In this document: one piece after another, positions 1 through 64,000 of the stretch
How positions within the stretch are numbered: the first letter of the stretch is position 1
How the letters are laid out: each line of letters begins with the position of its first letter
Assembly: GCF_004364285.1 (NCBI RefSeq)
Contig: NZ_SOBE01000001.1
Coordinates: forward strand, 930,001 to 994,000
Direction of reading: 5' to 3'
DNA: 64,000 nt
From: Frigoribacterium sp. PhB116
GTDB lineage: Bacteria; Actinomycetota; Actinomycetes; Actinomycetales; Microbacteriaceae
The notes under the pieces: generated by a model
The model's input: the letters and a program-made list of their open reading frames with translations, nothing else
Told to the model about the DNA's origin: nothing
Databases searched by the model: none
Program-made: the position numbers and the translations under genes

Positions 1-1260
1 GCGCTCGGCGTCGTGCCGATCGTGGCGACGGGGAGCGCCTGGGCGCTCGTGGGCTGGCTCGTGCTCGTGCTCGCCCTCGGGGCGCTGGACGTCGCGCTGG
101 CCGCCTCGCCGCGCCTCCTGCGGATCCGTCGCGAGCTGCCCGGCCCCGTGCGCCTCGGCGAGGCGACCTCGGCCGAGCTGGTCGTCGTCAACGAAGGCCG
201 CCGCACGCTGCGCGGCGTCGTCCGCGACGCCTGGCAGCCGTCGGCCGGCGCCGCTGTCACGCGCCGTGCGCTCGTCGTCCGGCCCGGTCGCGCCTGGCGC
301 GCCACCACGACGCTCACCCCGTTCCGCCGGGGCGAACGGCGAGCCGAGGAGGTGACGGTCCGGTCGATCGGACCGCTCCGCCTCGCGGGTCGCCAGGCCG
401 GGCACGCCGTCCCCGGCACCGTCCGCGTGCTCCCCCGCTTCTCGTCCCGTCGCCACCTGCCCTCCCGTCTCGCCCGCCTCCGCGAGCTGGACGGGCGCAC
501 GAGCGTCATGATCCGGGGCCAGGGCACCGAGTTCGACAGCCTGCGCGAGTACGTCCGCGGCGACGACGTCCGCTCGATCGACTGGCGGGCGACGGCGCGC
601 CGCAGCGACCTGGTCGTCCGCACGTGGCGCCCCGAGCGCGACCGACGCGTGGTGATCGTGGTCGACAGCGGCCGCACCTCGGCTGCGCGCATCGACGACG
701 AGCCGCGGCTCGACACCGCGTTCGAGTCCGCCCTGCTGCTCGGCGCGCTCGCGTCCCGCGCCGGCGACCACGTCGACCTCGTCGTCGTCGACCGACGCGT
801 GCGGGGACGCGTGCAGGGCGCGACCGGAGCCGCCCTGCTGTCGACCATGGTCGAGACGATGGCCCCGATCGAGCCCGAGCTCGTCGAGACCGACTGGTCG
901 ACCGTGCCTGCCCTCGTGCGCTCCGTGACCACCCAGCGCTCGCTCGTCGTGCTCGTCACGCCCGTCGACTCCCCCGGCTCGGCGCGCAGCCTGCTCGCCG
1001 CCGTGCCGCAGCTGAGCCGGCGGCACCTGGTCGTCGTGGCGTCGGTCACCGATCCCGACCTCGCCGCCGCAGCCGTCACGAGGACGAACCGCGACGAGGT
1101 CTACCGCGCCGCCGCCGCGGAGCGTGCCCGGCTCGACGTCGCCCGCGTCGCCGCCGCCCTGGGCCAGGTGGGGGCCGACGTCGTGTCGGGCTCGCCCGCC
1201 GACCTGCCGCCGGCGCTGGCCGACCGGTACCTCGCCTGCAAGGCCGCCGGCCGCCTCTGA
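1..1260 (+). CDS. DUF58 domain protein, 5' partial
   Basis: The frame is open from base 1, so the true start lies outside the window; the GTG at 13 is only the first visible start. What remains begins with a hydrophobic segment (about residues 10-30), then a beta-rich region, and then the DUF58 signature YVRGDDVRSIDWRATAR near residue 180, followed by a hydrophobic strand ending in VDSGRT that resembles a VWA-type metal site. DUF58 proteins usually sit beside a MoxR AAA+ ATPase and are thought to act with it in envelope or protein maturation; the exact role is unknown. The neighbours (SpoIIM-like and RDD membrane proteins) match the usual actinobacterial MoxR-DUF58 cluster, so a moxR gene is expected just upstream. 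Family is certain, function is not. Confidence 0.88.
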   Translation, partial: ALGVVPIVATGSAWALVGWLVLVLALGALDVALAASPRLLRIRRELPGPVRLGEATSAELVVVNEGRRTLRGVVRDAWQPSAGAAVTRRALVVRPGRAWRATTTLTPFRRGERRAEEVTVRSIGPLRLAGRQAGHAVPGTVRVLPRFSSRRHLPSRLARLRELDGRTSVMIRGQGTEFDSLREYVRGDDVRSIDWRATARRSDLVVRTWRPERDRRVVIVVDSGRTSAARIDDEPRLDTAFESALLLGALASRAGDHVDLVVVDRRVRGRVQGATGAALLSTMVETMAPIEPELVETDWSTVPALVRSVTTQRSLVVLVTPVDSPGSARSLLAAVPQLSRRHLVVVASVTDPDLAAAAVTRTNRDEVYRAAAAERARLDVARVAAALGQVGADVVSGSPADLPPALADRYLACKAAGRL

Positions 1261-1419
1261 CCCGCGCCGCCCCTCCTCGTTCAGCAACGTCGGTCCTGAT
1301 CCGCGCGACGGGGGGAGGCAGGGTCCTGGATCGTGCACGACTCAAGACCCGGTGCGCCCGAGTTCCTGAGTCCTGGCGACCTGGCCGGGCCCCGGGCCCC
1401 GGGCCCGGGTCGTCGCGCT
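1261..1419. other. Intergenic region with palindromes before the 29-bp repeat
   Basis: No gene is visible between the DUF58 stop and the 29-bp repeat array. The region holds the perfect 10-bp palindrome TCGTGCACGA at 1331-1340, three copies of GTCCTG (near 1292, 1323 and 1370), and ACTCA/TGAGT half-sites about 22 bases apart inside 1339-1371. Its purpose is unknown. Confidence 0.4.
1385..1408. terminator. GC hairpin, possible bidirectional terminator
   Basis: CCGGGCCC (1385-1392) pairs perfectly with GGGCCCGG (1401-1408) across an 8-base loop. It lies between two convergent genes, DUF58 and the SpoIIM-like gene, so it could end transcripts from either side. There is no T-tract, so intrinsic termination is only a guess. 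Confidence 0.35.
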
Positions 1420-1631
1420 CAGCCGGCACAGCGGCCTCCGCTCGCCGTCAGCCGGCACAGCGGCCCCCGCTCGCCGTCAGCCGGCACAGCGGCCCCCGCT
1501 CGCCGTCAGCCGGCACAGCAGACTCCGCTCGCCGTCAGCCGGCACAGCGGCCTCCGCTCGCCGTCAGCCGGCACAGCGGCCTCCACTCGCCGTCAGCCGG
1601 CACAGCAGCCTCCACTCGCCGTCAGCCGGCG
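1420..1631. repeat. 29-bp tandem repeat, 7 full copies plus a partial
   Basis: Seven head-to-tail units start at 1420, 1449, 1478, 1507, 1536, 1565 and 1594, and a partial unit begins at 1623. The unit starts CAGCCGGCACAGCGG and most copies contain the small inverted repeat AGCGG-N3-CCGCT. Copies 4, 6 and 7 have substitutions that weaken this stem. The period is not a multiple of three and no spacers separate the units, so it is neither coding nor a CRISPR. The partial unit carries the TGA stop of the adjacent minus-strand gene, which suggests the array grew by slippage from that gene's 3' end. Confidence 0.95.
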
Positions 1632-2617
1632 ACGAGCTCCGTCGCCCCGGCCTCGAACTCGTCGAGGTCGCCGGTCTGGCCGGCGCGGTGCGCGCGCCCG
1701 CCGAGAACCCACTGGTACGCGAGGAACCCGGCCAGGGCGACCGTGCCGATGCCGATCTTGATGGGCCACGGCCAGTCCTGGCGAGTGACGAACCCCTCGA
1801 TCACACCCGACACGAGCAGGGCCAGCATGAGCCCCACGGCGACGGTGACGAGCGCGCGGCCGTCCTGGGCGAGCGCCTGCCCCCGGGTGCGGGCGCCGGG
1901 GGCGACCCACGACCAGAAGATCATCAGCCCCGCACCGCCGGCGACGAAGATGCTGTACAGCTCGAGCTGGCCGTGCGGGAGGATGTACAGGAAGAAGTAC
2001 TCGAGGCGCCCCTGCTCGGCCATCAGGCCCGCCGAGATGCCCACGTTCATGGCGTTGTTCAGCACGACGTAGGGCACCCAGACGCCGGTGATCCCGAACG
2101 CGACGCACTGGGCGGCGATGAACGCGTTGTTCGTCCAGACCTGACCGGTGAACGACGAGGGCGCGCTCTCCGAGTAGTAGTTCACGAAGTCCTCGGTCGC
2201 GAACTGGCGACGGAACTCCTCCGAGCCGAACGACGCGAGCACCGCGGGTGACCCGGCCGCCCAGACCGCGAACGACGTCGCCACGACGACCGTGACGAGC
2301 AGCACCGCGATCGACAGCCAGCGAACCCGCCAGAGGGCGGCAGGCAGCTGGGCCACGAAGAAGGTCGGCACCTGCGAGGCGAGGTTCCGGCCGGCGCCCG
2401 TGAACCGGAGCCGCGCGCGCGACAGGGTCAGCGACAGCCTGTCGGCGACGACGGACGGGCCCGCGGCCGTCTGCAGCGCCGACAGCTCGGCAGCCCCCGA
2501 CTGGTACAGCCGGATCAGCTCGTCGGCCTCCGGGCCGGTGAGGCGCCGACGGCGCGCCAGGGCCTCGAGTTCGGTCCACTCGTGACCGTGGGCGGCGGCG
2601 TAGGCGTCGAGATCCAT
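1622..2617 (-). CDS. SpoIIM-family (stage II sporulation protein M-like) membrane protein
   Basis: A 331-aa protein with a soluble N-terminal 90 residues rich in Arg and Leu, followed by several transmembrane segments (around residues 105-125, 170-200, 215-240, 255-275 and 285-305). The loop FVNYYSESAPSSFTGQVWTN and the later ILPHGQLELYSIF segment are typical of the SpoIIM/DUF95 family. In non-sporulating actinobacteria this family pairs with RDD proteins and MoxR/DUF58 genes; its molecular job is not known. It is divergent from the RDD gene with only 18 bases between the two start codons. The last codons and stop lie in the edge of the 29-bp repeat. The ATG is preceded by a TAGTAT element 9 bases upstream, so the message may be leaderless. 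Confidence 0.85.
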   Translation of the reverse strand: MDLDAYAAAHGHEWTELEALARRRRLTGPEADELIRLYQSGAAELSALQTAAGPSVVADRLSLTLSRARLRFTGAGRNLASQVPTFFVAQLPAALWRVRWLSIAVLLVTVVVATSFAVWAAGSPAVLASFGSEEFRRQFATEDFVNYYSESAPSSFTGQVWTNNAFIAAQCVAFGITGVWVPYVVLNNAMNVGISAGLMAEQGRLEYFFLYILPHGQLELYSIFVAGGAGLMIFWSWVAPGARTRGQALAQDGRALVTVAVGLMLALLVSGVIEGFVTRQDWPWPIKIGIGTVALAGFLAYQWVLGGRAHRAGQTGDLDEFEAGATELVAG

Positions 2618-2622
2618 TCTGC

Positions 2623-2632
2623 TTAGATACTA
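2623..2632. promoter_or_regulatory. Overlapping divergent promoters
   Basis: Only 18 bases separate the two divergent ATGs. On the minus strand TAGTAT (2632-2627) lies 9 bases before the ATG at 2617. On the plus strand TTAGAT (2623-2628) lies 7 bases before the ATG at 2636. Both would give leaderless messages, and the two elements share bases, so the promoters probably compete. The plus-strand element is the weaker match. Confidence 0.5.
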
Positions 2633-2635
2633 GGC

Positions 2636-3571
2636 ATGTCCGACCCGACGACGCACCAGCCGCCGACGCCCCGGCCGAGGCCGCGACGCACGCGCGCGGG
2701 GCGTTCCCCGCGGTCGGCGCCGACCCTGCGTGCCGACCAGGTCGACTTCTTCGACAGTGCCGACGACCAGCTCGTCACCGGCGAGGCGGTCGGCCTCGAC
2801 CGCCGCCCCACCGGCTTCGTCCTCCGCGTCGCCGGTGCGCTGATCGACTACCTCACGTACGTCGTCGTGCTCGTCGGCCTGGTGCTGCTCGTCGTCTCGC
2901 TCAACGACCGCGGCGCCGTGGACGACGCGACGGCGCAGGCCCTCATGGTCGCGTCGATCGTCGTCTGCCTGATCGGCCTGCCGACCGTGGTCGAGACGGC
3001 GTCGCACGGGCGGTCGCTCGGCAAGCTGGCGACGGGCGCGAGGATCGTCCGGACCGACGGAGGCGCCATCGGCCTCCGGCACGCGCTCACCCGGTCGCTC
3101 GTCGGCATGCTCGAGATCGTGATGACGACAGGCGGACTGGCCGTGGTGGTCGCCCTCCTCAACCGGTCGTCGCGCCGTCTCGGCGACCTGATGGCCGGCA
3201 CCTACAGCCGCAACGAACGGGCGCCCCGCATGGGGCGGGTCGTGGTCCAGGTGCCGCCGCACCTCGTCGGCTGGGCCGGCGTGGCCGACGTGGCGCGCCT
3301 CCCCGATCCCCTGGCCCGTCGTGTGTCGTCGTTCCTGCAACAGGCCCCGGCGCTCCGTCCCGACAGCCGTCGGCGCATCGCCGAGTCCCTCGCCGACGAG
3401 CTCTCGCCGTTCGTCACGCCCCTGCCCGCGACGGACCCGGAGTCGCTGCTCGCCGCCGTGTCCGCCCTCCGGCGAGAGCGCGAGGGCGTCGCCCTGGGGC
3501 GCGAGGCAGCATTGCTCGACCGGCTCGAGCCGGCCCTCACGGGGACGGTGCACGGGTTCCCGCGGCGCTGA
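2636..3571 (+). CDS. RDD family membrane protein
   Basis: A 311-aa protein whose residues about 58-195 form an RDD domain: LRVAGALIDYLTY in the first membrane helix supplies the Arg and Asp, a second hydrophobic helix follows at about 102-120, the conserved SLGKLATGARIV loop comes next, then a third helix and RRLGDLMAGTY. The N-terminal 55 residues are charged and probably cytoplasmic, and the C-terminal 110 residues are a predicted soluble helical tail (VSSFLQQAPALRPDSRRRIA). RDD proteins are of uncertain function, some linked to transport or stress. Its partner is the divergent SpoIIM-like gene; the same pairing recurs in actinobacteria. Confidence 0.88.
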   Translation: MSDPTTHQPPTPRPRPRRTRAGRSPRSAPTLRADQVDFFDSADDQLVTGEAVGLDRRPTGFVLRVAGALIDYLTYVVVLVGLVLLVVSLNDRGAVDDATAQALMVASIVVCLIGLPTVVETASHGRSLGKLATGARIVRTDGGAIGLRHALTRSLVGMLEIVMTTGGLAVVVALLNRSSRRLGDLMAGTYSRNERAPRMGRVVVQVPPHLVGWAGVADVARLPDPLARRVSSFLQQAPALRPDSRRRIAESLADELSPFVTPLPATDPESLLAAVSALRREREGVALGREAALLDRLEPALTGTVHGFPRR

Positions 3572-3662
3572 GCCCACGACCTGCCCCGGCACGCACGTCC
3601 CCGCGCGTACCGCCCGCCCCGGGGCACGGACGGCCCTGCGCGCACGACCGGCCCCGGACGCA

Positions 3663-3705
3663 CGAACGCCCCCGCCCCGTCTCGACGACGGCTCGGGGGC
3701 GTTCG
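3663..3705 (-). terminator. Hairpin downstream of ahcY
   Basis: CGAACGCCCCCG (3663-3674) and CGGGGGCGTTCG (3694-3705) form a perfect 12-bp stem with a 19-base loop, 10 bases past the ahcY stop. There is no U-tract. It also stands between the convergent RDD and ahcY genes, so it may act both ways. Confidence 0.65.
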
Positions 3706-3715
3706 CGCACCTGCC

Positions 3716-5191
<1,476 letters not shown>

Positions 5192-5262
5192 GGGACCATT
5201 CTCGCCCACCCTGCCCCGTGTGTCGCCCAGGAACGGGTCGACGAGTCGGGACGTCGCCCGGC

Positions 5263-5577
5263 TCAGGAACGCACGAGGCGGGCGATCGCGGCCGACGCCT
5301 CCGCGATCTTCGCGTCGGCCACCGCCCCGCCCTCTCGAGCCGCCTCGGCGACGCAGTGCGCGAGGTGGTCCTCGAGCAGCTGGAGGGCCACCGTCTCGAG
5401 CGCCTTCGTGGCCGCGCTCACCTGCGTGAGGACGTCGATGCAGTAGACGTCGTCCTCGACCATCCGCTGGATGCCGCGGACCTGGCCCTCGGCTCGGCGG
5501 AGGCGCGTGACGATCTGCTGCTTGGAGCCGCTGTAGCCGGGAGATCCCGGCGACGCGGTGCTCGGGTCGGTCGTCAC
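5263..5577 (-). CDS. csoR: CsoR-type metal-sensing transcriptional repressor
   Basis: A 104-aa all-helical repressor of the CsoR/RcnR family. Cys46, His71 and Cys75 have the same spacing as the Cu(I) ligands Cys36/His61/Cys65 of Mycobacterium tuberculosis CsoR, so copper(I) sensing is the best guess. The family core is visible as [16 protein letters not shown] and [17 protein letters not shown]. The GTG start overlaps the manB stop by 4 bases (GTGA), so it is translationally coupled to manB. No copper ATPase, chaperone or other metal gene is nearby, so its targets must lie elsewhere in the genome. The N-terminal 17 residues are a disordered Ser/Pro/Gly extension. Confidence 0.9.
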
Positions 5578-6998
5578 GATGCCCGGATCAGCGCCAGGAC
5601 CTCGTCGCGCACCGCCTCCATGCCCGAGCGCGTCGCCGCCTCGGCGTTCAGGCGGAGCAGCGGCTCGGTGTTCGAGGGGCGGACGTTGAACCACCAGAAG
5701 CCGCCGTCCGCCGACGACCCCGACACGGTGAGGCCGTCGAGCTCGTCGAAGTCGCCCCGGCCGGTGAACGCCTCGACGACGCGGGTGTAGGCGGCGGGCA
5801 CGTCGGTGACGGTCGAGTTGATCTCGCCGCTGGCCGAGTACGGCGTGTAGCGGTCGGTCAGCGTCGACAAGGGCTCGTCCTGGTGACCCAGCTCGGCCAG
5901 CACGTGCATGGCGGCGAGCATGCCGTTGTCGGCGCCCCAGAAGTCGCGGAAGTAGTAGTGCGCGGAGTGCTCGCCGCCGAAGATCGCCCCGGTCGTTCGC
6001 ATCTCGTCCTTGATGAGCGAGTGCCCGACCCTGGTGCGGACGGGCACCGCCCCGGAGGCGACGATCGCCTCGGGCACGGCGCGCGAGGTGATCAGGTTGT
6101 GGATGACCGAGATGGAGGCGTCCGGCTCGGCCGCCCGGACCCGGGCGATCTCGCGCACCGCGACGATCGCCGCGACGGCGGATGGGGTGACCGCGTCGCC
6201 CTTCTCGTCGACGACGAAGCATCGGTCGGCGTCGCCGTCGAAGGCGAGTCCCAGGTCTGCGCCGTGGGCGACGACCGCGGCCTGGAGGTCGACGAGGTTG
6301 GCCGGCTCGAGCGGGTTCGCCTCGTGGTTCGGGAACGTGCCGTCGAGCTCGAAGTACAGCGGGACGATCTCGAGGGGGAGGGCCGGGAGCCCGGCGGCAG
6401 CGCCGAGGACCGCGGGGACGGTCAGGCCGCCCATCCCGTTGCCCGCGTCGACGACCACCTTCAGGGGCCGGACGCCGGCCAGGTCGACGAGCCCGCGCAG
6501 GTGGGCCGCGTAGCCCGGCAGCGCGTCGTGCTCGCGGAGCGACCCGGGCGCCTCGACGGACGAGACGCCGTCGGCGAGGTAGGCGGCGGCCCGGTCGCGG
6601 ATCGAGGACAGGCCCGTGTCGAGGCTGATCCCCTGGGCGCCTGCCCGGCTCATCTTGATGCCGTTGTAGGTCGCGGGGTTGTGGCTCGCGGTGAACATCG
6701 CCGCCGGTGCGTCGAGCGAGCCCGAGGCGAAGTAGGACTCGTCGGTCGAGCAGAGCCCGAGGGCGACGACGTCCGCGCCCCGGGCCAGGGCGCCGCGGGC
6801 GAAGGCCGCCGCGAACGAGGGCGAGGAGTCGCGCATGTCGTGGCCGACCACGAGCTCGCTCCCCGCCGCGCCCACCTCGTCCGCGAAGGCGGCCCCGAAC
6901 GCCTCGACGACGTCGTCGGTGAGCTGGCTCCCGACCAGCCCGCGCACGTCGTAGGTCTTGACGAAGGCGGAGAGGTCGACGGTGTCTTCAGTGGTCAT
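5574..6998 (-). CDS. manB: Phosphomannomutase/phosphoglucomutase
   Basis: A 474-aa alpha-D-phosphohexomutase that interconverts mannose-6-phosphate and mannose-1-phosphate, the precursor for GDP-mannose. The phosphoserine loop [11 protein letters not shown] lies near residue 104, the Mg-binding loop FDGDADRCF near 245, the sugar-specificity loop [12 protein letters not shown] near 335, and the phosphate-contact [13 protein letters not shown] near the C-terminus. All four active-site regions are intact. It overlaps the DUF3499 gene by 11 bases upstream and the csoR start by 4 bases downstream, making one transcription unit. Together with manA at 13.7 kb it feeds the mannosyl donors needed by the polyprenol-phosphate mannose synthase type gene at 21.4 kb. 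Confidence 0.95.
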
Positions 6999-7200
6999 GG
7001 CCCAAAACTACCCGGCGCAGCACCTGCCATCCCTGGGGGACGGAGAGGGACGACGCGTGTCGGGCGCACAGGTCGTACCCGTGCGGCTCCACCCGGTCGC
7101 TCAGGGGGCCGACGACGACCATGGAGTCCGCGTACACGTAGGTGAGGGTCGACACCGCCTCGTCGTGGCAGGTGACCTTGCTGCAGGGTCGTGGCTCCAT
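6988..7200 (-). CDS. DUF3499 family protein
   Basis: A 70-aa cytosolic protein matching DUF3499, found next to manB and whiB2 in many actinobacteria. It contains CSKVTC near residue 6 and a later YDLCARH, a likely Cys/His zinc site, around a conserved TLTYVYADSMVVVGPL core. Function is unknown. The ATG at 7200 is chosen over the longer frame because the family starts just before the first Cys and because TATCGT lies 8 bases upstream. The 3' end overlaps manB by 11 bases. Confidence 0.85.
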   Translation of the reverse strand: MEPRPCSKVTCHDEAVSTLTYVYADSMVVVGPLSDRVEPHGYDLCARHASSLSVPQGWQVLRRVVLGHDH

Positions 7201-7208
7201 GGACCGCC

Positions 7209-7229
7209 ACGATACCGCCGGACTACGAT
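7209..7229. promoter_or_regulatory. Divergent leaderless promoters
   Basis: In the 35-base gap, TATCGT (7214-7209, minus) sits 8 bases before the DUF3499 ATG, and TACGAT (7224-7229, plus) sits 6 bases before the ATG at 7236. No Shine-Dalgarno motif precedes either start. Confidence 0.6.
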
Positions 7230-7235
7230 GGCGAG

Positions 7236-7685
7236 ATGCCGAGGCCACGTCGAGTCCGCGTCACCGACCGCTCGCGTCGTCGGGACAGACACGGCCGTGG
7301 CCTCCGCTCCTCCGCCGCCGGCCCGCACCTGCCGTTCCTGCGCACGAGGGTCGAGCTCTTCGACGACCTCGTCGCCGAGACCGCGGACCACCTGCGCGAG
7401 CTGTGGCCCGACGACCTCGCCGACGTGACCTTCGAGGTCGCCGGCCTACCTGCCGCCCCCGACCCGTCCCGCGTCGAGCGCTGGCGCGTCGACCGGGCCG
7501 CCCGCAGCGTGGTCGTCTACCGGCTGCCCATCGAGCGCCTGTCGCACGTGCCCGAGTCGCACCGGCAGGTGGACGACGAGTGGCAGCACCGCGTCCTCGT
7601 CGAGGGCTGGGTGCTGCAGGCCGTGGGCGACCTCCTCGGCAAGGACCCGTGGGACCTCTCCCCCGACCGCTGGCGCGACCGCTGA
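7236..7685 (+). CDS. Zincin-like family protein without an obvious metal motif
   Basis: A 149-aa basic protein with the RRRDRHGRGLR opening and LPFLRTRVELFDDLV segment typical of the putative metallopeptidase encoded beside DUF3499 and WhiB2 in actinobacteria (Rv3259-like). In the family the C-terminal helix usually carries an HE pair. Here the matching helix reads LVEGWVLQAVGDLLG, so the His-Glu pair seems absent and a proteolytic role is doubtful. The ATG is chosen from the TACGAT element 6 bases upstream. It is convergent with the DUF5719 gene, one base apart. Confidence 0.65.
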   Translation: MPRPRRVRVTDRSRRRDRHGRGLRSSAAGPHLPFLRTRVELFDDLVAETADHLRELWPDDLADVTFEVAGLPAAPDPSRVERWRVDRAARSVVVYRLPIERLSHVPESHRQVDDEWQHRVLVEGWVLQAVGDLLGKDPWDLSPDRWRDR

Positions 7686-7686
7686 C

Positions 7687-9096
7687 CTACGGGTAGACGA
7701 CCACCGGGGTCGACGCCGGGAAGGCCGAGGTGACGGGCCACGACGCGACGGCTCCGGCCGCCGACCAGCTCACCGCGGCCCGCAGCCCGTCGGCGTCGCG
7801 CAGGGTCAGGACGTCGCCGCCGGACACCGCCACGTCGACGGTGCTGTCCGCCGGGACCGTCACCTGCTGCTCCGCGTCGCCGATCTCGACGACCGCCGTG
7901 GCCGCCTCCGTGCCGGGGTTCGCGATCGACAGCGTCGGGCCCTCGCCCTGAGGCACCTGCACGAGCGTCTCGCCGCGCAGCGCCGGGGCCGCGGCGGCCC
8001 AGGCGAGGTCGACCGCGCCCTCGGGCGAGATCGTGGAGGTGCGGGCACCGGCCACGACGGGCACCTGCGACACCAGGGTGGCGGTCCAGGTGCCGTCCGC
8101 GAGGCCGTCGACCGGCACGTCGGTGACGCGCCCGGCCTCGACCCGCGTCTGGAACGTCGCGCCCGTGCCGTCGGCCGTGGCGAGCGTGATCGAGACCTGC
8201 GCCGCCTCGTCGCCGGGGACGTAGACCCGGACGACGCTCTGCAGGTCGGCCGAGGACGGCTCGGTGAGCGCGCCCTCGAGCGCCGCGGAGTCGCGGACCA
8301 CGATCCCGGGGACGACCACCTGGCGGGCGGGCGAGGCCGCACCGCTGACGATGTCGACACCGCCCGGGTCGAGGGTGCGCACGACGCTCTGCTGCATCGA
8401 GGAGACGATGCGGCCGCCCCGGCTCTGGACGTGGACGACGGGCGAGACGAGGCCCGTCGCGAAGCCGGAGAGCGGGACGACCTTCTGGCTGCGGGGGGCG
8501 ACGACGATGCCGTCGATCCCGGGGCCCTGCACGCGGCCGTTCTCGGCGGCGATGCCGAGGTCGACGGTCGCGTTGACGTCCGTCGGGTTGACGAGCACGA
8601 CGAGCGACACGCGGCCGGTCTCGGTCGAGCCCCCGACGAGCCAGGTCGAGCTCGTCGGCTCGGTGCACGGGGCGGCTGCGAAGCCCACGAGCTCGCCCTC
8701 GGAGACGGACTGGCTCTGGGCGGCCGCGACGAGCGGGACGTCGTCTCCCTCCACGGGCGTCGTCCACAGCACCGGGTCGGAGTCGCTCCCGTCCGCCCCG
8801 GCGAGGGCGGTGCTGTCGTCGTCGCCCGAGCTGGAGGCGGACGCGACCTGCGCCCGACCGACCGAGCTGGCGGTCGTGGCCTGCTGGCCCTCGTCGTCCG
8901 AGAGCTGGAGCAGCCCTCCCGCGCAGACGCGCTGCTGGTCGACCGCCACCGGGGCGACCAGCTGCCCGGCGGGCGCGGTCTGCAGCGTCGGCAGCGGCAG
9001 GACGCCCGCGGCGCCGACGACCACGGCCGCGACGGCGAGGCCGGCCGCGCCGAGTCCGACGCGTCGGGTGCGCGCGATGATCCGTCGCTCAGTCAT
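7687..9096 (-). CDS. DUF5719 family envelope protein
   Basis: A 469-aa protein with one N-terminal hydrophobic segment (about residues 14-35), probably a signal anchor, and a long extracytoplasmic domain rich in Ala, Val, Ser and Thr with beta-strand patterning. A Ser/Gly/Asp-rich linker occurs near residues 78-105. The fold matches DUF5719 proteins, which in actinobacteria follow a large GT2-membrane protein as here. The start overlaps the upstream glycosyltransferase stop by 8 bases, so the two are made together and may form a complex. No catalytic motif is recognisable. Confidence 0.75.
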
Positions 9097-11941
9097 CTCT
9101 CTCCTCGTCGAAGGTGGTGGCAGGCTGCTCCGACTCGGGCACGCCGGCCCGGGAGCGTCGGCGGCGCGGCGTCGTCGGCACGGCCAGCAGCAGCGCGGAG
9201 CCGAACACGAGGGCCCAGCTGATCAGGACGACGGGGCGGAGCGGCCCGGCGTCGTCGCGGTCCGGAGCGGCGCCCGAGGCGTCGACCCAGCGCCAGAGCA
9301 GGCCGTTCGTGGTCTCGCCGACCGGCTGGAACGCCGCGGTCCCGTCGAGCGCCTCGCTCGCCCGGCGCTCGAGGGCCTGCGCCTCGTCGTCGCCGTCGGC
9401 GGCCTCGCCGAGGAGGACGAAGCCGACCCCGAGCTGGTCGAGGTCGTCGGCCGGGTCGAAGCCGCTGATGCTCACGAGGTTGCCCGCGAGCACCGTGAGG
9501 TCCTCGTTGGTCGACGTCAGGCGCTGCGCCGTCGCGTCGAGGGTCGACTGGTCGTCGAGGGTCGCGCCCTGGCCGTGCTCGAGCGACACGGCGAGGGACC
9601 CGTCCGGCTGCGGCGTGAGCACCAGGGTGCCCACCTCGGGCGACGCCTCGGCCTCGGCCGTGACGTACGCCGACAGGATGCGGCCCGAGCTGGGGCGGAC
9701 GTCGCCGGTGCCGAGGTAGGCGGCGACGACGAGCGGGAACACGGACGCCACGGTCACCGCGGCGACGACGACGCCCGCCGTGGGCGCCACGCGCGGCAGC
9801 CGGTCGAGGGTGACCGCGGCGGCGCCGACGAGGCCCAGCAGGTACAGGCTCAGCCCGCTCCCGGCCCAGACCGAGGTCGTCTCGCTGCCGACGCCCGAGA
9901 TCGAGACGTGGGTCGCGGCGACCGCCGTGACGAACCCGAGCAGGGCGAGCGACAGGGCAGGCACGGCACGCCGCGCCTGGCCGACGAAGGGCGCGGCGAC
10001 GGCGAGGAGGGCCAGCGGGACGAAGGCCGCCGCGACGACGACGGCCGCGGTCGAGCCGCTCACGCCGAGCCCCGCGAGCAGGGTCGTCCAGCCGTTCAGG
10101 CCGGTCTCGGGCGAGGCGACGAGCAGCTGCCACGGGGACGCGGGATCGATCCGTGCGGGGACGCCCGGGTCGGCGACGAGCCCCCACCAGGTGCCACGCG
10201 AGATCTGCGCGACGGCGAGCGGCACGAAGAGCACCACGGCGGGCAGCGGGACGGCGAGCATCCGGTGGATGCCCCGGGGCCGGGTCGCGAGGGAGCCGAG
10301 CCAGATGACGACGAGGGCGGGCCACAAGGACGGGGCGGACGCCGCGACGAGCGCGAAGAGCAGGGAGGCGGTCGCCCCGGCGGCCCAGGACCGGGCCGAC
10401 CCGATGAGCGCCCAGATCAGGAACGGCAGCGCGACGTGCGCCACGACCGCGCCGATGTGGCCCGACTGCAGGCCGGACAGGAGGGGGGACGAGAGCGCGT
10501 AGACCGCGGCGACGACGGCGGGCGTCCACGCCCGGCTCGTGACCCGACGGGCGGCGAACCACGCGCCGAGGGCCGAGGCCGGCAGCGCGACGAGCCAGAG
10601 CACGAGCACGGCGGTGGAGGGCGACCAGAACGTGATCGAGCCCAGGACGGCGAGCACCGCGGTGAACGGGTCGCTCGGGCCGACGAACCCGGTGCCGATC
10701 TCGTGGCGCCCCCACCCGACGTTGTCCCAGAGCTCGGCGACCGAGGTGCTGAGCGGCAGGAGGCCCCCGCCGGTCAGGGCCGGCTGCGGCAGGAACTCGA
10801 GGAACGCCACGACGCCCACGACGGCGGCGACCAGCACGACCCAGAGGCCGCCCGACCCGATGAAGCTCGCCCGGGGGTCCGACGCGTCCTCGCCGTGCGC
10901 CACGAGGGCGTCACGGTCGCTGACGCGCCTCTCGCGGATCAGGTTGAAGGAGGCGCGCAGCGGCTCCACGGACGACCAGCTGGTCGTCCGTGTGCGTGCG
11001 AGCGCCCTCCGCGCGGGCAGCACCCGAGAACCGCCGAACGCGGCCGTCAGGGCGGTGGCGAACTCCCCCGGGACCGCCCCGGGGTTCTTGGTGAGCAGGT
11101 GCCAGACGGACCGGACGAAGGCGAGGGGCACGAGCGAGAGCCAGTGCAGCGGCAGCGCGGCCGGGGGCGAGTAGACGAGCCGGCGGTGCAGCTGGGCGGC
11201 GCGGTGGAGGCGGGCGGCGCGGGCGTGCCCCCCGGGGGCCTGCCCGAAGTCCTCCGGCTGACCGGCGCTGGACACCCGCGCGTCGGGCACGAGCACGACG
11301 CGGTGCCCCGCGAGGCGGGCGCGGACGGAGAGGTCGAGGGCCGCGTCGACGTGCGGGAGGCCGGGGTCGAAGCCGCCGAGGGCCGTCCACACGCTGCGGC
11401 GGACGAGCATGCCCGCGGCCGCCACGCCCAGGACGTCCTCGTGGTGGTCGTGCTGCCCCTGGTCGAGCTGGCTCTCGACGAGCGGCATCGACGCGCCGTA
11501 GCGGGTCATCGTCTCGCCGAACTCGGCGATGACGGTCGGGTCGTCGAGCCGCATCAGCTTCGGCCCGGCGACCGCGACCGAGGGCGACACCTCGACCTGG
11601 GACAGGAGGCGGTCCAGCGCCTCGGGTCCGGGCACGTTGTCGTGCCCCAGGAACCACAGCCACTCGTCCGGGTCGACGGCCCCGTCGCGGGGAGAGTCGC
11701 CCGGCCCCGAGACGCGCACGCCCTGCGCGAGCGCCTGGACGAAGGTCGTGGCGGCGGGCACGCTGGTCAGCTGTGCCGCCCCGCTGAGCGAGAGGCGCCC
11801 GGCCTCGCTGTCCTTGCCCCCCGCGTCGACCACGACGAGGGACTCCGGCGGGCGGGTCTGCCGCGACAGCGCGTCGAGGGTTCGGTCGAGGTAGGTCGCT
11901 CCACCAGGGGCGACGAGGATCGCTGTGACTCTCGGCTGCAT
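9089..11941 (-). CDS. Large membrane glycosyltransferase (GT2 domain plus polytopic C-terminal region)
   Basis: A 950-aa protein. The first 250 residues are a GT-A family 2 domain with VVVDAGG, the motif [17 protein letters not shown] and the acceptor-side GGFDPGL. From about residue 360 onward there are roughly twelve hydrophobic segments and an extracytoplasmic loop rich in Asp/Glu, ending in a charged cytoplasmic tail. Proteins of this shape are common in actinobacterial cell-wall loci, but the sugar and acceptor are unknown. It is co-translated with the DUF5719 gene. A TAGGCT element lies 9 bases before the ATG. The DXD-like motif reads HDN, a common GT2 variant. Confidence 0.8.
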
Positions 11942-12072
11942 GACCTGAGCAGCCTAGGTCGGGTGCCCCGCCCCTCCGCCGCGCCGCGCCGGTCCCTCCC
12001 TACCTGTGAGGACCCGATGACGACGTCCGCCGGACCGCGCCGGGCGCTGGCCGCCCGAGCCCTGGACCGACG

Positions 12073-12105
12073 ACGGCGCCCGTCCCCCGAGGGGGCGGGC
12101 GCCGT
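12073..12105 (-). terminator. Hairpin terminator after whiB
   Basis: ACGGCGCCCG (12073-12082) pairs with CGGGCGCCGT (12096-12105), and the inner C5/G5 runs extend the stem after one bulged base. It lies 20 bases past the whiB stop. Confidence 0.65.
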
Positions 12106-12125
12106 GGGGGCGTCGGGGCTGCGGG

Positions 12126-12476
12126 TCAGGCCCGCTTGCGGAGCTTGCGGCGCTCGCGCTCGGACAGGCCGCCCCAGATGCCGAAGCGCTCGTCGTTCTG
12201 CAGCGCGTACTCGAGGCACTGGGCGCGCACGTCGCACGAGGCGCAGATCTTCTTCGCGTCGCGGGTCGAGCCGCCCTTCTCGGGGAAGAACGCCTCGGGG
12301 TCGGTCTGGGCGCAGAGCGAGTCGACCTGCCAGGACAGCTGGGCCTCGTCCTCGTCGCCGGACCGACGGACGCCGGGGACGCCCAGCAGCACCGGGTCGA
12401 CGTGCCAGTCGTCGGGCACACCCGCTCGGACCGGTGCGACGAGGTCTCGGTCGTCACGGCTCTCGTCGATCGCCAT
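12126..12476 (-). CDS. whiB: WhiB family iron-sulfur transcription factor (WhiB2/WhmD type)
   Basis: A 116-aa WhiB protein. Cys55, Cys78, Cys81 and Cys87 (C-x22-C-x2-C-x5-C) form the usual [4Fe-4S] site, the GIWGG turn is at residues 99-103, and the basic DNA-contacting tail ERRKLRKRA ends the protein. The setting near manB, DUF3499 and galE points to WhiB2/WhmD, linked to septation and cell division in mycobacteria and streptomycetes. The ATG at 12476 is chosen because GAGGGGAG lies just upstream. It has a clear sigma70-like promoter with a palindrome (see 12527-12555), a leader of about 40 bases, and its own terminator. Confidence 0.95.
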   Translation of the reverse strand: MAIDESRDDRDLVAPVRAGVPDDWHVDPVLLGVPGVRRSGDEDEAQLSWQVDSLCAQTDPEAFFPEKGGSTRDAKKICASCDVRAQCLEYALQNDERFGIWGGLSERERRKLRKRA

Positions 12477-12526
12477 GGCACATCTCCCCTCGTGTCGCTC
12501 GCTCCCTGGACGGCCGCGATGTGCCA

Positions 12527-12555
12527 ATTACACCGGTGTAGTTCGGCCACGTCAA
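12527..12555 (-). promoter_or_regulatory. whiB promoter with palindromic operator candidate
   Basis: On the minus strand TTGACG (12555-12550) and TGTAAT (12532-12527) are 17 bases apart, the best -35/-10 pair seen in the window. The perfect 12-bp palindrome TACACCGGTGTA (12529-12540) covers part of the -10 and the spacer, where a bound repressor would block RNA polymerase. Confidence 0.7.
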
Positions 12556-12606
12556 GTCGGACCCCATAAACCCTGCACCCCTCATCGAGGGTCAACCGGG
12601 CTCCGG

Positions 12607-12640
12607 CGTGTCGGACCGGGACCCGGCGAGCGCCGACACG
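12607..12640 (-). terminator. Hairpin after galE
   Basis: CGTGTCGG (12607-12614) pairs with CCGACACG (12633-12640), 25 bases past the galE stop, separating galE from the whiB promoter. No U-tract. Confidence 0.5.
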
Positions 12641-12664
12641 GCCGCCGAGGAGGCGGTCGTCCGG

Positions 12665-13624
<960 letters not shown>

Positions 13625-13630
13625 GGAGTC

Positions 13631-13636
13631 AGCCTA
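13631..13636 (-). promoter_or_regulatory. galE leaderless -10 element
   Basis: TAGGCT on the minus strand, 6 bases before the galE ATG. The same hexamer precedes birA at the same distance and the 950-aa glycosyltransferase at 9 bases. Confidence 0.55.
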
Positions 13637-13690
13637 GCGAGGCGAGGAGGCGCCCCCCGGTCCGCAGCACAGCCGCCCCTGCGGCGCGGG

Positions 13691-14857
13691 TCAGGCGGGC
13701 GTCGCCACCCACAGCAGGCCGCCGCCGCTGACCGCGAGGCGGACCTCGTCGGGGGTCACGAAGGCGGACTCGCCCCGGGCGAGGTGGATGGTGCCGTCCT
13801 GTCCCTTGACGTCGACCTCGCCGTCGGTGACGAGCAGGATGCTCGGCCCGCCGATCTCGACGACCGCACCCGCGCCTCCTGCGGCGACCCGCAGCAGCGC
13901 GAAGCCGGTGCCCTCGGGGGCGAAGCGCTCGACCCCGCGGGCCACCTCGACGGGGCGGAGCCACGGGACGGGCAACGGGGAGAACTCGAGCACCCGCAGC
14001 AGCTCGGGCACGTCGACGTGCTTGGGGGTGAGGCCGCCGCGCAGCACGTTGTCGGACGGCGCCATCAGCTCGATGCCGAGCCCGCCGAGGTAGGCGTGGA
14101 CGTTGCCCGCCGGCAGGAACAGCGCCTCGCCGGCCCGGAGCGAGACCCGGTTGAGCAGCAGCGACACGACGACGCCGGGATCGCCCGGATAGAGGCGGTC
14201 GAGCTCGACGACGGTCGCGGTGCTCGGGCTCGGGTCGGCGACCGCCCTCGCCAGCTCGGCCACCGCCCCGACGACCCGTCGCGACTCGTCCGAGCCGTCG
14301 AAGAGCCAGGCCAGCGTCGACTCGAGCGACGCCGCGACGCTGCCGCGGAGCGCCGAGAGACGACCGGTGCCCGCGTCGATCACGTCGATGTCGGAGAGGG
14401 TCTCGGCCGGGTCGCGGAAGCCGCAGAGCGCGTCGAAGCGCTCGCTGAGGGCGACGATGACCTCGGGCTTCGGGAACCGGTCCTTGTACTTGCGGTGCGG
14501 TGCGTCCAGGGGGACGCCCGCCGCCTCCTCGCGGGCGAAGCCCTCCTCGGCCTGCTCGGGCGTCGGGTGCGCCTGGATCGACAGCGGCTGGTCGGCGGCG
14601 AGCACCTTCAGCAGGAACGGCAGCTCGGTGCGGTCCCGGCCGAGCGCCCGGGCCGGCTCGGCAGCGAACCAGTCGGCCAGGGTGTCCGCGCCGTCCACGA
14701 CGGCCGGATTCACCACGATGCTCGGCGAGCCCGGGTGCGCCCCCAGCCACAGCTCCGCCTCCGGCCTGCCGGACGGGCGGCGCCCGAGCAGCTCGGAGAT
14801 CGCGGTGCGGGAGCCCCACGCGTAGTCGCGCGGGGTGTTCGTGATGGCGAGGAACAT
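13691..14857 (-). CDS. manA: Mannose-6-phosphate isomerase, class I
   Basis: A 388-aa type I phosphomannose isomerase converting fructose-6-phosphate to mannose-6-phosphate. Zinc ligands are visible: Gln and His in SIQAHP, Glu in KPEVIVAL, and His in NVHAYLGG. The active-site Arg is in the segment LRGGLTPKHVDV. The start MFLAITNTPRDYAWGS is normal for the family; longer upstream frames are discarded. GGAG lies 6 bases before the ATG. It works with manB toward mannose-1-phosphate. Confidence 0.95.
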   Translation of the reverse strand: MFLAITNTPRDYAWGSRTAISELLGRRPSGRPEAELWLGAHPGSPSIVVNPAVVDGADTLADWFAAEPARALGRDRTELPFLLKVLAADQPLSIQAHPTPEQAEEGFAREEAAGVPLDAPHRKYKDRFPKPEVIVALSERFDALCGFRDPAETLSDIDVIDAGTGRLSALRGSVAASLESTLAWLFDGSDESRRVVGAVAELARAVADPSPSTATVVELDRLYPGDPGVVVSLLLNRVSLRAGEALFLPAGNVHAYLGGLGIELMAPSDNVLRGGLTPKHVDVPELLRVLEFSPLPVPWLRPVEVARGVERFAPEGTGFALLRVAAGGAGAVVEIGGPSILLVTDGEVDVKGQDGTIHLARGESAFVTPDEVRLAVSGGGLLWVATPA

Positions 14858-14988
14858 GGTTCTCCGAGCGTGTCGTGGGTCGTGCCCGTCGGGCGGCGTG
14901 CGCGGCGACCGTGCGGCCGCGCTTGGGTCCCCTCTACAAAGGGCCGAGCACGCCGGCCGGGAGGCCTTGGCCAAAACTACCAAGCTCT

Positions 14989-15017
14989 TTGCCGCTGCCG
15001 AGCTGCCTGCCTAAGCT
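14989..15017 (+). promoter_or_regulatory. Promoter of the acyl-CoA dehydrogenase gene
   Basis: TTGCCG (14989-14994) and TAAGCT (15012-15017) are 17 bases apart on the plus strand. The start codon at 15093 is about 70 bases after the expected transcript start, with GGAG as a ribosome site. Confidence 0.5.
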
Positions 15018-15092
15018 CGCCGCGTCTCACCCGGGACGGCGGCGCGCGGGCGTCGTCGTCACCACCACGACACGGAGCAACGGAGCCACCTG

Positions 15093-16289
15093 ATGTCCAC
15101 ATCGACCCTCACCTCGTTCACCTCGCTCGCCAGCGACTTCTACGGGTACGAAGACCTGCTCACCGACCGCGAGAAGTCGGTGCTGGCCGACCTGCGGCAC
15201 TACCTCGAGACGGAGGTGAAGCCGATCGTCAACGACCACTGGGCCCGGGCGGAGTTCCCGACGAGGATCGTCGAGGGGCTGGCCGACCTCGGCATCTTCG
15301 CCCTCCCCTGGGAGGAGACTCGTCCGTTCGAGAACTCGGCCGTGTTCCGCGGCTGGGTCGCGCTCGAGCTGGCCAGGGTCGACGCGTCGGTCGCGACCTT
15401 CGTCGGCGTCCAGAACGGCCTGGCGATGGGGTCGATCAGCGTCGGGGGGTCCCCCGAGCAGCGGGCCGAGTGGCTGCCGAGGATGGCGAGCGGCGAGCTC
15501 GTGGGGGCCTTCGGCCTCACCGAGCCGCTCTCGGGCTCCGACTCGGCGCAGGGCCTCCGCACGGTCGCGACCCGGGACGGCGACGACTGGGTGCTGAACG
15601 GCTCGAAGCGCTGGATCGGCAACGCGACCTTCAGCGACCTCACGATCATCTGGGCCAAGAGCGCCGAGGACGGCCAGGTCAAGGGCTTCATCGTGCCGAC
15701 CTCGACCCCCGGCTACACGGCGACCAAGATCGAGGACAAGCAGAGCCTCCGCATCGTGCAGAACGCCGACATCGTGCTCGACGGCGTCCGGGTGCCCGAG
15801 AGCCTGCGCCTCCAGCAGGCGAACTCCTTCCGCGACACCGCCTCCGTGCTGCGGCTCACGCGGGCCGAGGTCGCCTGGGCCGCGGTCGGCAACTCGATCG
15901 GTGCCTACGAGGCGGCCCTGGCCTACGCCGGCGAGCGCGTCCAGTTCGGCAAGCCGATCGCCGCGCACCAGCTCGTCCAGGACCTGCTGGTCAAGTGCAT
16001 CGGCAACATCACCGCCTCCCTCGGGATGGTCGTCCGCGTGTCGCAGATGCTCGACGACGGGAAGCAGCGCGACGAGCACGCCTCGCTCGCCAAGGCCTAC
16101 ACGACCGCCAGGATGCGCGAGACGGTGGCGCACGCCCGGGAGGTGCTGGGCGGCAACGGGATCGTGCTCGACTACGACGTCGCGCGCCACTTCGCCGACG
16201 CCGAGGCCCTCTACAGCTACGAGGGCACCCGCGAGATGAACACGCTCATCGTCGGCCGGAGCATCACCGGCCAGGCCGCGTTCGTCTGA
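15093..16289 (+). CDS. Acyl-CoA dehydrogenase family protein (glutaryl-CoA dehydrogenase-like)
   Basis: A 398-aa FAD flavoprotein with the full acyl-CoA dehydrogenase fold. GAFGLTEPLSGSDSAQG near residue 147 is the FAD/substrate signature, NGSKRWIGNATFSD follows, and YEGTREMNTLIVGRSITG near 376 places the catalytic base Glu in the position used by glutaryl-CoA and related short-chain enzymes. It oxidises an acyl-CoA to the enoyl-CoA, passing electrons to ETF; the true substrate is not clear. It stands alone between manA and the polysaccharide genes. A fadE25-like gene is also near purE/accD in mycobacteria from memory, but this one resembles the glutaryl-CoA type more. Confidence 0.88.
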   Translation: MSTSTLTSFTSLASDFYGYEDLLTDREKSVLADLRHYLETEVKPIVNDHWARAEFPTRIVEGLADLGIFALPWEETRPFENSAVFRGWVALELARVDASVATFVGVQNGLAMGSISVGGSPEQRAEWLPRMASGELVGAFGLTEPLSGSDSAQGLRTVATRDGDDWVLNGSKRWIGNATFSDLTIIWAKSAEDGQVKGFIVPTSTPGYTATKIEDKQSLRIVQNADIVLDGVRVPESLRLQQANSFRDTASVLRLTRAEVAWAAVGNSIGAYEAALAYAGERVQFGKPIAAHQLVQDLLVKCIGNITASLGMVVRVSQMLDDGKQRDEHASLAKAYTTARMRETVAHAREVLGGNGIVLDYDVARHFADAEALYSYEGTREMNTLIVGRSITGQAAFV

Positions 16290-16319
16290 GCACCGGCACG
16301 GCACGGGGGCGCCGTCGTC

Positions 16320-16325
16320 TAGCCT
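16320..16325 (+). promoter_or_regulatory. Leaderless -10 for the first Wzy-like gene
   Basis: TAGCCT, 7 bases before the ATG at 16333, with no Shine-Dalgarno sequence. Confidence 0.5.
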
Positions 16326-16332
16326 GGTCCGC

Positions 16333-17658
16333 ATGACGACGACGCTCCCCGCTCGCCGTGCCGCGCCGGCGCCTCCCGAGCGTGCCCGCACGCTCTTCGC
16401 CACGCTCGTCTTCCTCGTCCTCCTGGGCGGCGACGTGCTGCGCAACGCGACCAGCTTCTGGGGCTGGGGCGTGGTCTGCGGCGTCATGGTGATCGCCGCG
16501 GCGGTCGTCGTCGTGCGGCACCCGCCGCGGGTGCGGACGCTGCCGCGCCTCCTCGTGCTCTGGTTGGCCTTCGCCGTCGTCTCGCTGGCGTGGTCGCAGT
16601 ACCCCGCCGCCTCCGCCATCGGCATCGTCGCGACGCTGGCGACGACCCTCGGGGCCGTCGCCGTCACCTCGACGCTGCCCTGGCCGTCGATCGTCGTCGC
16701 CCTGGGCCGCGCGCTGCGGCTGCACGTCGGGGCCTCGCTGCTCTTCGAGCTCGTCGTCGGCGTGTTCGTGCGCCGGCCCGTGTGCCCCGTCTACCTCGAC
16801 TGCTCGGGCGGCGTCCCCGACGCCTTCTTCTGGTCGCGGGCCGAGTTGTTCACAGGCGGCCGCATCCAGGGGCTGCAGGGCAACAGCAACATCCTCGCCG
16901 TGTTCGCCCTCCTCGCCCTGGTGGTGACGGCAGTGCAGCTCTCCGCCAGCCAGGTGACGAAGAACGCCGGCCGGGTCGGCATCGCCGCGGCCGTCGTCGC
17001 GCTCCTGCTCACGCGATCGGCCACCACGCTCGTCTGCGCCGTCGCCGTCGCCCTGGTGCTGCTCCTCGTGACGAGGCTGCGGGCGACGCCCGTCGAGAGG
17101 CGCGGGCGGGTCTACGGCGCCGCCGCGGTCCTGGCCGTACTCGCGGCGGGGCTCCTCCTGCTGGCGCGCCAGCCCCTGCTCGCCCTCGCCGGCCGGAGCG
17201 GCGACCTCACCGGCCGCACCGACATCTGGTCCGCCGTGCTCGACCTCGGCGTGCAGCACCCCGTCGTCGGCTGGGGCTGGGTCAGCTACTGGATCCCCAT
17301 CTCGGAGCCGTTCATCGACCTCGCCGAGCGCAACGGCGTCGTGTACCTGCAGGCGCACGACGCGTACCTCGACGTCTGGTTCCAGCTCGGCTGGGTCGGC
17401 CTCGTGCTCTTCCTGCTCGTCGTCGTCGGCGTGCTGCTCCGGGCGTGGTCCTGGGCGACGGACCGCCGCGTCCTCGGCGTGGGACGCGAGGCGGCGTGGT
17501 CCGCGCTCGACCTGCTGCCCGTGCTGCTGCTGACCCTCCTCCTCGTGCACGGCCTCACGGAGTCGCGGCTGATCGTCGAGTGGGGCTGGGCGATCTTCGT
17601 GGTCGTCGTCGTGGTGACGCGACGGGACGCCTACGGCTGGACGGACCGCGACCGGTGA
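16333..17658 (+). CDS. O-antigen ligase/polymerase family membrane protein (Wzy_C-like) 1
   Basis: A 441-aa polytopic protein with about 10-12 hydrophobic segments. The large loop after about residue 285 carries the family pattern GRTDIWSAVLD, HPVVGWGW and AHDAYLDVWFQLGWVGL, seen in O-antigen ligases and Wzy polymerases. Such proteins join lipid-linked oligosaccharides to an acceptor or to each other on the outer face of the membrane. Which reaction occurs here is unknown; in a Gram-positive wall a polymerase or a wall-glycan ligase are both possible. It is followed in a GTGA overlap by a second family member. Confidence 0.8.
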   Translation: MTTTLPARRAAPAPPERARTLFATLVFLVLLGGDVLRNATSFWGWGVVCGVMVIAAAVVVVRHPPRVRTLPRLLVLWLAFAVVSLAWSQYPAASAIGIVATLATTLGAVAVTSTLPWPSIVVALGRALRLHVGASLLFELVVGVFVRRPVCPVYLDCSGGVPDAFFWSRAELFTGGRIQGLQGNSNILAVFALLALVVTAVQLSASQVTKNAGRVGIAAAVVALLLTRSATTLVCAVAVALVLLLVTRLRATPVERRGRVYGAAAVLAVLAAGLLLLARQPLLALAGRSGDLTGRTDIWSAVLDLGVQHPVVGWGWVSYWIPISEPFIDLAERNGVVYLQAHDAYLDVWFQLGWVGLVLFLLVVVGVLLRAWSWATDRRVLGVGREAAWSALDLLPVLLLTLLLVHGLTESRLIVEWGWAIFVVVVVVTRRDAYGWTDRDR

Positions 17659-18965
17659 TCGACGGGCTCGGCCCGCGACGTCGCGACCCCCTGCGGCGGT
17701 ACCTCTCGGCCTGGGTCGGCTTCTCCGCCGGCGGCCACTTCTCCCAGGCGCTCTCGGTGGCGATCGTGCTCTTCGCGTTCTCGACGCAGGCCATCCGCTC
17801 GGTGATGGGCTGGCCGGGCGCGGTCGCCGTGCTCGCGACGCTGCTCGTGCTCGCGGCGCTGTCGCTGTTCGGCGGCCGGCACCACGTCGAGTGGCACGGC
17901 ATCCTGCCGGTGTCGCTCATCGCGCTCTTCGGCTTCATGGCGATCAGCGTGCTCTGGAGCGAGTACACCTGGGTCACGGTGGGAGGCGTCGCCTACGCCG
18001 CGGGGTTCGGGGCCCTCGGCCTCTACCTGGCGCTGGGGCGGGACCTGGTCCAGGTGGTGCGGGCCGTCGGCGACGCGCTGCGCATCGTCCTCGTCACCTC
18101 CATGTCGCTCGAGGTGTTCGCCGGGCTGCTGATCGACCAGCCGATCCGGTTCCTCGGGATCCGCGGCGACCTGGCGCTCGGCGGGCCGATCCAGGGCCTC
18201 GCCGGCACGCGCAACTACCTCGGCTTCCTGGCGGCGCTCGCCCTCGTCACCTTCGTGGTCGAGTTCCTGACCCGGTCGGTCCCCCGGTCGCACGCCGCCG
18301 CGTCCGCCGTGCTCGCCGCCGTGACCCTGCTGTTCGCGCGCTCGCCCGTGGCTGCGCTGGCGGTCGTGGTCCTCGTCGTGGCCGGCCTCGCCCTCCGCGC
18401 CCTGCGCAAGGCGCCCGAGCACCGGCGTCCCCTGCTGCAGAGCGTGCTGGCCGTCGTGGTCGTCGTCGGCGGCGCGGTCTCCTGGGCCCTCCGCGACTCG
18501 CTGCTCGCGAGCGTCGACGGCGCCTCCGACCTGAGCGCACGGTCGTTGCTCTGGGCGCGCGTCCGGAGCCTCGCCAGCGTGCACGACATCACCGGGTGGG
18601 GCTTCGTGGGCCAGTGGCCGGCCGAGATCTTCCCCTTCTCGACCGTCCTGGCGCCGGACGGCCGCCCCTACGCAACGGCCCTCAACGCCTTCTTCGACAT
18701 CTGGCTGCAGCTCGGCCTCGTGGGCGTGCTGCTGCTCGTCGTCTCAGGAGCCCTCGCGCTCGTGCGGAGCTGGGCGACCGCCTCCGGCCACCCGATCGTC
18801 GCGTACGTCTGGCCCGCTCTCGTGCTGGTGCTGATCGGGGTCACCGCCCTCGCCGAGAGCTTCGTGCTGTCCGAGGGCACGTTGATGCTCTTCGTCGCCA
18901 TCGCCACCATCGCCGCTCGCAAGCGCTCGTGGCGGTCCCGGCTGCCCCGCCCGGCCGGGCGGTAG
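17655..18965 (+). CDS. O-antigen ligase/polymerase family membrane protein (Wzy_C-like) 2
   Basis: A 436-aa paralogue of the preceding gene, with GTG start 17655 overlapping the upstream stop by 4 bases. It keeps the pattern in weaker form: DLSARSLLWARVRSLA, HDITGWGFVGQWP, and ALNAFFDIWLQLGLVGVLLL, where the AHDAYLD of the first copy is ALNAFFD. Both copies share G-G-x-I-Q-G-L in the middle loop (GGPIQGLAGTRNYL here, GGRIQGLQGNSNIL in the first). Side-by-side co-translation suggests either a heteromeric enzyme or two acceptor specificities. The stop is followed by a 22-bp tandem duplication. Confidence 0.78.
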   Translation: MIDGLGPRRRDPLRRYLSAWVGFSAGGHFSQALSVAIVLFAFSTQAIRSVMGWPGAVAVLATLLVLAALSLFGGRHHVEWHGILPVSLIALFGFMAISVLWSEYTWVTVGGVAYAAGFGALGLYLALGRDLVQVVRAVGDALRIVLVTSMSLEVFAGLLIDQPIRFLGIRGDLALGGPIQGLAGTRNYLGFLAALALVTFVVEFLTRSVPRSHAAASAVLAAVTLLFARSPVAALAVVVLVVAGLALRALRKAPEHRRPLLQSVLAVVVVVGGAVSWALRDSLLASVDGASDLSARSLLWARVRSLASVHDITGWGFVGQWPAEIFPFSTVLAPDGRPYATALNAFFDIWLQLGLVGVLLLVVSGALALVRSWATASGHPIVAYVWPALVLVLIGVTALAESFVLSEGTLMLFVAIATIAARKRSWRSRLPRPAGR

Positions 18966-19007
18966 GGCACGGCCGGCCGGCAGGCAGGGCACGGCCGGCC
19001 CGCAGGA
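18964..19007. repeat. 22-bp tandem duplication at the gene end
   Basis: The segment starting AGGGCACGGCCGGC at 18964 is repeated at 18986 with few differences. The first copy begins inside the TAG stop codon of the preceding gene. Confidence 0.7.
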
Positions 19008-19035
19008 GGCGCCGGGTCGACCGCGCGCCTCCTGC
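19002..19035. terminator. Bidirectional hairpin terminator
   Basis: GCAGGAGGCGC (19002-19012) pairs perfectly with GCGCCTCCTGC (19025-19035) between two convergent genes. It would serve the Wzy-like pair on the plus strand and the secreted protein on the minus strand. Confidence 0.65.
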
Positions 19036-19041
19036 CGGTCG

Positions 19042-21318
19042 TCAGACGGCTCGGCAGGCCAGCGTCGTATTGCCCTTGCCCGTGGAGTCGATGCCGTAGA
19101 CGCAGAGGGTGCTGCCGGCCGGGGCCGTCACTGTGCCCGAGAAGCCGTGCACCGTGCCCCAGCCGGGCCAGGCGCGGCCGATGTCCGCACGGGCCCCGCC
19201 GGCCGGCAGCCGGGCGGCCAGGCGGCCGTCCACGTAGACGTGCACGCTCGTCGAGGCCGCCGTGTCGGGGTCGAGCGTCCAGCCCCTGACCGCCACGGTC
19301 GTCCCCGAGCGGGTCGCCCCGTCGAGCGAGCCGACCGGGCGGCCGTCGACGACGATCGAGCGGCAGGCGAGCAGGGTGTTCGCGCCGGCTCCCACGTTGA
19401 TGCCGTAGGCGCAGACGTCCCGCCCGCCGGGCGTCGTCGAGCTGATCGCGAAGGTCGCGTCATAGCCCGTCGCCAGGGGTGCGCCGGGGCGCGCCGCCTG
19501 CACGTCGGGACGCGGACGGTCGGCCCGCGTCGACCCGAGGAAGGCGCCCGTGGTGCGGTCGTAGAGGTGCACCTCGAGCGGCGAGCTCGTGTCGGCGTCC
19601 CTCGCCCAGCCGGTCACGCGGACCCCGCCCGGCGTGCGCGCGAGGCTGTCGAGCCGCCCCTCGGGCGAGGTCGACGGTGCCGGCGCGGGCGCCGCCCCCG
19701 GCGTCATCGTGATCGGTGTCCGCGAGAACGACAGCGCCGCCCCGCCGTCGGCGTGCGTCAGGATCACCTGGACGCGGTAGGAGCCGGCCGGGCGCGCCCC
19801 GAGCTCGAAGCGGACGCTGTTGCTCCCCTGGGCCACCGGGACCCCCCGGGCGATCGTCTCGTAGGCGGTGCCGGGCGCACCGCGCCCGACTCGCACCTCC
19901 GCCGTGGTGCCGGCCTGCCAGGCATCGTCGTGGAACTTCACGACGGTGCTGCCGGTCGCCTTCGGGTCCTCGCGGAGGTGGAGGTACTTCAGGTGCCAGG
20001 TCGCGGCGCCCGGGTCCTCGTTGGGGTCGAAGCGGAGGTGGTCGACGGTCCGTCCCGCCCAGCCGAGGCGCGGCGAGCCGGACTGGGGGTCGAGCGGGTC
20101 GCCGGCGGCCAGGTCGATCTCGGCGGGCAGCGCGTTCGCGCCCGAGTAGGTGACGAGGTCGTCGCTGATCTGGTAGTTGCCTGCGCCGGTCGCGATCCAG
20201 ATGAGGCGTGCCAGCTTGCCCCCGCCCGGTGCGTCGGCGAGCGAGAACGCGCCGTCGTAGCTCAGCGAGTACGACAGGTGGTGGAACCGGCTGGCCGTGA
20301 AGCGCGAGACCGGCAGGACGACCTCGGGGTCGTTACGGATCGGACCGGCGTTGGTGGCCGTCAGGCCCTGCGCCCCGTAGCCGCCGAGACGAGCGTTGTA
20401 CAGCTCGACGCCCGTGCCGTTGGCGGCCGACGTGAAGTCCCACGGGCGCTTGTTGAGGGCGGTCGCGATGTCCAGCCCCTCGTTGGGGTTCGGGCTGTCG
20501 ACGACCGGACGCGGCAGGGCGCTGACGCTGAAGCCGGACCAGGTGCCGGGAGGCCAGGCGCCGTGCGCCGTGCCCGGCGCGTAGACGCGCAGCCAGTCGA
20601 CGCTCACCCGCACGCGGGACGTGACGGCGGACGAGGTCACCGGGACGATCCGGAGGTTCACGATCCGCCCGGAGCTCCACGGCACGCCGGCACCGATCGT
20701 CGACGCCCCGGTCAGCGCGAGGTCGTAGACGTTGTCGCCGGGTCGCGTGGCGAAGTGCGTGCCGCCCATGCAGGAGGTGGTCTGCTCCCGGCAGGTGAAC
20801 CAGACGACCGCGGCGACCCCGCCGCTCGTCGGCTGGTCCATCTTGATCGACAGCCGCTTGTAGCGCGCCGGGTCGATGGGCTTCGCGGCCCCGTCACGAC
20901 CGAAGGCCAACGACCCCGCGACCGTCGTCACGGGCGTGAACCAGTCGCCGCCGACCACGTCGAGCCGGAGCCGGCCGCCCGACACCCCGACGTTCGTCGC
21001 CCGGGTCGCGTCCGTGTTCTGGTCCGACGAGTTGGAGTAGTCCCACGGGTCGGAGTAGGACTCGGAGGCGAAGTCCGGCGCCTCGACCTCGGCGGCCGCG
21101 GCGGCGTCCGCCGCGACCGTCTGCGCGGACGAGGACCCGCCGACGGGGGCGGGGGATCCGGCCCGTGCCGGGCCCGGCACGATCGCCGAGGTGATCGCCA
21201 CGGCCACGGCGCAGAGCACTACCGCCCCGGTCGTGCGCGTCCGTGCCGCAGGCCCTCGTCCGGTCGTCGCTCGTGCTCCGCGCGCCACGCGCGCCCCTGC
21301 TCGTCCCCACCTGATCAT
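19042..21318 (-). CDS. Secreted protein with two C-terminal GSLD/RGW repeats
   Basis: A 758-aa exported protein. Residues 1-55 form a basic, Arg-rich N-region and a hydrophobic stretch ending in GPARAG, a likely signal peptide. The next 500 residues have beta-sandwich-like character, with WFTCREQTTSC and two SNSSD/NPNEG stretches, and match no catalytic family I can name. The C-terminal 190 residues hold two copies of a module that begins GSLD or GRLD, has RGW or TGW about 15 residues later, and ends VCAYGIN..LLACR. Four more copies occur in the secreted protein at 27.1 kb. A polysaccharide-binding or wall-anchoring role is plausible. ATG 21318 is preceded by TACCTT 7 bases upstream; the longer frame above it is discarded. 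Confidence 0.72.
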   Translation of the reverse strand: MIRWGRAGARVARGARATTGRGPAARTRTTGAVVLCAVAVAITSAIVPGPARAGSPAPVGGSSSAQTVAADAAAAAEVEAPDFASESYSDPWDYSNSSDQNTDATRATNVGVSGGRLRLDVVGGDWFTPVTTVAGSLAFGRDGAAKPIDPARYKRLSIKMDQPTSGGVAAVVWFTCREQTTSCMGGTHFATRPGDNVYDLALTGASTIGAGVPWSSGRIVNLRIVPVTSSAVTSRVRVSVDWLRVYAPGTAHGAWPPGTWSGFSVSALPRPVVDSPNPNEGLDIATALNKRPWDFTSAANGTGVELYNARLGGYGAQGLTATNAGPIRNDPEVVLPVSRFTASRFHHLSYSLSYDGAFSLADAPGGGKLARLIWIATGAGNYQISDDLVTYSGANALPAEIDLAAGDPLDPQSGSPRLGWAGRTVDHLRFDPNEDPGAATWHLKYLHLREDPKATGSTVVKFHDDAWQAGTTAEVRVGRGAPGTAYETIARGVPVAQGSNSVRFELGARPAGSYRVQVILTHADGGAALSFSRTPITMTPGAAPAPAPSTSPEGRLDSLARTPGGVRVTGWARDADTSSPLEVHLYDRTTGAFLGSTRADRPRPDVQAARPGAPLATGYDATFAISSTTPGGRDVCAYGINVGAGANTLLACRSIVVDGRPVGSLDGATRSGTTVAVRGWTLDPDTAASTSVHVYVDGRLAARLPAGGARADIGRAWPGWGTVHGFSGTVTAPAGSTLCVYGIDSTGKGNTTLACRAV

Positions 21319-21325
21319 GGGGTAC

Positions 21326-21331
21326 AAGGTA
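21326..21331 (-). promoter_or_regulatory. Leaderless -10 for the secreted repeat protein
   Basis: TACCTT on the minus strand, 7 bases before the ATG at 21318. Confidence 0.55.
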
Positions 21332-21398
21332 CCTCCGGCCCGCGGGCCTGTCTGTCTCCCGAAAGGGGGTGTCCGCGAGGTGCAGGAGAGGCGGGCGG

Positions 21399-22160
21399 CT
21401 AGCGGCGGAACAGTCGTCCCAGTCGGCGCTCGAGGCCCCATCGGGTGACACGGGCCATCGCCTCGACGACGATCGAGCCGCTCATCTTGGAGGTGCCGAG
21501 GGTGCGCTCCCGGAACTCGATGGGCACCTCCACGACCCGCGCCCCCCCGTCGAGGACGCGGAGCGTCATGTCGACCTGGAAGCAGTACCCCTTCGAGTCG
21601 ACCGTGGTCAGGTCCATGCCGGCCAGCGCCTCCCTCGTGTAGGCGCGGAAGCCCGCCGTGACGTCCTTGATCGACAGGCCGAGGACGATGCGCGCGTAGG
21701 CGTTGCCGCCGCGGCTCAACACCTGCCGGCGCAGCGGCCAGTCGACGACGGAGCCGCCGGGCACCCAGCGGGAGCCGATGGCCAGGGCAGGGGCGTCCGG
21801 GGCGCCGCTCGACACGCGGGCCACCATCTCGGGCAGGCGCTCGGGCGGGTGCGACCCGTCGGCGTCCATCTCGACGATGACCGAGTAGCCGCGGCCGAGC
21901 CCCCAGGTGAACCCCTCGACGTAGGCGGAGCCGAGCCCGAGCTTGCCGGAGCGGTGCAGCACGTGCACGCGCTCGTCGTCGGCGCTCATCCGCTCGGCGA
22001 GCTCGCCGGTGCCGTCGGGGCTCCCGTCGTCGACGACCAGGAGGTGGGCCTCGGGCACGGCCGTGAACAGCCGGGCCGCGACGACCGGCAGGTTCTCGAC
22101 TTCGTCGTAGGTCGGGACGACGACGAGGGTGCGTCCCTCGCTCGCGGGGGTGGAGGACAT
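21399..22160 (-). CDS. Polyprenol-phosphate mannose synthase-type GT2 (Ppm1/Dpm1-like)
   Basis: A 253-aa soluble family 2 glycosyltransferase. VVVPTYDEVENLP opens the fold, VVDDGSPDGTGELA contains the first Asp pair, EMDADGSHPPE is the DXD metal site, and the GFRAYTREAL and GYCFQVDMTLR segments are typical of dolichol/polyprenol-phosphate mannose synthases. It would move mannose from GDP-mannose to polyprenol phosphate, making the donor for GT-C mannosyltransferases on the outer face; several GT-C-like proteins lie nearby. It lacks the C-terminal membrane domain some family members have. AGAAAGG precedes the ATG. Confidence 0.87.
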   Translation of the reverse strand: MSSTPASEGRTLVVVPTYDEVENLPVVAARLFTAVPEAHLLVVDDGSPDGTGELAERMSADDERVHVLHRSGKLGLGSAYVEGFTWGLGRGYSVIVEMDADGSHPPERLPEMVARVSSGAPDAPALAIGSRWVPGGSVVDWPLRRQVLSRGGNAYARIVLGLSIKDVTAGFRAYTREALAGMDLTTVDSKGYCFQVDMTLRVLDGGARVVEVPIEFRERTLGTSKMSGSIVVEAMARVTRWGLERRLGRLFRR

Positions 22161-22190
22161 GCGGGCCTTTCTGACGGACGGGCGGGGCTC

Positions 22191-22230
22191 AGGATAGCGG
22201 GCAGGGGTCGCGTTCCTCCGGCTGTACGCT
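22191..22230. promoter_or_regulatory. Divergent promoters between two GT2 genes
   Basis: TATCCT (22196-22191, minus) would give the mannose-synthase gene a leader of roughly 25 bases containing AGAAAGG. TACGCT (22225-22230, plus) lies 7 bases before the ATG at 22238, a leaderless arrangement. Confidence 0.5.
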
Positions 22231-22237
22231 GTCCCCC

Positions 22238-22975
22238 ATGGGATTGCAGGGGACGACGCTGATCGTCATGCCCGCCTTCAACGAAGAGGCCGCTGTCGGC
22301 GATGTGGTCCGCGAGGTGCTCCGCGAGGTGGCCGACGCCGACGTCCTCGTCGTGGACGACGGCTCTCGCGACCGCACCACGCAGGTCGCCCGCGCGGCCG
22401 GCGCGCGCGTGCTCGAGCTGCCCTTCAACCTCGGAGTGGGCGGGGCCATGCGCGCCGGGTTCAAGTTCGCGGTCGCCGAGGGCTACACGACGGTCGTTCA
22501 GGTCGACTCCGACGGGCAGCACGACCCCGCGGGTGTCGCCTCGCTGCTGGCCGCCCTCGAGACCCACGACGTCGTCATCGGCGCGCGCTTCGCCGGGGAG
22601 GGCGACTACGAGGCGAAGGGGCCGCGACGGTGGGCGATGGTGGTCCTGGCCGCCGTCGTCAGCCGCATCGCCGGCACCCGCCTCACGGACACCACCTCCG
22701 GCTTCCGCGCCACCGGCCCCCGGGCGCTCGAGATCTTCGCTCGCCACTACCCCGCCGAGTACCTCGGCGACACAGTGGAGTCGCTCGTGCTCGCCGCGCG
22801 GGCCGGCTGCCGCATCACGCAGGTGCCGGTCTCGATGCGGGTCCGCGCCGGGGGCACGCCGTCCCACGACCCGGTCAAGGCCGGAGTCTACCTCGGCCGG
22901 GCCTGCCTCGCTCTCGTCCTCGCCCTCTGGCGCCCGCCGCTCGCCCTCGCCGACGACAGGAACGACCGACCGTGA
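22238..22975 (+). CDS. Glycosyltransferase family 2 (polyprenyl-phosphate type)
   Basis: A 245-aa GT2 enzyme beginning LIVMPAFNEEAAVGDVV, with VVDDGSRDRT, the DXD motif QVDSDGQHDP and the TTSGFRATG loop. The fold is that of dolichyl/undecaprenyl-phosphate sugar synthases. Residues after about 205 end in a weakly hydrophobic segment rather than a full membrane domain. It is the first gene of a tightly packed operon with a DUF2304 protein and a GT2, all joined by GTGA overlaps. In other bacteria a GT2-DUF2304 pair commonly appears in wall-polysaccharide loci. Confidence 0.85.
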   Translation: MGLQGTTLIVMPAFNEEAAVGDVVREVLREVADADVLVVDDGSRDRTTQVARAAGARVLELPFNLGVGGAMRAGFKFAVAEGYTTVVQVDSDGQHDPAGVASLLAALETHDVVIGARFAGEGDYEAKGPRRWAMVVLAAVVSRIAGTRLTDTTSGFRATGPRALEIFARHYPAEYLGDTVESLVLAARAGCRITQVPVSMRVRAGGTPSHDPVKAGVYLGRACLALVLALWRPPLALADDRNDRP

Positions 22976-23394
22976 GCACGACCACCTACGTCTTCGGCAT
23001 CCTCAGCGCGCTCGCCGTGCTCGCGGTCGTCACCGAGATGCTGCGTCGCCGCCGCGTGCGCGAGCGGCACGCCCTGTGGTGGACGATCGCCGGCATCCTG
23101 GCGCTCGTCGTCGCGGTGTTCCCTGACCTGCTCATCTCGACGGCCCGCGCCGTCGGCATCGAGGTGCCGCTCAACCTCGGCTTCTTCCTGGCGCTGCTCC
23201 TCCTGTTCCTCGTCACCGTGCAGCAGGGCACCGAGCTCACGAGCCTGGAGGAGAAGACGCGGCTGCTCGCCGAGAGCGTCGCGCTGCTCGACGAGCGGCT
23301 CGAGCGCCACGAGCCGTCCGGCGTCCGGCACGCGCCCCGTGATCCCGGACAGGACGACACCGCGCCCGGCGGCCCCACGGGGCACGACGCGTGA
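22972..23394 (+). CDS. DUF2304 family small membrane protein
   Basis: A 140-aa protein with three hydrophobic segments (about residues 3-20, 36-55 and 68-85) and a charged C-terminal tail of 55 residues, partly helical (TSLEEKTRLLAESVALLDER). It matches DUF2304, whose members are found with polyprenyl-phosphate glycosyltransferases and probably help anchor or present lipid-linked sugar. The GTG start overlaps the upstream GT2 stop, and its own stop overlaps the next GT2 start. Confidence 0.82.
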   Translation: MSTTTYVFGILSALAVLAVVTEMLRRRRVRERHALWWTIAGILALVVAVFPDLLISTARAVGIEVPLNLGFFLALLLLFLVTVQQGTELTSLEEKTRLLAESVALLDERLERHEPSGVRHAPRDPGQDDTAPGGPTGHDA

Positions 23395-24413
23395 CCGCCC
23401 TCCCCCGCGTCACGGTCGTCACGCTGGCCTTCGGCGACGAGCCCCTCCTCGGCGAGGCCGTGGCCGCCGTGCTCGCGTCCGTCGACGTCGACGTCGACGT
23501 CGTCCTGGTAGACAACGGCTGTACCAGCGACGCCGTCTCCGCCCTGCCCGCCGACCCGCGCCTCCTCGTCGTGACGCCGGACGAGAACCTGGGCTTCGCG
23601 GGCGGCGTCAACGCCGGAGCCCGCCACGCGACAGGGCAGTACCTCGGCCTCGTCAACTCGGACGCCGTCGTCGCCCCTGACGCGCTCCGTGAGCTCGTGC
23701 GCGTCGCCGCCCGGCCCGAGGTGGGCATCGCGAGCGGCAGCATCCGCCTCGCCTCCGACCCCGACACGATGAACTCCGCGGGCAACCCCGTGCACGTCGT
23801 CGGCCTCAGCTGGGCCGGCGGGCTGGGCGAGCGGGCCTCCGAGCACGCGACGGAGGCGCGGGTCGCCAGCGCCTCGGGCGCCGGCCTGGTCCTGGCCCTC
23901 GACCTGTGGAACAGGCTCGGCGGCTTCGCCGACGAGTACTTCGCCTACCACGAGGACGTCGACCTGAGCTGGCGCACGTGGCAGGCCGGCCTCGAGGTGG
24001 TCTACGTGCCCACGGCCGTCGTCGTGCACCACTACGAGTTCAGCCGCAACGCCCTCAAGATGTTCCTGCTCGAGAAGAACCGCCAGGTGTTCCTGCGGAC
24101 GGCCTACGGTCCGCGCCTGCGGGTGCTGACGTGGCTGCCGGTGACCGCGCTGGGCCTCGTCATGGGCGTCGTGGCCCGGGCGCAGGGCTGGTCGGTCGAG
24201 AAGCGCAGGGCGGACGCCTGGGTCCGCGACAACGCGGGCTGGATCCGACGCCGCCGTGCCGACGTCCAGGCCGCGCGCGTCGTGGGCGACCGCGAGCTCG
24301 CTCCCCTGCTGACGGCGACGCTCGACCAGCAGGTGTTCCCGCTTCCGCCGGGCGCCGGCGTGCTGCAGCTGGCGATGCGCGCGTACTGGGCCGTCGCCCG
24401 CCGGCTGCTCTGA
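23391..24413 (+). CDS. Glycosyltransferase family 2 (rhamnosyltransferase-like)
   Basis: A 340-aa GT2 enzyme: VVTLAFGDEPLLGEAV, VDNGCTSD, LGFAGGVNAG, LVNSDAVV as the DXD-like motif, and YHEDVDLSWRTW in the acceptor region. This layout is that of WbbL/WcaA-type rhamnosyl and galactosyl transferases. Two short hydrophobic stretches occur after residue 240. The GTG start is coupled to DUF2304. The final codons and stop are part of a 19-bp direct repeat repeated 32 bases further on. Confidence 0.85.
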   Translation: MTALPRVTVVTLAFGDEPLLGEAVAAVLASVDVDVDVVLVDNGCTSDAVSALPADPRLLVVTPDENLGFAGGVNAGARHATGQYLGLVNSDAVVAPDALRELVRVAARPEVGIASGSIRLASDPDTMNSAGNPVHVVGLSWAGGLGERASEHATEARVASASGAGLVLALDLWNRLGGFADEYFAYHEDVDLSWRTWQAGLEVVYVPTAVVVHHYEFSRNALKMFLLEKNRQVFLRTAYGPRLRVLTWLPVTALGLVMGVVARAQGWSVEKRRADAWVRDNAGWIRRRRADVQAARVVGDRELAPLLTATLDQQVFPLPPGAGVLQLAMRAYWAVARRLL

Positions 24414-24448
24414 CCGACGACTGCTCCGGCCGCCGGCTGCTCTGACCG
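24398..24448. repeat. Duplicated gene end (19-bp direct repeat, 32-bp offset)
   Basis: CCGCCGGCTGCTCTGACCG occurs at 24398-24416 and 24430-24448. The first copy encodes the last residues and stop of the GT2 gene; the second is non-coding. Confidence 0.85.
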
Positions 24449-24452
24449 CCGG

Positions 24453-25685
24453 TCAGCGGGCGCGGCGGCCGACCGCCAGCGCCACCAGCGCGGCCAGCGA
24501 GGTGCACGACCCCGCCAGGAACCCCACGCTGCCGGCCGTGACGCCGGCCGTCGGGACCGCGGCCACGATCACGACGAGCCCGACGACGAAGCCGGTCGCG
24601 CTGGTGAGCGCGACCGCCCGCGACCGCCCGGACGCCAGCAGCATGGCCGCGGGCAGCAGCGCCACCGTGAAGACGAACACCCCGACCAGCAGGAGGCGCA
24701 GGTACGGGATCGCCTCGTCAGCCTCGGCCGGGTAGAACAGCGGCAGGTACCACGGTGCGAGGGCGGCCGCGGAGCCGAACACGACCGCGGCGACCGCGGT
24801 GAAGGCGAGGGTGGCCAGCAGCGGCCCGCGCTCGCGCAGCGGGGTCCGCGACCCCTCGTGGGCGAAGGCCGGAATGACGATCTGGCTCACGGCCTGGCCC
24901 AGCATGGACGCCGGGGTCGCCAGCGTGAACGCCGCGGCGTACGCGCCCGCCCGCTCGCCCGGCGCCACCACCTGCGCCGCGATCATGGCGAGCTGGAGCA
25001 GGCCGTTCGTCGTGAGGCCGGCGAGCACGTTCCAACGGGCGAAGCCCAGCGCGTCGCCGACCGCCAGCGCTCCGCCGGCCGGGTCCGCCTCGGACGGCAC
25101 CGGCCTGTCGCCCCCTCGTGGCCAGCAGGCCACGGCGAAGACGGCGTAGCCGAGGGTCAACGGCACGAGGACGACCCCGCCGAGTCCGCCGACGCACACG
25201 GCGACGAGCGCCCCCAGGGAGACCGACGCCGAGATGCCGTCCCACAGTGCGACCCGGCGCGAGCGCCCGTAGCCCAGCTGGGCCCCGCGCGCGAAAGCGT
25301 AGACGCCGTAGCCGACGACGAGGAGGCCGGCGAGGAAGGACACGCCCCACGTGTTGCCGAGCGCTCTCGCGACCGGCACGGCGACGGCCCCGAGCACCAG
25401 CGACGACACGGCCATCGTCGTGTCGAGCGCGCGGAGCAGCGTCCGGTCGGAGACCCGTCGCCGGAGTCCCAGCGCCAGGAACCGCGAGGCGGTGTTCCCT
25501 GCGGCCGTGGGCCAGAGCAGGGCCGCGAAGATCGACAACGACAGCAGCGCGGAGGCGTGTCCGAGCGCGTCCGTCCCGAAGAACCGCCCGATGAGGACGG
25601 TGTACACGAGGCGCGAGACGCCCTGCAGGACGATTCCGCCGGTGGAGAAGACCGCTGACGACGCGAGGGACCGCGCCGTCGTCAC
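24453..25685 (-). CDS. Wzx-like polysaccharide flippase (MATE/MVF superfamily)
   Basis: A 410-aa polytopic protein with about 12 hydrophobic segments and no catalytic motif. It starts SLASSAVFSTGGIVLQGVSR, typical of lipopolysaccharide flippases, and includes GLTTNGLLQLAMIAAQVV in helix 7. It would move lipid-linked oligosaccharide across the membrane. The GTG start overlaps the stop of the upstream polytopic gene by 4 bases. Exchange of loops among such proteins makes the exact substrate unclear. Confidence 0.8.
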   Translation of the reverse strand: MTTARSLASSAVFSTGGIVLQGVSRLVYTVLIGRFFGTDALGHASALLSLSIFAALLWPTAAGNTASRFLALGLRRRVSDRTLLRALDTTMAVSSLVLGAVAVPVARALGNTWGVSFLAGLLVVGYGVYAFARGAQLGYGRSRRVALWDGISASVSLGALVAVCVGGLGGVVLVPLTLGYAVFAVACWPRGGDRPVPSEADPAGGALAVGDALGFARWNVLAGLTTNGLLQLAMIAAQVVAPGERAGAYAAAFTLATPASMLGQAVSQIVIPAFAHEGSRTPLRERGPLLATLAFTAVAAVVFGSAAALAPWYLPLFYPAEADEAIPYLRLLLVGVFVFTVALLPAAMLLASGRSRAVALTSATGFVVGLVVIVAAVPTAGVTAGSVGFLAGSCTSLAALVALAVGRRAR

Positions 25686-27019
25686 GAGGAGACCAGCGAC
25701 AGGAGCCAGAGGAGCCCGCCGCCGGACGCGAGAACGAGTCCCGCCGAGCGCCGCCGGCTCACGAGCATCGCGGCGCAGGCGAGGAACGCGGGGAGGAGCG
25801 AGATCCCGTACCGGGTCGGGAGCGAGAAGTAGTAGTGGGTGACGGCGGAGACGCCCAGGACGAGGACGGGGCCGATCACGAGCGACACGACGAGGGCGGA
25901 CCAGGCGACCACGCTCTCGGCGGAGCGGCGGCCGGCGAGGACCACCATGGCGATCACGCCCGCGACCGACAGCCACGAGACGAGCACCCCGGCGGTCGAG
26001 ATGGCGATCCCGTTCATGCCGCCCGTCGGGTCGAGTCCCGTCCCGCTGAGGAACTTGAGGCTCTCGGAGAGGACCCCCTTGGCCGTCAGGGGCAGAGCCG
26101 TGCCCTGATCGGCGGACGGACCGACGGCGATGGCCGACCTGACGACCAGCCAGGCGCCCTGGGCGACGACAGAGCCGACCACGGCCACCACGCCGGCGAC
26201 CACCGGACGAGAGACGAGCGATCGGAGGACTCGTCGAGCCCGGCCCACGCGGTCTCCCGACGACGCCTCGCCCACCGCCCAGATCAGGAGCGCGAGCGCG
26301 GCGAACGCCACGGCGGCGATGTTCTGCACCTTGAAGAGGACCCCGACCACGGACACGAGGACGACGGCCGTCAGCCCGCCCTGCCCCCGGACGACGCGGA
26401 GCACGAGCCAGAGGAGCGCGGCCCCCACGGCGAGGGACGGGGCGTCGGTGCTGACGTAGGTCGTGGACCAGTAAGCCGAGGGACTCGCGACGAGGAGCGC
26501 CCCGATGCCGACCGTGACGGCGTCGGGAACCCGGAGCGACCTGAGCGCGAGCCAGAGCAGCACGAGCGCGAGGGAGAGCCAGAGGGCCCCCACGAGCGAC
26601 GCGGCGTCGAGGAGGCCGACGCCGAGGGCGACGAGCGGCTGCGCGACGGCCCAGGTGGTGACGAAGTAGAACGGAGTGTAGATGTCGGCGGAGGTCTTGC
26701 CCCCCATCACGAACTCCGACGACGGCGCCGTGGCGGCGTCCTCGCACGAGGGCTCGGCCGGCGGCTGGATGCCGCGGTTGCCGAGGCAGATGAGCGCCTC
26801 GCGGGCCTCAGGACCCGTGAGGTCGCCCTGCGCGACGACCGGCCGCTCCGGCATCTGCTGGATGTAGTCGGCGTAGACGTACTCGTCGATGGGCGAGATC
26901 GCGGTGTTCTCGGGCACGTGCACGGCGACCGACACCACCGCCATGAGCACCAGGAGCGCCGGTGCCCACCACCGTCCGATCGTCCGTCGCACCCTCGGAA
27001 CCGTACCCGCCTCGCTCAT
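25682..27019 (-). CDS. Polytopic GT-C-like membrane protein
   Basis: A 445-aa protein with about 11 hydrophobic segments. The first extracytoplasmic loop contains SPIDEYVYADYIQQMP, whose Asp-Glu pair resembles the metal/catalytic acidic motif of GT-C enzymes, and a Cys pair further on. It is similar in design to the DUF2142-like genes at 39-42 kb. It probably transfers a sugar from a polyprenyl-phosphate donor. The start is uncertain: ATG 27019 is preferred (CAGACT 9 bases upstream) over ATG 27040. It is co-translated with the flippase. Confidence 0.6.
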   Translation of the reverse strand: MSEAGTVPRVRRTIGRWWAPALLVLMAVVSVAVHVPENTAISPIDEYVYADYIQQMPERPVVAQGDLTGPEAREALICLGNRGIQPPAEPSCEDAATAPSSEFVMGGKTSADIYTPFYFVTTWAVAQPLVALGVGLLDAASLVGALWLSLALVLLWLALRSLRVPDAVTVGIGALLVASPSAYWSTTYVSTDAPSLAVGAALLWLVLRVVRGQGGLTAVVLVSVVGVLFKVQNIAAVAFAALALLIWAVGEASSGDRVGRARRVLRSLVSRPVVAGVVAVVGSVVAQGAWLVVRSAIAVGPSADQGTALPLTAKGVLSESLKFLSGTGLDPTGGMNGIAISTAGVLVSWLSVAGVIAMVVLAGRRSAESVVAWSALVVSLVIGPVLVLGVSAVTHYYFSLPTRYGISLLPAFLACAAMLVSRRRSAGLVLASGGGLLWLLSLVSS

Positions 27020-27070
27020 CACCAGCTGAGTCTGGCGCATGCAGCGCCTGTCTCGGCCCCGCCGCGCCCT

Positions 27071-27105
27071 GGTGCGCGGACCCGCCCGGGGCGGGTCCGC
27101 GCACC
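27071..27105 (-). terminator. Strong hairpin after the secreted lytic-enzyme-like gene
   Basis: GGTGCGCGGACCCGCC (27071-27086) pairs perfectly with GGCGGGTCCGCGCACC (27090-27105), a 16-bp stem with a 3-base loop, 12 bases past the stop at 27117. Confidence 0.75.
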
Positions 27106-27116
27106 CCGGGGGCGGC

Positions 27117-29177
27117 TCAGGGGACCCGGACCGTCCGGCAGCCGAGCAGCGGGTTGGCCCCGCCTGTCGAGTCGATCGCGTAGACGCAGGCAGTCTGTTC
27201 GCCGCTCGAAGCAGGGACGACGGCCTCGAACCCCCTCGTCGCGCCCGCCCCGGGCCAGCGAGCCGCGACGTCGGTTCGGCTCGAGCCCGTCGGGACCGCG
27301 GTGGCCCGCGACCCGACCCGAACGTGCACCGGGATCTGCGCGGAGGTGTCGGGATCCCAGGCCCAGCCCCGGACCGAGATGCCGCCCGCGACGCCCGAGA
27401 GGGCGTCCAGCGAGCCGACGGGCGCCGCGTTCGTCACGGTCACCGTGCGGCACCCCAGAAGCGCGTTGCTGCCGCTGCCGCCGGTGTTGATGCCGTACGC
27501 GCAGACCCGGTGCTCGCCCGGGGCGGCGGGGAAGGTCGCCGAGTACCCGTGACCGGCCCCGTAGCCGGGGAAGATCCGGCCGATGTCGGCACGTGACTGG
27601 TCGGCCACGATCGCCCTGGCGCGCCCGTCGACGTAGACGTGCGTGGCGACCGCGCTCGTCGTGTCGCCGTCGAGCGCCCAGCCGCGCACCGAGATGCTGT
27701 CGGAGGTGGTCGTCACGGCGTCCAGGGACCCCTGGGGCGCGTCGGTGGGCACGCGGACCGACGAGCAGCCGATCTGGGTGTTCGAGCCGCGACCCGTGTT
27801 GATCCCGTACGCGCAGACCTGCTGGGTTCCGGTGGGCGACTTGACCGTGGCCGAGAACCCGTGCGCCGCGCCGAGGCCGGGCCACGCGCGCGCCACGTCC
27901 GGACGGTCGCGGTCGGCGACGAGCGCGGTGCCGCGCGAGCCCGCGTAGACGTGGGCGGGGATGGGGGCGCTGGTCTCGGGGTCGAGGGTCCAGCCGCGCA
28001 CCGCGACGCCGCCGGGCACCGCGACGGCGGAGTCGAGCGAGCCCACGGGCGAGGCGGAGGCGATCGTCACCGTGCGGCAGCCGAGGCCGCTGATCTTCTC
28101 CACGGGGGCGACGGCGAAGACGCAGACCTCCTGCCGGCCGGCCGCGGCCTTGATCGTGTAGTCGAAGCCGTGTGCCGCGCCCTTGCCCGGGTACGCCGCG
28201 GCGATGTCGGGACGGTTCTGGTCCGCGTTCAGCGGGGTGCCGACCGAGCCGACGTAGACGCGCACCTGGATGGAGTCGCTCGTCCGGGGGTCGAGGGCCC
28301 AGCCGCGCACCCTGACCGACTCGACGCCGGCCGTGAGCACGTCGAGGCTGCCCACGGGACGCGTGTCGCCTGTTGGCGACCCGAACCACGAGTTGAAGTA
28401 GACCCAGAAGTTGCGGTTGCCGTAGGCCGAGCAGCCGTCGCCCGTGCCGTACAGGTTGCCGAGCGCCGCCGCGTTGGGCGTGTACGGCGTGTAGTAGTAG
28501 AGGTTCGCGGTGGCCTGATTGTGCACGTAGACCGTCTTCGAGCCACAGGCCGCGTTCGGGTTGTACTGGATCCCGCGGTTCGCGCCGGGCGCGTAGCGCG
28601 TGAAGAAGTTCGACGTGCCCGCCGGGTTCGCGTAGCGCTTGAACTGCCACGCCGCGCGGTAGATCTGGTTGTACACGCCCGCGTAGGTCGGGTCGCAGAC
28701 GCCGCCGACGTTGTCGGGACACGCGTAGCCCATGGCGCGCTCGAGCCGAGCGGCGGACGGCCCCTTCGCCGTGCTCCCGTTGACGAGGCTCTGCTCCTTC
28801 TGCAGGGTCACGAGGATCACCTGCGGGTTGATGCCGCACGCGGCCCCCACCTTCGCGATGATTCGCGCGACGCTCTCCTGGCCCGCACCGGCGTAGCGGC
28901 CGCACATCGCGTCGGCGGCCCTGGTCTGGGTGTCGACGCGCAGGACGTCGAGACAGGCGCCGTTCGTGCAGCCCCCCACCTGGGCCGTCAGGAACGACTG
29001 GACCTGCGCCTCCGACATCGCGCCGCCGTTGAAGAATACGGCGTCCGAGATGACGTAGCCGGGGTCGAACTCGCCCCCGGACAGCGCCTGGGCGGGCGTG
29101 GGCGTCGTCGCGTCGATGCCCACGAGCCCTGCGGCCACGACGGCCACGGCCGCGAGCGCGGCGGTCAGTCTCTTCAT
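27117..29177 (-). CDS. Secreted lytic-transglycosylase-like protein with four GSLD/RGW repeats
   Basis: A 686-aa secreted protein. Residues 1-33 are a signal peptide ending TPAQA. The N-terminal domain (about 35-270) carries ARIIAKVGAACGINPQVIL followed by TLQKEQSLV, the Glu of which fits a lysozyme-like catalytic residue, plus many Tyr/Asn/Gly residues and several Cys. Four repeats of about 95 residues follow, each with GSLD, RGW about 15 residues on, RPDIAAAYPG-type and HGF motifs, and VCAYGIN..LLGCR. The repeats probably bind the surface glycan. The ATG with GGGAGGCG upstream is chosen; the 203-residue upstream extension belongs to the antisense glycosyltransferase region. Catalysis on peptidoglycan is inferred, not shown. 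Confidence 0.75.
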   Translation of the reverse strand: MKRLTAALAAVAVVAAGLVGIDATTPTPAQALSGGEFDPGYVISDAVFFNGGAMSEAQVQSFLTAQVGGCTNGACLDVLRVDTQTRAADAMCGRYAGAGQESVARIIAKVGAACGINPQVILVTLQKEQSLVNGSTAKGPSAARLERAMGYACPDNVGGVCDPTYAGVYNQIYRAAWQFKRYANPAGTSNFFTRYAPGANRGIQYNPNAACGSKTVYVHNQATANLYYYTPYTPNAAALGNLYGTGDGCSAYGNRNFWVYFNSWFGSPTGDTRPVGSLDVLTAGVESVRVRGWALDPRTSDSIQVRVYVGSVGTPLNADQNRPDIAAAYPGKGAAHGFDYTIKAAAGRQEVCVFAVAPVEKISGLGCRTVTIASASPVGSLDSAVAVPGGVAVRGWTLDPETSAPIPAHVYAGSRGTALVADRDRPDVARAWPGLGAAHGFSATVKSPTGTQQVCAYGINTGRGSNTQIGCSSVRVPTDAPQGSLDAVTTTSDSISVRGWALDGDTTSAVATHVYVDGRARAIVADQSRADIGRIFPGYGAGHGYSATFPAAPGEHRVCAYGINTGGSGSNALLGCRTVTVTNAAPVGSLDALSGVAGGISVRGWAWDPDTSAQIPVHVRVGSRATAVPTGSSRTDVAARWPGAGATRGFEAVVPASSGEQTACVYAIDSTGGANPLLGCRTVRVP

Positions 29178-29309
29178 GGTGTGCGCCTCCCTGGGGCGTG
29201 AGAGGGAGGACCGGCGCGGCGACCGCCGCTGCCGGATCCGCGCCTGGTCAATGGCGCGTGTTACTCCCCGTTCCTCTGAAACTACCCGACGTCGAGCCGC
29301 GAGCAGAGG

Positions 29310-29333
29310 GGTCGCCCCCGAAGGGGGGCCACC
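29310..29333 (-). terminator. Hairpin after the GT2 gene at 29.3 kb
   Basis: GGT-C-GCCCCC and GGGGGGC-CACC form a near-perfect stem with a short GAA loop just past the stop at 29335. One mismatch is present. Confidence 0.5.
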
Positions 29334-29334
29334 G

Positions 29335-30363
29335 TCAGCGACGGAGGAGCGCCTCGACCCTGGCCCTGGCGGCCCGGCCGACCGCGTCGCGTCGGCGGAG
29401 CCGGACGGCGTTCCACGTGAGGGCCGGCAGCTGCCGCAGGAGGCGCGCCCACTGTCGGGTCGAGAGCTGACGTCCCCCTGCCCCCAGGGCGTCCTTGCCC
29501 GCGCGGACGAGAGTCCGGAGGGCCACTCGCGCGACCACCGGCCAGGAGCCGTTGCGCAGCACGACGGCCAGCCTGTTGCGCATGCTCTGGAACCGGACGA
29601 GGTCGCCGCTGCTGCTGGAGCTCCCGGCGTGCCGGTGCAGGACCACGGCGTCCGGGACGGACAGCATCTCGAAGCCGGCGAGCCGCAGGCGCCACGACAC
29701 GTCGAGGTCCTCGTAGTACATGAAGAGGGAGGGGTCGAAGCCGCCGACCGCGTCGAGGGACGTCCTCCTGATGGCCGCCGCGCCACCGGAGAAGCCGAAG
29801 GGGGCGTCCAGCTCCTCGGGCAGCTCGTCGACGGGGGTGAGCCAGTGCCGGTCGTGGCCGTTGCCGTCGGGCGTCATCTCGACGCCCGTGCCGTTGACGA
29901 GCCTGACCCCCTGGTCGTCGTCGCGTCGGATCCAGCGTTCGCCGGCCAGCCCGACGAGCGCCTCGTCGCCGTCGTCGCCGTCGGCAGGCGCGAAGGTGCC
30001 CTCGAGCAGCACGGTCGGGACGGTCGCCGCGACCTCGGCGGGCGCCGACTCGAGCACCGAGACGAGGGACTCGACGAACCCGGGCAGCGCGACCGCGTCG
30101 TTGTTCAGCAGCACGACGACCGAGCCCCGGGAGGCGGCGACGCCGATGTCGACGGCGGTGGCGAACCCGGTGTTCGTCGCCTGGGGCAGGACGACGACGG
30201 AGGGGAACTCGGCTCGCAGCGACGCGACCGACGGGGCGTCGGCCTCGTTCATCACCAGGACGATCTCGAACTCGCCCTCGGGGCCCTGCTCGAGCAGGCT
30301 GCGGAGGCAGCGACACGTCAGATCCGGCCGCTTCCAGTCGACGACGACCACGGATGCACGCAC
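29335..30363 (-). CDS. Glycosyltransferase family 2 (rhamnosyltransferase-like)
   Basis: A 342-aa GT2 enzyme with VVVVDWKRPDLTCRCL at the N-terminus, TNTGFATAVDIG, the DXD-like NNDAVALPGF, FGFSGGAAAIRR and the YYEDLDVSWRLRLAG acceptor motif. No membrane segment is visible. It stands alone on the minus strand, with GTG 30363 preceded by CAGACT 7 bases upstream, so it is probably transcribed separately from the secreted protein downstream. The sugar is likely rhamnose or galactose by similarity of motifs only. Confidence 0.82.
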   Translation of the reverse strand: MRASVVVVDWKRPDLTCRCLRSLLEQGPEGEFEIVLVMNEADAPSVASLRAEFPSVVVLPQATNTGFATAVDIGVAASRGSVVVLLNNDAVALPGFVESLVSVLESAPAEVAATVPTVLLEGTFAPADGDDGDEALVGLAGERWIRRDDDQGVRLVNGTGVEMTPDGNGHDRHWLTPVDELPEELDAPFGFSGGAAAIRRTSLDAVGGFDPSLFMYYEDLDVSWRLRLAGFEMLSVPDAVVLHRHAGSSSSSGDLVRFQSMRNRLAVVLRNGSWPVVARVALRTLVRAGKDALGAGGRQLSTRQWARLLRQLPALTWNAVRLRRRDAVGRAARARVEALLRR

Positions 30364-30407
30364 GGTCGCCAGTCTGGCACGTCCCCGGAGCCGGGAGCAC
30401 CGGTGGT

Positions 30408-30413
30408 TATACT
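30408..30413 (+). promoter_or_regulatory. -10 element for the large GT2-GT4 gene
   Basis: TATACT, with an expected transcript start near 30420 and a leader of about 45 bases containing GGAG before the TTG start. No convincing -35 is seen. Confidence 0.5.
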
Positions 30414-30464
30414 CAGGGCGGCCTCCGGGCCGCCGAGTCAGCCGAACCCCTTGGAGCGATAGCC

Positions 30465-33026
30465 TTGACCGTCACCACCGCCGGGACCGTATCGGTCGTC
30501 ATCATCAACTTCCGTGGCACCGACGACACGCTCGAGTGCGTGGCACGGCTGAACGAGGTCGACTGGCCGGCCGCACAGCTGCAGATCGTCGTCGTCGAGA
30601 ACGGGTCTGGCGACGACAGCGAGGCCCGCCTCCGCGCCGCCCTGGGCGACCAGGCCAACGTCGAGCTCGTGGTCTCCGCCGAGAACCTCGGCTTCACGGG
30701 CGGCAGCAACCTCGGCGCCCGCACCGCGACCGGCGAGTTCGTCGCGTTCCTGAACAACGACGCCAAGCCGCACCGCGACTGGATCCGCGAGGGCCTCGCG
30801 GCGTTCTCGGCCAGCCCGCGCATCGGAGCCGTCGCCAGCAAGGTCCTCGACTGGGACGGCGGGGCCATCGACTTCGTCGAGTCGGGTCTCTCCTGGTTCG
30901 GCATGGGCTACAAGAACCACACCAACGAGCAGGACGACGGCCGCTTCGACGAGCAACGCGACCTCCTCTTCGGCACGGGCTCCGCGCTCTTCGTGCGCCG
31001 CGCCCTGTTCCTCGACATCGGCGGCTTCGACGAGGACATGTTCATGTTCTACGACGACGTCGACCTGGGCTGGCGCCTCAACCTGTACGGCTACCGCGTG
31101 CGCTTCGCACCGGACTCGATCGTGTACCACAAGCACCACGGCTCGATGAAGAGCTTCGGCGAGCACCGCGAGATGTACCTGCTCGAGCGCAACGCCCTGC
31201 ACATGCTCTACAAGAACCTGTCGGACGACAGCCTCGGCACCATCCTCCCGGCCGCCTTCGCGCTGCTCGCGCGTCGCGCCGTCGCCAAGGGCAAGCTCGA
31301 CTCGGAGTCGTTCGACCTCCGCCGCTTCGACGGCGCCGCCGACGAGTTCGACGAGACGACGCCCGTCCACAAGGACACGGTGGCGGGGCTCTTCGCGCTC
31401 GACCAGTTCGTGGCCGACCTGCCGAAGCTCAAGAAGCGCCGGGACGAGATCCAGTCGCGCCGCGTCAAGACCGACAAAGAGGTCTTCCGCCTCTTCGGAA
31501 ACATCTTCCACCCGCTGTTCGGCGACGACTACTTCCTCGACGGCTTCACGAAGATCCAGGACGCGTTCGGGGTCAACCGCCCGATGATGCGCAAGCGCGT
31601 CCTCATCATCACCGGTGACGCGATCGGCGAGAAGATGGCCGGCCCGGGCATGCGCGCCTGGAAGATCGCGGAGGCGCTGAGCGAGCACAACGACGTCCGT
31701 CTCGTCACCTGGAACGTCGCGAACCGCAGCTCCGACCGCTTCGAGGTCGAGCGTGTGCGCCTGCAGGACGAGCGCGGCATGAAGGTCCACGAAGAGTGGG
31801 CTGACGTGATCTTCTTCCAGGGCTTCGCCCTGCGTCACTTCCTGACGCTGCAGCGCTCGAACAAGATCATGGTCGTCGACCTGTACGACCCGATGCACCT
31901 CGAGCAGCTCGAGCAGGGCCGTGAGATGGGCGACGCCGCCTGGCGCAACCAGGTGCTCGTCACGACCGAGGTCGTCAACGAGCAGCTGCAGCGCGGCGAC
32001 TACTTCCTCTGCGCCTCCGAGCGCCAGCGCCTGTTCTGGATGGGACAGCTGGCAGCCGTCGGGCGCATCAACCCGGACACCTACGCGGCCGACGAAAACC
32101 TGCAGGACCTGATCTCGATCGCCCCGTTCGGCATGGACAGCACGCCCCCGCAGCACACCCGGAAGGCCATCCGCGGCATCGTCCCCGGCATCGGCGACGA
32201 CGACAAGGTCGTCATCTGGGGCGGCGGCATCTACAACTGGTTCGACACCCCGACGCTCGTGCGGGCGATCGGCCTGCTGGCCGAGCGGCGCCCGAACGTC
32301 CGGCTGTTCTTCCTGGGCGTCGCGCACCCCAACCCGGACGTGCCCGAGATGGCCATCGTCTCCAAGACCCGCGAGATCTCCGAACAGCTCGGCCTCACGG
32401 GCAAGAACGTGTTCTTCAACGAGAACTGGGTCGCGCTCGACGACCGCCAGAACTACCTGCTCGAGGCCGACGCGGGCGTCAGCACGCACTTCGACCACAT
32501 CGAGACGACGTTCTCGTTCCGCACGCGCATCCTCGACTACATGTGGGCGAACCTCCCCATCGTGACGACGCGGGGCGACAGCTTCGGCGACCTGGTGGCC
32601 GCCGAGGGCCTCGGGGTCGCGGTCACCGAGCGTGACGTCGAGGGCCTGGCCGACGCCCTGGAGTCGATGCTCTTCGACGACGACGCCATCGCCGCGGCGA
32701 AGGCCAACGTGGCCCGCGTGGCCCAGGACTTCACCTGGGAGAAGGCGCTCGCCCCGCTCATCGCCTTCTGCCACGACCCTCACGTGGCTCCCGACCGCGC
32801 CGACAGCGCCGCCGAGGCGCAGCGCCTCGGCGGCGGCTCCGTCGTCGTGCCCCCGATCGAGAAGACGAGGGAGCAGCGCTTCAACGAGATCGCGAACAGC
32901 CGTCACGGCGTCCGTCGCGACGTGCAGCTCGCCCGTCACTACCTGACCGCAGGAGGCGTGGGCGAGCTCCGCGGCAAGGTCGAGAACCGCGTGCGGACGA
33001 TGCGCGACAGCAAGAACGGCCGCTAG
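30465..33026 (+). CDS. Bifunctional GT2-GT4 glycosyltransferase
   Basis: An 853-aa protein with two glycosyltransferase halves. Residues about 8-300 are GT2: VVIINFRGTDDTLECV, VVENGSGDDSE, LGFTGGSNLG, NNDAKPHRDWI and FYDDVDLGWRLN. Residues about 380-760 are a GT-B/GT4-like half: GDAIGEKMAGPGMRAWKIAE as donor loop, VVIWGGGIYNWFDTPTLV and STHFDHIETTFSFRTRILDY. A charged tail follows. The TTG start at 30465 is chosen because GGAG lies 8 bases upstream and no ATG/GTG fits; longer frames run into untranslated leader. Two activities in one chain would add consecutive sugars. A terminator follows at 33035. Confidence 0.83.
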   Translation: MTVTTAGTVSVVIINFRGTDDTLECVARLNEVDWPAAQLQIVVVENGSGDDSEARLRAALGDQANVELVVSAENLGFTGGSNLGARTATGEFVAFLNNDAKPHRDWIREGLAAFSASPRIGAVASKVLDWDGGAIDFVESGLSWFGMGYKNHTNEQDDGRFDEQRDLLFGTGSALFVRRALFLDIGGFDEDMFMFYDDVDLGWRLNLYGYRVRFAPDSIVYHKHHGSMKSFGEHREMYLLERNALHMLYKNLSDDSLGTILPAAFALLARRAVAKGKLDSESFDLRRFDGAADEFDETTPVHKDTVAGLFALDQFVADLPKLKKRRDEIQSRRVKTDKEVFRLFGNIFHPLFGDDYFLDGFTKIQDAFGVNRPMMRKRVLIITGDAIGEKMAGPGMRAWKIAEALSEHNDVRLVTWNVANRSSDRFEVERVRLQDERGMKVHEEWADVIFFQGFALRHFLTLQRSNKIMVVDLYDPMHLEQLEQGREMGDAAWRNQVLVTTEVVNEQLQRGDYFLCASERQRLFWMGQLAAVGRINPDTYAADENLQDLISIAPFGMDSTPPQHTRKAIRGIVPGIGDDDKVVIWGGGIYNWFDTPTLVRAIGLLAERRPNVRLFFLGVAHPNPDVPEMAIVSKTREISEQLGLTGKNVFFNENWVALDDRQNYLLEADAGVSTHFDHIETTFSFRTRILDYMWANLPIVTTRGDSFGDLVAAEGLGVAVTERDVEGLADALESMLFDDDAIAAAKANVARVAQDFTWEKALAPLIAFCHDPHVAPDRADSAAEAQRLGGGSVVVPPIEKTREQRFNEIANSRHGVRRDVQLARHYLTAGGVGELRGKVENRVRTMRDSKNGR

Positions 33027-33034
33027 TCCGCAGA

Positions 33035-33062
33035 CCTCGTCGGCCCCTCAGGGGCCGCGAGG
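33035..33062 (+). terminator. Rho-independent terminator
   Basis: CCTCG-T-CGGCCCC (33035-33047) pairs with GGGGCCG-CGAGG (33051-33062) around a TCA loop, one bulge, followed by a T-rich stretch. It ends the GT2-GT4 message and touches the next promoter. Confidence 0.7.
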
Positions 33063-33068
33063 TATAGT
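33063..33068 (+). promoter_or_regulatory. -10 element of the wzm-wzt operon
   Basis: TATAGT immediately after the terminator stem. The ATG of wzm follows about 30 bases later, with GAGG as a weak ribosome site. The operon may run through to 42.6 kb. Confidence 0.55.
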
Positions 33069-33098
33069 TCCCTGTTTCCCGATTGAACGAGGTACACC

Positions 33099-34004
33099 AT
33101 GAGCACCACCGTCAGCGAGCGGTTCGCGCGACTGCGCGAAGAACCGATGGTCCCGGCGGGCCGGCCCGTGGGCGGCACGTGGGGCTCGGTCCGCGAGGTG
33201 TTCGCACAGCGCCAGCTGCTCGACCTGCTGATCCGCCGCGACCTCAAGTCGCGGTACAAGGACTCGGCCCTCGGCTTCGCCTGGACGCTGATCCGCCCGC
33301 TCGTCCAGCTGGGCATCTACTGGCTGATCCTCGGCCAGATCCTCGGGTCGGCCAGGGCCATCCCCGAGTTCGCGATCTACATCTTCGCGGGCCTGACCCT
33401 CTACGGCCTCTTCAGTGAGATAGTGTCCGGCGCGACGGGCTCCGTCGTGGCGAACGCGGGCCTCCTCAAGAAGGTCTACGTGCCGCGCGAGATCTATCCG
33501 CTGTCGGCGGTCGGCGGGGCGCTGTTCAACTTCGCGATCCAGCTGGTCATCCTGCTGCTCGCGACGCTGGCCTTCCAGTCGTTCCCGGCGACCACCGGCA
33601 TCCTGTACTTCTTCCCCGCGACCCTGATCATCCTGGTCTGGGGCACGGCGCTCGGCATCCTGCTCTCGGCGCTCAACGTCTACCTGCGCGACATGGCCTA
33701 CCTGGTCGAGGTGCTGATGATGCTCCTCATGTGGGCCTCGCCGATCGTCTACTCCTGGCAGATGGTCTTCTCCCGCGCGACCGACGGTCCGTGGGAGTGG
33801 GTCCTCCCCCTCTACACGAACAACCCGATCACGCTCGGCATCCTCGGGTTCCACCGTGCGTTCTGGACGGCAGGCGGACCGGACCAGTACCCCGACCACC
33901 TCCTCATGCGCATGGGCATCGCCATCCTCGTGGGCCTCGTCGCCCTGTTCTTCTGCCAGCGGGTCTTCGCACGCCTGCAGGGCAACTTCGCACAGGAGAT
34001 CTGA
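33099..34004 (+). CDS. wzm: Polysaccharide ABC exporter permease
   Basis: A 301-aa ABC-2 type permease with six transmembrane segments and the cytoplasmic N-terminal helix RQLLDLLIRRDLKSRYKDSALG typical of Wzm/TagG proteins. It forms the membrane channel for a lipid-linked polysaccharide, powered by Wzt encoded 27 bases downstream. Gram-positive relatives export teichoic acids or rhamnose-containing wall polymers. The absence of an N-terminal signal and the ARLQGNFAQEI tail are normal. Confidence 0.93.
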   Translation: MSTTVSERFARLREEPMVPAGRPVGGTWGSVREVFAQRQLLDLLIRRDLKSRYKDSALGFAWTLIRPLVQLGIYWLILGQILGSARAIPEFAIYIFAGLTLYGLFSEIVSGATGSVVANAGLLKKVYVPREIYPLSAVGGALFNFAIQLVILLLATLAFQSFPATTGILYFFPATLIILVWGTALGILLSALNVYLRDMAYLVEVLMMLLMWASPIVYSWQMVFSRATDGPWEWVLPLYTNNPITLGILGFHRAFWTAGGPDQYPDHLLMRMGIAILVGLVALFFCQRVFARLQGNFAQEI

Positions 34005-34030
34005 CCTGTGCGCACCGAAAGGCACCAGTC

Positions 34031-35269
34031 ATGACCACCGACAACATCCTGGCCGTCGACGACGTCGACTTCGCGGACGCCCCCACGGTCGTCAGCGTGC
34101 AGAACGTGTCGAAGCGGTTCGTCATCCGTCGTGACAACTCCCTCAAGGAGCGCATCGTCACCCTGGGACGCGCCGGCCGACGCCACAGCGAGGACTTCTG
34201 GGCCCTCAAGGACGTCTCGCTCGACATCCCGGCAGGCACGACGATCGGTCTGCTCGGCCCCAACGGCTCGGGCAAGTCGACGCTTCTCAAGGTGATCGGC
34301 GGCATCCTCGAGCCGACGACCGGCGAGGTCTCGCGACGCGGCAGGCTCGCGGCGCTGATCGAGCTCGGCGCCGGGTTCCACCCCGACCTCACCGGTCGCG
34401 AGAACGTCTTCCTGAACGCGGCCATCCTCGGCATCTCCCAGGAGGAGGCGGAGGCAAGGTTCGACGACATCCTGCTCTTCAGCGGCATCGGCGACTTCAT
34501 CGACACGCAGGTGAAGTTCTACTCCTCGGGCATGTACGTGCGGCTCGCGTTCGCGGTGGCCATCCACACCGACCCGGACGTGCTCCTCGTCGACGAGGTG
34601 CTGGCCGTCGGCGACGAGCAGTTCCAGAAGAAGTGCCTCGACAAGATCCGCGAGTTCCAGCAGCAGGGCCGGACGATCGTCCTGGTCAGCCACTCCCTCG
34701 GGCAGGTGCAAGAACTGTGCGACAGCGCAGTGGTCCTGCACCACGGCGAGGTCATGTTCCAGGGCTCGGCCCGTCACGCGGTCAAGAACTTCCGCGAGAT
34801 CCTCGAGGGCCGCCGGGTCGCCGAGGCCGAGGCCGCGAACCCGGACGAGGACGCCACCCCCGGCACGGTCGACAAGGTCGAGATCGCCTCTCCCGGGCGC
34901 GCTCCCGGCGAGGAGCTGCGACCTGGCGACGACCTGGTCATCCGGATGACCCTGTCGCACACGACTCCCCTGGAGGAGTGGAACTCGGGTTTCAAGATCG
35001 AGAACCAGCACGGGCACCTCGTCTACGGCACCGACAGCCGCAAGATCGGCCTGGTCCACTCCCCCCTGCACGGCACGACGACGGTCGAGTACCGGCTGAA
35101 CGACCTGCAGTTCGGCGGCGGCCCCTACTTCGTGCACTGCTTCCTCGCAAAGAAGACGGGCGAGCACATCGCGATCCTTCGGGAGGCGGCCCGCTTCGTC
35201 ATGGTCGACGACGACCGCCACGCCGGCATGACGCGAGTCGAGACCGCCGGGCGCGAGCTCTCCGCCTGA
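34031..35269 (+). CDS. wzt: Polysaccharide ABC exporter ATPase with C-terminal sugar-binding domain
   Basis: A 412-aa ATPase. Residues about 1-260 are the nucleotide-binding domain: Walker A GPNGSGKST, Q-loop region, signature YSSGM, Walker B DVLLVDEVLAVGD and switch SHSLGQV. The remaining 130 residues form a Wzt C-terminal domain (beta-sandwich) that, in studied systems, recognises the modified end of the polymer. The presence of this domain implies that chain-end capping controls export, so a capping enzyme should be nearby, though none is obvious. AAAGG lies upstream of the ATG. The next GT4 starts 3 bases after the stop. Confidence 0.93.
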   Translation: MTTDNILAVDDVDFADAPTVVSVQNVSKRFVIRRDNSLKERIVTLGRAGRRHSEDFWALKDVSLDIPAGTTIGLLGPNGSGKSTLLKVIGGILEPTTGEVSRRGRLAALIELGAGFHPDLTGRENVFLNAAILGISQEEAEARFDDILLFSGIGDFIDTQVKFYSSGMYVRLAFAVAIHTDPDVLLVDEVLAVGDEQFQKKCLDKIREFQQQGRTIVLVSHSLGQVQELCDSAVVLHHGEVMFQGSARHAVKNFREILEGRRVAEAEAANPDEDATPGTVDKVEIASPGRAPGEELRPGDDLVIRMTLSHTTPLEEWNSGFKIENQHGHLVYGTDSRKIGLVHSPLHGTTTVEYRLNDLQFGGGPYFVHCFLAKKTGEHIAILREAARFVMVDDDRHAGMTRVETAGRELSA

Positions 35270-35271
35270 CG

Positions 35272-36396
35272 GTGGTGCACCTGCCCGTCCTCGTCGACGC
35301 GACGTCCCTCCCTCCGAACAAGGGCGGCGTCGCGCGCTACGTCGGGGGCCTGCTCGGCGGGCTCGACGCCGCCGGCCGGCACGTCGACGTCGTCGCCAAG
35401 CGCGAGGACCTCGACTGGCTCCGGGGGCAGGCGCCCGGTCACCGCTACCGTGCCGCGCCGGCGGTCGTGCGCGTCCGGCCTGTCCGGCTGGTCTGGGAGC
35501 AGGTCGGCCTGCCCCTGCTCGGCATGCGCTCGCGTGCCTCCGTCGTGCACAGCCCGCACTACACGTTCCCCCTCGTCCTGGCGTCGAGGTCGGTCGTGAC
35601 GATCCACGACGCCACGTTCTTCAGCGACCCGGCCGCGCACGGCACCCTCAAGCGGCTCTTCTTCCGCGCGTGGACGACCGCGGCCCGCCGATTCGCCCGC
35701 GCGACGGTGACGCCGAGCGGCGCCACCGCCTCCGAGGTCGACCGCTTCGTGCGCTCCGCCCGACCGAACGTCGTGGCCCGCCTCGGCGTCGACCGCGCGC
35801 TCTTCCGCCCGCCTGCAGACGAGGAGGTGGCCCGGTTCGCCCAGGCGCACTCGCTCGACGTCACGTCCGGGTGGATCGCCTTCCTCGGCACCGTCGAGCC
35901 CCGCAAGTCCGTCCCGGCCCTGATCGCGGCCCACCGCGCACTGGTCGCGGCCGACCCGGCGACGCCGCCCCTCCTCGTCGCCGGGGGCCTGGGCTGGGAC
36001 GACGAGGCGCGGCGACTCCTCACCGCGGCCGGCGACCGGCCCGGCGAGCCCATGCGGTACCTGGGCTACCTCGACCTGTCCGAGCTCGCCGCGTTCCTCG
36101 GCGGCAGCTCGGTCGTCGTCTACCCCAGCACGGGAGAGGGCTTCGGCCTGCCGGTGCTCGAGGGCATGTCCTGCGGCGCCGCGGTGCTGACCACCCGCCG
36201 GCTGGCACTCCCGGAGATCGGCGGCGACGCCGTCGCCTACACCGAGCCGGAGGCGGGCGCCCTCGAGCGCGACCTCGGTGCCCTGCTGCACGACCCTGAC
36301 CTCAGGGCCCGGCTGGCCGACGACGCCGTGGCCCGGTCGGCACGCTTCACCTGGGACACGTGCGCCTCCGCGCACGTCGCCGTGTGGACCTCGTGA
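35272..36396 (+). CDS. Glycosyltransferase family 4
   Basis: A 374-aa GT-B enzyme. DATSLPPNKGGVARYV is the acceptor-side loop, SVVTIHDATFF and RFARATVTPSGATASEV complete the N-domain, FLGTVEPRKSVPALI begins the C-domain, and STGEGFGLPVLEGMSCG is the nucleotide-sugar motif. Mannosyl- and rhamnosyltransferases share this pattern. Two GTG codons, at 35272 and 35275, are possible starts. It is in the wzm-wzt operon and shares its stop with the next start (GTGA). Confidence 0.88.
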   Translation: MVHLPVLVDATSLPPNKGGVARYVGGLLGGLDAAGRHVDVVAKREDLDWLRGQAPGHRYRAAPAVVRVRPVRLVWEQVGLPLLGMRSRASVVHSPHYTFPLVLASRSVVTIHDATFFSDPAAHGTLKRLFFRAWTTAARRFARATVTPSGATASEVDRFVRSARPNVVARLGVDRALFRPPADEEVARFAQAHSLDVTSGWIAFLGTVEPRKSVPALIAAHRALVAADPATPPLLVAGGLGWDDEARRLLTAAGDRPGEPMRYLGYLDLSELAAFLGGSSVVVYPSTGEGFGLPVLEGMSCGAAVLTTRRLALPEIGGDAVAYTEPEAGALERDLGALLHDPDLRARLADDAVARSARFTWDTCASAHVAVWTS

Positions 36397-37295
36397 CCGG
36401 GGCCCCGAAGGTCGCCGTCGTCACGGTGAGCTACAACTCCGGACGCTACCTCGCCGAGTTCCTCCAGTCAGCGCACCAGGCCTCCGAGCAGCCGGCCCCC
36501 GTCGTCGTGGCCGACAACGGCTCCCTCGACGCCGAGGGGCTGCGGGCGACCACCGAGCGGCACGGAGCCCGTTTCGTCTCCACCGGGCGGAACGCCGGCT
36601 ACGGCGCCGCAGTCAATCGGGCGGTGCAGGAGCTGCGGGGCGACGTCGACTGGATCCTCGTCTCGAACCCCGACGTCGTCCTCTCGCCGGGATCGGTCGA
36701 TCGTCTGCTGAGCACCGCGACGTCGCGAGACGACGTCGGCGCCGTGGGGCCCGCGATCGTCGAGACGGACGGCAGCCTGTACCCGTCCGCCCGCCGCGTC
36801 CCGTCCCTCCGCACCGGTCTCGGGCACGCCCTCTTCGCGAACGTCTGGCCGCGCAACCCGTGGACCCGCCTGTACCACGCCGACGACCGCCCGGCCGGCC
36901 TCCGCGACGTCGGCTGGCTCTCCGGCGCCTGCCTGCTGGTGCGGGCTGAGCTCTTCCACGAGCTCGGCGGCTTCGACGAGCGCTACTTCATGTACTTCGA
37001 GGACGTCGACCTGGGCTGGCGCATCGGTCGACGCGGCTTCGTCAACGTCTACGACCCGGCCGCACGGGTCGTGCACGTGGGCGCCCACTCGACCGTGGAC
37101 TCGTCCGACGCCATGCGACTCGCGCACCACCGCAGCGCCTACCGCTTCCTCGCCGGCAAGTACCCCGGCTGGTACCTTTGGCCGCTGCGCGCGGTGCTCC
37201 GGACCGCGCTGTCGGTCCGTGCCCACGCCGGCCCTCGCCGCCGCCCGCGCCCCGGGCCGTCCGACCCACTCGAAGAAAGTCGACCCTCCAGATGA
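36393..37295 (+). CDS. Glycosyltransferase family 2
   Basis: A 300-aa GT2 protein with VVTVSYNSGRYLAEFL, VADNGSLD, NAGYGAAVNRA, the DXD-like VSNPDVVLSP, GWLSGACLLVRAE and YFEDVDLGWRIGRRG. The NPD motif places it with rhamnosyltransferases of the WbbL group. The GTG at 36393 is chosen for its 4-base overlap with the GT4 stop; a longer start at 36360 is possible but less likely. The C-terminal 20 residues are very basic. Confidence 0.87.
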   Translation: MTGAPKVAVVTVSYNSGRYLAEFLQSAHQASEQPAPVVVADNGSLDAEGLRATTERHGARFVSTGRNAGYGAAVNRAVQELRGDVDWILVSNPDVVLSPGSVDRLLSTATSRDDVGAVGPAIVETDGSLYPSARRVPSLRTGLGHALFANVWPRNPWTRLYHADDRPAGLRDVGWLSGACLLVRAELFHELGGFDERYFMYFEDVDLGWRIGRRGFVNVYDPAARVVHVGAHSTVDSSDAMRLAHHRSAYRFLAGKYPGWYLWPLRAVLRTALSVRAHAGPRRRPRPGPSDPLEESRPSR

Positions 37296-38446
37296 CACTG
37301 GCAGTCACACTCATGGTCCGCGACGAAGCGGACGTCCTGCCCACGTGGTTGGCCTACCACGTCGCGCAGGGCATGGACGTCCTCGTCGTCACCGACAACG
37401 GCTCGGTGGACGGGACGCGGGAGATCCTCGAGCAGTTCGCCGCCGAGTCCCCCGTGGTCGTCGACCTCCGTCACGACCCGGTGCACCGCAAGCAGCAGAG
37501 CGCGACCGTCACCCGGATGGCTCGGGACGCCCACACGGTCCACGGCGCCGACTGGGTCGTCAACGCGGACGCCGACGAGTTCCTCGTCGCGAAAGACCGG
37601 CAGCTCTCGCTCCGCGAGGTCTTCACGCGCCTCGACCCGGCCGTCCGTGCCTTCGTCGTGCCCGTCGTGAACATGGTGGGCCCGCTCGCGGATCACGGCG
37701 TCGACCTCGGCCAGCTCGTCTGGCGCGACGAGCGCACCGACGCGGAGCTGCGCGAGGTCGGGCTCCTGTCGCACCCCACCGGGAACTCGATCCACGTCGG
37801 AGACCCCGAGGTCGCGGTCGTGCAGGGCAACCACCTGGTCACCATGGCCGCCGGCGACGCGCCGGCGGAGGAACTCGCCCTCGAGGTCCTGCACTTCCCC
37901 TGGCGTTCCTGGCGCCAGTACGCCCACCGCGTCGAGATCGCCGGCCTGGCCTACGAGTCGAACCCCGACGCGCAGCCGAGCCCGAACCACCACGGGATGC
38001 GCGACTACCGTCGGCTCCGCGCAGGGACGCTGAAGGGCTACTACGCCCTCCGTCACGTGACGGCCGAGGAGGCCGCTGGCGGCCACTTCACCGCCGACGA
38101 CGTCCTGGTGCAGTACCTCGCGGGCCACGGGATCGACGCTCTCAGCGACATGGGCGCGCCCGTCCCGGCAGCCGAGGCCGCCGACCTCGTGCACCTCGGG
38201 CGAGGCCTAGTCGAGCGTGACGCCGAGATCGAGCGCCTCGCCGCCGAGGTCGGGTCGCTCACCGAGAACAAGGCCCTGCTCGAGAACGCCGTCCAGCACA
38301 CGCAGGCGCGCGCCCTCGACCTCGAGCTGCTCGCCAACCAGCGCGAGGAGCAGGTGAGGGCGTTCAAGGCGAGGAAGGTCGTGCGGCTGGCCGACCAGGC
38401 CGGCGATCGCGCCAGGGTCCTGCGGCAACGCCTGGGACGGTCCTGA
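37292..38446 (+). CDS. Glycosyltransferase family 2/92-like with C-terminal coiled coil
   Basis: A 384-aa protein. It begins AVTLMVRDEADVLPTWLAYH, with TDNGSVDGTREIL and the DXD-type NADADEFLVA, the arrangement seen in GT92-like and related enzymes that add to surface glycans. HFPWRSWRQYAHRVE and KGYYALRHV follow in the acceptor half. Residues about 310-375 form a heptad-rich coiled coil (VERDAEIERLAAEVGSL). Such tails in Wzm/Wzt systems can tether a polymer-ending enzyme to its partners; here that is only an inference. ATGA overlap with the previous gene. Confidence 0.78.
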   Translation: MTLAVTLMVRDEADVLPTWLAYHVAQGMDVLVVTDNGSVDGTREILEQFAAESPVVVDLRHDPVHRKQQSATVTRMARDAHTVHGADWVVNADADEFLVAKDRQLSLREVFTRLDPAVRAFVVPVVNMVGPLADHGVDLGQLVWRDERTDAELREVGLLSHPTGNSIHVGDPEVAVVQGNHLVTMAAGDAPAEELALEVLHFPWRSWRQYAHRVEIAGLAYESNPDAQPSPNHHGMRDYRRLRAGTLKGYYALRHVTAEEAAGGHFTADDVLVQYLAGHGIDALSDMGAPVPAAEAADLVHLGRGLVERDAEIERLAAEVGSLTENKALLENAVQHTQARALDLELLANQREEQVRAFKARKVVRLADQAGDRARVLRQRLGRS

Positions 38447-38504
38447 GCGCTCACACCGCTCGGTCGATGAGGCAAGCCGGCACCGTCGGACGACGAATGT
38501 CGCC

Positions 38505-38510
38505 TAGGGT
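38505..38510 (+). promoter_or_regulatory. Possible internal -10 element
   Basis: TAGGGT in the 109-base gap before the GT2-TM gene. A transcript start near 38517 would leave about 38 bases of leader with GAGGAA before the GTG at 38556. Confidence 0.4.
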
Positions 38511-38555
38511 TGGTTGACTGATCACCGCCTGACGCCCCACCCGAGGAACCCACCC

Positions 38556-39497
38556 GTGAAGCTGTTCATCCAGATCCCCTGCCTCAACGAGGAGGAGACA
38601 CTCCCGTCCGTCCTCGAGAGCATCCCCACCTCCATCCCCGGGATCGACGAGATCCACGTCCTCGTCATCGACGACGGGTCGACGGACCGCACCGTCGAGG
38701 TCGCACGGGCCCACGGGGTCGAGCACGTCGTCCGCCACACGAGCAACATGGGCCTCGCGCGCTCGTTCCGTGACGGGGTCGACTACGCGCTGCTGCACGG
38801 TGCGGACATCGTCGTCAACACCGACGGGGACAACCAGTACCCCCAGTCGCAGATCACCGAGCTCGTCCAGCCCATCCTCGAGGGCAGGGCCGACATCGTC
38901 ATCGGCGACCGACAGACCCGCACCATCGAGCACTTCTCGAAGTTCAAGCGCACGATGCAGGGCCTCGGCAGCTGGGTGGCGAGCCGCGCCGCCGGTCTCG
39001 ACCTGCCCGACGCCGCCAGCGGCTTCCGCGCCTACTCGAAGTACTCGCTGATCCGCCTCAACATCGTCACGCGCTTCAGCTACTGCATGGAGACCATCGT
39101 GCAGGCGGGCTACAAGCGGCTCGCCCTCACCAGCATCCCCATCACGACCAACCCGAAGACCCGCGAGTCGCGGCTGTTCAGCAACATCTGGCAGCACATG
39201 TTCATGTCCGGCTCCGCCATCGTCCGCGTGTACCTGATGTACCGGCCGATGGCGCTCTTCGCGTGGATCAGCGCGGTCCTCCTCGCCGTCGGACTGGTGC
39301 CCTTCGTCCGCTACCTGGTGCTGCTGCAGGTCGACCCGGGCGGGGACCACCTGCAGTCGCTGCTCCTCGGCGTCCTGCTCGTCATCACCGCGTTGCTCTC
39401 CGTCGTGATCGGGGTGGTCGCCGATCTGACGAGGCTGAACAGGACCCTGGCCGAGGAACAGCTCGACCTCCTGAAGCTCCAGCGTTATGGCGACTGA
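38556..39497 (+). CDS. Membrane-anchored GT2 (polyprenyl-phosphate sugar synthase type)
   Basis: A 313-aa enzyme: QIPCLNEEETLPSVL, VIDDGSTDRTVEVA, VNTDGDNQYPQS as the DXD motif and DAASGFRAYSKYSLI. Two hydrophobic helices near residues 235-255 and 270-290 anchor it, and a charged tail follows. It is like dolichyl-phosphate glucose/mannose synthases and would supply a lipid-sugar donor for the two DUF2142-like genes that follow. GAGGAA lies 9 bases before the GTG 38556. The stop overlaps the next ATG by 11 bases. Confidence 0.85.
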   Translation: MKLFIQIPCLNEEETLPSVLESIPTSIPGIDEIHVLVIDDGSTDRTVEVARAHGVEHVVRHTSNMGLARSFRDGVDYALLHGADIVVNTDGDNQYPQSQITELVQPILEGRADIVIGDRQTRTIEHFSKFKRTMQGLGSWVASRAAGLDLPDAASGFRAYSKYSLIRLNIVTRFSYCMETIVQAGYKRLALTSIPITTNPKTRESRLFSNIWQHMFMSGSAIVRVYLMYRPMALFAWISAVLLAVGLVPFVRYLVLLQVDPGGDHLQSLLLGVLLVITALLSVVIGVVADLTRLNRTLAEEQLDLLKLQRYGD

Positions 39498-41025
39498 GAC
39501 AATCTCCGTACCTCAGGTCACCCGGTCGGAGTGGGCGATCCTCTCCTGCGTCACCGCGGCCTTCACTGTGGCCCTCACGCTCTGGGCCCTGCTCACGCCG
39601 ATGTTCCAGGCGCCCGACGAGGTCGTCCACTTCGACGCCGCGGTCCGCGTCGCCGAGGGCGACGGCTGGCCTGCCCCGGGCGAGGCCCTGTTCCGTGCCG
39701 CCTCGCTCGCCGCGCAGGACTCGATCACCACCGTGCCCACGGAAGACCGGTCGAGCTGGGCCGACCTCGAGGCGGCGCACCCCGGGACGACGACCGACGT
39801 CAACCAGATGACGCAGCACCCGCCGACCTACTACCTCCTCGCGGGCGCCGTCCTCGACGCCGTCGACTTCACCCAGCACCGCTGGGACGCCGGAGTCCTC
39901 GCCCTCCGCCTCCTCGACGTCGTCCTCGTCGCCCCGCTCCCCCTCCTCACCTGGGCCACCGTCCGACGCCTCACCCGCTCCCCCCGCACCGCCCTCGTCG
40001 CCGCCACCGCCCTCTTCGCCGTCCCCCAGCTCGCCCAGATCGGCGCCTCCGTCACCAACGACGCCCCCGTGATCCTGCTCGGCGGCGTGGTCGTCTGGCT
40101 CACCACCCGCGTCCTCACCGGCGACCGCACCTGGCGCACCACCCTCCTCCTCGGCGCCGCCCTCGGCCTCATGCTCGCCGTCAAGGGCACCGCCTTCCCC
40201 GCCGTCCCCTTCGTCGCCCTCGCCGTCCTCCTCGGAGGCGCCAGCACCGTCCCCCTCCGCACCCGCCTCCTGCAGACCCTCGGCACCGGCGCCGTCACCG
40301 CCGCCCTCGGCGCCTGGTGGTGGATCGGCAACCTCGTCCGCTACGGCACCCTCCAGCCCAACGGGCTCCCGAGGTCGTTCACCCCCGTCCCGTGGCCGGA
40401 AGGCGAGGGCCCGAACGCGGGCGCGTTCGTGAACACCGAGTGGAACCGCCTCTCAGCGTCGTTCTGGGGCCAGTTCGGCCGCCTCGAGTTCGCCATGACG
40501 CCGATCCTCACCGACCTGCTGACGGTCTCGTGCCTCCTGTTCGTGGTGTGGTCCGCGTTCCGTCCCGGCCCTCGTCGGCGCATCGCCTGGGTGCTCGCGT
40601 CCTTCCCCCTCCTCACCCTCCTCGTGCTGCTCCAGAACAACTGGTCCTCGTACGAGCGCACCCAGGAGATCTCCGGCGCGCAGGGCCGCTACTTCTTCGG
40701 AGCGCTCGTCGCGCTGGTGGCCCTCGCCGCCCTCGGCGCCCTGACCGCGATCGACTCCCCCGTGACGAGGAGGCGGCTCGCCCGTGTGGTCCTCGTCGCC
40801 TCCCCCGTCATCGGCGTCTACGGCTTCTCCGTCGCGTACCGCGGGTTCTTCGAGGGGACGGACCTCGAGATCACCGGCCCCGGCGTCTCGAACCTGCTCG
40901 TGACGACCCCTGCCGGCGGCGGCGTCTTCACCGTCCTCGTCGTCCTGCTCGCCGTGACGGCCCTCGCGGCCGTCGTCGGCACGTGGCGGACGCTCTCCCC
41001 CGTCGGGAAGGAACCCCGTGCCTGA
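39487..41025 (+). CDS. DUF2142-like polytopic membrane protein 1
   Basis: A 512-aa protein with about 11-12 membrane segments. The first extracytoplasmic loop has TPMFQAPDEVVHFDAAVRV, and the next has MTQHPPTYYLLAG; such acidic and His residues are characteristic of GT-C-fold enzymes that use polyprenyl-phosphate sugars. It forms a tandem pair with the next gene, and the two align without gaps from their start codons. Residues 105-294 are encoded by a 571-bp tract identical in both genes, with third positions overwhelmingly C, unlike the flanks. Confidence 0.75.
   Translation: MATETISVPQVTRSEWAILSCVTAAFTVALTLWALLTPMFQAPDEVVHFDAAVRVAEGDGWPAPGEALFRAASLAAQDSITTVPTEDRSSWADLEAAHPGTTTDVNQMTQHPPTYYLLAGAVLDAVDFTQHRWDAGVLALRLLDVVLVAPLPLLTWATVRRLTRSPRTALVAATALFAVPQLAQIGASVTNDAPVILLGGVVVWLTTRVLTGDRTWRTTLLLGAALGLMLAVKGTAFPAVPFVALAVLLGGASTVPLRTRLLQTLGTGAVTAALGAWWWIGNLVRYGTLQPNGLPRSFTPVPWPEGEGPNAGAFVNTEWNRLSASFWGQFGRLEFAMTPILTDLLTVSCLLFVVWSAFRPGPRRRIAWVLASFPLLTLLVLLQNNWSSYERTQEISGAQGRYFFGALVALVALAALGALTAIDSPVTRRRLARVVLVASPVIGVYGFSVAYRGFFEGTDLEITGPGVSNLLVTTPAGGGVFTVLVVLLAVTALAAVVGTWRTLSPVGKEPRA
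39798..40368 (+). repeat. 571-bp exact direct repeat, copy 1
   Basis: Compared base by base with 41329-41899, it is identical throughout, at a constant offset of 1531 bases. The matching stops at both ends with single mismatches followed by strong divergence. It lies wholly inside the first DUF2142-like gene. Confidence 0.97.
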
Positions 41026-42601
41026 GACCTCGTCGACGCCTCCGCCCGTGCGGCGCCGGGAGGCGGTGTCCGTCGCGGTGGTCACCGCTGCCTTCGGCCT
41101 GTTGCTGACCCTGTGGGCCGTCATGACCCCGATGTTCCAGGCACCGGACGAGTTCACCCACTGGGACGCCAGCGTCCGGGTCGCGCTCGACGAGGGCTGG
41201 CCCCCTCCCGGTGAGGCCCTGAACATCGCGGCGGCCCAGGCCGCCCAGGTGACGAACTTCACGATCCCGCCGGCGGAACGGCCGACCTTCGGGGCCCTGC
41301 AGGAGCAGGCGCCGGGGTACCACGACTTCGTCAACCAGATGACGCAGCACCCGCCGACCTACTACCTCCTCGCGGGCGCCGTCCTCGACGCCGTCGACTT
41401 CACCCAGCACCGCTGGGACGCCGGAGTCCTCGCCCTCCGCCTCCTCGACGTCGTCCTCGTCGCCCCGCTCCCCCTCCTCACCTGGGCCACCGTCCGACGC
41501 CTCACCCGCTCCCCCCGCACCGCCCTCGTCGCCGCCACCGCCCTCTTCGCCGTCCCCCAGCTCGCCCAGATCGGCGCCTCCGTCACCAACGACGCCCCCG
41601 TGATCCTGCTCGGCGGCGTGGTCGTCTGGCTCACCACCCGCGTCCTCACCGGCGACCGCACCTGGCGCACCACCCTCCTCCTCGGCGCCGCCCTCGGCCT
41701 CATGCTCGCCGTCAAGGGCACCGCCTTCCCCGCCGTCCCCTTCGTCGCCCTCGCCGTCCTCCTCGGAGGCGCCAGCACCGTCCCCCTCCGCACCCGCCTC
41801 CTGCAGACCCTCGGCACCGGCGCCGTCACCGCCGCCCTCGGCGCCTGGTGGTGGATCGGCAACCTCGTCCGCTACGGCACCCTCCAGCCCAACGGGCTCG
41901 CGGACGAACGCCCCCCGGCGCCGTGGCCCGCCGGCGAGGGCCCGAACGCCGGGCTCTTCTTCAACACGTTCTGGGACGGGGTGACGTCGTCCTTCTGGGG
42001 CCAGTTCGGCCGGGCCCAGTACCCGGTCAGCCCCGTCGTCAGCGACGTCCTGACGGTCGGCGCGCTGCTGCTGGTCGGCGTGTTCGCCTACCGTGCCCGC
42101 GGCACGCGCCGTGCCGCGCTGCTCCTGACCGTGCTCCCCGTGGTCATCGCCGTGGTGATGCTCGCCAACGGCTGGAACACCTACGACGAGACACAAGGCG
42201 TCTACGGCACGCAGGGGCGCTACTTCTACCCCTCGCTCGTCGCCCTGGTCGCCCTCTCCGCGATCGCGGCGACAGCGCTGCTCGCGCCGGGCGCACCACG
42301 TCGCCGTGCGGCCGTCGCCGTCGCCGTGGGCGCCCCCCTGCTCGCCCTCTACGGCCTCTCGGTGGCCTACCGCGGGTTCTTCGAGGGCTTCGACCTCGCC
42401 GTCACCGAGCAGGGTCTGCGCGAGCTCGCAGGTTCGCTGCCCGTGGGGAGGCCGGAGTTCGTCGTGCTCGCGCTGGCGACGCTCGCAGGCCTCGTCGCCG
42501 TCGCCGTGCTGACGGCGCGGGTCCGCGACCGCCCGGAGCTCACGACCGACGACGCCGCAGTGCCTCCTGCACGCCCCGTCGAGACGAGCCGCCAGCCATG
42601 A
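41018..42601 (+). CDS. DUF2142-like polytopic membrane protein 2
   Basis: A 527-aa paralogue with the same design: TPMFQAPDEFTHWDASVRV then MTQHPPTYYLLAG. The GTG start follows GGGAAGGAA and overlaps the stop of copy 1. Outside the shared tract the two proteins are clearly related but much changed, so they likely act on different substrates. Its 3' end overlaps the convergent GT4 gene by 62 bases. Confidence 0.75.
   Translation: MPETSSTPPPVRRREAVSVAVVTAAFGLLLTLWAVMTPMFQAPDEFTHWDASVRVALDEGWPPPGEALNIAAAQAAQVTNFTIPPAERPTFGALQEQAPGYHDFVNQMTQHPPTYYLLAGAVLDAVDFTQHRWDAGVLALRLLDVVLVAPLPLLTWATVRRLTRSPRTALVAATALFAVPQLAQIGASVTNDAPVILLGGVVVWLTTRVLTGDRTWRTTLLLGAALGLMLAVKGTAFPAVPFVALAVLLGGASTVPLRTRLLQTLGTGAVTAALGAWWWIGNLVRYGTLQPNGLADERPPAPWPAGEGPNAGLFFNTFWDGVTSSFWGQFGRAQYPVSPVVSDVLTVGALLLVGVFAYRARGTRRAALLLTVLPVVIAVVMLANGWNTYDETQGVYGTQGRYFYPSLVALVALSAIAATALLAPGAPRRRAAVAVAVGAPLLALYGLSVAYRGFFEGFDLAVTEQGLRELAGSLPVGRPEFVVLALATLAGLVAVAVLTARVRDRPELTTDDAAVPPARPVETSRQP
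41329..41899 (+). repeat. 571-bp exact direct repeat, copy 2
   Basis: The second copy of the tract at 39798-40368, in the same frame of the second gene. See that entry. Confidence 0.97.
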
Positions 42602-43694
42602 GGACCGCCTCCAGCGGCTCGACCACGGCCTCGGGCGTGAACGAGCGGTCCGCCCGCGCCGCGGCGCGGAGCCGCAGGTCGGCGAGTCGCTCGGGGTCGC
42701 CGGCGAGCCGCCGCAGCTCGTCCGCGAGCGCGTGCGGGTCGCCTGCGGGCACGAACACGGCATCGTCGCCGAGCGCCCGGCGCTGGGGTGCGGTGTCGCT
42801 CGTCACGACGGCCGTGCCGGCGGCCGCGCACTGGAAGACCTTGTTCGGCACGACCTTGCCGGCCTTGGCCGTCGTGCCGAAGATGCCGAGACCGACGTCG
42901 TGCCGCGCCACGAGGGCGGGCAGCTCGCGCGAGTCGACCCACGACGTCCACGTGGCCGAGGGCGACCCCTCCGCGGCGGCCCGTGCCGCGTCGAGGTCCT
43001 GTCCGGAGCCGACGAGCGTCACGTCCACGGGGTCGTCCCGCAGCAGGGCGACCGCGCGGCCGATGGTCTCGGCACCCTGCAGCGGCGTGAAGAGCCCGAA
43101 GAAGACGACAGAGAGCCGGGTCGACGCCGTCCGCGCGGTCGAGGCGGCCGGGCGGGCCTCCGCCCAGGCGTCCGGCGCGCCCACCCCGACCACGACGGTC
43201 TTGTGCGCGGACCGACGGGGCACGAGCCGTGCGTGCTCGTCGGTGTCGACGAGCACCACGTCCGCGACGGCGACGGCACCCGCGTCGAGCAGCCGCAGGG
43301 CACGGCCGAGCAGCGAGCCGCTGGCACCCCGGTCCTGTGCCGTGGACGCGGCGAAGATCAGGTGGTCGAGCACCACGGGGGTCCTCGGGAAGAGCAGCCG
43401 CGCGAGCCACACGTCGAAGTGCCCCATGTACCCGACGAGCACGACGTCGGGGCGACGCCGACGCGCCTCGCGTCGTGCCGACACCGCGAGCCTCGTCCAC
43501 GACCGGGCGAGCCTCAGCAGGAGGCGGAGGCCCCCGGTGCGCGAGCGGAGCAGGTCCACGCGCTCGGCGGTCGAGAGCCCGAGGGGCTCGTTCGCCTCGG
43601 TGGTCGTGTGGCCCCTCTGTCGGAGGCCCTCGGAGAGGACCGCGACCCTCGGGTGGTTCTCCGCTTGATAGGTTCCGAACGACACGACGTGCAC
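42540..43694 (-). CDS. Glycosyltransferase family 4
   Basis: A 384-aa GT-B protein. VVSFGTYQAENHPRVAVLSE opens the N-domain, VVLVGYMGHFDVWLARLLF is typical of sugar-adding GT4 enzymes, VVFFGLFTPLQGAETIGRAV starts the C-domain, and KVVPNKVFQCAAAGTAVVTS is the donor-site motif. GTG 43694 is preferred because GGGAG lies 6 bases upstream and the family N-terminus begins here; the longer frame upstream is Arg/Pro-rich and not real. Its 3' end overlaps the previous plus-strand gene by 62 bases. Confidence 0.83.
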   Translation of the reverse strand: MHVVSFGTYQAENHPRVAVLSEGLRQRGHTTTEANEPLGLSTAERVDLLRSRTGGLRLLLRLARSWTRLAVSARREARRRRPDVVLVGYMGHFDVWLARLLFPRTPVVLDHLIFAASTAQDRGASGSLLGRALRLLDAGAVAVADVVLVDTDEHARLVPRRSAHKTVVVGVGAPDAWAEARPAASTARTASTRLSVVFFGLFTPLQGAETIGRAVALLRDDPVDVTLVGSGQDLDAARAAAEGSPSATWTSWVDSRELPALVARHDVGLGIFGTTAKAGKVVPNKVFQCAAAGTAVVTSDTAPQRRALGDDAVFVPAGDPHALADELRRLAGDPERLADLRLRAAARADRSFTPEAVVEPLEAVLMAGGSSRRGVQEALRRRRS

Positions 43695-43765
43695 GATGCT
43701 CCCTCTTCCTCCTCGACAGGCCAGGGGCCTGCCCGCAGCCGATCCCCCAGAGACTCTAGGTGACC

Positions 43766-44743
43766 ATGAACGACCCCGTGCCCCCCGGCGCACGCGCCCG
43801 CCGGAGCAGAGGACGCGTGCTCCGCACAGCGCTCGTCGTGGTCGCGCTCGCGCTCTGCGTCGTGTTCCTCGCCCCCAGGGCAGGCGAGATCGTCGCCTCC
43901 TTCGGCCGCCAGGACGCCGGCACCGTGTTCGGCGCGCTGCTGCTGGGCGCCCTCGCCACCTACGCGACGTTCCTCTCCTGGCGGGCCCTCCTCGCGGGCG
44001 CCGGCCACCGCCTCCCCCTGGCGGCCGGTCAGCGGCTCTTCTTCGTCTCACAGATCGGCAAGTACGTGCCGGGCTCGATCTGGCCGATCGTGGCCCAGGC
44101 CGATCTCGGCCGACGCCACGGCGTGCCCGCCTCGCGTTCCGTGACCGTGGGGCTGCTGACGCTCCTCGTGAGCTGCGCGGCTGGTGTCTGCACAGCCGCG
44201 GCGACCCTCCCCTTCGTCCTGTCCAGCGCGCTGCAGCAGTACTGGTTCGTCGTCCTGTTCATCCCGGTCGTCCTGGTCGCGCTGCACCCGGCGGTCCTCC
44301 GGTTCGCCCTGCGGACGGCATCGAAGCTGCTGCGGCGTGACCTCGCCGAGGTCGCGATCCCCCTCGGGGCCGTGGTGCGGGCGTTCCTCCTCGCGGTCGT
44401 CGCCTGGCTGCTCTTCGGCCTGCACGTCGCGGTCCTCGGCTCCGCCCTGGTCGAGACCTCCCCCGGCCAGGTCGTGCTCGCGACCGGCGCCTACGCCCTC
44501 GCCTGGCTCGTCGGCTTCGCCATCTTCTTCCTCCCCGCTGGGCTCGGCGGCCGGGAGGCCGTCCTGACGACCGTCCTGGCCGCGGGCTCGGCCCTCGACC
44601 TCGAGGCGGCCGTCAGCATGGCCCTCGCCTCACGGGTCCTGCTCAGCGTCGTGGATGTCGCTGCGTTCGGGGCGACGAGCCTGATCGGGCGTCGGCGACG
44701 AGCCGCGCTCGACGTGCACGACGACGAGAGGACGGCCCGCTGA
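43766..44743 (+). CDS. Lysylphosphatidylglycerol synthase transmembrane-type protein (AglD/UPF0104-like)
   Basis: A 325-aa polytopic protein with 7-8 hydrophobic segments. FFVSQIGKYVPGSIWPIVAQ and LVGFAIFFLPAGLGGREAVL are signatures of the flippase-like UPF0104 family. Family members include transport or glycosyl/aminoacyl-lipid proteins of the envelope; here it most likely helps with lipid-linked sugar. ATG 43766 is chosen; GACTCT is 8 bases upstream. It overlaps the next start by one base (TGATG). Confidence 0.78.
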   Translation: MNDPVPPGARARRSRGRVLRTALVVVALALCVVFLAPRAGEIVASFGRQDAGTVFGALLLGALATYATFLSWRALLAGAGHRLPLAAGQRLFFVSQIGKYVPGSIWPIVAQADLGRRHGVPASRSVTVGLLTLLVSCAAGVCTAAATLPFVLSSALQQYWFVVLFIPVVLVALHPAVLRFALRTASKLLRRDLAEVAIPLGAVVRAFLLAVVAWLLFGLHVAVLGSALVETSPGQVVLATGAYALAWLVGFAIFFLPAGLGGREAVLTTVLAAGSALDLEAAVSMALASRVLLSVVDVAAFGATSLIGRRRRAALDVHDDERTAR

Positions 44744-46251
44744 TGAGCGAGACCGACACGCGCCCGGAGGCGGCGCCCGAGACTGCCCGACGCGAACCCG
44801 CCGTCAGGTGGTCGCCGCGTCGGCGGCGTCCCGACCTGGTCGTCCTCGTGGCCGCCGTGCTGTTCACCGTGACGGTCTCCGTCGTCCGGGCCTTCACGAC
44901 GCCGCTGCTCGCCACGGCCGACGAGACCGCGCACCTCGACTACGCCCTCCAGCTCTGGCACGGGGCGCTGCCCGTCTTCGAGGACGGCGTGCGGCTCGTC
45001 CAGCCGTGGGGCCCCGTGCCGCCGGTGCAGTGGGTCGCGCAGCACCCGCCGCTGTTCTACGCGCTCCTCGCGCCCCTCGTCGGCACGCTCGCCGACAGCG
45101 GCCACCTCTACACGGCCGTCCTGGCCGGCCGGGCCGCCAACGCGCTCCTCGCGGGCGCGACCGTCCTCGCCGTGTGGTGGGCGGCCCGTCAGATCTTCCG
45201 CCGCGACCGTGCGATCGCGGCGGTCGCCGCCGTCGTGACCTCGATGACCGGCATGCTCGTCCTGGTGGCGGGCTCCATCTACAACGACCTGCTGACCGTG
45301 GTCTTCGCGGCGCTGGCCGTCGGCATGTCGGCCAGGTTCGTCCGCGAAGGCGTCACACCCGTGTCGGCCGTGGTGGCGGTCCTCGTCTGCACCGGCGGGC
45401 TCGCCAGCCGGGCGTCCTTCGTCGTGTTCCTCGCCGCCGTGCTCGGCGGCGTCCTGGTCGCCCGCCGGAGGTCGAGGCTGCGGCGCGACGTGCTCGCGCG
45501 GGTCGCGACGGCCGTCGCCGCGATCGCCGTCCCCCTCGCGGCCGTCGGGTGGTTCTACGCGCGGAACCTCGCGCTGACCGGGTCCGTCACAGGAGGCCAC
45601 CCCGAGTGGGCCGCCGCTAACCTGGGCCGGAACACCCACACCGTGGTCGAGGTCGTCCAGGCGCCCACGTTCTGGACCGGTCTCTTCTCGCTGTACCGCT
45701 ACGACGTCGACCGGAGCGTGCCGTGGCCGTGGGCGGCGCTGCTCGGCCCCCTGGCCGTCGCCCTCGTCGGCGCCCTCGTGCTGGTCGTGCGACGTCGGCT
45801 CCGGCCGAGCCGGCCCGACCTGCTCGTCGCGCTGATGCTCCTCGCGGTGACCGGGCTCACGATCGGCATGCAGCTCGCCTTCGTGGCCGGCGGCGGCGCG
45901 CCGAACACGCGGTACTCGCTGCCGCTCCTCGCCGTGCTCGCCCCTCTGATGGCCTGGGGTCTGACGCGCGGGGGCAGGGCGGGCGTCGTCCTGGTCGTGG
46001 CCTGGACGGCGGGCGTCTTCGTGGCGTGCCTGTCCGCGCTCGACCTCGTGACGCCGGTCGGCCCGCAGGTCGTGCTCGACGTCGCGCGGGTCCTCTTCGC
46101 CGTGTCGGTCCTCGCGGGCGTGGTGTTCCTCGCGGCCGTCGCGGTGCTGCTCACCCGCGGCCCCCGCTGGTCTCCCGACGACCTCAGCGCGCCGGACTCT
46201 CACGGGCAGCGCGGACGACGTCGTCGAGGAGCACCTGCGCCCTCGCCGTGA
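44743..46251 (+). CDS. GT-C/DUF2142-like polytopic membrane protein
   Basis: A 502-aa protein with about 11 membrane segments. The first loop has LLATADETAHLDYALQL and the second QHPPLFYALL, the same acidic and His-Pro-Pro pattern as the tandem pair at 39-42 kb but without their conserved middle. It is co-transcribed with the UPF0104-like gene. Its last 68 bases overlap the convergent 656-aa glycosyltransferase gene. A glycosyltransferase role is inferred from the pattern only. Confidence 0.65.
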   Translation: MSETDTRPEAAPETARREPAVRWSPRRRRPDLVVLVAAVLFTVTVSVVRAFTTPLLATADETAHLDYALQLWHGALPVFEDGVRLVQPWGPVPPVQWVAQHPPLFYALLAPLVGTLADSGHLYTAVLAGRAANALLAGATVLAVWWAARQIFRRDRAIAAVAAVVTSMTGMLVLVAGSIYNDLLTVVFAALAVGMSARFVREGVTPVSAVVAVLVCTGGLASRASFVVFLAAVLGGVLVARRRSRLRRDVLARVATAVAAIAVPLAAVGWFYARNLALTGSVTGGHPEWAAANLGRNTHTVVEVVQAPTFWTGLFSLYRYDVDRSVPWPWAALLGPLAVALVGALVLVVRRRLRPSRPDLLVALMLLAVTGLTIGMQLAFVAGGGAPNTRYSLPLLAVLAPLMAWGLTRGGRAGVVLVVAWTAGVFVACLSALDLVTPVGPQVVLDVARVLFAVSVLAGVVFLAAVAVLLTRGPRWSPDDLSAPDSHGQRGRRRRGAPAPSP

Positions 46252-48154
46252 AGGAGTGCTCACGGGCGACCGAGGCAGCTCGGCTCTCTCGGTCGGCCGC
46301 GTCGATCGGGCCGACCGAGTCGACCACCCGCCGGAGGTCGTCGACGCCGTCGTAGGTGAGCACCAGCCCGCCCAGTGCCTCGTCGAGCCCTGCCACCCGG
46401 TCGGTCACCACGACGGCTCCCGTGGCGAGCGCGTCGAAGACGCGGTTCGAGACGAACCCCTCACGGGCCATGTCCGCCCAGTGGTCGCTGAGCACGACCC
46501 TGGCGTTGCTGTAGGCGACCGGGAGCAGCTCGTTCGGCAGGTACTCGCCCCGGACGGCTCCCGGCGGGGCTGCGCCCGCCCAGCCCTCGCCCCAGAGCGA
46601 GAGCTCGAGTCCTGCCGCGATGGCGTCCGACACCACAGGCCGGGCCACTCCCCTGGTCTTGCCGACGAACAGGACGTCGCTCACCAGGGACGCGTCCTTC
46701 TCGCGCGGACGGAAGCGGGCAGGATCGGTGGCCTGCAGGAGGGGGCGTACGGACACGCCGGCCGTGGTGGTGGCCCGAGCCGCCCAGCTCGTGCTCGCAG
46801 CGTAGCGGAGGTCGTAGCCGGCGAGCTCCGTCCCGGAGACCAGGTCAGGGTGGCTGATCACCCACGACACGTTGACGGCGTAAGGGCTGAGAGGCGTGCG
46901 GTCGAGGCCGCGGAGCACCAGGGACACCTCGTCGAGGTGCTCGCTGGCGGGTCGCACGTGCGAGAGGCGGGCGTCGATCACCGCGTCCTGGCCGAGAGCG
47001 ACGAGGGCGGCCGCGAGATCCGTGGCGAAGTGGGTGTCGCCCCAGTCGTCGCCCCGGGCATCGGGCCACGCCGCCGTCTTGATCGACCAGCGGAGCCGCG
47101 GCGGTCGTTCGTGCACGGCCCACCTCGGTCCGGGTCCCCGGCCTGCCGTCGGCGTGATGCGGGGTGACGAGATCCGGCTCGGCGCCCGGCCGTCGGCCGA
47201 GATCTGCACGAGCGGGGGGCCTTCGTGCAGCTCGAGTCCCAGGGCTGCCAGGGCTTCCGCAGCCCGGTCGTCTCGCACGTCCCGCCAGGTGAGGAGGAGG
47301 TCCTGGGCACCGGCGTCCAGGCTCCGCAGCGGAGGACGCCGTTGGTAGGACCGGCCGGAGGGGACGCTGACGACGCGAGCAGCAGGGCCGACGGCCTCGA
47401 CGACGGCACGCGTGAGACCCACCACCGCGAGGGGGAGGTCGACGGTGGCGGGCGGGGGCACGAGGCCGGCCGTCCGCACGGCGAAGACCGGGGCGTCCGC
47501 AGCCCACACGTCGACGACGCCGAGTCGCTCCGCGTCCTCGGGCGGGAAGCCCGCGAGCAGGGACGCGGGAGCCGAGAGGGGCGACAAGGGCACGGCGCCG
47601 GCGGTCGCGACCGGGCCCTGGGGCGTGCGCAGCACGGCCTGCGCCACGACGACGCCGTCGGGCCCGTCCGTCAGCGCGTCAGCCAGGGACCGGAGGTGCT
47701 CCGCGCTGGTCTGGACGGTCGCGTCGAGCACGACGGTGCGTCGTCCTCGGAGGTGCGGCAGCGCCCAGCCGATGGCCGTCGACCAGCCGCGCGCGACCCG
47801 GGTCTCCAGCAGGGGCAGGCCCGGGGGCACGACCGGAGGGGCGTGGTCCTTGCCGACCGCCTCCTCGGCCTCGTAGACCACCACGACGAGGTGCCACCCC
47901 GTCGACCGCGCGAGGTCGGCCAGCGGCTCGAGGGAGGAAGGGCGCAGGACGACGTCGTCGACGTCGATCGTGATGACCAGGTCGACCACGTCGTCGTCGA
48001 GGTCGGCACGGAGCCGCGTCGGCGCCGACCGGTCGAGCGGCAGGGCGACGTGTCGTTCCGGTGCCGGCGGAGCCGACACGGGCCCGGGCATGACGAGCAG
48101 CCGAGCGGCCCGTCGTCGGAGACGACCGGCCGCGCGGCGCGCCCAGGCATCCAC
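46184..48154 (-). CDS. Two-domain glycosyltransferase with CgeB-like C-terminal half
   Basis: A 656-aa protein. Residues 55-290 have a GT-A-like Rossmann pattern (VDLVITIDVDDVVLRPSSLE, VVVVYEAEEAVG, TVVLDATVQTSAEHL), and residues 350-656 form a GT-B half containing WGDTHFATDLAAALVALG, VLFVGKTRGVARPVV and NARVVLSDHWADM with REGFVSNRVFDALATGAVVV, a glycosyltransferase group 1 (CgeB-type) motif. Catalytic residues in the first half are not well conserved. It follows rfbA by 9 bases, so it is in the rhamnose operon and may use dTDP-rhamnose. Its 3' end overlaps the convergent neighbour by 68 bases. Confidence 0.7.
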   Translation of the reverse strand: MDAWARRAAGRLRRRAARLLVMPGPVSAPPAPERHVALPLDRSAPTRLRADLDDDVVDLVITIDVDDVVLRPSSLEPLADLARSTGWHLVVVVYEAEEAVGKDHAPPVVPPGLPLLETRVARGWSTAIGWALPHLRGRRTVVLDATVQTSAEHLRSLADALTDGPDGVVVAQAVLRTPQGPVATAGAVPLSPLSAPASLLAGFPPEDAERLGVVDVWAADAPVFAVRTAGLVPPPATVDLPLAVVGLTRAVVEAVGPAARVVSVPSGRSYQRRPPLRSLDAGAQDLLLTWRDVRDDRAAEALAALGLELHEGPPLVQISADGRAPSRISSPRITPTAGRGPGPRWAVHERPPRLRWSIKTAAWPDARGDDWGDTHFATDLAAALVALGQDAVIDARLSHVRPASEHLDEVSLVLRGLDRTPLSPYAVNVSWVISHPDLVSGTELAGYDLRYAASTSWAARATTTAGVSVRPLLQATDPARFRPREKDASLVSDVLFVGKTRGVARPVVSDAIAAGLELSLWGEGWAGAAPPGAVRGEYLPNELLPVAYSNARVVLSDHWADMAREGFVSNRVFDALATGAVVVTDRVAGLDEALGGLVLTYDGVDDLRRVVDSVGPIDAADRESRAASVAREHSFTARAQVLLDDVVRAARESPAR

Positions 48155-48163
48155 GCGGGCGCC

Positions 48164-49027
48164 CTAGCTGGTGAGGAGCTTCTGGAGGTAGACGCCGTAG
48201 CCGCTCTTGGCCAGCGGGGCGGCGAGCGACGCCAGGTCCTCGTCGTCGATCCAGCCGTTGCGCCAGGCGATCTCCTCGATGCAGCCGATCTTGTGGCCCT
48301 GACGGTCCTCGATGACGCGGACGTACTCGGACGCCTGCATCATGGACTCGAAGGTGCCGGTGTCGAGCCAGGCCGTGCCGCGGTCGAGCACCTGCACCTG
48401 CAGGTCGCCTGCCTCGAGGTAGCGCTCGTTCACAGTCGAGATCTCGAGCTCGCCCCGGGCACTCGGCTCGATCGTCTTGGCGATCTCGACGACGGCGTTG
48501 TCGTAGAAGTACAGCCCGGGCACGGCGTAGTTGCTCTTGGGGGCGAGGGGCTTCTCCTCGATGGAGACCGCCTTGAAGTCGTCGTCGAACTCGACGACGC
48601 CGTAGGCCTTCGGGTCGGACACGTGGTACGCGAAGATCGTCGCGCCGTCGACGTCGGCGTTCTTCGTGAGGCTGGTGCCGAGGCCCACCCCGTGGAAGAT
48701 GTTGTCGCCGAGCACCAGGGCGACGCTGTCGTCGCCGATGAAGTCCTCGCCGATGACGAACGCCTGGGCGAGGCCGTCGGGCGAGGGCTGGACCGCGTAC
48801 TCGATCGTCATGCCGAGCTGCGCGCCGTCGCCGAGCAGCGCACGGAACTGGTCGTTGTACTCAGGGGTGGTGATGACCAGGACCTCGCGGATGCCCGCCA
48901 TCATCAGGGTCGACAGGGGATAGTAGACCATCGGCTTGTCGTAGATGGGCATGAGCTGCTTGGAGATGCCCTTGGTGATGGGCCAGAGACGGGTGCCGGA
49001 ACCGCCGGCGAGGATGATGCCCTTCAT
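48164..49027 (-). CDS. rfbA: Glucose-1-phosphate thymidylyltransferase
   Basis: A 287-aa enzyme making dTDP-glucose from dTTP and glucose-1-phosphate, the first step toward dTDP-L-rhamnose. [17 protein letters not shown] is the nucleotide-binding loop, [16 protein letters not shown] the signature, [10 protein letters not shown] the metal site and ERGTAW-type [11 protein letters not shown] the sugar-site loop. Length is standard. It starts 3 bases after the rfbC stop and is followed by the 656-aa glycosyltransferase. Confidence 0.96.
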
Positions 49028-49029
49028 GC

Positions 49030-49641
49030 TCAGCTCTCCTTCGAGTCGAGGGACGCGTAGAACGACCGCATGTCGTCCCAGGTGGGCAGGAGACCGGCCG
49101 AGGCCGCCTCGGCCAGGCTCGGGGCCGAGGTGTCCTTGGGAGACAGCAGTGCCTCGCCTGCCTCGGGCGGGAAGACGAGCCCGATCTCGGCGTCGAGCGG
49201 GTCGATGCCGTGCTCCCGCTCGGCCTTGAACGTGTCGGTGACCAGGTAGCTGACCGTCGCGTCGTCGGTCAGTGCGACGAAGGCGTGGCCGAGGCCCTCG
49301 GCGAGGTAGATGGCGCGGCGGTCGACGTCGTCGAGCAGGACCGAGTCCCACTGGCCGTAGGTCGGCGAGCCGACGCGGATGTCGACGACGTAGTCGAGCA
49401 CGGCCCCGTGCGTCGCGGTCACGTACTTGGCCTGCCCGCGCGGGACGTCGGCGAAGTGGATGCCGCGGACGACGCCGCGCTTCGACACGGACGTGTTCGC
49501 CTGGCGGAGGTCGATCGAGTGGCCCACGACGTCGGCGAGGGCGTCGAAGCGGTACCACTCGAGGAACACGCCGCGATCATCGCCGAACTGCTTCGGCGTG
49601 ATCTCGTAGCTGTCAGGGATCTTCAGTTCGCGGATCTGCAC
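49030..49641 (-). CDS. rfbC: dTDP-4-dehydrorhamnose 3,5-epimerase
   Basis: A 203-aa cupin enzyme performing the 3,5-epimerisation in dTDP-rhamnose synthesis. [30 protein letters not shown] with the catalytic His, and ILxEGLGHAF-type [13 protein letters not shown] are present. The last 40 residues are longer than in many relatives and Ala/Ser-rich. The GTG start lies 6 bases after TAGTGT, a leaderless arrangement, so it starts the minus-strand rfbC-rfbA-GT unit. Confidence 0.95.
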
Positions 49642-49647
49642 CAGAGG

Positions 49648-49653
49648 ACACTA
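49648..49653 (-). promoter_or_regulatory. rfbC leaderless -10 element
   Basis: TAGTGT on the minus strand, 6 bases before the GTG start of rfbC. Confidence 0.55.
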
Positions 49654-49685
49654 CCAACTCCGGGCGCGTCGCCGGAGGACGCCGT

Positions 49686-49913
49686 TCAGCGGCCGGAGTA
49701 ATCGGAAGACGGCTTGACGGCGGTGGTGGGGATGGACAGCGCACGCAGCATGTCCACGAACGCGGCGCGGTTCAGCGTCTTCGTGGGCACGCCCAGCGCC
49801 TGCATCGAGGACACCTGGCCCGAGGAGGTGAGGTGCCGGAGGGTCCGGACGTCGACGAGGCAGGTGAACCCGGTGCCGACGCGGTCGAGGGCTTCCGAGC
49901 AGCGGACGATCAT
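49686..49913 (-). CDS. Small stand-alone copy of the VanY-like protein's C-terminal domain
   Basis: A 75-aa protein that aligns without gaps to the last 75 residues of the adjacent VanY-like peptidase; I count 31 identities. Shared landmarks are VRC, VG-x-GF, RT-x-RH, the M-x-AL-x-VP and AF-x-D blocks, and the final DY-x-x-R. It has no signal peptide and no peptidase part, so its site of action is unclear. It could be a glycan-binding module, a partner or a relic. ATG 49913 (or GTG 49916) is preceded by AGAAGG about 10 bases before the GTG. A frame extends further upstream but gives a poly-Arg stretch from the CGA repeat. Confidence 0.6.
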   Translation of the reverse strand: MIVRCSEALDRVGTGFTCLVDVRTLRHLTSSGQVSSMQALGVPTKTLNRAAFVDMLRALSIPTTAVKPSSDYSGR

Positions 49914-49992
49914 CACGAGAGGGGACCTTCTGTTCTGGGGAGGGACGAGAGGACGCGGAGGAGGGGCGGAGGGCGAAGGAGGACGATGCGCG

Positions 49993-50015
49993 CGACGACG
50001 ACGACGACGACGACG
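49993..50015. repeat. (CGA)7 microsatellite
   Basis: Seven perfect CGA units and a CG remainder, 4 bases past the stop of the VanY-like gene and upstream of the small domain gene. Read in the frame of the small protein it would encode consecutive Arg residues. Confidence 0.9.
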
Positions 50016-50019
50016 GCGG

Positions 50020-50910
50020 TCACCGTAGCCAGTAGTCGGCGTTGCCCACGAGCGCGGACCGCGGGACGGCGAGCGCGTCCATGGCATCGAGGAAGGCCGT
50101 GGACGACAGCTCGTAGTACGGCACGTCGAGGGCCCGCATGACGTTGACCATGCCCGTGGAGGACATGTGGCGCATGGTCCGGATGCCGAGCGTGGCGATG
50201 AAGCCCGCGCCGACGCCGGGCAGGCTGCCCGTGCACCGGACGAGGACGACCTCGAGGTCGCGGGCCACCGTCAGCGGGCCCGTCCAGGCGCCCGTGTAGT
50301 CGAAGTGCCACGCCTCAGGCCTCGAGAACCCGTTGCCCGTGGGCTGCCAGCCGTACGAGGGCGCGTTGGCGTCCATCCACCTCTTGGCCGTGCTGCCGGC
50401 GACGTCCACGCTCGCGCCGAAGTCGGCGGAGATGCCCCAGCCGTGGTTCGAGGTGCCCGGGTAGGCCGCGAGGTTGCCGGTGCCAGCCTGGTACCTGTTC
50501 CAGTAGTCCTGCTGGCGGGCGAAGTCGCGGTAGCCCTCGGTGATCGCCAGGGGGCGCCCGACGGCGCTCGCGAAGGCGAGGCTCATGTCGAAGTACCGCG
50601 CGGCGGCGTCCTGGCGCAGGTACCCCGAACCGGCGACCGAGGCGAGCACCGGCGTCAGGGCCGATGCGGGGACGCGGCCGTTCGAGTAGCCGCCCCACGC
50701 CGACTGCGCGGCCTCGGCCAGCGCCTCCTCGACGGAGTCCACGCCCTTCGTCGTCTCGCCCAGCAGGACGGCGGCCGACGCCCGCGAGGGCGAGGCCAGC
50801 GCCTCGACGACCGCCACCGCGGACGCCGCGCCGAGCAGCCCCAGGAGGCGTCGACGCGGGAGCTGCGCGGCAGGGGCCGCGGGGGCCTCTCGGCTGCCGA
50901 TCTCGTGCAT
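50020..50910 (-). CDS. VanY/M15-type D-Ala-D-Ala carboxypeptidase-like protein, probable Tat substrate
   Basis: A 296-aa exported protein. RRRLLGLLGAASAVAVVE near residue 19 is a twin-arginine-like signal. The central part is a VanY (M15) peptidase: AITEGYRDFARQQDYW, TSNHGWGISADFG with zinc-binding His and Asp, and EAWHFDYTG with the second His. It would trim peptidoglycan stems. The last 75 residues are an extra domain also found as the separate small gene downstream. It lies between the two halves of the rhamnose gene set. Confidence 0.83.
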   Translation of the reverse strand: MHEIGSREAPAAPAAQLPRRRLLGLLGAASAVAVVEALASPSRASAAVLLGETTKGVDSVEEALAEAAQSAWGGYSNGRVPASALTPVLASVAGSGYLRQDAAARYFDMSLAFASAVGRPLAITEGYRDFARQQDYWNRYQAGTGNLAAYPGTSNHGWGISADFGASVDVAGSTAKRWMDANAPSYGWQPTGNGFSRPEAWHFDYTGAWTGPLTVARDLEVVLVRCTGSLPGVGAGFIATLGIRTMRHMSSTGMVNVMRALDVPYYELSSTAFLDAMDALAVPRSALVGNADYWLR

Positions 50911-51059
50911 CCAGCTACCGTCGCATGTACCCCGACCTGCCGTCTAGGGGCCTTCCCACCCGTCTCCGGGGGACAAACACGGAGCCGGGCGACCGTCGGG
51001 CAGCAAGGAGGGCGGGCCCTGACGCGACCGTCCCGGCTCGCCCCTCGCGGCCTGTCGTC

Positions 51060-51065
51060 TAGGAT
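51060..51065 (+). promoter_or_regulatory. rfbB promoter -10
   Basis: TAGGAT, with a leader of about 30 bases and AAGGA before the GTG start of rfbB. No convincing -35 hexamer is seen. Confidence 0.45.
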
Positions 51066-51103
51066 CGACCGACACGTCCGCGACCTACCACCAAGGAACT
51101 CTC

Positions 51104-52090
51104 GTGAAAATCCTCGTCACCGGCGGAGCCGGCTTCATCGGCTCCAACTTCGTCCGCCGCACCCTCGAAGACGCCTACCCGGGCCTGGAGGGAGCCGAGG
51201 TCGTCGTGCTGGACGCCCTGACGTACTCCGGCAACCTCGAGAACCTCATCTCGGTCGCCGAGTCGCCCCGGTTCCGCTTCGTCCAGGGCGACATCCGCGA
51301 CGGCGCCCTGCTCGACACCCTCTTCCCCGAGGTCGACGCCGTCGTCCACTTCGCGGCGGAGTCGCACGTCGACCGCTCGGTCCGCGACGCGTCGATCTTC
51401 ATCGAGACCAACGTGCTCGGCACGCAGCAGCTGCTCGACGCCGCGCTGCGCAACGACCTGAAGCGGTTCGTGCACGTCTCGACCGACGAGGTCTACGGCT
51501 CCATCGTCGAGGGCTCCTGGGCCGAGGACCGCCCGCTCGAGCCGAACTCCCCCTACTCCGCGTCGAAGGCCGGCAGCGACCTGCTCGCCCGCAGCTACCA
51601 CCGCACGCACGGCCTGAACATCTCGATCACGCGCTGCAGCAACAACTACGGCCCGTACCACTTCCCCGAGAAGGTCATCCCGCTCTTCGTCACCAACCTC
51701 ATCGACGACGTGCACGTCCCCCTCTACGGCGAGGGGAACAACATCCGCGACTGGCTGCACGTCGACGACCACACCCGCGGCATCGCGATGGTCCTCGTCG
51801 GCGGCCGCCCCGGCGAGATCTACAACATCGGCGGCGGCACCGAGCTCACCAACAAAGAACTGACCGAGATGCTGCTCGAGGCCACCGGCAAGGACTGGTC
51901 GTACGTCGACCGCGTGCAGGACCGCCTCGGCCATGACCTCCGCTACTCGGTCGACATCTCGAAGATCCGCTCCGAGCTCGGCTACGAGCCCCAGGTGCCC
52001 TTCGCCGAGGGACTCGCCGAGGTGGTGCAGTGGTACCGCGACAACCGCCAGTGGTGGGAGCCCCTCAAGGAGCGCGCGGCACTCGCATGA
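51104..52090 (+). CDS. rfbB: dTDP-glucose 4,6-dehydratase
   Basis: A 328-aa SDR enzyme acting on dTDP-glucose. GGAGFIGSNFVRR binds NAD, VHVSTDEVYGS contains the catalytic Thr/Asp/Glu set, and YSASKAGSDLL has the Tyr-x3-Lys. NNYGPYHFPEKVIPLFV is the family loop. GTG start with AAGGA upstream. It overlaps rfbD by 4 bases and continues into a GT4, one operon on the plus strand. Confidence 0.96.
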   Translation: MKILVTGGAGFIGSNFVRRTLEDAYPGLEGAEVVVLDALTYSGNLENLISVAESPRFRFVQGDIRDGALLDTLFPEVDAVVHFAAESHVDRSVRDASIFIETNVLGTQQLLDAALRNDLKRFVHVSTDEVYGSIVEGSWAEDRPLEPNSPYSASKAGSDLLARSYHRTHGLNISITRCSNNYGPYHFPEKVIPLFVTNLIDDVHVPLYGEGNNIRDWLHVDDHTRGIAMVLVGGRPGEIYNIGGGTELTNKELTEMLLEATGKDWSYVDRVQDRLGHDLRYSVDISKIRSELGYEPQVPFAEGLAEVVQWYRDNRQWWEPLKERAALA

Positions 52091-52971
52091 GCCCCGTCTC
52101 CCCTGCCACGTACCTCGTTACCGGCGCCCGGGGCATGCTCGGGTCCGACCTGGTCGAGGCCCTCTTCGGCCGTGACGTGACCCTGTTCGGCCGTGCGGAC
52201 CTCGACGTGACCGACCGCGACGCCGTGTTCGCAGCCGTCCAGGGCCACGACGTCGTGATCAACGCCGCCGCCTACACGGCAGTCGACGCCGCCGAGACCG
52301 ACGAGGAGGCGGCCCTGGCGGTCAACGGGACCGCCGTCGGCCTGCTCGCCGAGGCAGCCGCCTCCGTCGGGGCGACCTTCGTCACGGTCTCGACCGACTA
52401 CGTGTTCGCGGGCGACGCCATGGAGCCCTACGCCGAGGACGAGCCCCGCGATCCGCTGAACGCCTACGGCCGCACCAAGGCCGTCGGCGAGGAGGCGGCC
52501 CTCGCGGCCCACCCGGAGGGCACGTACGTCGTGCGGACGGCCTGGCTCTACGGCCGCCACGGGGCGAACTTCCCGAAGACCATGCTCGGCTTCGCGGCGA
52601 CCCGGGACACCCTCTCGGTGGTCTCCGACCAGGTCGGGCAGCCCACCTGGACGATGGACCTGGCCCGCCAGATCGTCGCCCTCGTCGACTCCGACGCCCC
52701 TGCTGGCATCTACCACGGCACGAACTCGGGCTCGACGAGCTGGCAGGGCTTCGCTCAGGAGACCTTCCGGCTCGCGGGACTCGACCCGGAGCGCGTCCTG
52801 CCGACGGACAGCTCGGCCTTCGTCCGGCCGGCGGCGCGACCCGCGTTCAGCGTGCTCGGCCACGACGCGTGGGCAGCGGCCGGGCTCAGCCCTATGCGCC
52901 CGTGGCAGGAGGCGCTGGCCGAGGCCTCCGCCCAGGGCGTGCTCTCCGACGTCGCCACCACCGGACGATGA
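52087..52971 (+). CDS. rfbD: dTDP-4-dehydrorhamnose reductase
   Basis: A 294-aa SDR that makes dTDP-L-rhamnose in the last step. GARGMLGSDLVEAL is the NADPH site, VINAAAYTAVDAAE the family signature, STDYVFAG and YGRTKAVGE the catalytic residues. Its product is the likely donor for several GT2/GT4 enzymes in the window. Coupled to rfbB and to the next GT4 by ATGA overlaps. Confidence 0.96.
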   Translation: MSPVSPATYLVTGARGMLGSDLVEALFGRDVTLFGRADLDVTDRDAVFAAVQGHDVVINAAAYTAVDAAETDEEAALAVNGTAVGLLAEAAASVGATFVTVSTDYVFAGDAMEPYAEDEPRDPLNAYGRTKAVGEEAALAAHPEGTYVVRTAWLYGRHGANFPKTMLGFAATRDTLSVVSDQVGQPTWTMDLARQIVALVDSDAPAGIYHGTNSGSTSWQGFAQETFRLAGLDPERVLPTDSSAFVRPAARPAFSVLGHDAWAAAGLSPMRPWQEALAEASAQGVLSDVATTGR

Positions 52972-54107
52972 CGACCCTCCGGGTCGTCATGGACCAGATC
53001 CTGGCGCCGGTCCCCGGTGGCATCGGTCGCTACACGAGCGAGCTGTCGCGGGCGTTGGTCGCCACCGCCCCTCGGGGCTGCGACGTCCAGGGGGTCGTCG
53101 CGGCGCACCCCCAGGACGAGTACGACCGCCTGACCGACCTCGTCCCCGGCCTGAGCGGCCTGGCGAAGTCCCCGCTGGGACGTCGTGAGCTCTCGCTGGC
53201 GTGGCAGGCCGGCGTCGCCGGGCTCCCCGGCCGGGGAATGGTCCACGCCACCAGCCTGCTGGCTCCGCTGGGGCGGCACGACCGCGGCCTCGCCCCCGGC
53301 AACCAGACGGTCGTGACCATCCACGACACGGTCCCGTGGACCCACCCGGAGACCCTCACCCCCCGCGGGGTGCGCTGGCACAAGGCCATGACGAAGCGGG
53401 CGTTCCGGCACGCCGACGCCGTTGTGGTGCCCACGCACGCCGTCGCGAGCGAGCTGCTCGACCTCTTCCCCTTCGGTGATCGCGTGCGCGTCGTCGGCGG
53501 GGCCGTCAGCGACGACCTCCGCGTGCCGGCCGACGCCGACGCCGTAGCGGACGGGCTCGACCTGCCCGACGCCTACGTGCTCAGCGTGGGGACGATCGAG
53601 CCCCGCAAGGGGCTCGCGCCGCTCATCCGCGCGATGGCGCACCCCGACGCTCCCGACGTCCCGCTCCTCGTCGTGGGCCCGGAGGGCTGGGGCGACGTCC
53701 GTGTGGCCGACGTGGTCGGGGAGGTCGGCCTCTCGCCCGACCGCGTCCGCACCCTCGGCTTCGTCTCGGACGCCCAGCTCGCCGTCCTCCTGCAGCGCGC
53801 GTCCGCCTTCGTCTTCCCCAGCCTCGCCGAGGGCTTCGGGTTGCCCGTGGTCGAGGCGCTGAGCCTCGGCACCCCCACCATCGTCTCCGACGCTCCGGCG
53901 CTCGTCGAGGTGGCCGCCGACGGCGCCGTCGTCGTCCCACGCGAGGACGCCGAGGGCTATCCCGAGCGACTCGCGCAGGCGATGTTCCAGGTCGTGACCG
54001 ACCTCGAGCTGGCGTCCCGCCTGGGCATCGCCGGCCTCGACCGCGCCCGCGCGTTCAGCTGGCGCGACTCGGCCGACAAGGTCTGGCAGCTGCACGCCGA
54101 CCTCTGA
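52968..54107 (+). CDS. Glycosyltransferase family 4
   Basis: A 379-aa GT-B enzyme encoded right after rfbD. MDQILAPVPGGIGRYTSEL is the acceptor loop, VVTIHDTVPWTHPE and VVVPTHAVASELL follow, SVGTIEPRKGLAPLI opens the donor domain and SLAEGFGLPVVEALSLG is the nucleotide-sugar site. In mycobacteria the position next to rmlD holds the rhamnosyltransferase WbbL, but that is GT2; this is GT4, so the function may be analogous, not homologous. A terminator lies 21 bases after the stop. Confidence 0.87.
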   Translation: MTTLRVVMDQILAPVPGGIGRYTSELSRALVATAPRGCDVQGVVAAHPQDEYDRLTDLVPGLSGLAKSPLGRRELSLAWQAGVAGLPGRGMVHATSLLAPLGRHDRGLAPGNQTVVTIHDTVPWTHPETLTPRGVRWHKAMTKRAFRHADAVVVPTHAVASELLDLFPFGDRVRVVGGAVSDDLRVPADADAVADGLDLPDAYVLSVGTIEPRKGLAPLIRAMAHPDAPDVPLLVVGPEGWGDVRVADVVGEVGLSPDRVRTLGFVSDAQLAVLLQRASAFVFPSLAEGFGLPVVEALSLGTPTIVSDAPALVEVAADGAVVVPREDAEGYPERLAQAMFQVVTDLELASRLGIAGLDRARAFSWRDSADKVWQLHADL

Positions 54108-54127
54108 CCCGGCCCGGCACCGATCGG

Positions 54128-54158
54128 CCCGGCCGGCTGGCAGGACTAGCCGGCCGGG
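54128..54158. terminator. Convergent-gene hairpin terminator
   Basis: CCCGGCCGGCT (54128-54138) pairs perfectly with AGCCGGCCGGG (54148-54158) around a 9-base loop. It includes the stop codon of the LCP gene and sits 21 bases past the GT4 stop, so it may act in both directions. Confidence 0.65.
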
Positions 54159-55498
54159 GCCGCCGGGGCCGTCGCCGTCGCCACGTCGGCGCGGATGACG
54201 TCGTAGTCAGGGTAGACGTTCGAGTAGGTCGGCGGGACGATCTCGAGATCGCTGATCTGCTGCTCCTTGGCCTTCAGTGCCAGCTGGCCGAACGCGCCGA
54301 GAGCGGCCTGCGGGATGTCCGTGTCGACGGTCTGCACCCCCGCCGACGCGACCGACTGGAACTTGGACAGCACGGTGGCCGGCTGGAACTGCGACAGCAG
54401 CGCCTGCTGCACCTCGCGCTGTCGCGCCATCCGGTGGTAGTCGTCCGAGCCGTGGCGGGCACGCGCGTACCAGAGGGCGTGGTAACCGTCGAGCACCTGC
54501 TCCCCCGGCTCGATCCACCCGTCGACGTTGATCGGGTTGCCGGCGGCGTCGACGCCGCCGTTGATGGGCAGGCGCCCCTCGGTGTTGTCCACCGAGATCC
54601 CGCCGAGGGCGTCGATCAGGTCGACGAAGCCCTGCATGTCGATCAGCACGTAGTACTGGAGCGTCAGGCCCGTGACGCCCTGGACGGCGTCTCGCATGGC
54701 CTCGATGCCGGGGTTGCTGCCCTTCGACTCGGCGTCGGGGTAGAGCTCCGGGTGCTCCTCGCCGTAGGTGTAGAGGTAGCTGATCAGGCACTCGTCCCCG
54801 CAGCTGTAGCCGTCGGGGAACTCGCCCCAGAGCGGCGACCCCTCGGAGAACGGAGCGTTGTAGAGGTTCCGGGGGATGCCCACGATCGTCGTCGCCCCCG
54901 TCTCGGCGTCGATGCTCGCCACGGAGATGCTGTCGGGCCGGAGCCCGGTGCGGTCGGCTCCGGCGTCCCCGCCGAGCAGCAGGATGTTGTACCGCCCGTT
55001 CACGGGATCGGCCGCGGCGGCCTGCGAGGTGAAGAGCGAGTTCAGCAGGCCGTGCTGGACGCTCGTCAGGTAGGCACCCCAGGCGACCGGCCCCACCGTC
55101 GCGACGAGCAGCAGCGCCATGACGCCGGCGATGAACCCGCGCGCCGTGGGCGCCGTACGGATGATCCTCACGAGCCTGAGCGTGTCGAGCGTCAGGACGA
55201 CCCAGAGCACCGCGTAGTACACGAGGAACACCTGGACGACGGTCAGGGCGACGACGTTCGTCGCGACCTCGAGGAGAGGGGTGCTCCAGAACAGGGCGAG
55301 GGCCACGGTGACCACGACCACGGCCCACGACACGAGGGTGGACGCCAGGCCCCAGCGACCGAGCCTCCGGCTGCCCGCGAGCACCTGGGCCGAGCCGGGG
55401 ATCAGGACGTTGAGGAGCACCAGCGTCCACGCCCTCCGCGTCATGAACGAGGACGACGAGACGTCGGGGTGCCGGACCGGCAGGGAGGCGGCGCTCAC
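54146..55498 (-). CDS. LytR-CpsA-Psr (LCP) family protein
   Basis: A 450-aa membrane protein with three or four hydrophobic segments in the first 140 residues, then an external LCP domain: [48 protein letters not shown] and [17 protein letters not shown] with the Arg residues that bind the pyrophosphate-lipid. LCP enzymes transfer polysaccharide from undecaprenyl-pyrophosphate to peptidoglycan, the expected last step for the glycan made by this locus. The multi-helix N-terminus is longer than the single anchor of typical LytR. GTG start overlaps the purE stop. Confidence 0.9.
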
Positions 55499-56031
55499 AG
55501 CGATCGCTGCAGGGCGGCGTTCTTCTCCTCGACGAGCTCGCCCAGGCTCGTCGCGTAGTCGGCGAGCCGCGCCGACAGGTCGGGGTCGCCGGAGCCGAGG
55601 ATGCGGGCGGCGAGCAGGCCGGCGTTGGCGGCCCCGCCGATCGACACGGTGGCCACCGGGATGCCCGCCGGCATCTGGACGATCGAGAGGAGGGAGTCGA
55701 GGCCGTCGAGCTTCGCGAGGGCCACGGGCACGCCGATGACCGGGAGGGTCGTGACCGACGCGAGCATCCCCGGGAGGTGGGCCGCGCCTCCTGCGCCCGC
55801 GATCACCACGCGGATGCCGCGACCGGCGGCCTGCTGGCCGAAGCGGATCATCTTCTCCGGCGTCCGGTGGGCGGAGACGACCTCGACCTCGTGGGCGATG
55901 CCGAACTCGGTGAGGATCGCGGCGGCGCTCTGCATCGTCGGCCAGTCGCTGTCCGAGCCCATGACGATGGCCACCGTGGGCGCTCGCTCGGGCGTCGGGG
56001 CGGTCTCGGGGTCGGTCGTCTGGTCGGGCAC
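55495..56031 (-). CDS. purE: N5-carboxyaminoimidazole ribonucleotide mutase
   Basis: A 178-aa class I PurE converting N5-CAIR to CAIR in purine synthesis. [27 protein letters not shown] and [17 protein letters not shown] are the conserved active-site segments. The first 16 residues are a Thr/Pro-rich extension. GTG 56031 lies 7 bases after TATCCT, a possible internal leaderless promoter after purK. It shares a 4-base overlap with the LCP gene, linking wall glycan attachment to purine genes, as in mycobacteria. Confidence 0.95.
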
Positions 56032-56038
56032 GAAGGAG

Positions 56039-56044
56039 AGGATA
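56039..56044 (-). promoter_or_regulatory. Internal purE -10 element
   Basis: TATCCT on the minus strand, 7 bases before the purE GTG and 4 bases past the purK stop. It would allow purE and LCP to be expressed without purK. Confidence 0.45.
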
Positions 56045-56048
56045 GCCG

Positions 56049-57185
56049 TCAGTCCTCGAAGAAACGGACAGCGGCGCGCGCCCTCCCCCGGGCGTCCTCG
56101 AGGTCCGGCCCGGTCGTCGTGACGTGCCCGACCTTGCGGCCGGGGCGAGGGTCCTTGCCGTAGTCGTGCACCTTCGCCCCCGGCTGGTCGGCCATCAGGG
56201 CCGGGAGCCGGTCGGCCATCGTGCCCTGGGCGGGGCCGCCGAGCACGTTGACCATGACGCTCCAGGCACGGTGCGGGCTCGTGTCGCCGAGGGGCAGGTC
56301 GAGCACGGCCCGGAGGTGCTGCTCGAACTGGCTCGTGACGGCGCCGTCGATGCTCCAGTGCCCGGTGTTGTGGGGCCGCATCGCGAGCTCGTTGACCAGG
56401 AGGCGGCCGTCGGTCGTCTCGAAGAGCTCGACCGCCAGCACGCCCGTGACGCCGACCTGCTCGGCGACGACGGTCGCGATCCGTCGGGCCTCGTCGGACA
56501 GGGCGTCGTCGGCGTCGGGGGCCGGCGCCGTGACCTCGGCACACACTCCGTCGCGCTGCACCGTCTCGACGAGGGGCCACGCGGCGATCTCACCGGAGGG
56601 CCGACGAGCGACCAGCTGCGCGAGCTCCCGCCGGAACTCGACGAGCTCCTCCACGAGCAGGGCGTCGGAGGCGCCGGCCGCGCCGAGCGCCGCGAACCAG
56701 TCGTCCGCCCCGTCCGCCGAGCGCACGACCCGGACGCCCTTGCCGTCGTAGCCGCCGCGCGGCGTCTTCACCACCGCGCGCCCGCCGTGCTCGGCGAGGA
56801 ACGCGGCCAGGTCGTCGCGACCACGGACGGTCGCCCACGCGGGGACCGGCAGCCCGAGCGCCGTGAGGCGCTCGCGCATGACGATCTTGTCCTGGGCCAC
56901 GAAGAGCGCCTCGGGGCTCGGGTGGACCTCGACGCCGGCGTCGACCAGAGCCCGCAGCACGTCCTGGGGGACGTGCTCGTGGTCGAAGGTCACGGCGTGG
57001 ACGTCCTTCGCGAACCGCAGCACCGTCTCCGCGTCGTGGTAGTCGCCGACCTGCGTCGCGGCGAGTCGGGCGGAACTGCCCTCGGCCTCGGCCAGCACCG
57101 AGATCTCGATGCCGAGGTGGACGGCGGGCGGGACCATCATGCGGGCGAGCTGGCCGCCTCCGATGACGCCGATGCGGTAGGTCAT
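56049..57185 (-). CDS. purK: N5-carboxyaminoimidazole ribonucleotide synthetase
   Basis: A 378-aa ATP-grasp enzyme that carboxylates AIR with bicarbonate and [17 protein letters not shown] is the N-terminal signature, [14 protein letters not shown] the glycine-rich ATP loop, [17 protein letters not shown] and [17 protein letters not shown] the metal/ATP site. The ATG at 57185 has AGGAG 7 bases upstream; the GTG 14 codons earlier is unlikely. Confidence 0.95.
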
Positions 57186-57210
57186 GTCGTCTCCTGGTGG
57201 TGGGCGTCGG

Positions 57211-57672
57211 TCAGCTGACGATCTCACCGGTCACCTGCGGCGACGACCGGTCGCCGGTCAGAAGGCAGCGGAACGTGACGTTGGCCACGCCCACGTCGCC
57301 GCCCGTGAAGATGCCGGTGACGTCGATCGAGACCCCGCCGTCGGCCGCCACGAGCGTCTGCGTCGAGCGGTCCCCCCACGTGTAGCCGGCCTCGAGCTCG
57401 GCGCCGGCGGCCTCGACGCAGGCGTCGTAGGCGGTCTGGTCGGTCCACGCGTCCGCACCGGCCGTGGGCACGGGGGCCGCGCTCGACGGCTCGTCGGCCG
57501 GCTCCGTCTCGCCGGGGGACGGCGAGGACGACGGCGACGGGCTGCCCGTGACGCTCGCGGAGCTGGTCGGCGTCGGGCTCGCGGTCGGCCCGCCCGACCC
57601 CGTGCAGCCGCTCAGGACGAGGACGAGACCCGCCGCCACGGCGAGGACGGCGGTCTGCTTCGTGGGTGCCAT
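57211..57672 (-). CDS. Small lipoprotein of unknown function
   Basis: A 153-aa lipoprotein: VLVLSGC near residue 22 is a lipobox, followed by a Ser/Thr/Pro-rich linker of 45 residues and a compact domain with two Cys (YDACVEAAG and TFRCLLTGD). No enzyme motif is seen. Its place between purK and ugd is not one I recognise from other genomes. ATG 57672 is 7 bases after TAGCAT; the longer upstream frame lies inside ugd and is discarded. Confidence 0.75.
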   Translation of the reverse strand: MAPTKQTAVLAVAAGLVLVLSGCTGSGGPTASPTPTSSASVTGSPSPSSSPSPGETEPADEPSSAAPVPTAGADAWTDQTAYDACVEAAGAELEAGYTWGDRSTQTLVAADGGVSIDVTGIFTGGDVGVANVTFRCLLTGDRSSPQVTGEIVS

Positions 57673-57679
57673 GACCAGG

Positions 57680-57685
57680 ATGCTA
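57680..57685 (-). promoter_or_regulatory. Lipoprotein leaderless -10 element
   Basis: TAGCAT on the minus strand, 7 bases before the ATG at 57672. Confidence 0.55.
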
Positions 57686-57697
57686 TCGGCGTCCCGG

Positions 57698-59005
57698 TCA
57701 GGGACGACCGAGCCCCCGCGCCTCGAAGCCGGCCGCGCGCCACGCGCCGAGGTCGAGGACGGCACGGGCGTCCACGATCCGGAGCTCCGCGACGAGCTCC
57801 GCGACGTGCGCCGGGTCGAGCTGGCGGAACTGCTTCCACTCCGTGAGGACGAGCACGACGTCGGCGTCACGCAGGGCCGAGTCGACGTCGGCCACGTAGT
57901 CGAGCTCGGGCGCGACGCGGCGGGCGGTCTCGTTGGCCTCGGGGTCGTGCACGCGGACGGAGGCGCCGCGGTCGTGAAGCGCGCGGGCCACGTCGAGCGC
58001 GGGCGAGTCGCGGACGTCGTCGCTGTCGGGCTTGAACGCGACGCCGAGGACGGCGACGCGCGCGCCCTCGACCTCCCCCACGAGCTCGACGGTCAGGTCG
58101 ACGACCTTGGCGCGGCGACGCAGGTTGACCGCGTCGACGTCGGCGAGGAACGCCAGGGACTCGAGGCCGAGCTCGTCAGCCCGTGCCTGGAACGCGCGGA
58201 TGTCCTTCGGGAGGCAGCCGCCTCCGAAGCCGAGGCCCGCGTTCAGGAACTTGCGGCCGATGCGGGCATCGTGTCCGATGGCGTCGGCCAGCTGGGTGAC
58301 GTCCGCCCCCGTCGCCTCCGCGATCTCGGCCATGGCGTTGATGAACGAGATCTTGGTCGCGAGGAACGCGTTCGCCGACACCTTGACGAGCTCCGCGGTC
58401 GCGTAGTCCATGACGAGTCGTGGCGTGCCCGTCGCGAGCGCCGTCGCGTAGACCTCGTCGAGCAGCGCCGTGGCGCGCTCCCCCCCGGCGCCGGCCGGGA
58501 CGCCGTAGACGAAACGGTCGGGCGAGACCGTGTCCTTCACGGCGAAGCCCTCCCTGAGGAACTCCGGGTTCCAGGCGAGGTCGGCGCCGGACGAGGAGGC
58601 GCGCACCCGCTCCGCGAGACGAGCCGCGGTGCCGACCGGGACGGTCGACTTCCCCACGACGAGGTCGCCGTCCGCGAGGTGCGGCAGCAGTGCAGTCACG
58701 GCCGCGTCCACGTAGGTCATGTCCGCCGCGTGGCTGCCTGCGGTCTGGGGCGTGCCCACGGCGACGAAGTGCACCTGGGCACCCGCCGCCTCCGACATGT
58801 CGGTGGTGAAGCGGAGCCGTCCGCTGGCCGTGGCGCGCTCGAGCACCTCGGGCAGGCCGGGCTCGAAGAAGGGGGCGCGGCCGGCCGAGAGCTCGGCGAC
58901 CTTGCGCTCGTCGACGTCGACGCCGACGACGTCGTGGCCGAGCTCGGCCATGCACGCGGCGTGGACCGCTCCGAGGTAACCACAGCCGATGACAGAGATT
59001 CGCAT
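57698..59005 (-). CDS. UDP-glucose 6-dehydrogenase
   Basis: A 435-aa enzyme oxidising UDP-glucose to UDP-glucuronate with two NAD. ISVIGCGYLGAVHAACMAEL is the NAD site, GKSTVPVG and AWNPEFLREGFAV are the conserved middle motifs, and GFGGGCLPKDIRAF holds the catalytic Cys. The C-terminal domain with KPDSDDVRDSPALDVA binds the second half of the sugar nucleotide. Length is typical. It gives the uronic acid precursor for wall polymers. ATG 59005 follows CAAGAT by 6 bases, an imperfect -10. Confidence 0.92.
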   Translation of the reverse strand: MRISVIGCGYLGAVHAACMAELGHDVVGVDVDERKVAELSAGRAPFFEPGLPEVLERATASGRLRFTTDMSEAAGAQVHFVAVGTPQTAGSHAADMTYVDAAVTALLPHLADGDLVVGKSTVPVGTAARLAERVRASSSGADLAWNPEFLREGFAVKDTVSPDRFVYGVPAGAGGERATALLDEVYATALATGTPRLVMDYATAELVKVSANAFLATKISFINAMAEIAEATGADVTQLADAIGHDARIGRKFLNAGLGFGGGCLPKDIRAFQARADELGLESLAFLADVDAVNLRRRAKVVDLTVELVGEVEGARVAVLGVAFKPDSDDVRDSPALDVARALHDRGASVRVHDPEANETARRVAPELDYVADVDSALRDADVVLVLTEWKQFRQLDPAHVAELVAELRIVDARAVLDLGAWRAAGFEARGLGRP

Positions 59006-59069
59006 GGGGACATCTTGGCTGCTCCCGACCCCGGGCGGAAAATCGGCGCTCAGCACGAGCCGCAGAGCC

Positions 59070-59633
59070 TCAGCCTCGCGCAGGCGGCCAGGCGTCGGTC
59101 GCGCCGTGCTGACCCGGGGTCGACTGGTCGAGTCGGCGGCGCTGGGCGACGAGGGTCGCGTCCGCCTCCATGAGGTCGTGCAGGGTCGCCTGGACCAGGT
59201 CGGCCCCCGGGACGTCCCAGAGCACGACGGGGCGGTCGAGCCCCGTGTTCACGAGCACGTCCCCGCTGCGGAACAGGCTCTGCACGGCGTTCTTCCGCAC
59301 CGTGAGGTCGTAGCCGCGGCTGTGCAGCAGCTCTTGCCGCGACCGCACGAAGAAACCCCGCCGCAGGACGATGCGCCGCGTGGTGATGACGTAGCGGCGA
59401 CCGAGCCAGACCAGCAGGGGGACGAGCCAGAGCAGCAGCGCCAGCAGCACCGCGGCCCCGCGGACGATCCAGTTCTGCCACTCGAGCTCGAACCAGCTGC
59501 CGAAGTAGCCGCCCGCCGCGCACACCGCGACGAGGGCCACCGACGGCCAGAACAGCACCCGGGAGTGCGGGTGCAGGCGCGCGACGACCTCTTCCCGGGG
59601 CTGCTGCTCGGCCGTGCTCACGGGGTCATTCAT
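59070..59633 (-). CDS. PH-domain membrane protein
   Basis: A 187-aa protein with two adjacent transmembrane helices (about residues 27-45 and 58-78), then a bacterial PH domain beginning YVITTRRIVLRRGFFVR and a Gly/Pro-rich tail. Its position after birA matches the mycobacterial Rv3278c-type protein. Function unknown; roles at the membrane are likely. Its start overlaps the birA stop by 8 bases (TATGAATGA). Confidence 0.82.
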   Translation of the reverse strand: MNDPVSTAEQQPREEVVARLHPHSRVLFWPSVALVAVCAAGGYFGSWFELEWQNWIVRGAAVLLALLLWLVPLLVWLGRRYVITTRRIVLRRGFFVRSRQELLHSRGYDLTVRKNAVQSLFRSGDVLVNTGLDRPVVLWDVPGADLVQATLHDLMEADATLVAQRRRLDQSTPGQHGATDAWPPARG

Positions 59634-60420
59634 ACCGCAGGTGGGTGACGTCGCCGGAGGACACGGCGACGGCGCCCCCGGTCGGCGGCTCGACGACGAG
59701 ACGACCCTCGTGGTCGATCGACGACGCCGTGCCGGTCAGGACCTCGCCCGAGGGCAGCTCGACGCGCACCGGGCGGCCGAGCGTGGTGCAGTCGGCGAGC
59801 ACACGGGCACGCAGCCCGCTCGCCTCGGCGTCGCCCCCCGCGGACACGAGCGCGTCGACGAGCGCGACGACGTCGGCGAGCCACGCCGACAGGACCTGGT
59901 CGGCCAGCGCCTGCGTCGTCCCCTCGGCCCCGTGCAGCGACAACGAGGTGGACACCGTCGTCGGCAGCTCGTCCCGGGTCAGCGAGAGGTTGACGCCTGC
60001 GCCGACCACCACGGCCGACGCGTCGTCGCGCGCCTGGGCGAGGATCCCGCACACCTTGAGGCCGTCCACCTGGACGTCGTTGGGCCACTTCAGGCCGACC
60101 TCGCCCGTCCGGACGACGGCCGCGAGGGAGGCGCGCATCGCGACGCCCGCGGCGAGGGGCACCCAGCCCAGGGACTCGACGGGCAGCCCGCGGCGTTCGA
60201 CGAGGACGCTCACGGCGAGCGTGCGGCCCGGAGGCGCGGTCCAGGTGCGGCCGAGACGCCCGCGCCCGGCCGTCTGGGACGTCGTGGCGAGGACCGCCAG
60301 GTGCGGGGCCGTCGCGTCGGCGAGCAGGTCGGCGTTCGTCGACCCGGTCTCGGCCACGTGCACGAGTCGCGGGCTGCGGGCCGAGCTCAGGGGGAAGGAG
60401 GCGCTCGTGGGGTCGGTCAC
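59626..60420 (-). CDS. birA: Biotin--[acetyl-CoA-carboxylase] ligase
   Basis: A 264-aa biotin protein ligase that makes biotinyl-AMP and transfers biotin to the carboxyl carrier. TSQTAGRGRLGRTW is the biotin/ATP loop, LKWPNDVQVDGLKVCGIL the Lys-binding segment, and GAGVNLSL is present. It lacks the N-terminal helix-turn-helix of E. coli BirA, so it is a monofunctional enzyme. GTG 60420 is 6 bases after TAGGCT. It is divergent from accD, the carboxylase it serves. Confidence 0.94.
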   Translation of the reverse strand: MTDPTSASFPLSSARSPRLVHVAETGSTNADLLADATAPHLAVLATTSQTAGRGRLGRTWTAPPGRTLAVSVLVERRGLPVESLGWVPLAAGVAMRASLAAVVRTGEVGLKWPNDVQVDGLKVCGILAQARDDASAVVVGAGVNLSLTRDELPTTVSTSLSLHGAEGTTQALADQVLSAWLADVVALVDALVSAGGDAEASGLRARVLADCTTLGRPVRVELPSGEVLTGTASSIDHEGRLVVEPPTGGAVAVSSGDVTHLRYE

Positions 60421-60426
60421 GCCGCC

Positions 60427-60513
60427 AGCCTAGGCGTTGACGACTTCCACCATCCGAGGCACTTCGCACGCGAGGGAACCTCCAACGGCGGCCGCGGACG
60501 CCCTCGGTAGAGT
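60427..60513. promoter_or_regulatory. Divergent birA/accD promoters
   Basis: TAGGCT (60432-60427, minus) precedes the birA GTG by 6 bases. TAGAGT (60508-60513, plus) precedes the accD GTG by 7 bases. Both genes look leaderless. The intervening segment holds no other clear motif. Confidence 0.55.
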
Positions 60514-60520
60514 GACCGGT

Positions 60521-62137
60521 GTGACTTCCGACTCCGCGCCCCGCGACGACGCCTCGCAGCCCGATCTCCGCACGACGGCGGGCAAGCTCGCCGACCTCAA
60601 GGCCCGCTACCACGAGGCCGTGACGGCCAGCGGCGAGGCCGCGATCGCGAAGCAGCACGCCAAGGGCAAGATGACTGCCCGTGAGCGCATCGACGGCCTC
60701 CTCGACCCGGGCTCGTTCGTCGAGCTCGACGAGTTCGTGCGCCACCGCACCCACGCCTTCGGCATGGAGTCGAAGCGCCCCTACGGCGACGCGGTCGTCA
60801 CGGGGACGGGCACGGTGCACGGCCGCCAGGTCGCCGTCTACTCGCAGGACTTCACCATCTTCGGCGGCTCGCTCGGCGAGGTCGCCGGCGAGAAGATCAT
60901 CAAGGTCATGGAGCTCGCCCTCAAGACGGGCGTGCCGATCATCGGCATCCTCGACTCCGGCGGGGCCCGGATCCAGGAGGGGGTGGTCGCGCTCGGCAAG
61001 TACGGCGAGATCTTCCGGCTGAACACCCGCGCCTCCGGCGTCGTCCCGCAGATCTCGCTCATCATGGGCCCGGCGGCGGGAGGCGCGGTGTACTCCCCCG
61101 CGCTCACCGACTTCGTCATCATGGTCGACAAGACGAGCCACATGTTCGTGACGGGCCCGGACGTCATCAAGACCGTCACCGGCGAGGACGTCGGCTTCGA
61201 GGAGCTCGGCGGCGCCCTCACCCACAACAAGGTCAGCGGCGTCTCGCACTACCTCGCGAGCGACGAGGACGACGCGCTCGACTACGCGCGGTCGCTGCTC
61301 TCGTACCTGCCCGACAACAACCTGTCCGAGCCGCACGTCTTCGACACGGCCGTCGAGCTCGAGACGACGGACGACGACCGCCAGCTCAACACGCTGATCC
61401 CGGACAGCCCCAACCAGCCCTACGACGTGATGACCGTCATCGAGCACGTCGTCGACGACGGGGAGTTCCTCGAGGTGCAGCCGCTGTTCGCGCCGAACAT
61501 CGTCATCGGGTTCGGCCGGGTCGAGGGCCGCTCGGTGGGCGTCGTCGCCAACCAGCCGTCGGCCATGGCCGGCACCCTGAACATCGAGGCGGGAGAGAAG
61601 GCGAGTCGGTTCGTGCGCTTCTGCGACGCGTTCGGCATCCCCATCCTGACCCTGGTCGACGTGCCGGGGTACCTGCCGGGCACCGACCAGGAGTGGACGG
61701 GCGTCATCCGCCGCGGCGCGAAGCTGCTCTACGCCTACGCCGAGGCGACCGTGCCCCTCGTGACCGTCATCACCCGCAAGGCCTACGGCGGCGCCTACAT
61801 CGTGATGGGGTCCAAGCAGCTGGGCGCCGACATCAACCTGGCCTGGCCGACCGCCGAGATCGCCGTCATGGGCGGCCAGGGCGCGGTCAACATCCTGTAC
61901 CGCAACGAGATCAAGGCCGCGGAGGCCGCCGGCGAGGACGTCGCCGCGGTCCGGGCGAGGCTCGCCAGCGAGTACACCTACAACGTCGCCAGCCCCTTCC
62001 TGGCCGCCGAGCGCGGCGAGCTCGACGGTGTGATCGAGCCGGCGGCGACCCGCGTCGCCGTCGTCAAGGCGCTCCGCGCCCTCCGCACGAAGCGTGCCGA
62101 CCTGCCGCCCAAGAAGCACGGGAACATCCCCCTGTGA
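60521..62137 (+). CDS. accD: Acyl-CoA carboxylase beta (carboxyltransferase) subunit, AccD5-like
   Basis: A 538-aa carboxyltransferase transferring CO2 from biotin to acetyl- or propionyl-CoA. The N- and C-domains carry the two oxyanion loops: [12 protein letters not shown] and [37 protein letters not shown] and [16 protein letters not shown] are typical. The biotinylated alpha subunit is not in the window. GTG 60521 is chosen because TAGAGT is 7 bases upstream and the longer frame adds no family homology. Epsilon subunit follows in a GTGA overlap. Confidence 0.95.
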
Positions 62138-62400
62138 GCGGCCGCCACGCCGCCGACGACACGACCGACGCGCAGGAGGCCGGGGCGCCGCTCCTGCGCG
62201 TCGTCGGAGGCTCGCCGAAGCCGGAGGAGCTCGCCGCCGTCACGGCTGTCCTGACGGCCCTCGAGGCGGAGGCGGCCGAGTCGGCGAGGGAGGCCCCTCG
62301 GGACCTCTCCGCGTCGCCCTCCGGCTGGTCCTCCCGGGCGGCTCGTCTCCGGCGCCCCGTCGACCGCGGCCCCGGTCGCTGGCGCAGCTTCTCGGCCTGA
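62134..62400 (+). CDS. accE: Acyl-CoA carboxylase epsilon subunit
   Basis: An 88-aa protein of the AccE family that joins the alpha and beta subunits in actinobacterial complexes. [20 protein letters not shown] is the conserved helix-strand pattern, and W-S-x-R-A-A-R-L-R-R-P near residue 68 and the WRSFSA end match the usual C-terminal signature. GTG start in a 4-base overlap with accD. The Ala/Glu-rich middle is probably disordered. No functional replacement is needed. Confidence 0.88.
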
Positions 62401-62536
62401 GCCCGGCCGCACCCGCGCGCGTACCCCGACCTCGTACCCCGCCATCGGGACCGGCGCGTCCCGATGCCCACGGATACGGCACCCGAACGGGGGTAGACGG
62501 GTCACTCACCCCCGAGCTGTCCCCCTAAATGACGAC

Positions 62537-62565
62537 TTTGCGCTCGTGGCGGGGGGCGACATACT
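62537..62565 (+). promoter_or_regulatory. Promoter candidate for a small RNA
   Basis: TTTGCG (62537-62542) and CATACT (62560-62565) lie 17 bases apart on the plus strand. A second -10-like TAGGGT occurs at 62617-62622. The 62401-62536 stretch before it shows no gene or clear structure. Confidence 0.4.
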
Positions 62566-62571
62566 CGTTCT

Positions 62572-62722
62572 TGCTAGGTGCCTCTCCTTGAGTCGCACCA
62601 CCGATCGGGAGCTGACTAGGGTAAGCGAGTTCTCGGTCGGGGGCGGATCAGGGCGACATTCGGGTTGTCGCTCTGGACCGGGATATCTCCCATGAGGGCC
62701 AGACGGGTGTCTGGCCCTCTTT
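62572..62722 (+). ncRNA. Candidate small non-coding RNA
   Basis: In the 415-base gap between accE and the next gene, a promoter-like pair leads to about 150 bases that end in a strong terminator. Inside are a 10-bp stem (CAGGGCGACA with TGTCGCTCTG, one G-U, 7-base loop) at about 62649-62675 and a small GGGA-TATC-TCCC hairpin. No plus-strand coding frame fits. A long 3' untranslated region of accE is the alternative. It does not match 4.5S, RNase P, tmRNA or 6C features that I can recognise. Confidence 0.35.
62694..62722 (+). terminator. Rho-independent terminator
   Basis: GAGGGCCAGAC (62694-62704) pairs perfectly with GTCTGGCCCTC (62709-62719) around GGGT and is followed by TTT. This is the most classical intrinsic terminator in the window and points to plus-strand transcription. 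Confidence 0.85.
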
Positions 62723-62815
62723 CCCGTCGTCGGGCCCGTTACCCGTTCCGGCCCGGTCCCCCGCCACCGGCCCTCGTCGTCGCGGCGACCACGCCCCTGT
62801 GGTCGGCCCTCGTCC

Positions 62816-63934
62816 CTAGCGGACGACGCGGCGGTCCTCGTCTTGGTCCTCGAGGTCGTCGAGGTCGTCGACGCGTCCCTGGTCGGCCGAGTCCCCGGCC
62901 CGGCGCGGTATCTGCAGCCAGAGGAGGACCTCGTCGTCGTCGTCGTCCTCGTCGGCCTCGGCGGAGACCCCCCGCCCGAGAGCGCTCGAGCTGAGGTCCG
63001 GCGATCCGAGGCCGACGACGCTGACGGCGTGGTCGCCACCCGCGACCGTCCGGATGATCAGCTTGTCCGCGCGCGAGCCGTGCAGCGCCGCGGCGAGGGC
63101 CTCGTGGATGCGCCGCAGCTCGTCGTCGGGGACGTCGTCGATGCCGCCCTCGTCGAGCAGGCTGACCTCGGCCCCCCGGCGTCGCGCCGCCATGACCTCG
63201 CGACGGACCTGGTCGTCGAGGAGGCGCCTCCCGCGGATCTCGTCCCGGATGGCGCCCTCGAGATGGAGGCTCTCCTGTCGCTGCTCGGGCGACAGGTCGC
63301 CCGACTGGGACACGATCGCCTGCAGCATGGGCCGGGCGGTGCGGCCCGTCTGCAGGAGGCGGTACTGACGCTCGTTGACGTGCGCCTCCTGGGCTGCCTG
63401 CCAGTCCGCGGCCTCGTGCTCGGCCAGGATGAACTCCCGCGTCTCGCGACCGGCCCGGGTCAGCGTGGACGAGATGGCGTGCGAGAAGGCGACCCAGCTG
63501 ACGCTGCCGACGATGCCGAGGTCGGCGATCTGGGACACCCCGGCCCACGCGACCCCCTGCACGGCCATGAAGCCCACGCCGAGCCACGCGAAGCCCTGGC
63601 GACGACGCGTCGAGACGATCACCATGAGCGTGCCCACGGCGGCGACGTACCAGGTCGCGTAGCCGTTCTCGGCCTCGGGGTCGAGGACCCTCGTCACGAC
63701 GAGCGGCACCACGATGCTCACGGCCAGGGCGAAGGCCGCCGCCCACACGGGCAGCACCGGCTGGCGGCTGGGCCAGAGCACGACGGCCGTGACGACCGCG
63801 TACGCGAGCATGCAGGCGACGACGGGGACGGGGTCGGCGACCTGCCCGAGCGAGACCGCCCCGAGCACCAGGTGGTAGCCGGAGAAGACCGCCGCCAGCG
63901 AGACGATGAGCCAGCGGGGGACGGTGATCCTCAC
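62816..63934 (-). CDS. Membrane protein with a degenerate sensor-kinase-like C-terminus
   Basis: A 372-aa protein with six hydrophobic segments in residues 5-165, a helical linker, and a C-terminal half resembling a histidine-kinase ATPase domain: LLDDQVRREVMAARRRGAEV, then DDELRRIHEALAAALHG and ADKLIIRTVAGGDHAVSV. The Asn expected in the N-box is Ala, and the glycine-rich G boxes are missing; a run of seven Asp/Glu replaces them. No phospho-acceptor His motif is clear. GTG 63934, with GGGGAGA upstream, overlaps the stop of the preceding kinase gene. A non-catalytic partner of that kinase is the best guess. Confidence 0.6.
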   Translation of the reverse strand: MRITVPRWLIVSLAAVFSGYHLVLGAVSLGQVADPVPVVACMLAYAVVTAVVLWPSRQPVLPVWAAAFALAVSIVVPLVVTRVLDPEAENGYATWYVAAVGTLMVIVSTRRRQGFAWLGVGFMAVQGVAWAGVSQIADLGIVGSVSWVAFSHAISSTLTRAGRETREFILAEHEAADWQAAQEAHVNERQYRLLQTGRTARPMLQAIVSQSGDLSPEQRQESLHLEGAIRDEIRGRRLLDDQVRREVMAARRRGAEVSLLDEGGIDDVPDDELRRIHEALAAALHGSRADKLIIRTVAGGDHAVSVVGLGSPDLSSSALGRGVSAEADEDDDDDEVLLWLQIPRRAGDSADQGRVDDLDDLEDQDEDRRVVR

Positions 63935-64000
63935 GACGCGTCTCCCCTCGACGGACCGACGACGAGGCCCGCGGGCCACATCACGCGGACGACCGTGCCC
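63931..64000 (-). CDS. C-terminal end of a probable sensor histidine kinase (partial)
   Basis: Only the last 22 codons and stop are inside the window. They read GTVVRVMWPAGLVVG then SRGDAS, and the GTVVRV-x-W/L-P pattern is the usual end of a histidine-kinase HATPase domain. The stop overlaps the next start by 4 bases (GTGA). The rest of the gene lies beyond base 64000, so the call rests on a very short piece. Confidence 0.5.
   Translation of the reverse strand, partial: GTVVRVMWPAGLVVGPSRGDAS

What the first reader, a model, noticed from the sequence alone, without database searches (positions are those of the whole stretch)
39798..41899. 571-bp perfectly identical tract shared by two divergent tandem DUF2142-like genes
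Line-by-line comparison shows 39798-40368 and 41329-41899 are identical over all 571 bases at an offset of 1531. The start codons are separated by exactly the same offset, so the genes align without gaps, yet sequence on either side has diverged strongly. Third codon positions in the tract are nearly all C, unlike the mixed C/G of the flanks. This suggests a recent gene conversion, possibly with a third donor sequence. The tract covers part of the membrane core right after the acidic loop.
Basis: seen in the sequence. Interest (0 to 1): 0.7.

Follow-up and report, generated by a model that had tools for sequence, protein, structure and literature searches.

The report
Skewed gene-conversion tract in twin genes
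Two neighbouring sugar-transferase-like genes keep copying one shared middle piece between each other, and that piece has been rewritten in A and C at the expense of G and T, possibly because the cell's unusual mismatch-repair enzyme lets only some changes through; this suggests a testable origin for a known but unexplained kind of bacterial repeat.

Summary
It is not one recent event. In a second Frigoribacterium (PhB160) the orthologous pair shares the same tract, 567/567 bp, borders matching to within one base, yet the two species' tracts differ by 13%. Flanks group by gene, tracts by genome: recurrent concerted evolution. Twelve pairs in other genera are not homogenised and lack the C bias. 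The bias is not codon preference: A and C rise, G and T fall at all codon positions. It resembles GRINS, skewed repeats of polyketide synthases. In actinobacterial (NucS) repeats GC and TA skew move together, 61 of 61 segments; in MutS-type taxa 0 of 7. NucS repairs exactly keto:keto mismatches on strands annealed to the lagging template (papers). Majority polarity follows replication direction at 8 of 8 loci, two ORFs excepted; the window fits a prediction written beforehand. I propose NucS-filtered, lagging-strand-directed gene conversion: correlative, unproven.

The parts
39487..41025 (+). gene A, 512 aa, DUF2142 / PMT_2 (GT-C-like membrane protein)
41018..42601 (+). gene B, 527 aa, DUF2142 / PMT_2; its start overlaps the end of gene A
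39798..40368 (+). homogenised tract, copy in gene A (whole codons: residues 105-294)
41329..41899 (+). homogenised tract, copy in gene B
39798..39843 (+). 5' edge of the tract, identical between copies but without the C bias (C at 4 of 8 four-fold sites); same edge in copy B
   Evidence: 15-codon bins
38514..39497 (+). upstream glycosyltransferase family 2 ORF, same direction (context only)
51104..52087 (+). rmlB-like gene in the same orientation as A/B, used as the syntenic marker for replication direction (name from similarity as recalled, not from a family search)

Best explanation
The tract is a GRINS-like concerted-evolution element. Shown: A and B are a tandem pair older than the split of the two Frigoribacterium species; their cores are homogenised again and again while the flanks stay diverged; the core carries a DNA-level strand skew (A and C up, G and T down on the coding strand) that also changes the protein. 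Inferred mechanism: during replication a single strand of one copy anneals to the exposed lagging-strand template of the other. NucS, the mismatch-repair enzyme of these genomes, repairs mismatches in which an incoming G or T faces a G or T, over a patch of a few bases and back to the resident sequence, but ignores mismatches of incoming A or C facing A or C. So on the annealing (nascent lagging) strand an A or C can replace a G or T, but hardly the reverse. Repeated exchange homogenises the copies and ratchets that strand towards A+C. In this head-on pair that strand is the coding strand; in co-directional genes the coding strand becomes G+T rich.
For: Same tract in PhB160, 567/567 bp, other sequence; flank and tract trees disagree as conversion predicts. 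A+C at codon positions 1+2: 0.495 and 0.545 against 0.414-0.468 in 30 homologues, flanks normal; Thr 22 and 29 against 12.7 +- 2.3, Val 23 and 14 against 28.9 +- 5.0. NucS_C found in 9 of 9 and MutS_V in 0 of 9 genomes used, controls as expected. In homogenised PKS repeats of NucS genomes G>C, T>A, G>A and T>C all shift in the direction of the skew (0.59, 0.68, 0.42, 0.71) and G>T, A>C do not (-0.10, -0.13); 61 of 61 segments with |GC|>=0.2 have same-sign TA skew. MutS-type taxa: 0 of 7, with G>C 0.46 but T>A -0.10, T>C 0.09, G>A 0.22. That contrast was written down before the tests. Same-sign segments occur at 9 of 11 loci against 0 of 9, or 5 of 7 genomes against 0 of 8 (p=0.007). In vivo NucS repairs G-G, G-T and T-T made by oligonucleotides on the lagging template, with a short patch (PMC11551744, results part 1 of 3; PMC11551767, passages). 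Majority polarity fits fork direction at 8 of 8 loci; window predicted head-on, found so by synteny.
Against: No experiment. ORFs G448b_+49795 (3 amino segments, co-directional) and G616a_-19982 (GC only, co-directional) break the polarity rule; G627 fits only if its chromosome is circular. The sign of ordinary leading-strand skew is the same (recalled). The window tract's raw TA skew is +0.17 and PhB160's +0.02, against GC -0.36 and -0.42: only the shift relative to homologues is concordant. Two-fold purine codons show no A excess (G 8, A 0 in the window; G 6, A 1 in PhB160). The 5' edge is unskewed, and many homogenised segments in NucS genomes are weakly skewed or unskewed (28 of 89 have |GC|<0.2). 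The MutS set is mostly NRPS, the NucS set PKS, and taxa differ in more than NucS. Rhizobium 007 leans the NucS way weakly (T>A -39 of 81, G>C -124 of 612). PMC12999951 holds that NucS repair cannot a priori be strand-specific (passage).
Confidence: 0.55

Rival explanations
1. Recurrent conversion, but the keto/amino skew comes from another strand-asymmetric step, such as a RecA pairing preference for G/T-rich strands or replication-linked mutation, not from NucS.
For: Polarity also agrees with ordinary leading-strand keto skew; RecA preference for G/T-rich DNA is recalled, not looked up. NucS has not been manipulated here.
Against: RecA occurs in MutS taxa too (recalled), yet their homogenised repeats show no same-sign skew: 0 of 75 segments, 169 kb. 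Non-homogenised PKS windows in the same NucS genomes have near-zero mean skew (383 windows, GC -0.019, TA 0.048), so replication alone does not do it.
Confidence: 0.27
2. Recurrent conversion plus selection on codons or mRNA (translation speed, weak structure, a Rho site) makes the core C-rich.
For: The bias is strongest at third positions (C 137 of 150 four-fold sites); C-rich, G-poor RNA is typical of Rho sites (recalled).
Against: Crude gene calls in an 18-kb ribosomal-protein stretch average 0.58 C at four-fold sites (single.22-0.75). Positions 1+2 and the amino acids shift as well. Homologues in other genera show none of it.
Confidence: 0.09
3. One recent conversion, possibly from a third donor with other codon use.
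For: Perfect identity within the window genome.
Against: PhB160 shows the same tract and nearly the same borders with another sequence; no donor in the searches made.
Confidence: 0.04
4. Assembly artefact: two similar cores collapsed into one sequence.
For: No reads were available; both assemblies are drafts in several contigs.
Against: Two genomes show it with different sequences and different offsets, 1531 and 1598. Collapse could hide a few differences, not create identity between genes 58% alike.
Confidence: 0.02

Closest known systems
[quoted passage not shown] 2021, not held, recalled; passages about it seen in PMC9899208, PMC10394414, PMC11907408)
   Same: Near-identical repeat of more than 500 bp inside one cluster, strong GC skew, link to gene conversion, recoded protein; actinobacterial host.
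   Different: Lies in a tandem pair of ~520-codon membrane-protein genes, not an assembly-line PKS; raw TA skew is weak or of the opposite sign to GC; borders are kept in two species. That GRINS also occur in other gene families is recalled from the abstract, not seen.
Concerted evolution of paralogues by gene conversion
   Same: Copies more alike within a genome than between species, flanks diverged.
   Different: Strong one-strand base skew confined to the homogenised part.
GC-biased gene conversion
   Same: Base composition changed by biased repair during exchange.
   Different: Here the axis is keto to amino on one strand (G>C and T>A included), not weak to strong base pairs.
DUF2142 (PF09913) and PMT_2 (PF13231) membrane proteins
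   Same: Both proteins pass the cut-offs of both families.
   Different: A homogenised core between divergent flanks was seen only in the two Frigoribacterium genomes; 0 of 12 within-genome pairs in other genera.

Membership tests
GRINS | Repeat of at least 500 bp with more than 80% DNA identity within the cluster (criterion as given in PMC9899208) | tested here: met
   571/571 bp in the window, 567/567 in PhB160
GRINS | Mean |GC skew| over 150/30-nt windows above 0.15 | tested here: met
   0.379 window, 0.438 PhB160; flanks 0.044-0.140
GRINS | Mean |TA skew| above 0.15 | tested here: inconclusive
   0.249 in the window, 0.121 in PhB160; several flanks reach 0.17-0.38 too, and the raw sign is opposite to GC. 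Relative to 30 homologues T>A and T>C shift with G>C
GRINS | Located in an assembly-line PKS | tested here: not met
   Genes are DUF2142/PMT_2; wider occurrence of GRINS is recalled only, so I file the tract as GRINS-like
GRINS | Association with gene conversion | tested here: met
   Conflicting flank and tract trees
DUF2142 / GT-C-like | Profile match above Pfam's gathering cut-off | tested here: met
   DUF2142 56.9 and 55.7 bits (cut-off 30.1), PMT_2 49.5 and 49.4 (cut-off 26.1)
DUF2142 / GT-C-like | Three-dimensional GT-C fold | not testable with these tools
DUF2142 / GT-C-like | Glycosyltransferase activity | not testable with these tools
   Needs an experiment

The most novel reading that the evidence does not exclude
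[quoted passage not shown] MutS organisms leave a different, G/C-only footprint.
Probability: 0.48. Interest if true: 0.92.

Novelty: new member of a known kind. Interest (0 to 1): 0.75.

Why it matters
It adds a clear GRINS-like element in small membrane-protein genes, with borders kept in two species. It also turns the question of how GRINS arise (unknown as of the 2021 paper, recalled) into sharp predictions: a defined enzyme (NucS), defined mismatch classes, and a polarity set by the replication fork. If right, the blind spots of a repair enzyme reshape protein sequence in repeated genes, antibiotic assembly lines included.

Tried and rejected
Translational selection: a ribosomal-protein stretch averages 0.58 C at four-fold sites against 0.91 in the tract. 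Third donor: none found in the searches made. Replication direction from the genome's own four-fold skew: no usable signal, so dnaA positions were used. An NRPS query from Sandaracinus found only its own species; a cyanobacterial query worked. Of 18 MutS-type loci examined, 9 had no homogenised segment. Earlier PKS counts included false repeats where neighbouring ORFs overlap. One search drops them, and with them some true tandem repeats (S. akebiae loses its skewed segments), and its numbers are the ones to use. Segments that are copies of each other are counted separately, so the per-locus and per-genome counts are safer. The MutS set includes two loci each of Eleftheria and of Nostoc UHCC 0926, and RHS-type repeats beside the Eleftheria PKS passed the segment filter. 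I chose the loci by hand from search lists, leaving pathogens out. NucS was not tested in the three Streptomyces plasmid hosts, nor MutS in the plasmid hosts; mutS and mutL are annotated beside the Bacillus locus, and the family controls are.

Full report
OBSERVATION. The 571-bp identity is exact and sharply bounded. Genes A (39487-41025) and B (41018-42601) match DUF2142 and PMT_2. The window is G000:C1:930001-994000.

RECURRENT CONVERSION. PhB160 carries the orthologous tandem pair. Its copies share 567 of 567 bp over the same stretch at an offset of 1598; the 5' border is at the same base, the 3' border one base earlier. Between the species the tract is 87% identical in DNA and 81% in protein; orthologous flanks are 64-71% in DNA. 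In maximum-likelihood trees of 15 of the 34 sequences the flanks give A+A' (97/95) and B+B' (100/99), whereas the tract proteins of each genome are identical. Twelve within-genome pairs of Curtobacterium and Frondihabitans (10 loci) have at most 60% protein identity in the tract and no C-rich island. Of 16 genomes held for the genus, 2 have the tract.

NATURE OF THE BIAS. At four-fold sites C is 137 of 150, against 0.553 over the sampled genome and 0.58 in a ribosomal-protein stretch. In 0.90 Mb of G000 and 0.46 Mb of G004 the next gene calls reach 0.82 and 0.84 per 100 sites, against 0.95 and 0.94 (the crude caller did not list B' of PhB160). Against 30 homologues the tract gains A+C at codon positions 1+2 (0.495 and 0.545; others 0.414-0.468) and 3 (0.856 and 0.872; others 0.492-0.604); the flanks lie inside the others' range. 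Relative to the homologues the net changes in the window tract are G>C 0.55, T>A 0.74, G>A 0.26, T>C 0.42, while within-class changes are G>T -0.29 and A>C 0.16; in PhB160 0.65, 0.82, 0.43, 0.58, -0.17, -0.13. So the process acts on DNA, not on codons.

LINK TO GRINS. GRINS are near-identical repeats with intense GC and TA skew in polyketide synthases, tied to gene conversion and commonest in actinobacteria (passages of PMC9899208, PMC10394414, PMC11907408; the original paper is not held). The window tract meets the length, identity and GC-skew criteria. TA skew passes in the window and fails in PhB160, and its raw sign is opposite to GC, because these membrane proteins start from T>A. I file it as GRINS-like.

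MECHANISM TEST. NucS prefers G-T, G-G and T-T mismatches (PMC8228993, passages), the three keto:keto pairs. In M. smegmatis, oligonucleotides on the lagging-strand template are rejected where they make G-G or G-T, and accepted at C-C, A-A, A-C, C-A, G-A and A-G, with repair confined to about 5-6 bp (PMC11551744, abstract and results part 1 of 3); PMC11551767 reports repair of G-G, G-T and T-T in vivo with limited resection (passages). An annealing strand can thus put A or C in place of G or T but not the reverse. I noted before testing that NucS organisms should show GC and TA skew together and MutS organisms (weak on C-C, recalled) GC alone. Result on homogenised segments (>=97%, >=250 bp). 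NucS group, 20 loci examined, 11 with segments: 89 segments, r=0.92 between GC and TA skew, 59 of 59 with both >=0.15 and 61 of 61 with |GC|>=0.2 of the same sign. MutS-type group, 18 loci examined, 9 with segments: 75 segments (169 kb), r=0.04, none with both >=0.15, and 0 of 7 with |GC|>=0.2 of the same sign. Loci with a same-sign segment: 9 of 11 against 0 of 9 (p=3e-4); genomes 5 of 7 against 0 of 8 (p=0.007). NucS_C in 9 of 9 and MutS_V in 0 of 9 of the genomes searched. In Eleftheria terrae the PKS repeats have GC +0.22 to +0.24 with TA -0.03, and the NRPS repeats GC -0.14 to -0.21 with TA -0.03 to +0.09. Rhizobium 007 leans weakly the NucS way (T>A -39 of 81, G>C -124 of 612; skews 0.09 and 0.12) and is the nearest thing to a counterexample.

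POLARITY. If the annealing strand is the nascent lagging strand, co-directional genes should become keto-rich and head-on genes amino-rich on the coding strand. I formed this after seeing the PKS polarities, so the sign is fitted there. With dnaA positions the majority polarity fits at G448a, b, c, G551b, G616a, b, G627a and c, 8 of 8 (G627 only if circular). ORFs G448b_+49795 and G616a_-19982 do not fit. For the window I wrote 'head-on' before looking. The rmlB-like gene 51104-52087, same orientation and about 10 kb away, lies about 1.15-1.16 Mb from dnaA and head-on in both one-contig congeners G008 and G015; A/B have the same orientation relative to it in G004. This rests on synteny, because dnaA of G000 is on another contig.

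LIMITS. The mechanism is inferred by comparison. The MutS set is mostly NRPS and the NucS set PKS; loci were picked by hand from search lists; taxa differ in more than NucS. Polarity also agrees with ordinary leading-strand skew (recalled). The unskewed 5' edge, the unskewed homogenised segments and the purine two-fold codons (G 8, A 0) are not explained. Literature: GRINS + polyketide + mismatch repair, 0 papers; gene conversion + NucS + biased, 5 papers listed, passages of two read; nucleotide skews + PKS + gene conversion, 2 papers; two of EndoMS / nucleotide skew / strand asymmetry / gene conversion, 126 papers, 10 listed, passages of one of them read on this point. None of what I saw states this link, but the original GRINS paper was not available. 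PMC12999951 argues that NucS repair cannot a priori be strand-specific; PMC13061034 reads a T>C excess in paralogous regions as reduced NucS repair. What A and B do beyond family membership is untested.

Noticed in passing
window 1384-1659: Array of 29-bp direct repeats, about 93% alike in its centre.
   Followed up: no
L119 2696-4831 (-), G000:C2 near 702700-704800: Next most C-biased gene stretch of the sampled genome (0.827 C over 150 four-fold sites) without any exact repeat of 60 bp or more in its 20-kb stretch.
   Followed up: no
L187, L188, L191, L192: Rhizobial and Methylocystis NRPS genes with 21-46 kb of homogenised modules per 50-kb stretch and almost no base skew.
   Followed up: partly
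L175 and L180 joined, and L193: Eleftheria terrae PKS and NRPS repeats with G/C-only skew of opposite sign in the two clusters: a possible MutS-type counterpart of GRINS.
   Followed up: partly
L029 149-6575: A Curtobacterium locus with three DUF2142 paralogues in a row, none homogenised: a natural comparison for why Frigoribacterium converts.
   Followed up: partly
window 41018-41025: The start of gene B overlaps the end of gene A by 8 bases, which suggests translational coupling.
   Followed up: no

What the first reader, a model, noticed from the sequence alone, without database searches (positions are those of the whole stretch)
39798..41899. 571-bp perfectly identical tract shared by two divergent tandem DUF2142-like genes
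Line-by-line comparison shows 39798-40368 and 41329-41899 are identical over all 571 bases at an offset of 1531. The start codons are separated by exactly the same offset, so the genes align without gaps, yet sequence on either side has diverged strongly. Third codon positions in the tract are nearly all C, unlike the mixed C/G of the flanks. This suggests a recent gene conversion, possibly with a third donor sequence. The tract covers part of the membrane core right after the acidic loop.
Basis: seen in the sequence. Interest (0 to 1): 0.7.

Follow-up and report, generated by a model that had tools for sequence, protein, structure and literature searches.

The report
Two diverged genes sharing one core
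Two neighbouring genes for sugar-transferring membrane enzymes in a bacterium have drifted far apart except for a 571-letter middle piece that seems to be copied from one gene to the other again and again, with nearly the same edges in a related species and an odd one-strand excess of the letters A and C.

Summary
It is not one recent event. In Frigoribacterium sp. PhB160 the orthologous pair has a 567-base identical tract with the same left edge and a right edge one base shorter, although the two species' tracts differ from each other at 12.8% of bases. In a metagenomic pair (P0001/P0003), both copies share all 7 residue changes that set their tract off from the window's. Flank trees group A with A and B with B; tract trees group by genome. 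So conversion confined to the core has recurred in at least three lineages. A third donor is neither needed nor found. The C bias is real and odder than stated: inside the tract the coding strand is poor in G and T but not in A, beyond 339 other sampled genes and unlike genes of the ribosomal region. A speculative cause (odds 0.2) is editing by NucS during one-sided strand invasion. New variant of a known kind.

The parts
39487..41025 (+). Gene A: 512-aa DUF2142/PMT_2 membrane protein, GT-C fold predicted
41018..42601 (+). Gene B: 527-aa tandem paralogue, overlapping the end of A by 8 bases
   Evidence: ORF; Pfam DUF2142 55.7 bits, PMT_2 49.4 bits. Not modelled separately.
39798..40368 (+). 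Homogenised tract, copy in A (codons 105-294)
   Evidence: 571/571 identical to copy in B; same block identical within PhB160 and, as protein, within the P0001/P0003 pair
41329..41899 (+). Homogenised tract, copy in B (codons 105-294)
   Evidence: as above
39826..40368 (+). A/C-rich zone of the tract in A (codons 114-294); the 28 bases before it belong to the tract but are not C-rich
   Evidence: third-base listing, four-fold sites
41357..41899 (+). A/C-rich zone of the tract in B
   Evidence: as above
39487..39797 (+). Diverged 5' flank of A (first membrane helix and first outer loop with the PDE motif)
   Evidence: 58.6% identical to B; groups with the A-type relatives in the flank tree, both flanks together
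40369..41022 (+). Diverged 3' flank of A (later helices and C-terminus)
   Evidence: 58.0% identical to B; flank tree
41018..41328 (+). Diverged 5' flank of B
41900..42598 (+). Diverged 3' flank of B
38514..39497 (+). GT2 glycosyltransferase gene just upstream, overlapping the start of A by 11 bases
   Evidence: Pfam Glycos_transf_2 81.4 bits; operon-like context, inferred

Best explanation
A and B are old tandem paralogues of a GT-C glycosyltransferase in a surface-polysaccharide-type locus. Their central membrane core (codons 105-294) is copied between the two genes by recurrent gene conversion, so a new mutation in the core ends up in both genes or in neither, while the first outer loop and the C-terminal part keep diverging. 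Shown: identity of the core within three lineages whose cores differ from each other; opposite tree groupings for core and flanks; the same left edge and a right edge one base apart in two species; an A/C excess on the coding strand confined to the core. Inferred: the copying is RecA-type recombination; the edges hold because recombination fails where identity drops to about 58%, helped by NucS; the common core serves a common lipid-linked sugar donor and the unlike parts set acceptor choice. The cause of the A/C excess is open; I favour NucS editing of one preferred invading strand at odds of about 0.2. The confidence below is for recurrent, core-limited gene conversion, not for the inferred steps.
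For: 571/571 identity with 58% flanks. PhB160: 567-base identical tract at the same columns, a 3-base gap present in both its copies, identity to the window's tract 0.872. JGI pair: 0 of 190 residues differ within the pair; all 7 residues that differ from the window are shared by both copies, while flanks differ at 13 and 17 residues. Flank tree groups 4 A and 3 B proteins, each as one side of a branch, support at least 99/99; tract tree groups by genome; holding the window and JGI pairs together in the flank tree costs 78.3 log units, p-AU 3.3e-12. Of 15 same-locus pairs, 12 show longest matches of only 13-22 bases, so identity of the core is not a general property of the family. Near the right edge, codons CAG/CAA and GGG/GGA differ between the species but agree within each. 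Both genomes have NucS and no MutS domain V match; in M. smegmatis recombination falls from 2.42e-6 at 100% to 6.47e-9 at 85% identity in the wild type (PMC5290159, passages).
Against: No reads checked. The JGI pair is known only as proteins, and that both lie on one contig is inferred from the equal contig length (40,432) and source. The left edge sits at a conserved protein motif, so part of its sharpness may be protein conservation. The tract is less diverged between the species than flanks and neighbours (composition-corrected 0.7-1.0 against 2.4-2.9 in the flanks and 1.6-3.0, two values saturated, in six neighbouring genes), so exchange of the tract between lineages or codon constraint may also play a part.
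Confidence: 0.92

Rival explanations
1. A single recent conversion, the tract coming from a third donor that uses mostly C-ending codons.
For: The tract's codon use is unlike the rest of the sampled genome. The tract is less diverged between species than the flanks. A relic could decay slowly: at 121 degenerate sites with the same residue, 12 differ between the species and 8 are non-C in both.
Against: Three lineages are homogenised separately. No third copy in the genome; no non-Frigoribacterium sequence close to the tract in the tree. PhB160 has higher A/C at positions 1 and 2 than the window (1.085 against 0.979), which a plain relic does not predict.
Confidence: 0.1
2. Assembly artefact: one core was collapsed and written twice.
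For: A 571-base repeat is longer than short reads; no reads were available.
Against: PhB160, a separate assembly in a 1.9-Mb contig, has the same edges with a different tract sequence, and a metagenomic pair agrees at protein level.
Confidence: 0.03
3. Selection on the core sequence itself (codon use, or an RNA or DNA signal such as a C-rich, G-poor Rho-binding stretch) keeps the copies alike and makes the composition odd.
For: C-rich, G-poor RNA is what Rho binds (recalled). The composition is kept in both species.
Against: Selection alone does not make 571 of 571 bases equal, including rare codons and a shared gap. The codon use is not that of the ribosomal-region genes, which use GGT 0.19 and CGT 0.23, both absent from the tract. 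Unconverted relatives lack the bias in the same region. A-ending codons are not depleted: 10 of 296 against 1.5 expected if C alone were favoured. As the cause of the composition only, selection is not excluded.
Confidence: 0.05
4. Independent tandem duplications in each lineage.
For: Paralogues are alike within each genome in the core.
Against: Flanks group A with A and B with B across lineages (p-AU 3.3e-12), so the pair is older than the split.
Confidence: 0.01

Closest known systems
mtrA-1/mtrA-2 of methanogens (PMC4632066; abstract, opening and passages seen)
   Same: Tandem paralogues, one domain homogenised by long-lasting conversion while another part of the gene differs.
   Different: There the unlike part came from domain shuffling and gene fusion; here both flanks are homologous and diverged. 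A search of that paper for 'GC content', 'boundary' and 'tract' found none, and 'codon' once.
Long-lasting concerted evolution in prokaryotes, 26 genes including tuf (PMC6053082; abstract, outline and sections 6 and 11 read)
   Same: Recurrent conversion within species at synonymous and non-synonymous sites.
   Different: That study covers conversion over the full gene length and names partial cases as future work.
Gene conversion in paralogous regions of M. tuberculosis (PMC13061034, preprint; passages seen)
   Same: NucS-type organism; conversion between paralogues with a shifted substitution pattern (T>C/A>G enriched).
   Different: Median tract 101 bp; its authors suggest reduced NucS action during recombination, which is not what my novel reading supposes; the passages seen describe no strand-specific skew.
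GT-C glycosyltransferases such as ArnT, Pmt4 and AftB
   Different: No PDB sequence relative at E up to 0.1 with a 72-sequence profile; substrates unknown.

Membership tests
Concerted evolution by gene conversion | Paralogues within a genome more alike than orthologues between genomes, at synonymous sites too | tested here: met
   Tract 571/571 and 567-base identity within the genomes, 0.872 between them; trees
Concerted evolution by gene conversion | Duplication older than the split of the lineages | tested here: met
   Flank tree groups A and B across lineages, p-AU 3.3e-12; same gene order around the pair
Concerted evolution by gene conversion | Non-reciprocal copying seen as events in related cells | not testable with these tools
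   No population data or reads
Long-lasting full-length concerted evolution (as in PMC6053082) | Homogenisation over nearly the whole gene | tested here: not met
   Flanks about 58% identical
GT-C glycosyltransferases | GT-C fold | tested here: met
   Model of A. B not modelled; 66% identical to A over the whole length
GT-C glycosyltransferases | Transfer of a sugar from a lipid-linked donor | not testable with these tools
   No assay
DUF2142 (PF09913) | Score above the curated cut-off | tested here: met
   56.9 and 55.7 bits against 30.1
NucS-edited, strand-polar conversion (proposed) | G and T, but not A, depleted on one strand of the converted block | tested here: met
NucS-edited, strand-polar conversion (proposed) | NucS present, MutS absent | tested here: met
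   2 of 2 genomes NucS, 0 of 2 MutS domain V; MutL not searched
NucS-edited, strand-polar conversion (proposed) | Same skew in other recurrently converted blocks | tested here: inconclusive
   No second converted pair in 704 kb of the genome
NucS-edited, strand-polar conversion (proposed) | One strand preferred as invading strand | not testable with these tools
   Local strand composition gives no fork direction

The most novel reading that the evidence does not exclude
Recurrent conversion here is strand-polar and edited by NucS. The coding strand is usually the invading strand; a G or T on it that meets a G or T is removed, while A and C pass unrepaired, so over time the converted block loses G and T on that strand at all codon positions. 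This would be a strand-asymmetric biased gene conversion peculiar to NucS organisms, readable as an A/C skew wherever one block is converted over and over from the same side.
Probability: 0.2. Interest if true: 0.8.

Novelty: new variant of a known kind. Interest (0 to 1): 0.6.

Why it matters
It is a natural case in which two diverged genes are held together over one internal block, with edges that stay put between species: a clean system for asking what stops conversion at a homology border. The strand-specific loss of G and T inside the block matches the mismatch range reported for NucS, so it makes testable whether this alternative mismatch repair biases the outcome of recombination in Actinobacteria. 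It also warns that extreme codon bias in such a tract need not mean high expression or foreign origin.

Tried and rejected
Third donor: no third copy in the genome and no close relative of the tract outside the Frigoribacterium-type copies. Translation optimum: compared with called genes of a 20-kb ribosomal region; not supported. Other one-parameter biases (C alone favoured, G alone disfavoured, G,C over A,T, pyrimidines) fit worse than A,C over G,T. In the window alone the gain over C-alone is small (-52.74 against -54.65); in PhB160 larger (-65.28 against -74.98, and -72.64 for G alone). The two tracts share ancestry, so the joint figure overstates independence. Replication-strand skew: four-fold composition of + and - strand genes near the window is nearly the same, so it neither explains the tract nor tells fork direction.

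Antisense coding as the reason for the third-base bias: differences between the species fall on codon positions 1, 2, 3 as 29, 25, 18, which points to no single antisense frame. pN above pS in the tract (0.138 against 0.101) first looked like positive selection; after allowing for the extreme codon composition no such reading is needed.

A control that weakens one point: polarised first- and second-position changes in the tract are 30 from G/T to A/C against 6 the other way (flanks 93:80, Fisher p 0.0013; stem 18:6 against 22:23, p 0.044). Unconverted relatives also lean that way in this region: of 64 control pairs with at least 10 changes, which are not independent, the highest share is 0.81 against 0.83 here. 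So this is weak support only. The second tree test, setting the JGI copies apart in the tract tree, was rejected only at p 0.044.

Rows left out: one search took 28 sources and 42 genes; second fetches of the same places (L010, L012, L013 for L026; L015, L022 for L030) and L025 were left out, and a 376-base match in L039 was set aside because the two called ORFs overlap. One search used 13 of those 42 genes and 7 of the protein hits; the structure alignment used 70 of the 131 protein hits plus A and B. In one search two neighbouring genes were dropped because my coordinates gave stops. PhB160's gene B does not appear in the lists, probably because my ORF filter lost it. Searches in the held paper library listed no title or abstract on a strand-polar NucS bias in gene conversion; most hits I saw only as listings.

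Full report
What was checked. The two stretches are identical over 571 of 571 bases at offset 1531, with exact ends at 39798 and 40368. The genes are A (39487-41025) and B (41018-42601), overlapping by 8 bases. Both score above the Pfam cut-offs for DUF2142 and PMT_2. The own genome has no third copy, and in the 704 kb examined no other exact direct repeat is longer than 73 bases.

Where it lies. A search of 16 genomes of the genus found the protein in 2: the own one and G010. In the family, 9 of 249 genomes match at E up to 1e-40. The locus holds an ABC-exporter permease (Wzm-like, below the curated cut-offs), a GT2 enzyme and further membrane proteins. DNA similarity to PhB160 runs in the same order from 27340 to 54122, apart from cross-matches within the pair and two short off-line pieces.

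The key result. In PhB160 the orthologous pair also has a long identical tract, 567 bases, at the same alignment columns: same left edge, right edge one base shorter. The two species' tracts differ from each other (identity 0.872), and a 3-base gap in PhB160 is present in both of its copies. Of 15 same-locus pairs, 2 have tracts over 500 bases, 12 have longest matches of 13-22 bases, and one (376) is an artefact of overlapping ORF calls. A metagenomic A-type and B-type protein are each listed with one contig of 40,432 bases from the same source, so probably the same contig. Their tracts do not differ from each other over 190 residues; all 7 residues that differ from the window's tract are shared by both, while their flanks differ from the window's at 13 and 17 residues.

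Trees. With 20 proteins, the flank tree puts the four A and the three B proteins each on one side of a branch with support of at least 99/99, and the tract tree groups by genome. Holding the window and JGI pairs together in the flank tree costs 78.3 log units (p-AU 3.3e-12). So the duplication is older than the split, and the core has been homogenised since, separately in each lineage.

Edges. The left edge falls at a conserved motif (VNQMTQHPPTYY) and the right edge just after TLQPNGL, so part of the sharpness may be protein conservation. Near the right edge, codons CAG/CAA and GGG/GGA differ between the species but agree within each, so homogenisation reaches within a few bases of it. In M. 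smegmatis wild type, recombination falls from 2.42e-6 at full identity to 6.47e-9 at 85%, and without NucS it is 3- to 10-fold higher at 85-95% (PMC5290159, passages). Flanks at 58% should hardly recombine. That NucS and RecA act so here is inference; NucS was found in 2 of 2 genomes and MutS domain V in 0 of 2.

The composition. At four-fold sites the tract reads A 3, C 137, G 10, T 0 of 150 in the window and A 7, C 129, G 10, T 0 of 146 in PhB160's A. The flanks of the four genes pool to A 0.022, C 0.559, G 0.383, T 0.036 of 961; the same region in 38 genes of other genera pools to C 0.50, G 0.44 of 5470. Among 342 called genes with enough sites, the three that hold the tract reach 0.945-0.952 A+C; the other 339 peak at 0.795. 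Called genes of the ribosomal region do not use such codons. A one-parameter model in which A and C beat G and T has lnL -118.0, against -130.0 (C alone), -133.0 (G alone disfavoured), -144.2 (pyrimidines), -210.4 (G,C over A,T) and -116.2 for the free fit. At codon positions 1 and 2 the four Frigoribacterium rows have the highest A/C of 42 genes (1.085 and 0.979; others mean 0.884, sd 0.033, highest 0.958). Polarised changes at those positions are 30:6, but a control shows that the region leans that way elsewhere too, up to 0.81.

A possible cause. In M. smegmatis, oligonucleotides making G-G, G-T or T-T mismatches gave recombinants more than 500-fold less often than those making the other mismatches tested, and this needed NucS (PMC11551767, section 14; review PMC8228993, passages). 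If the coding strand is mostly the incoming strand, it would lose G and T and keep A and C, which is the pattern seen. Polarity is not shown, only one locus is known, and a preprint on M. tuberculosis suggests reduced NucS action during recombination (PMC13061034, passages). I rate this at 0.2.

What is known. Domain-limited conversion in tandem genes is known for mtrA (PMC4632066), and full-length concerted evolution for 26 genes in a study that names partial cases as future work (PMC6053082). This case adds an internal block with edges conserved between species and a strand-specific composition. I rate it a new variant of a known kind.

Noticed in passing
window 1419-1630: Tandem array of 7.3 copies of a 29-base unit, 95% matches; the period is not a multiple of three and long ORFs run over it on both strands.
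   Followed up: partly
window 44743-46251: A further PMT_2-like membrane protein (25.4 bits, just under the Pfam cut-off of 26.1) close to the pair; it is not part of the homogenised pair.
   Followed up: no
P0002 and P0114 (protein hits): P0002 is an A-type protein close to PhB160's A with 4 residue differences in the tract; its B partner was not identified. P0114 begins like PhB160's B and then reads as if out of frame from about residue 213.
   Followed up: no
L076 13329-13401 and 13399-13471 (own genome): Exact 73-base direct repeat with a 70-base offset, the only other exact repeat over 60 bases in the 704 kb sampled.
   Followed up: no
L026 and window, 14 other genomes of the genus: The gene pair is patchy: 14 of 16 genomes of the genus searched have no match to A.
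   Followed up: no
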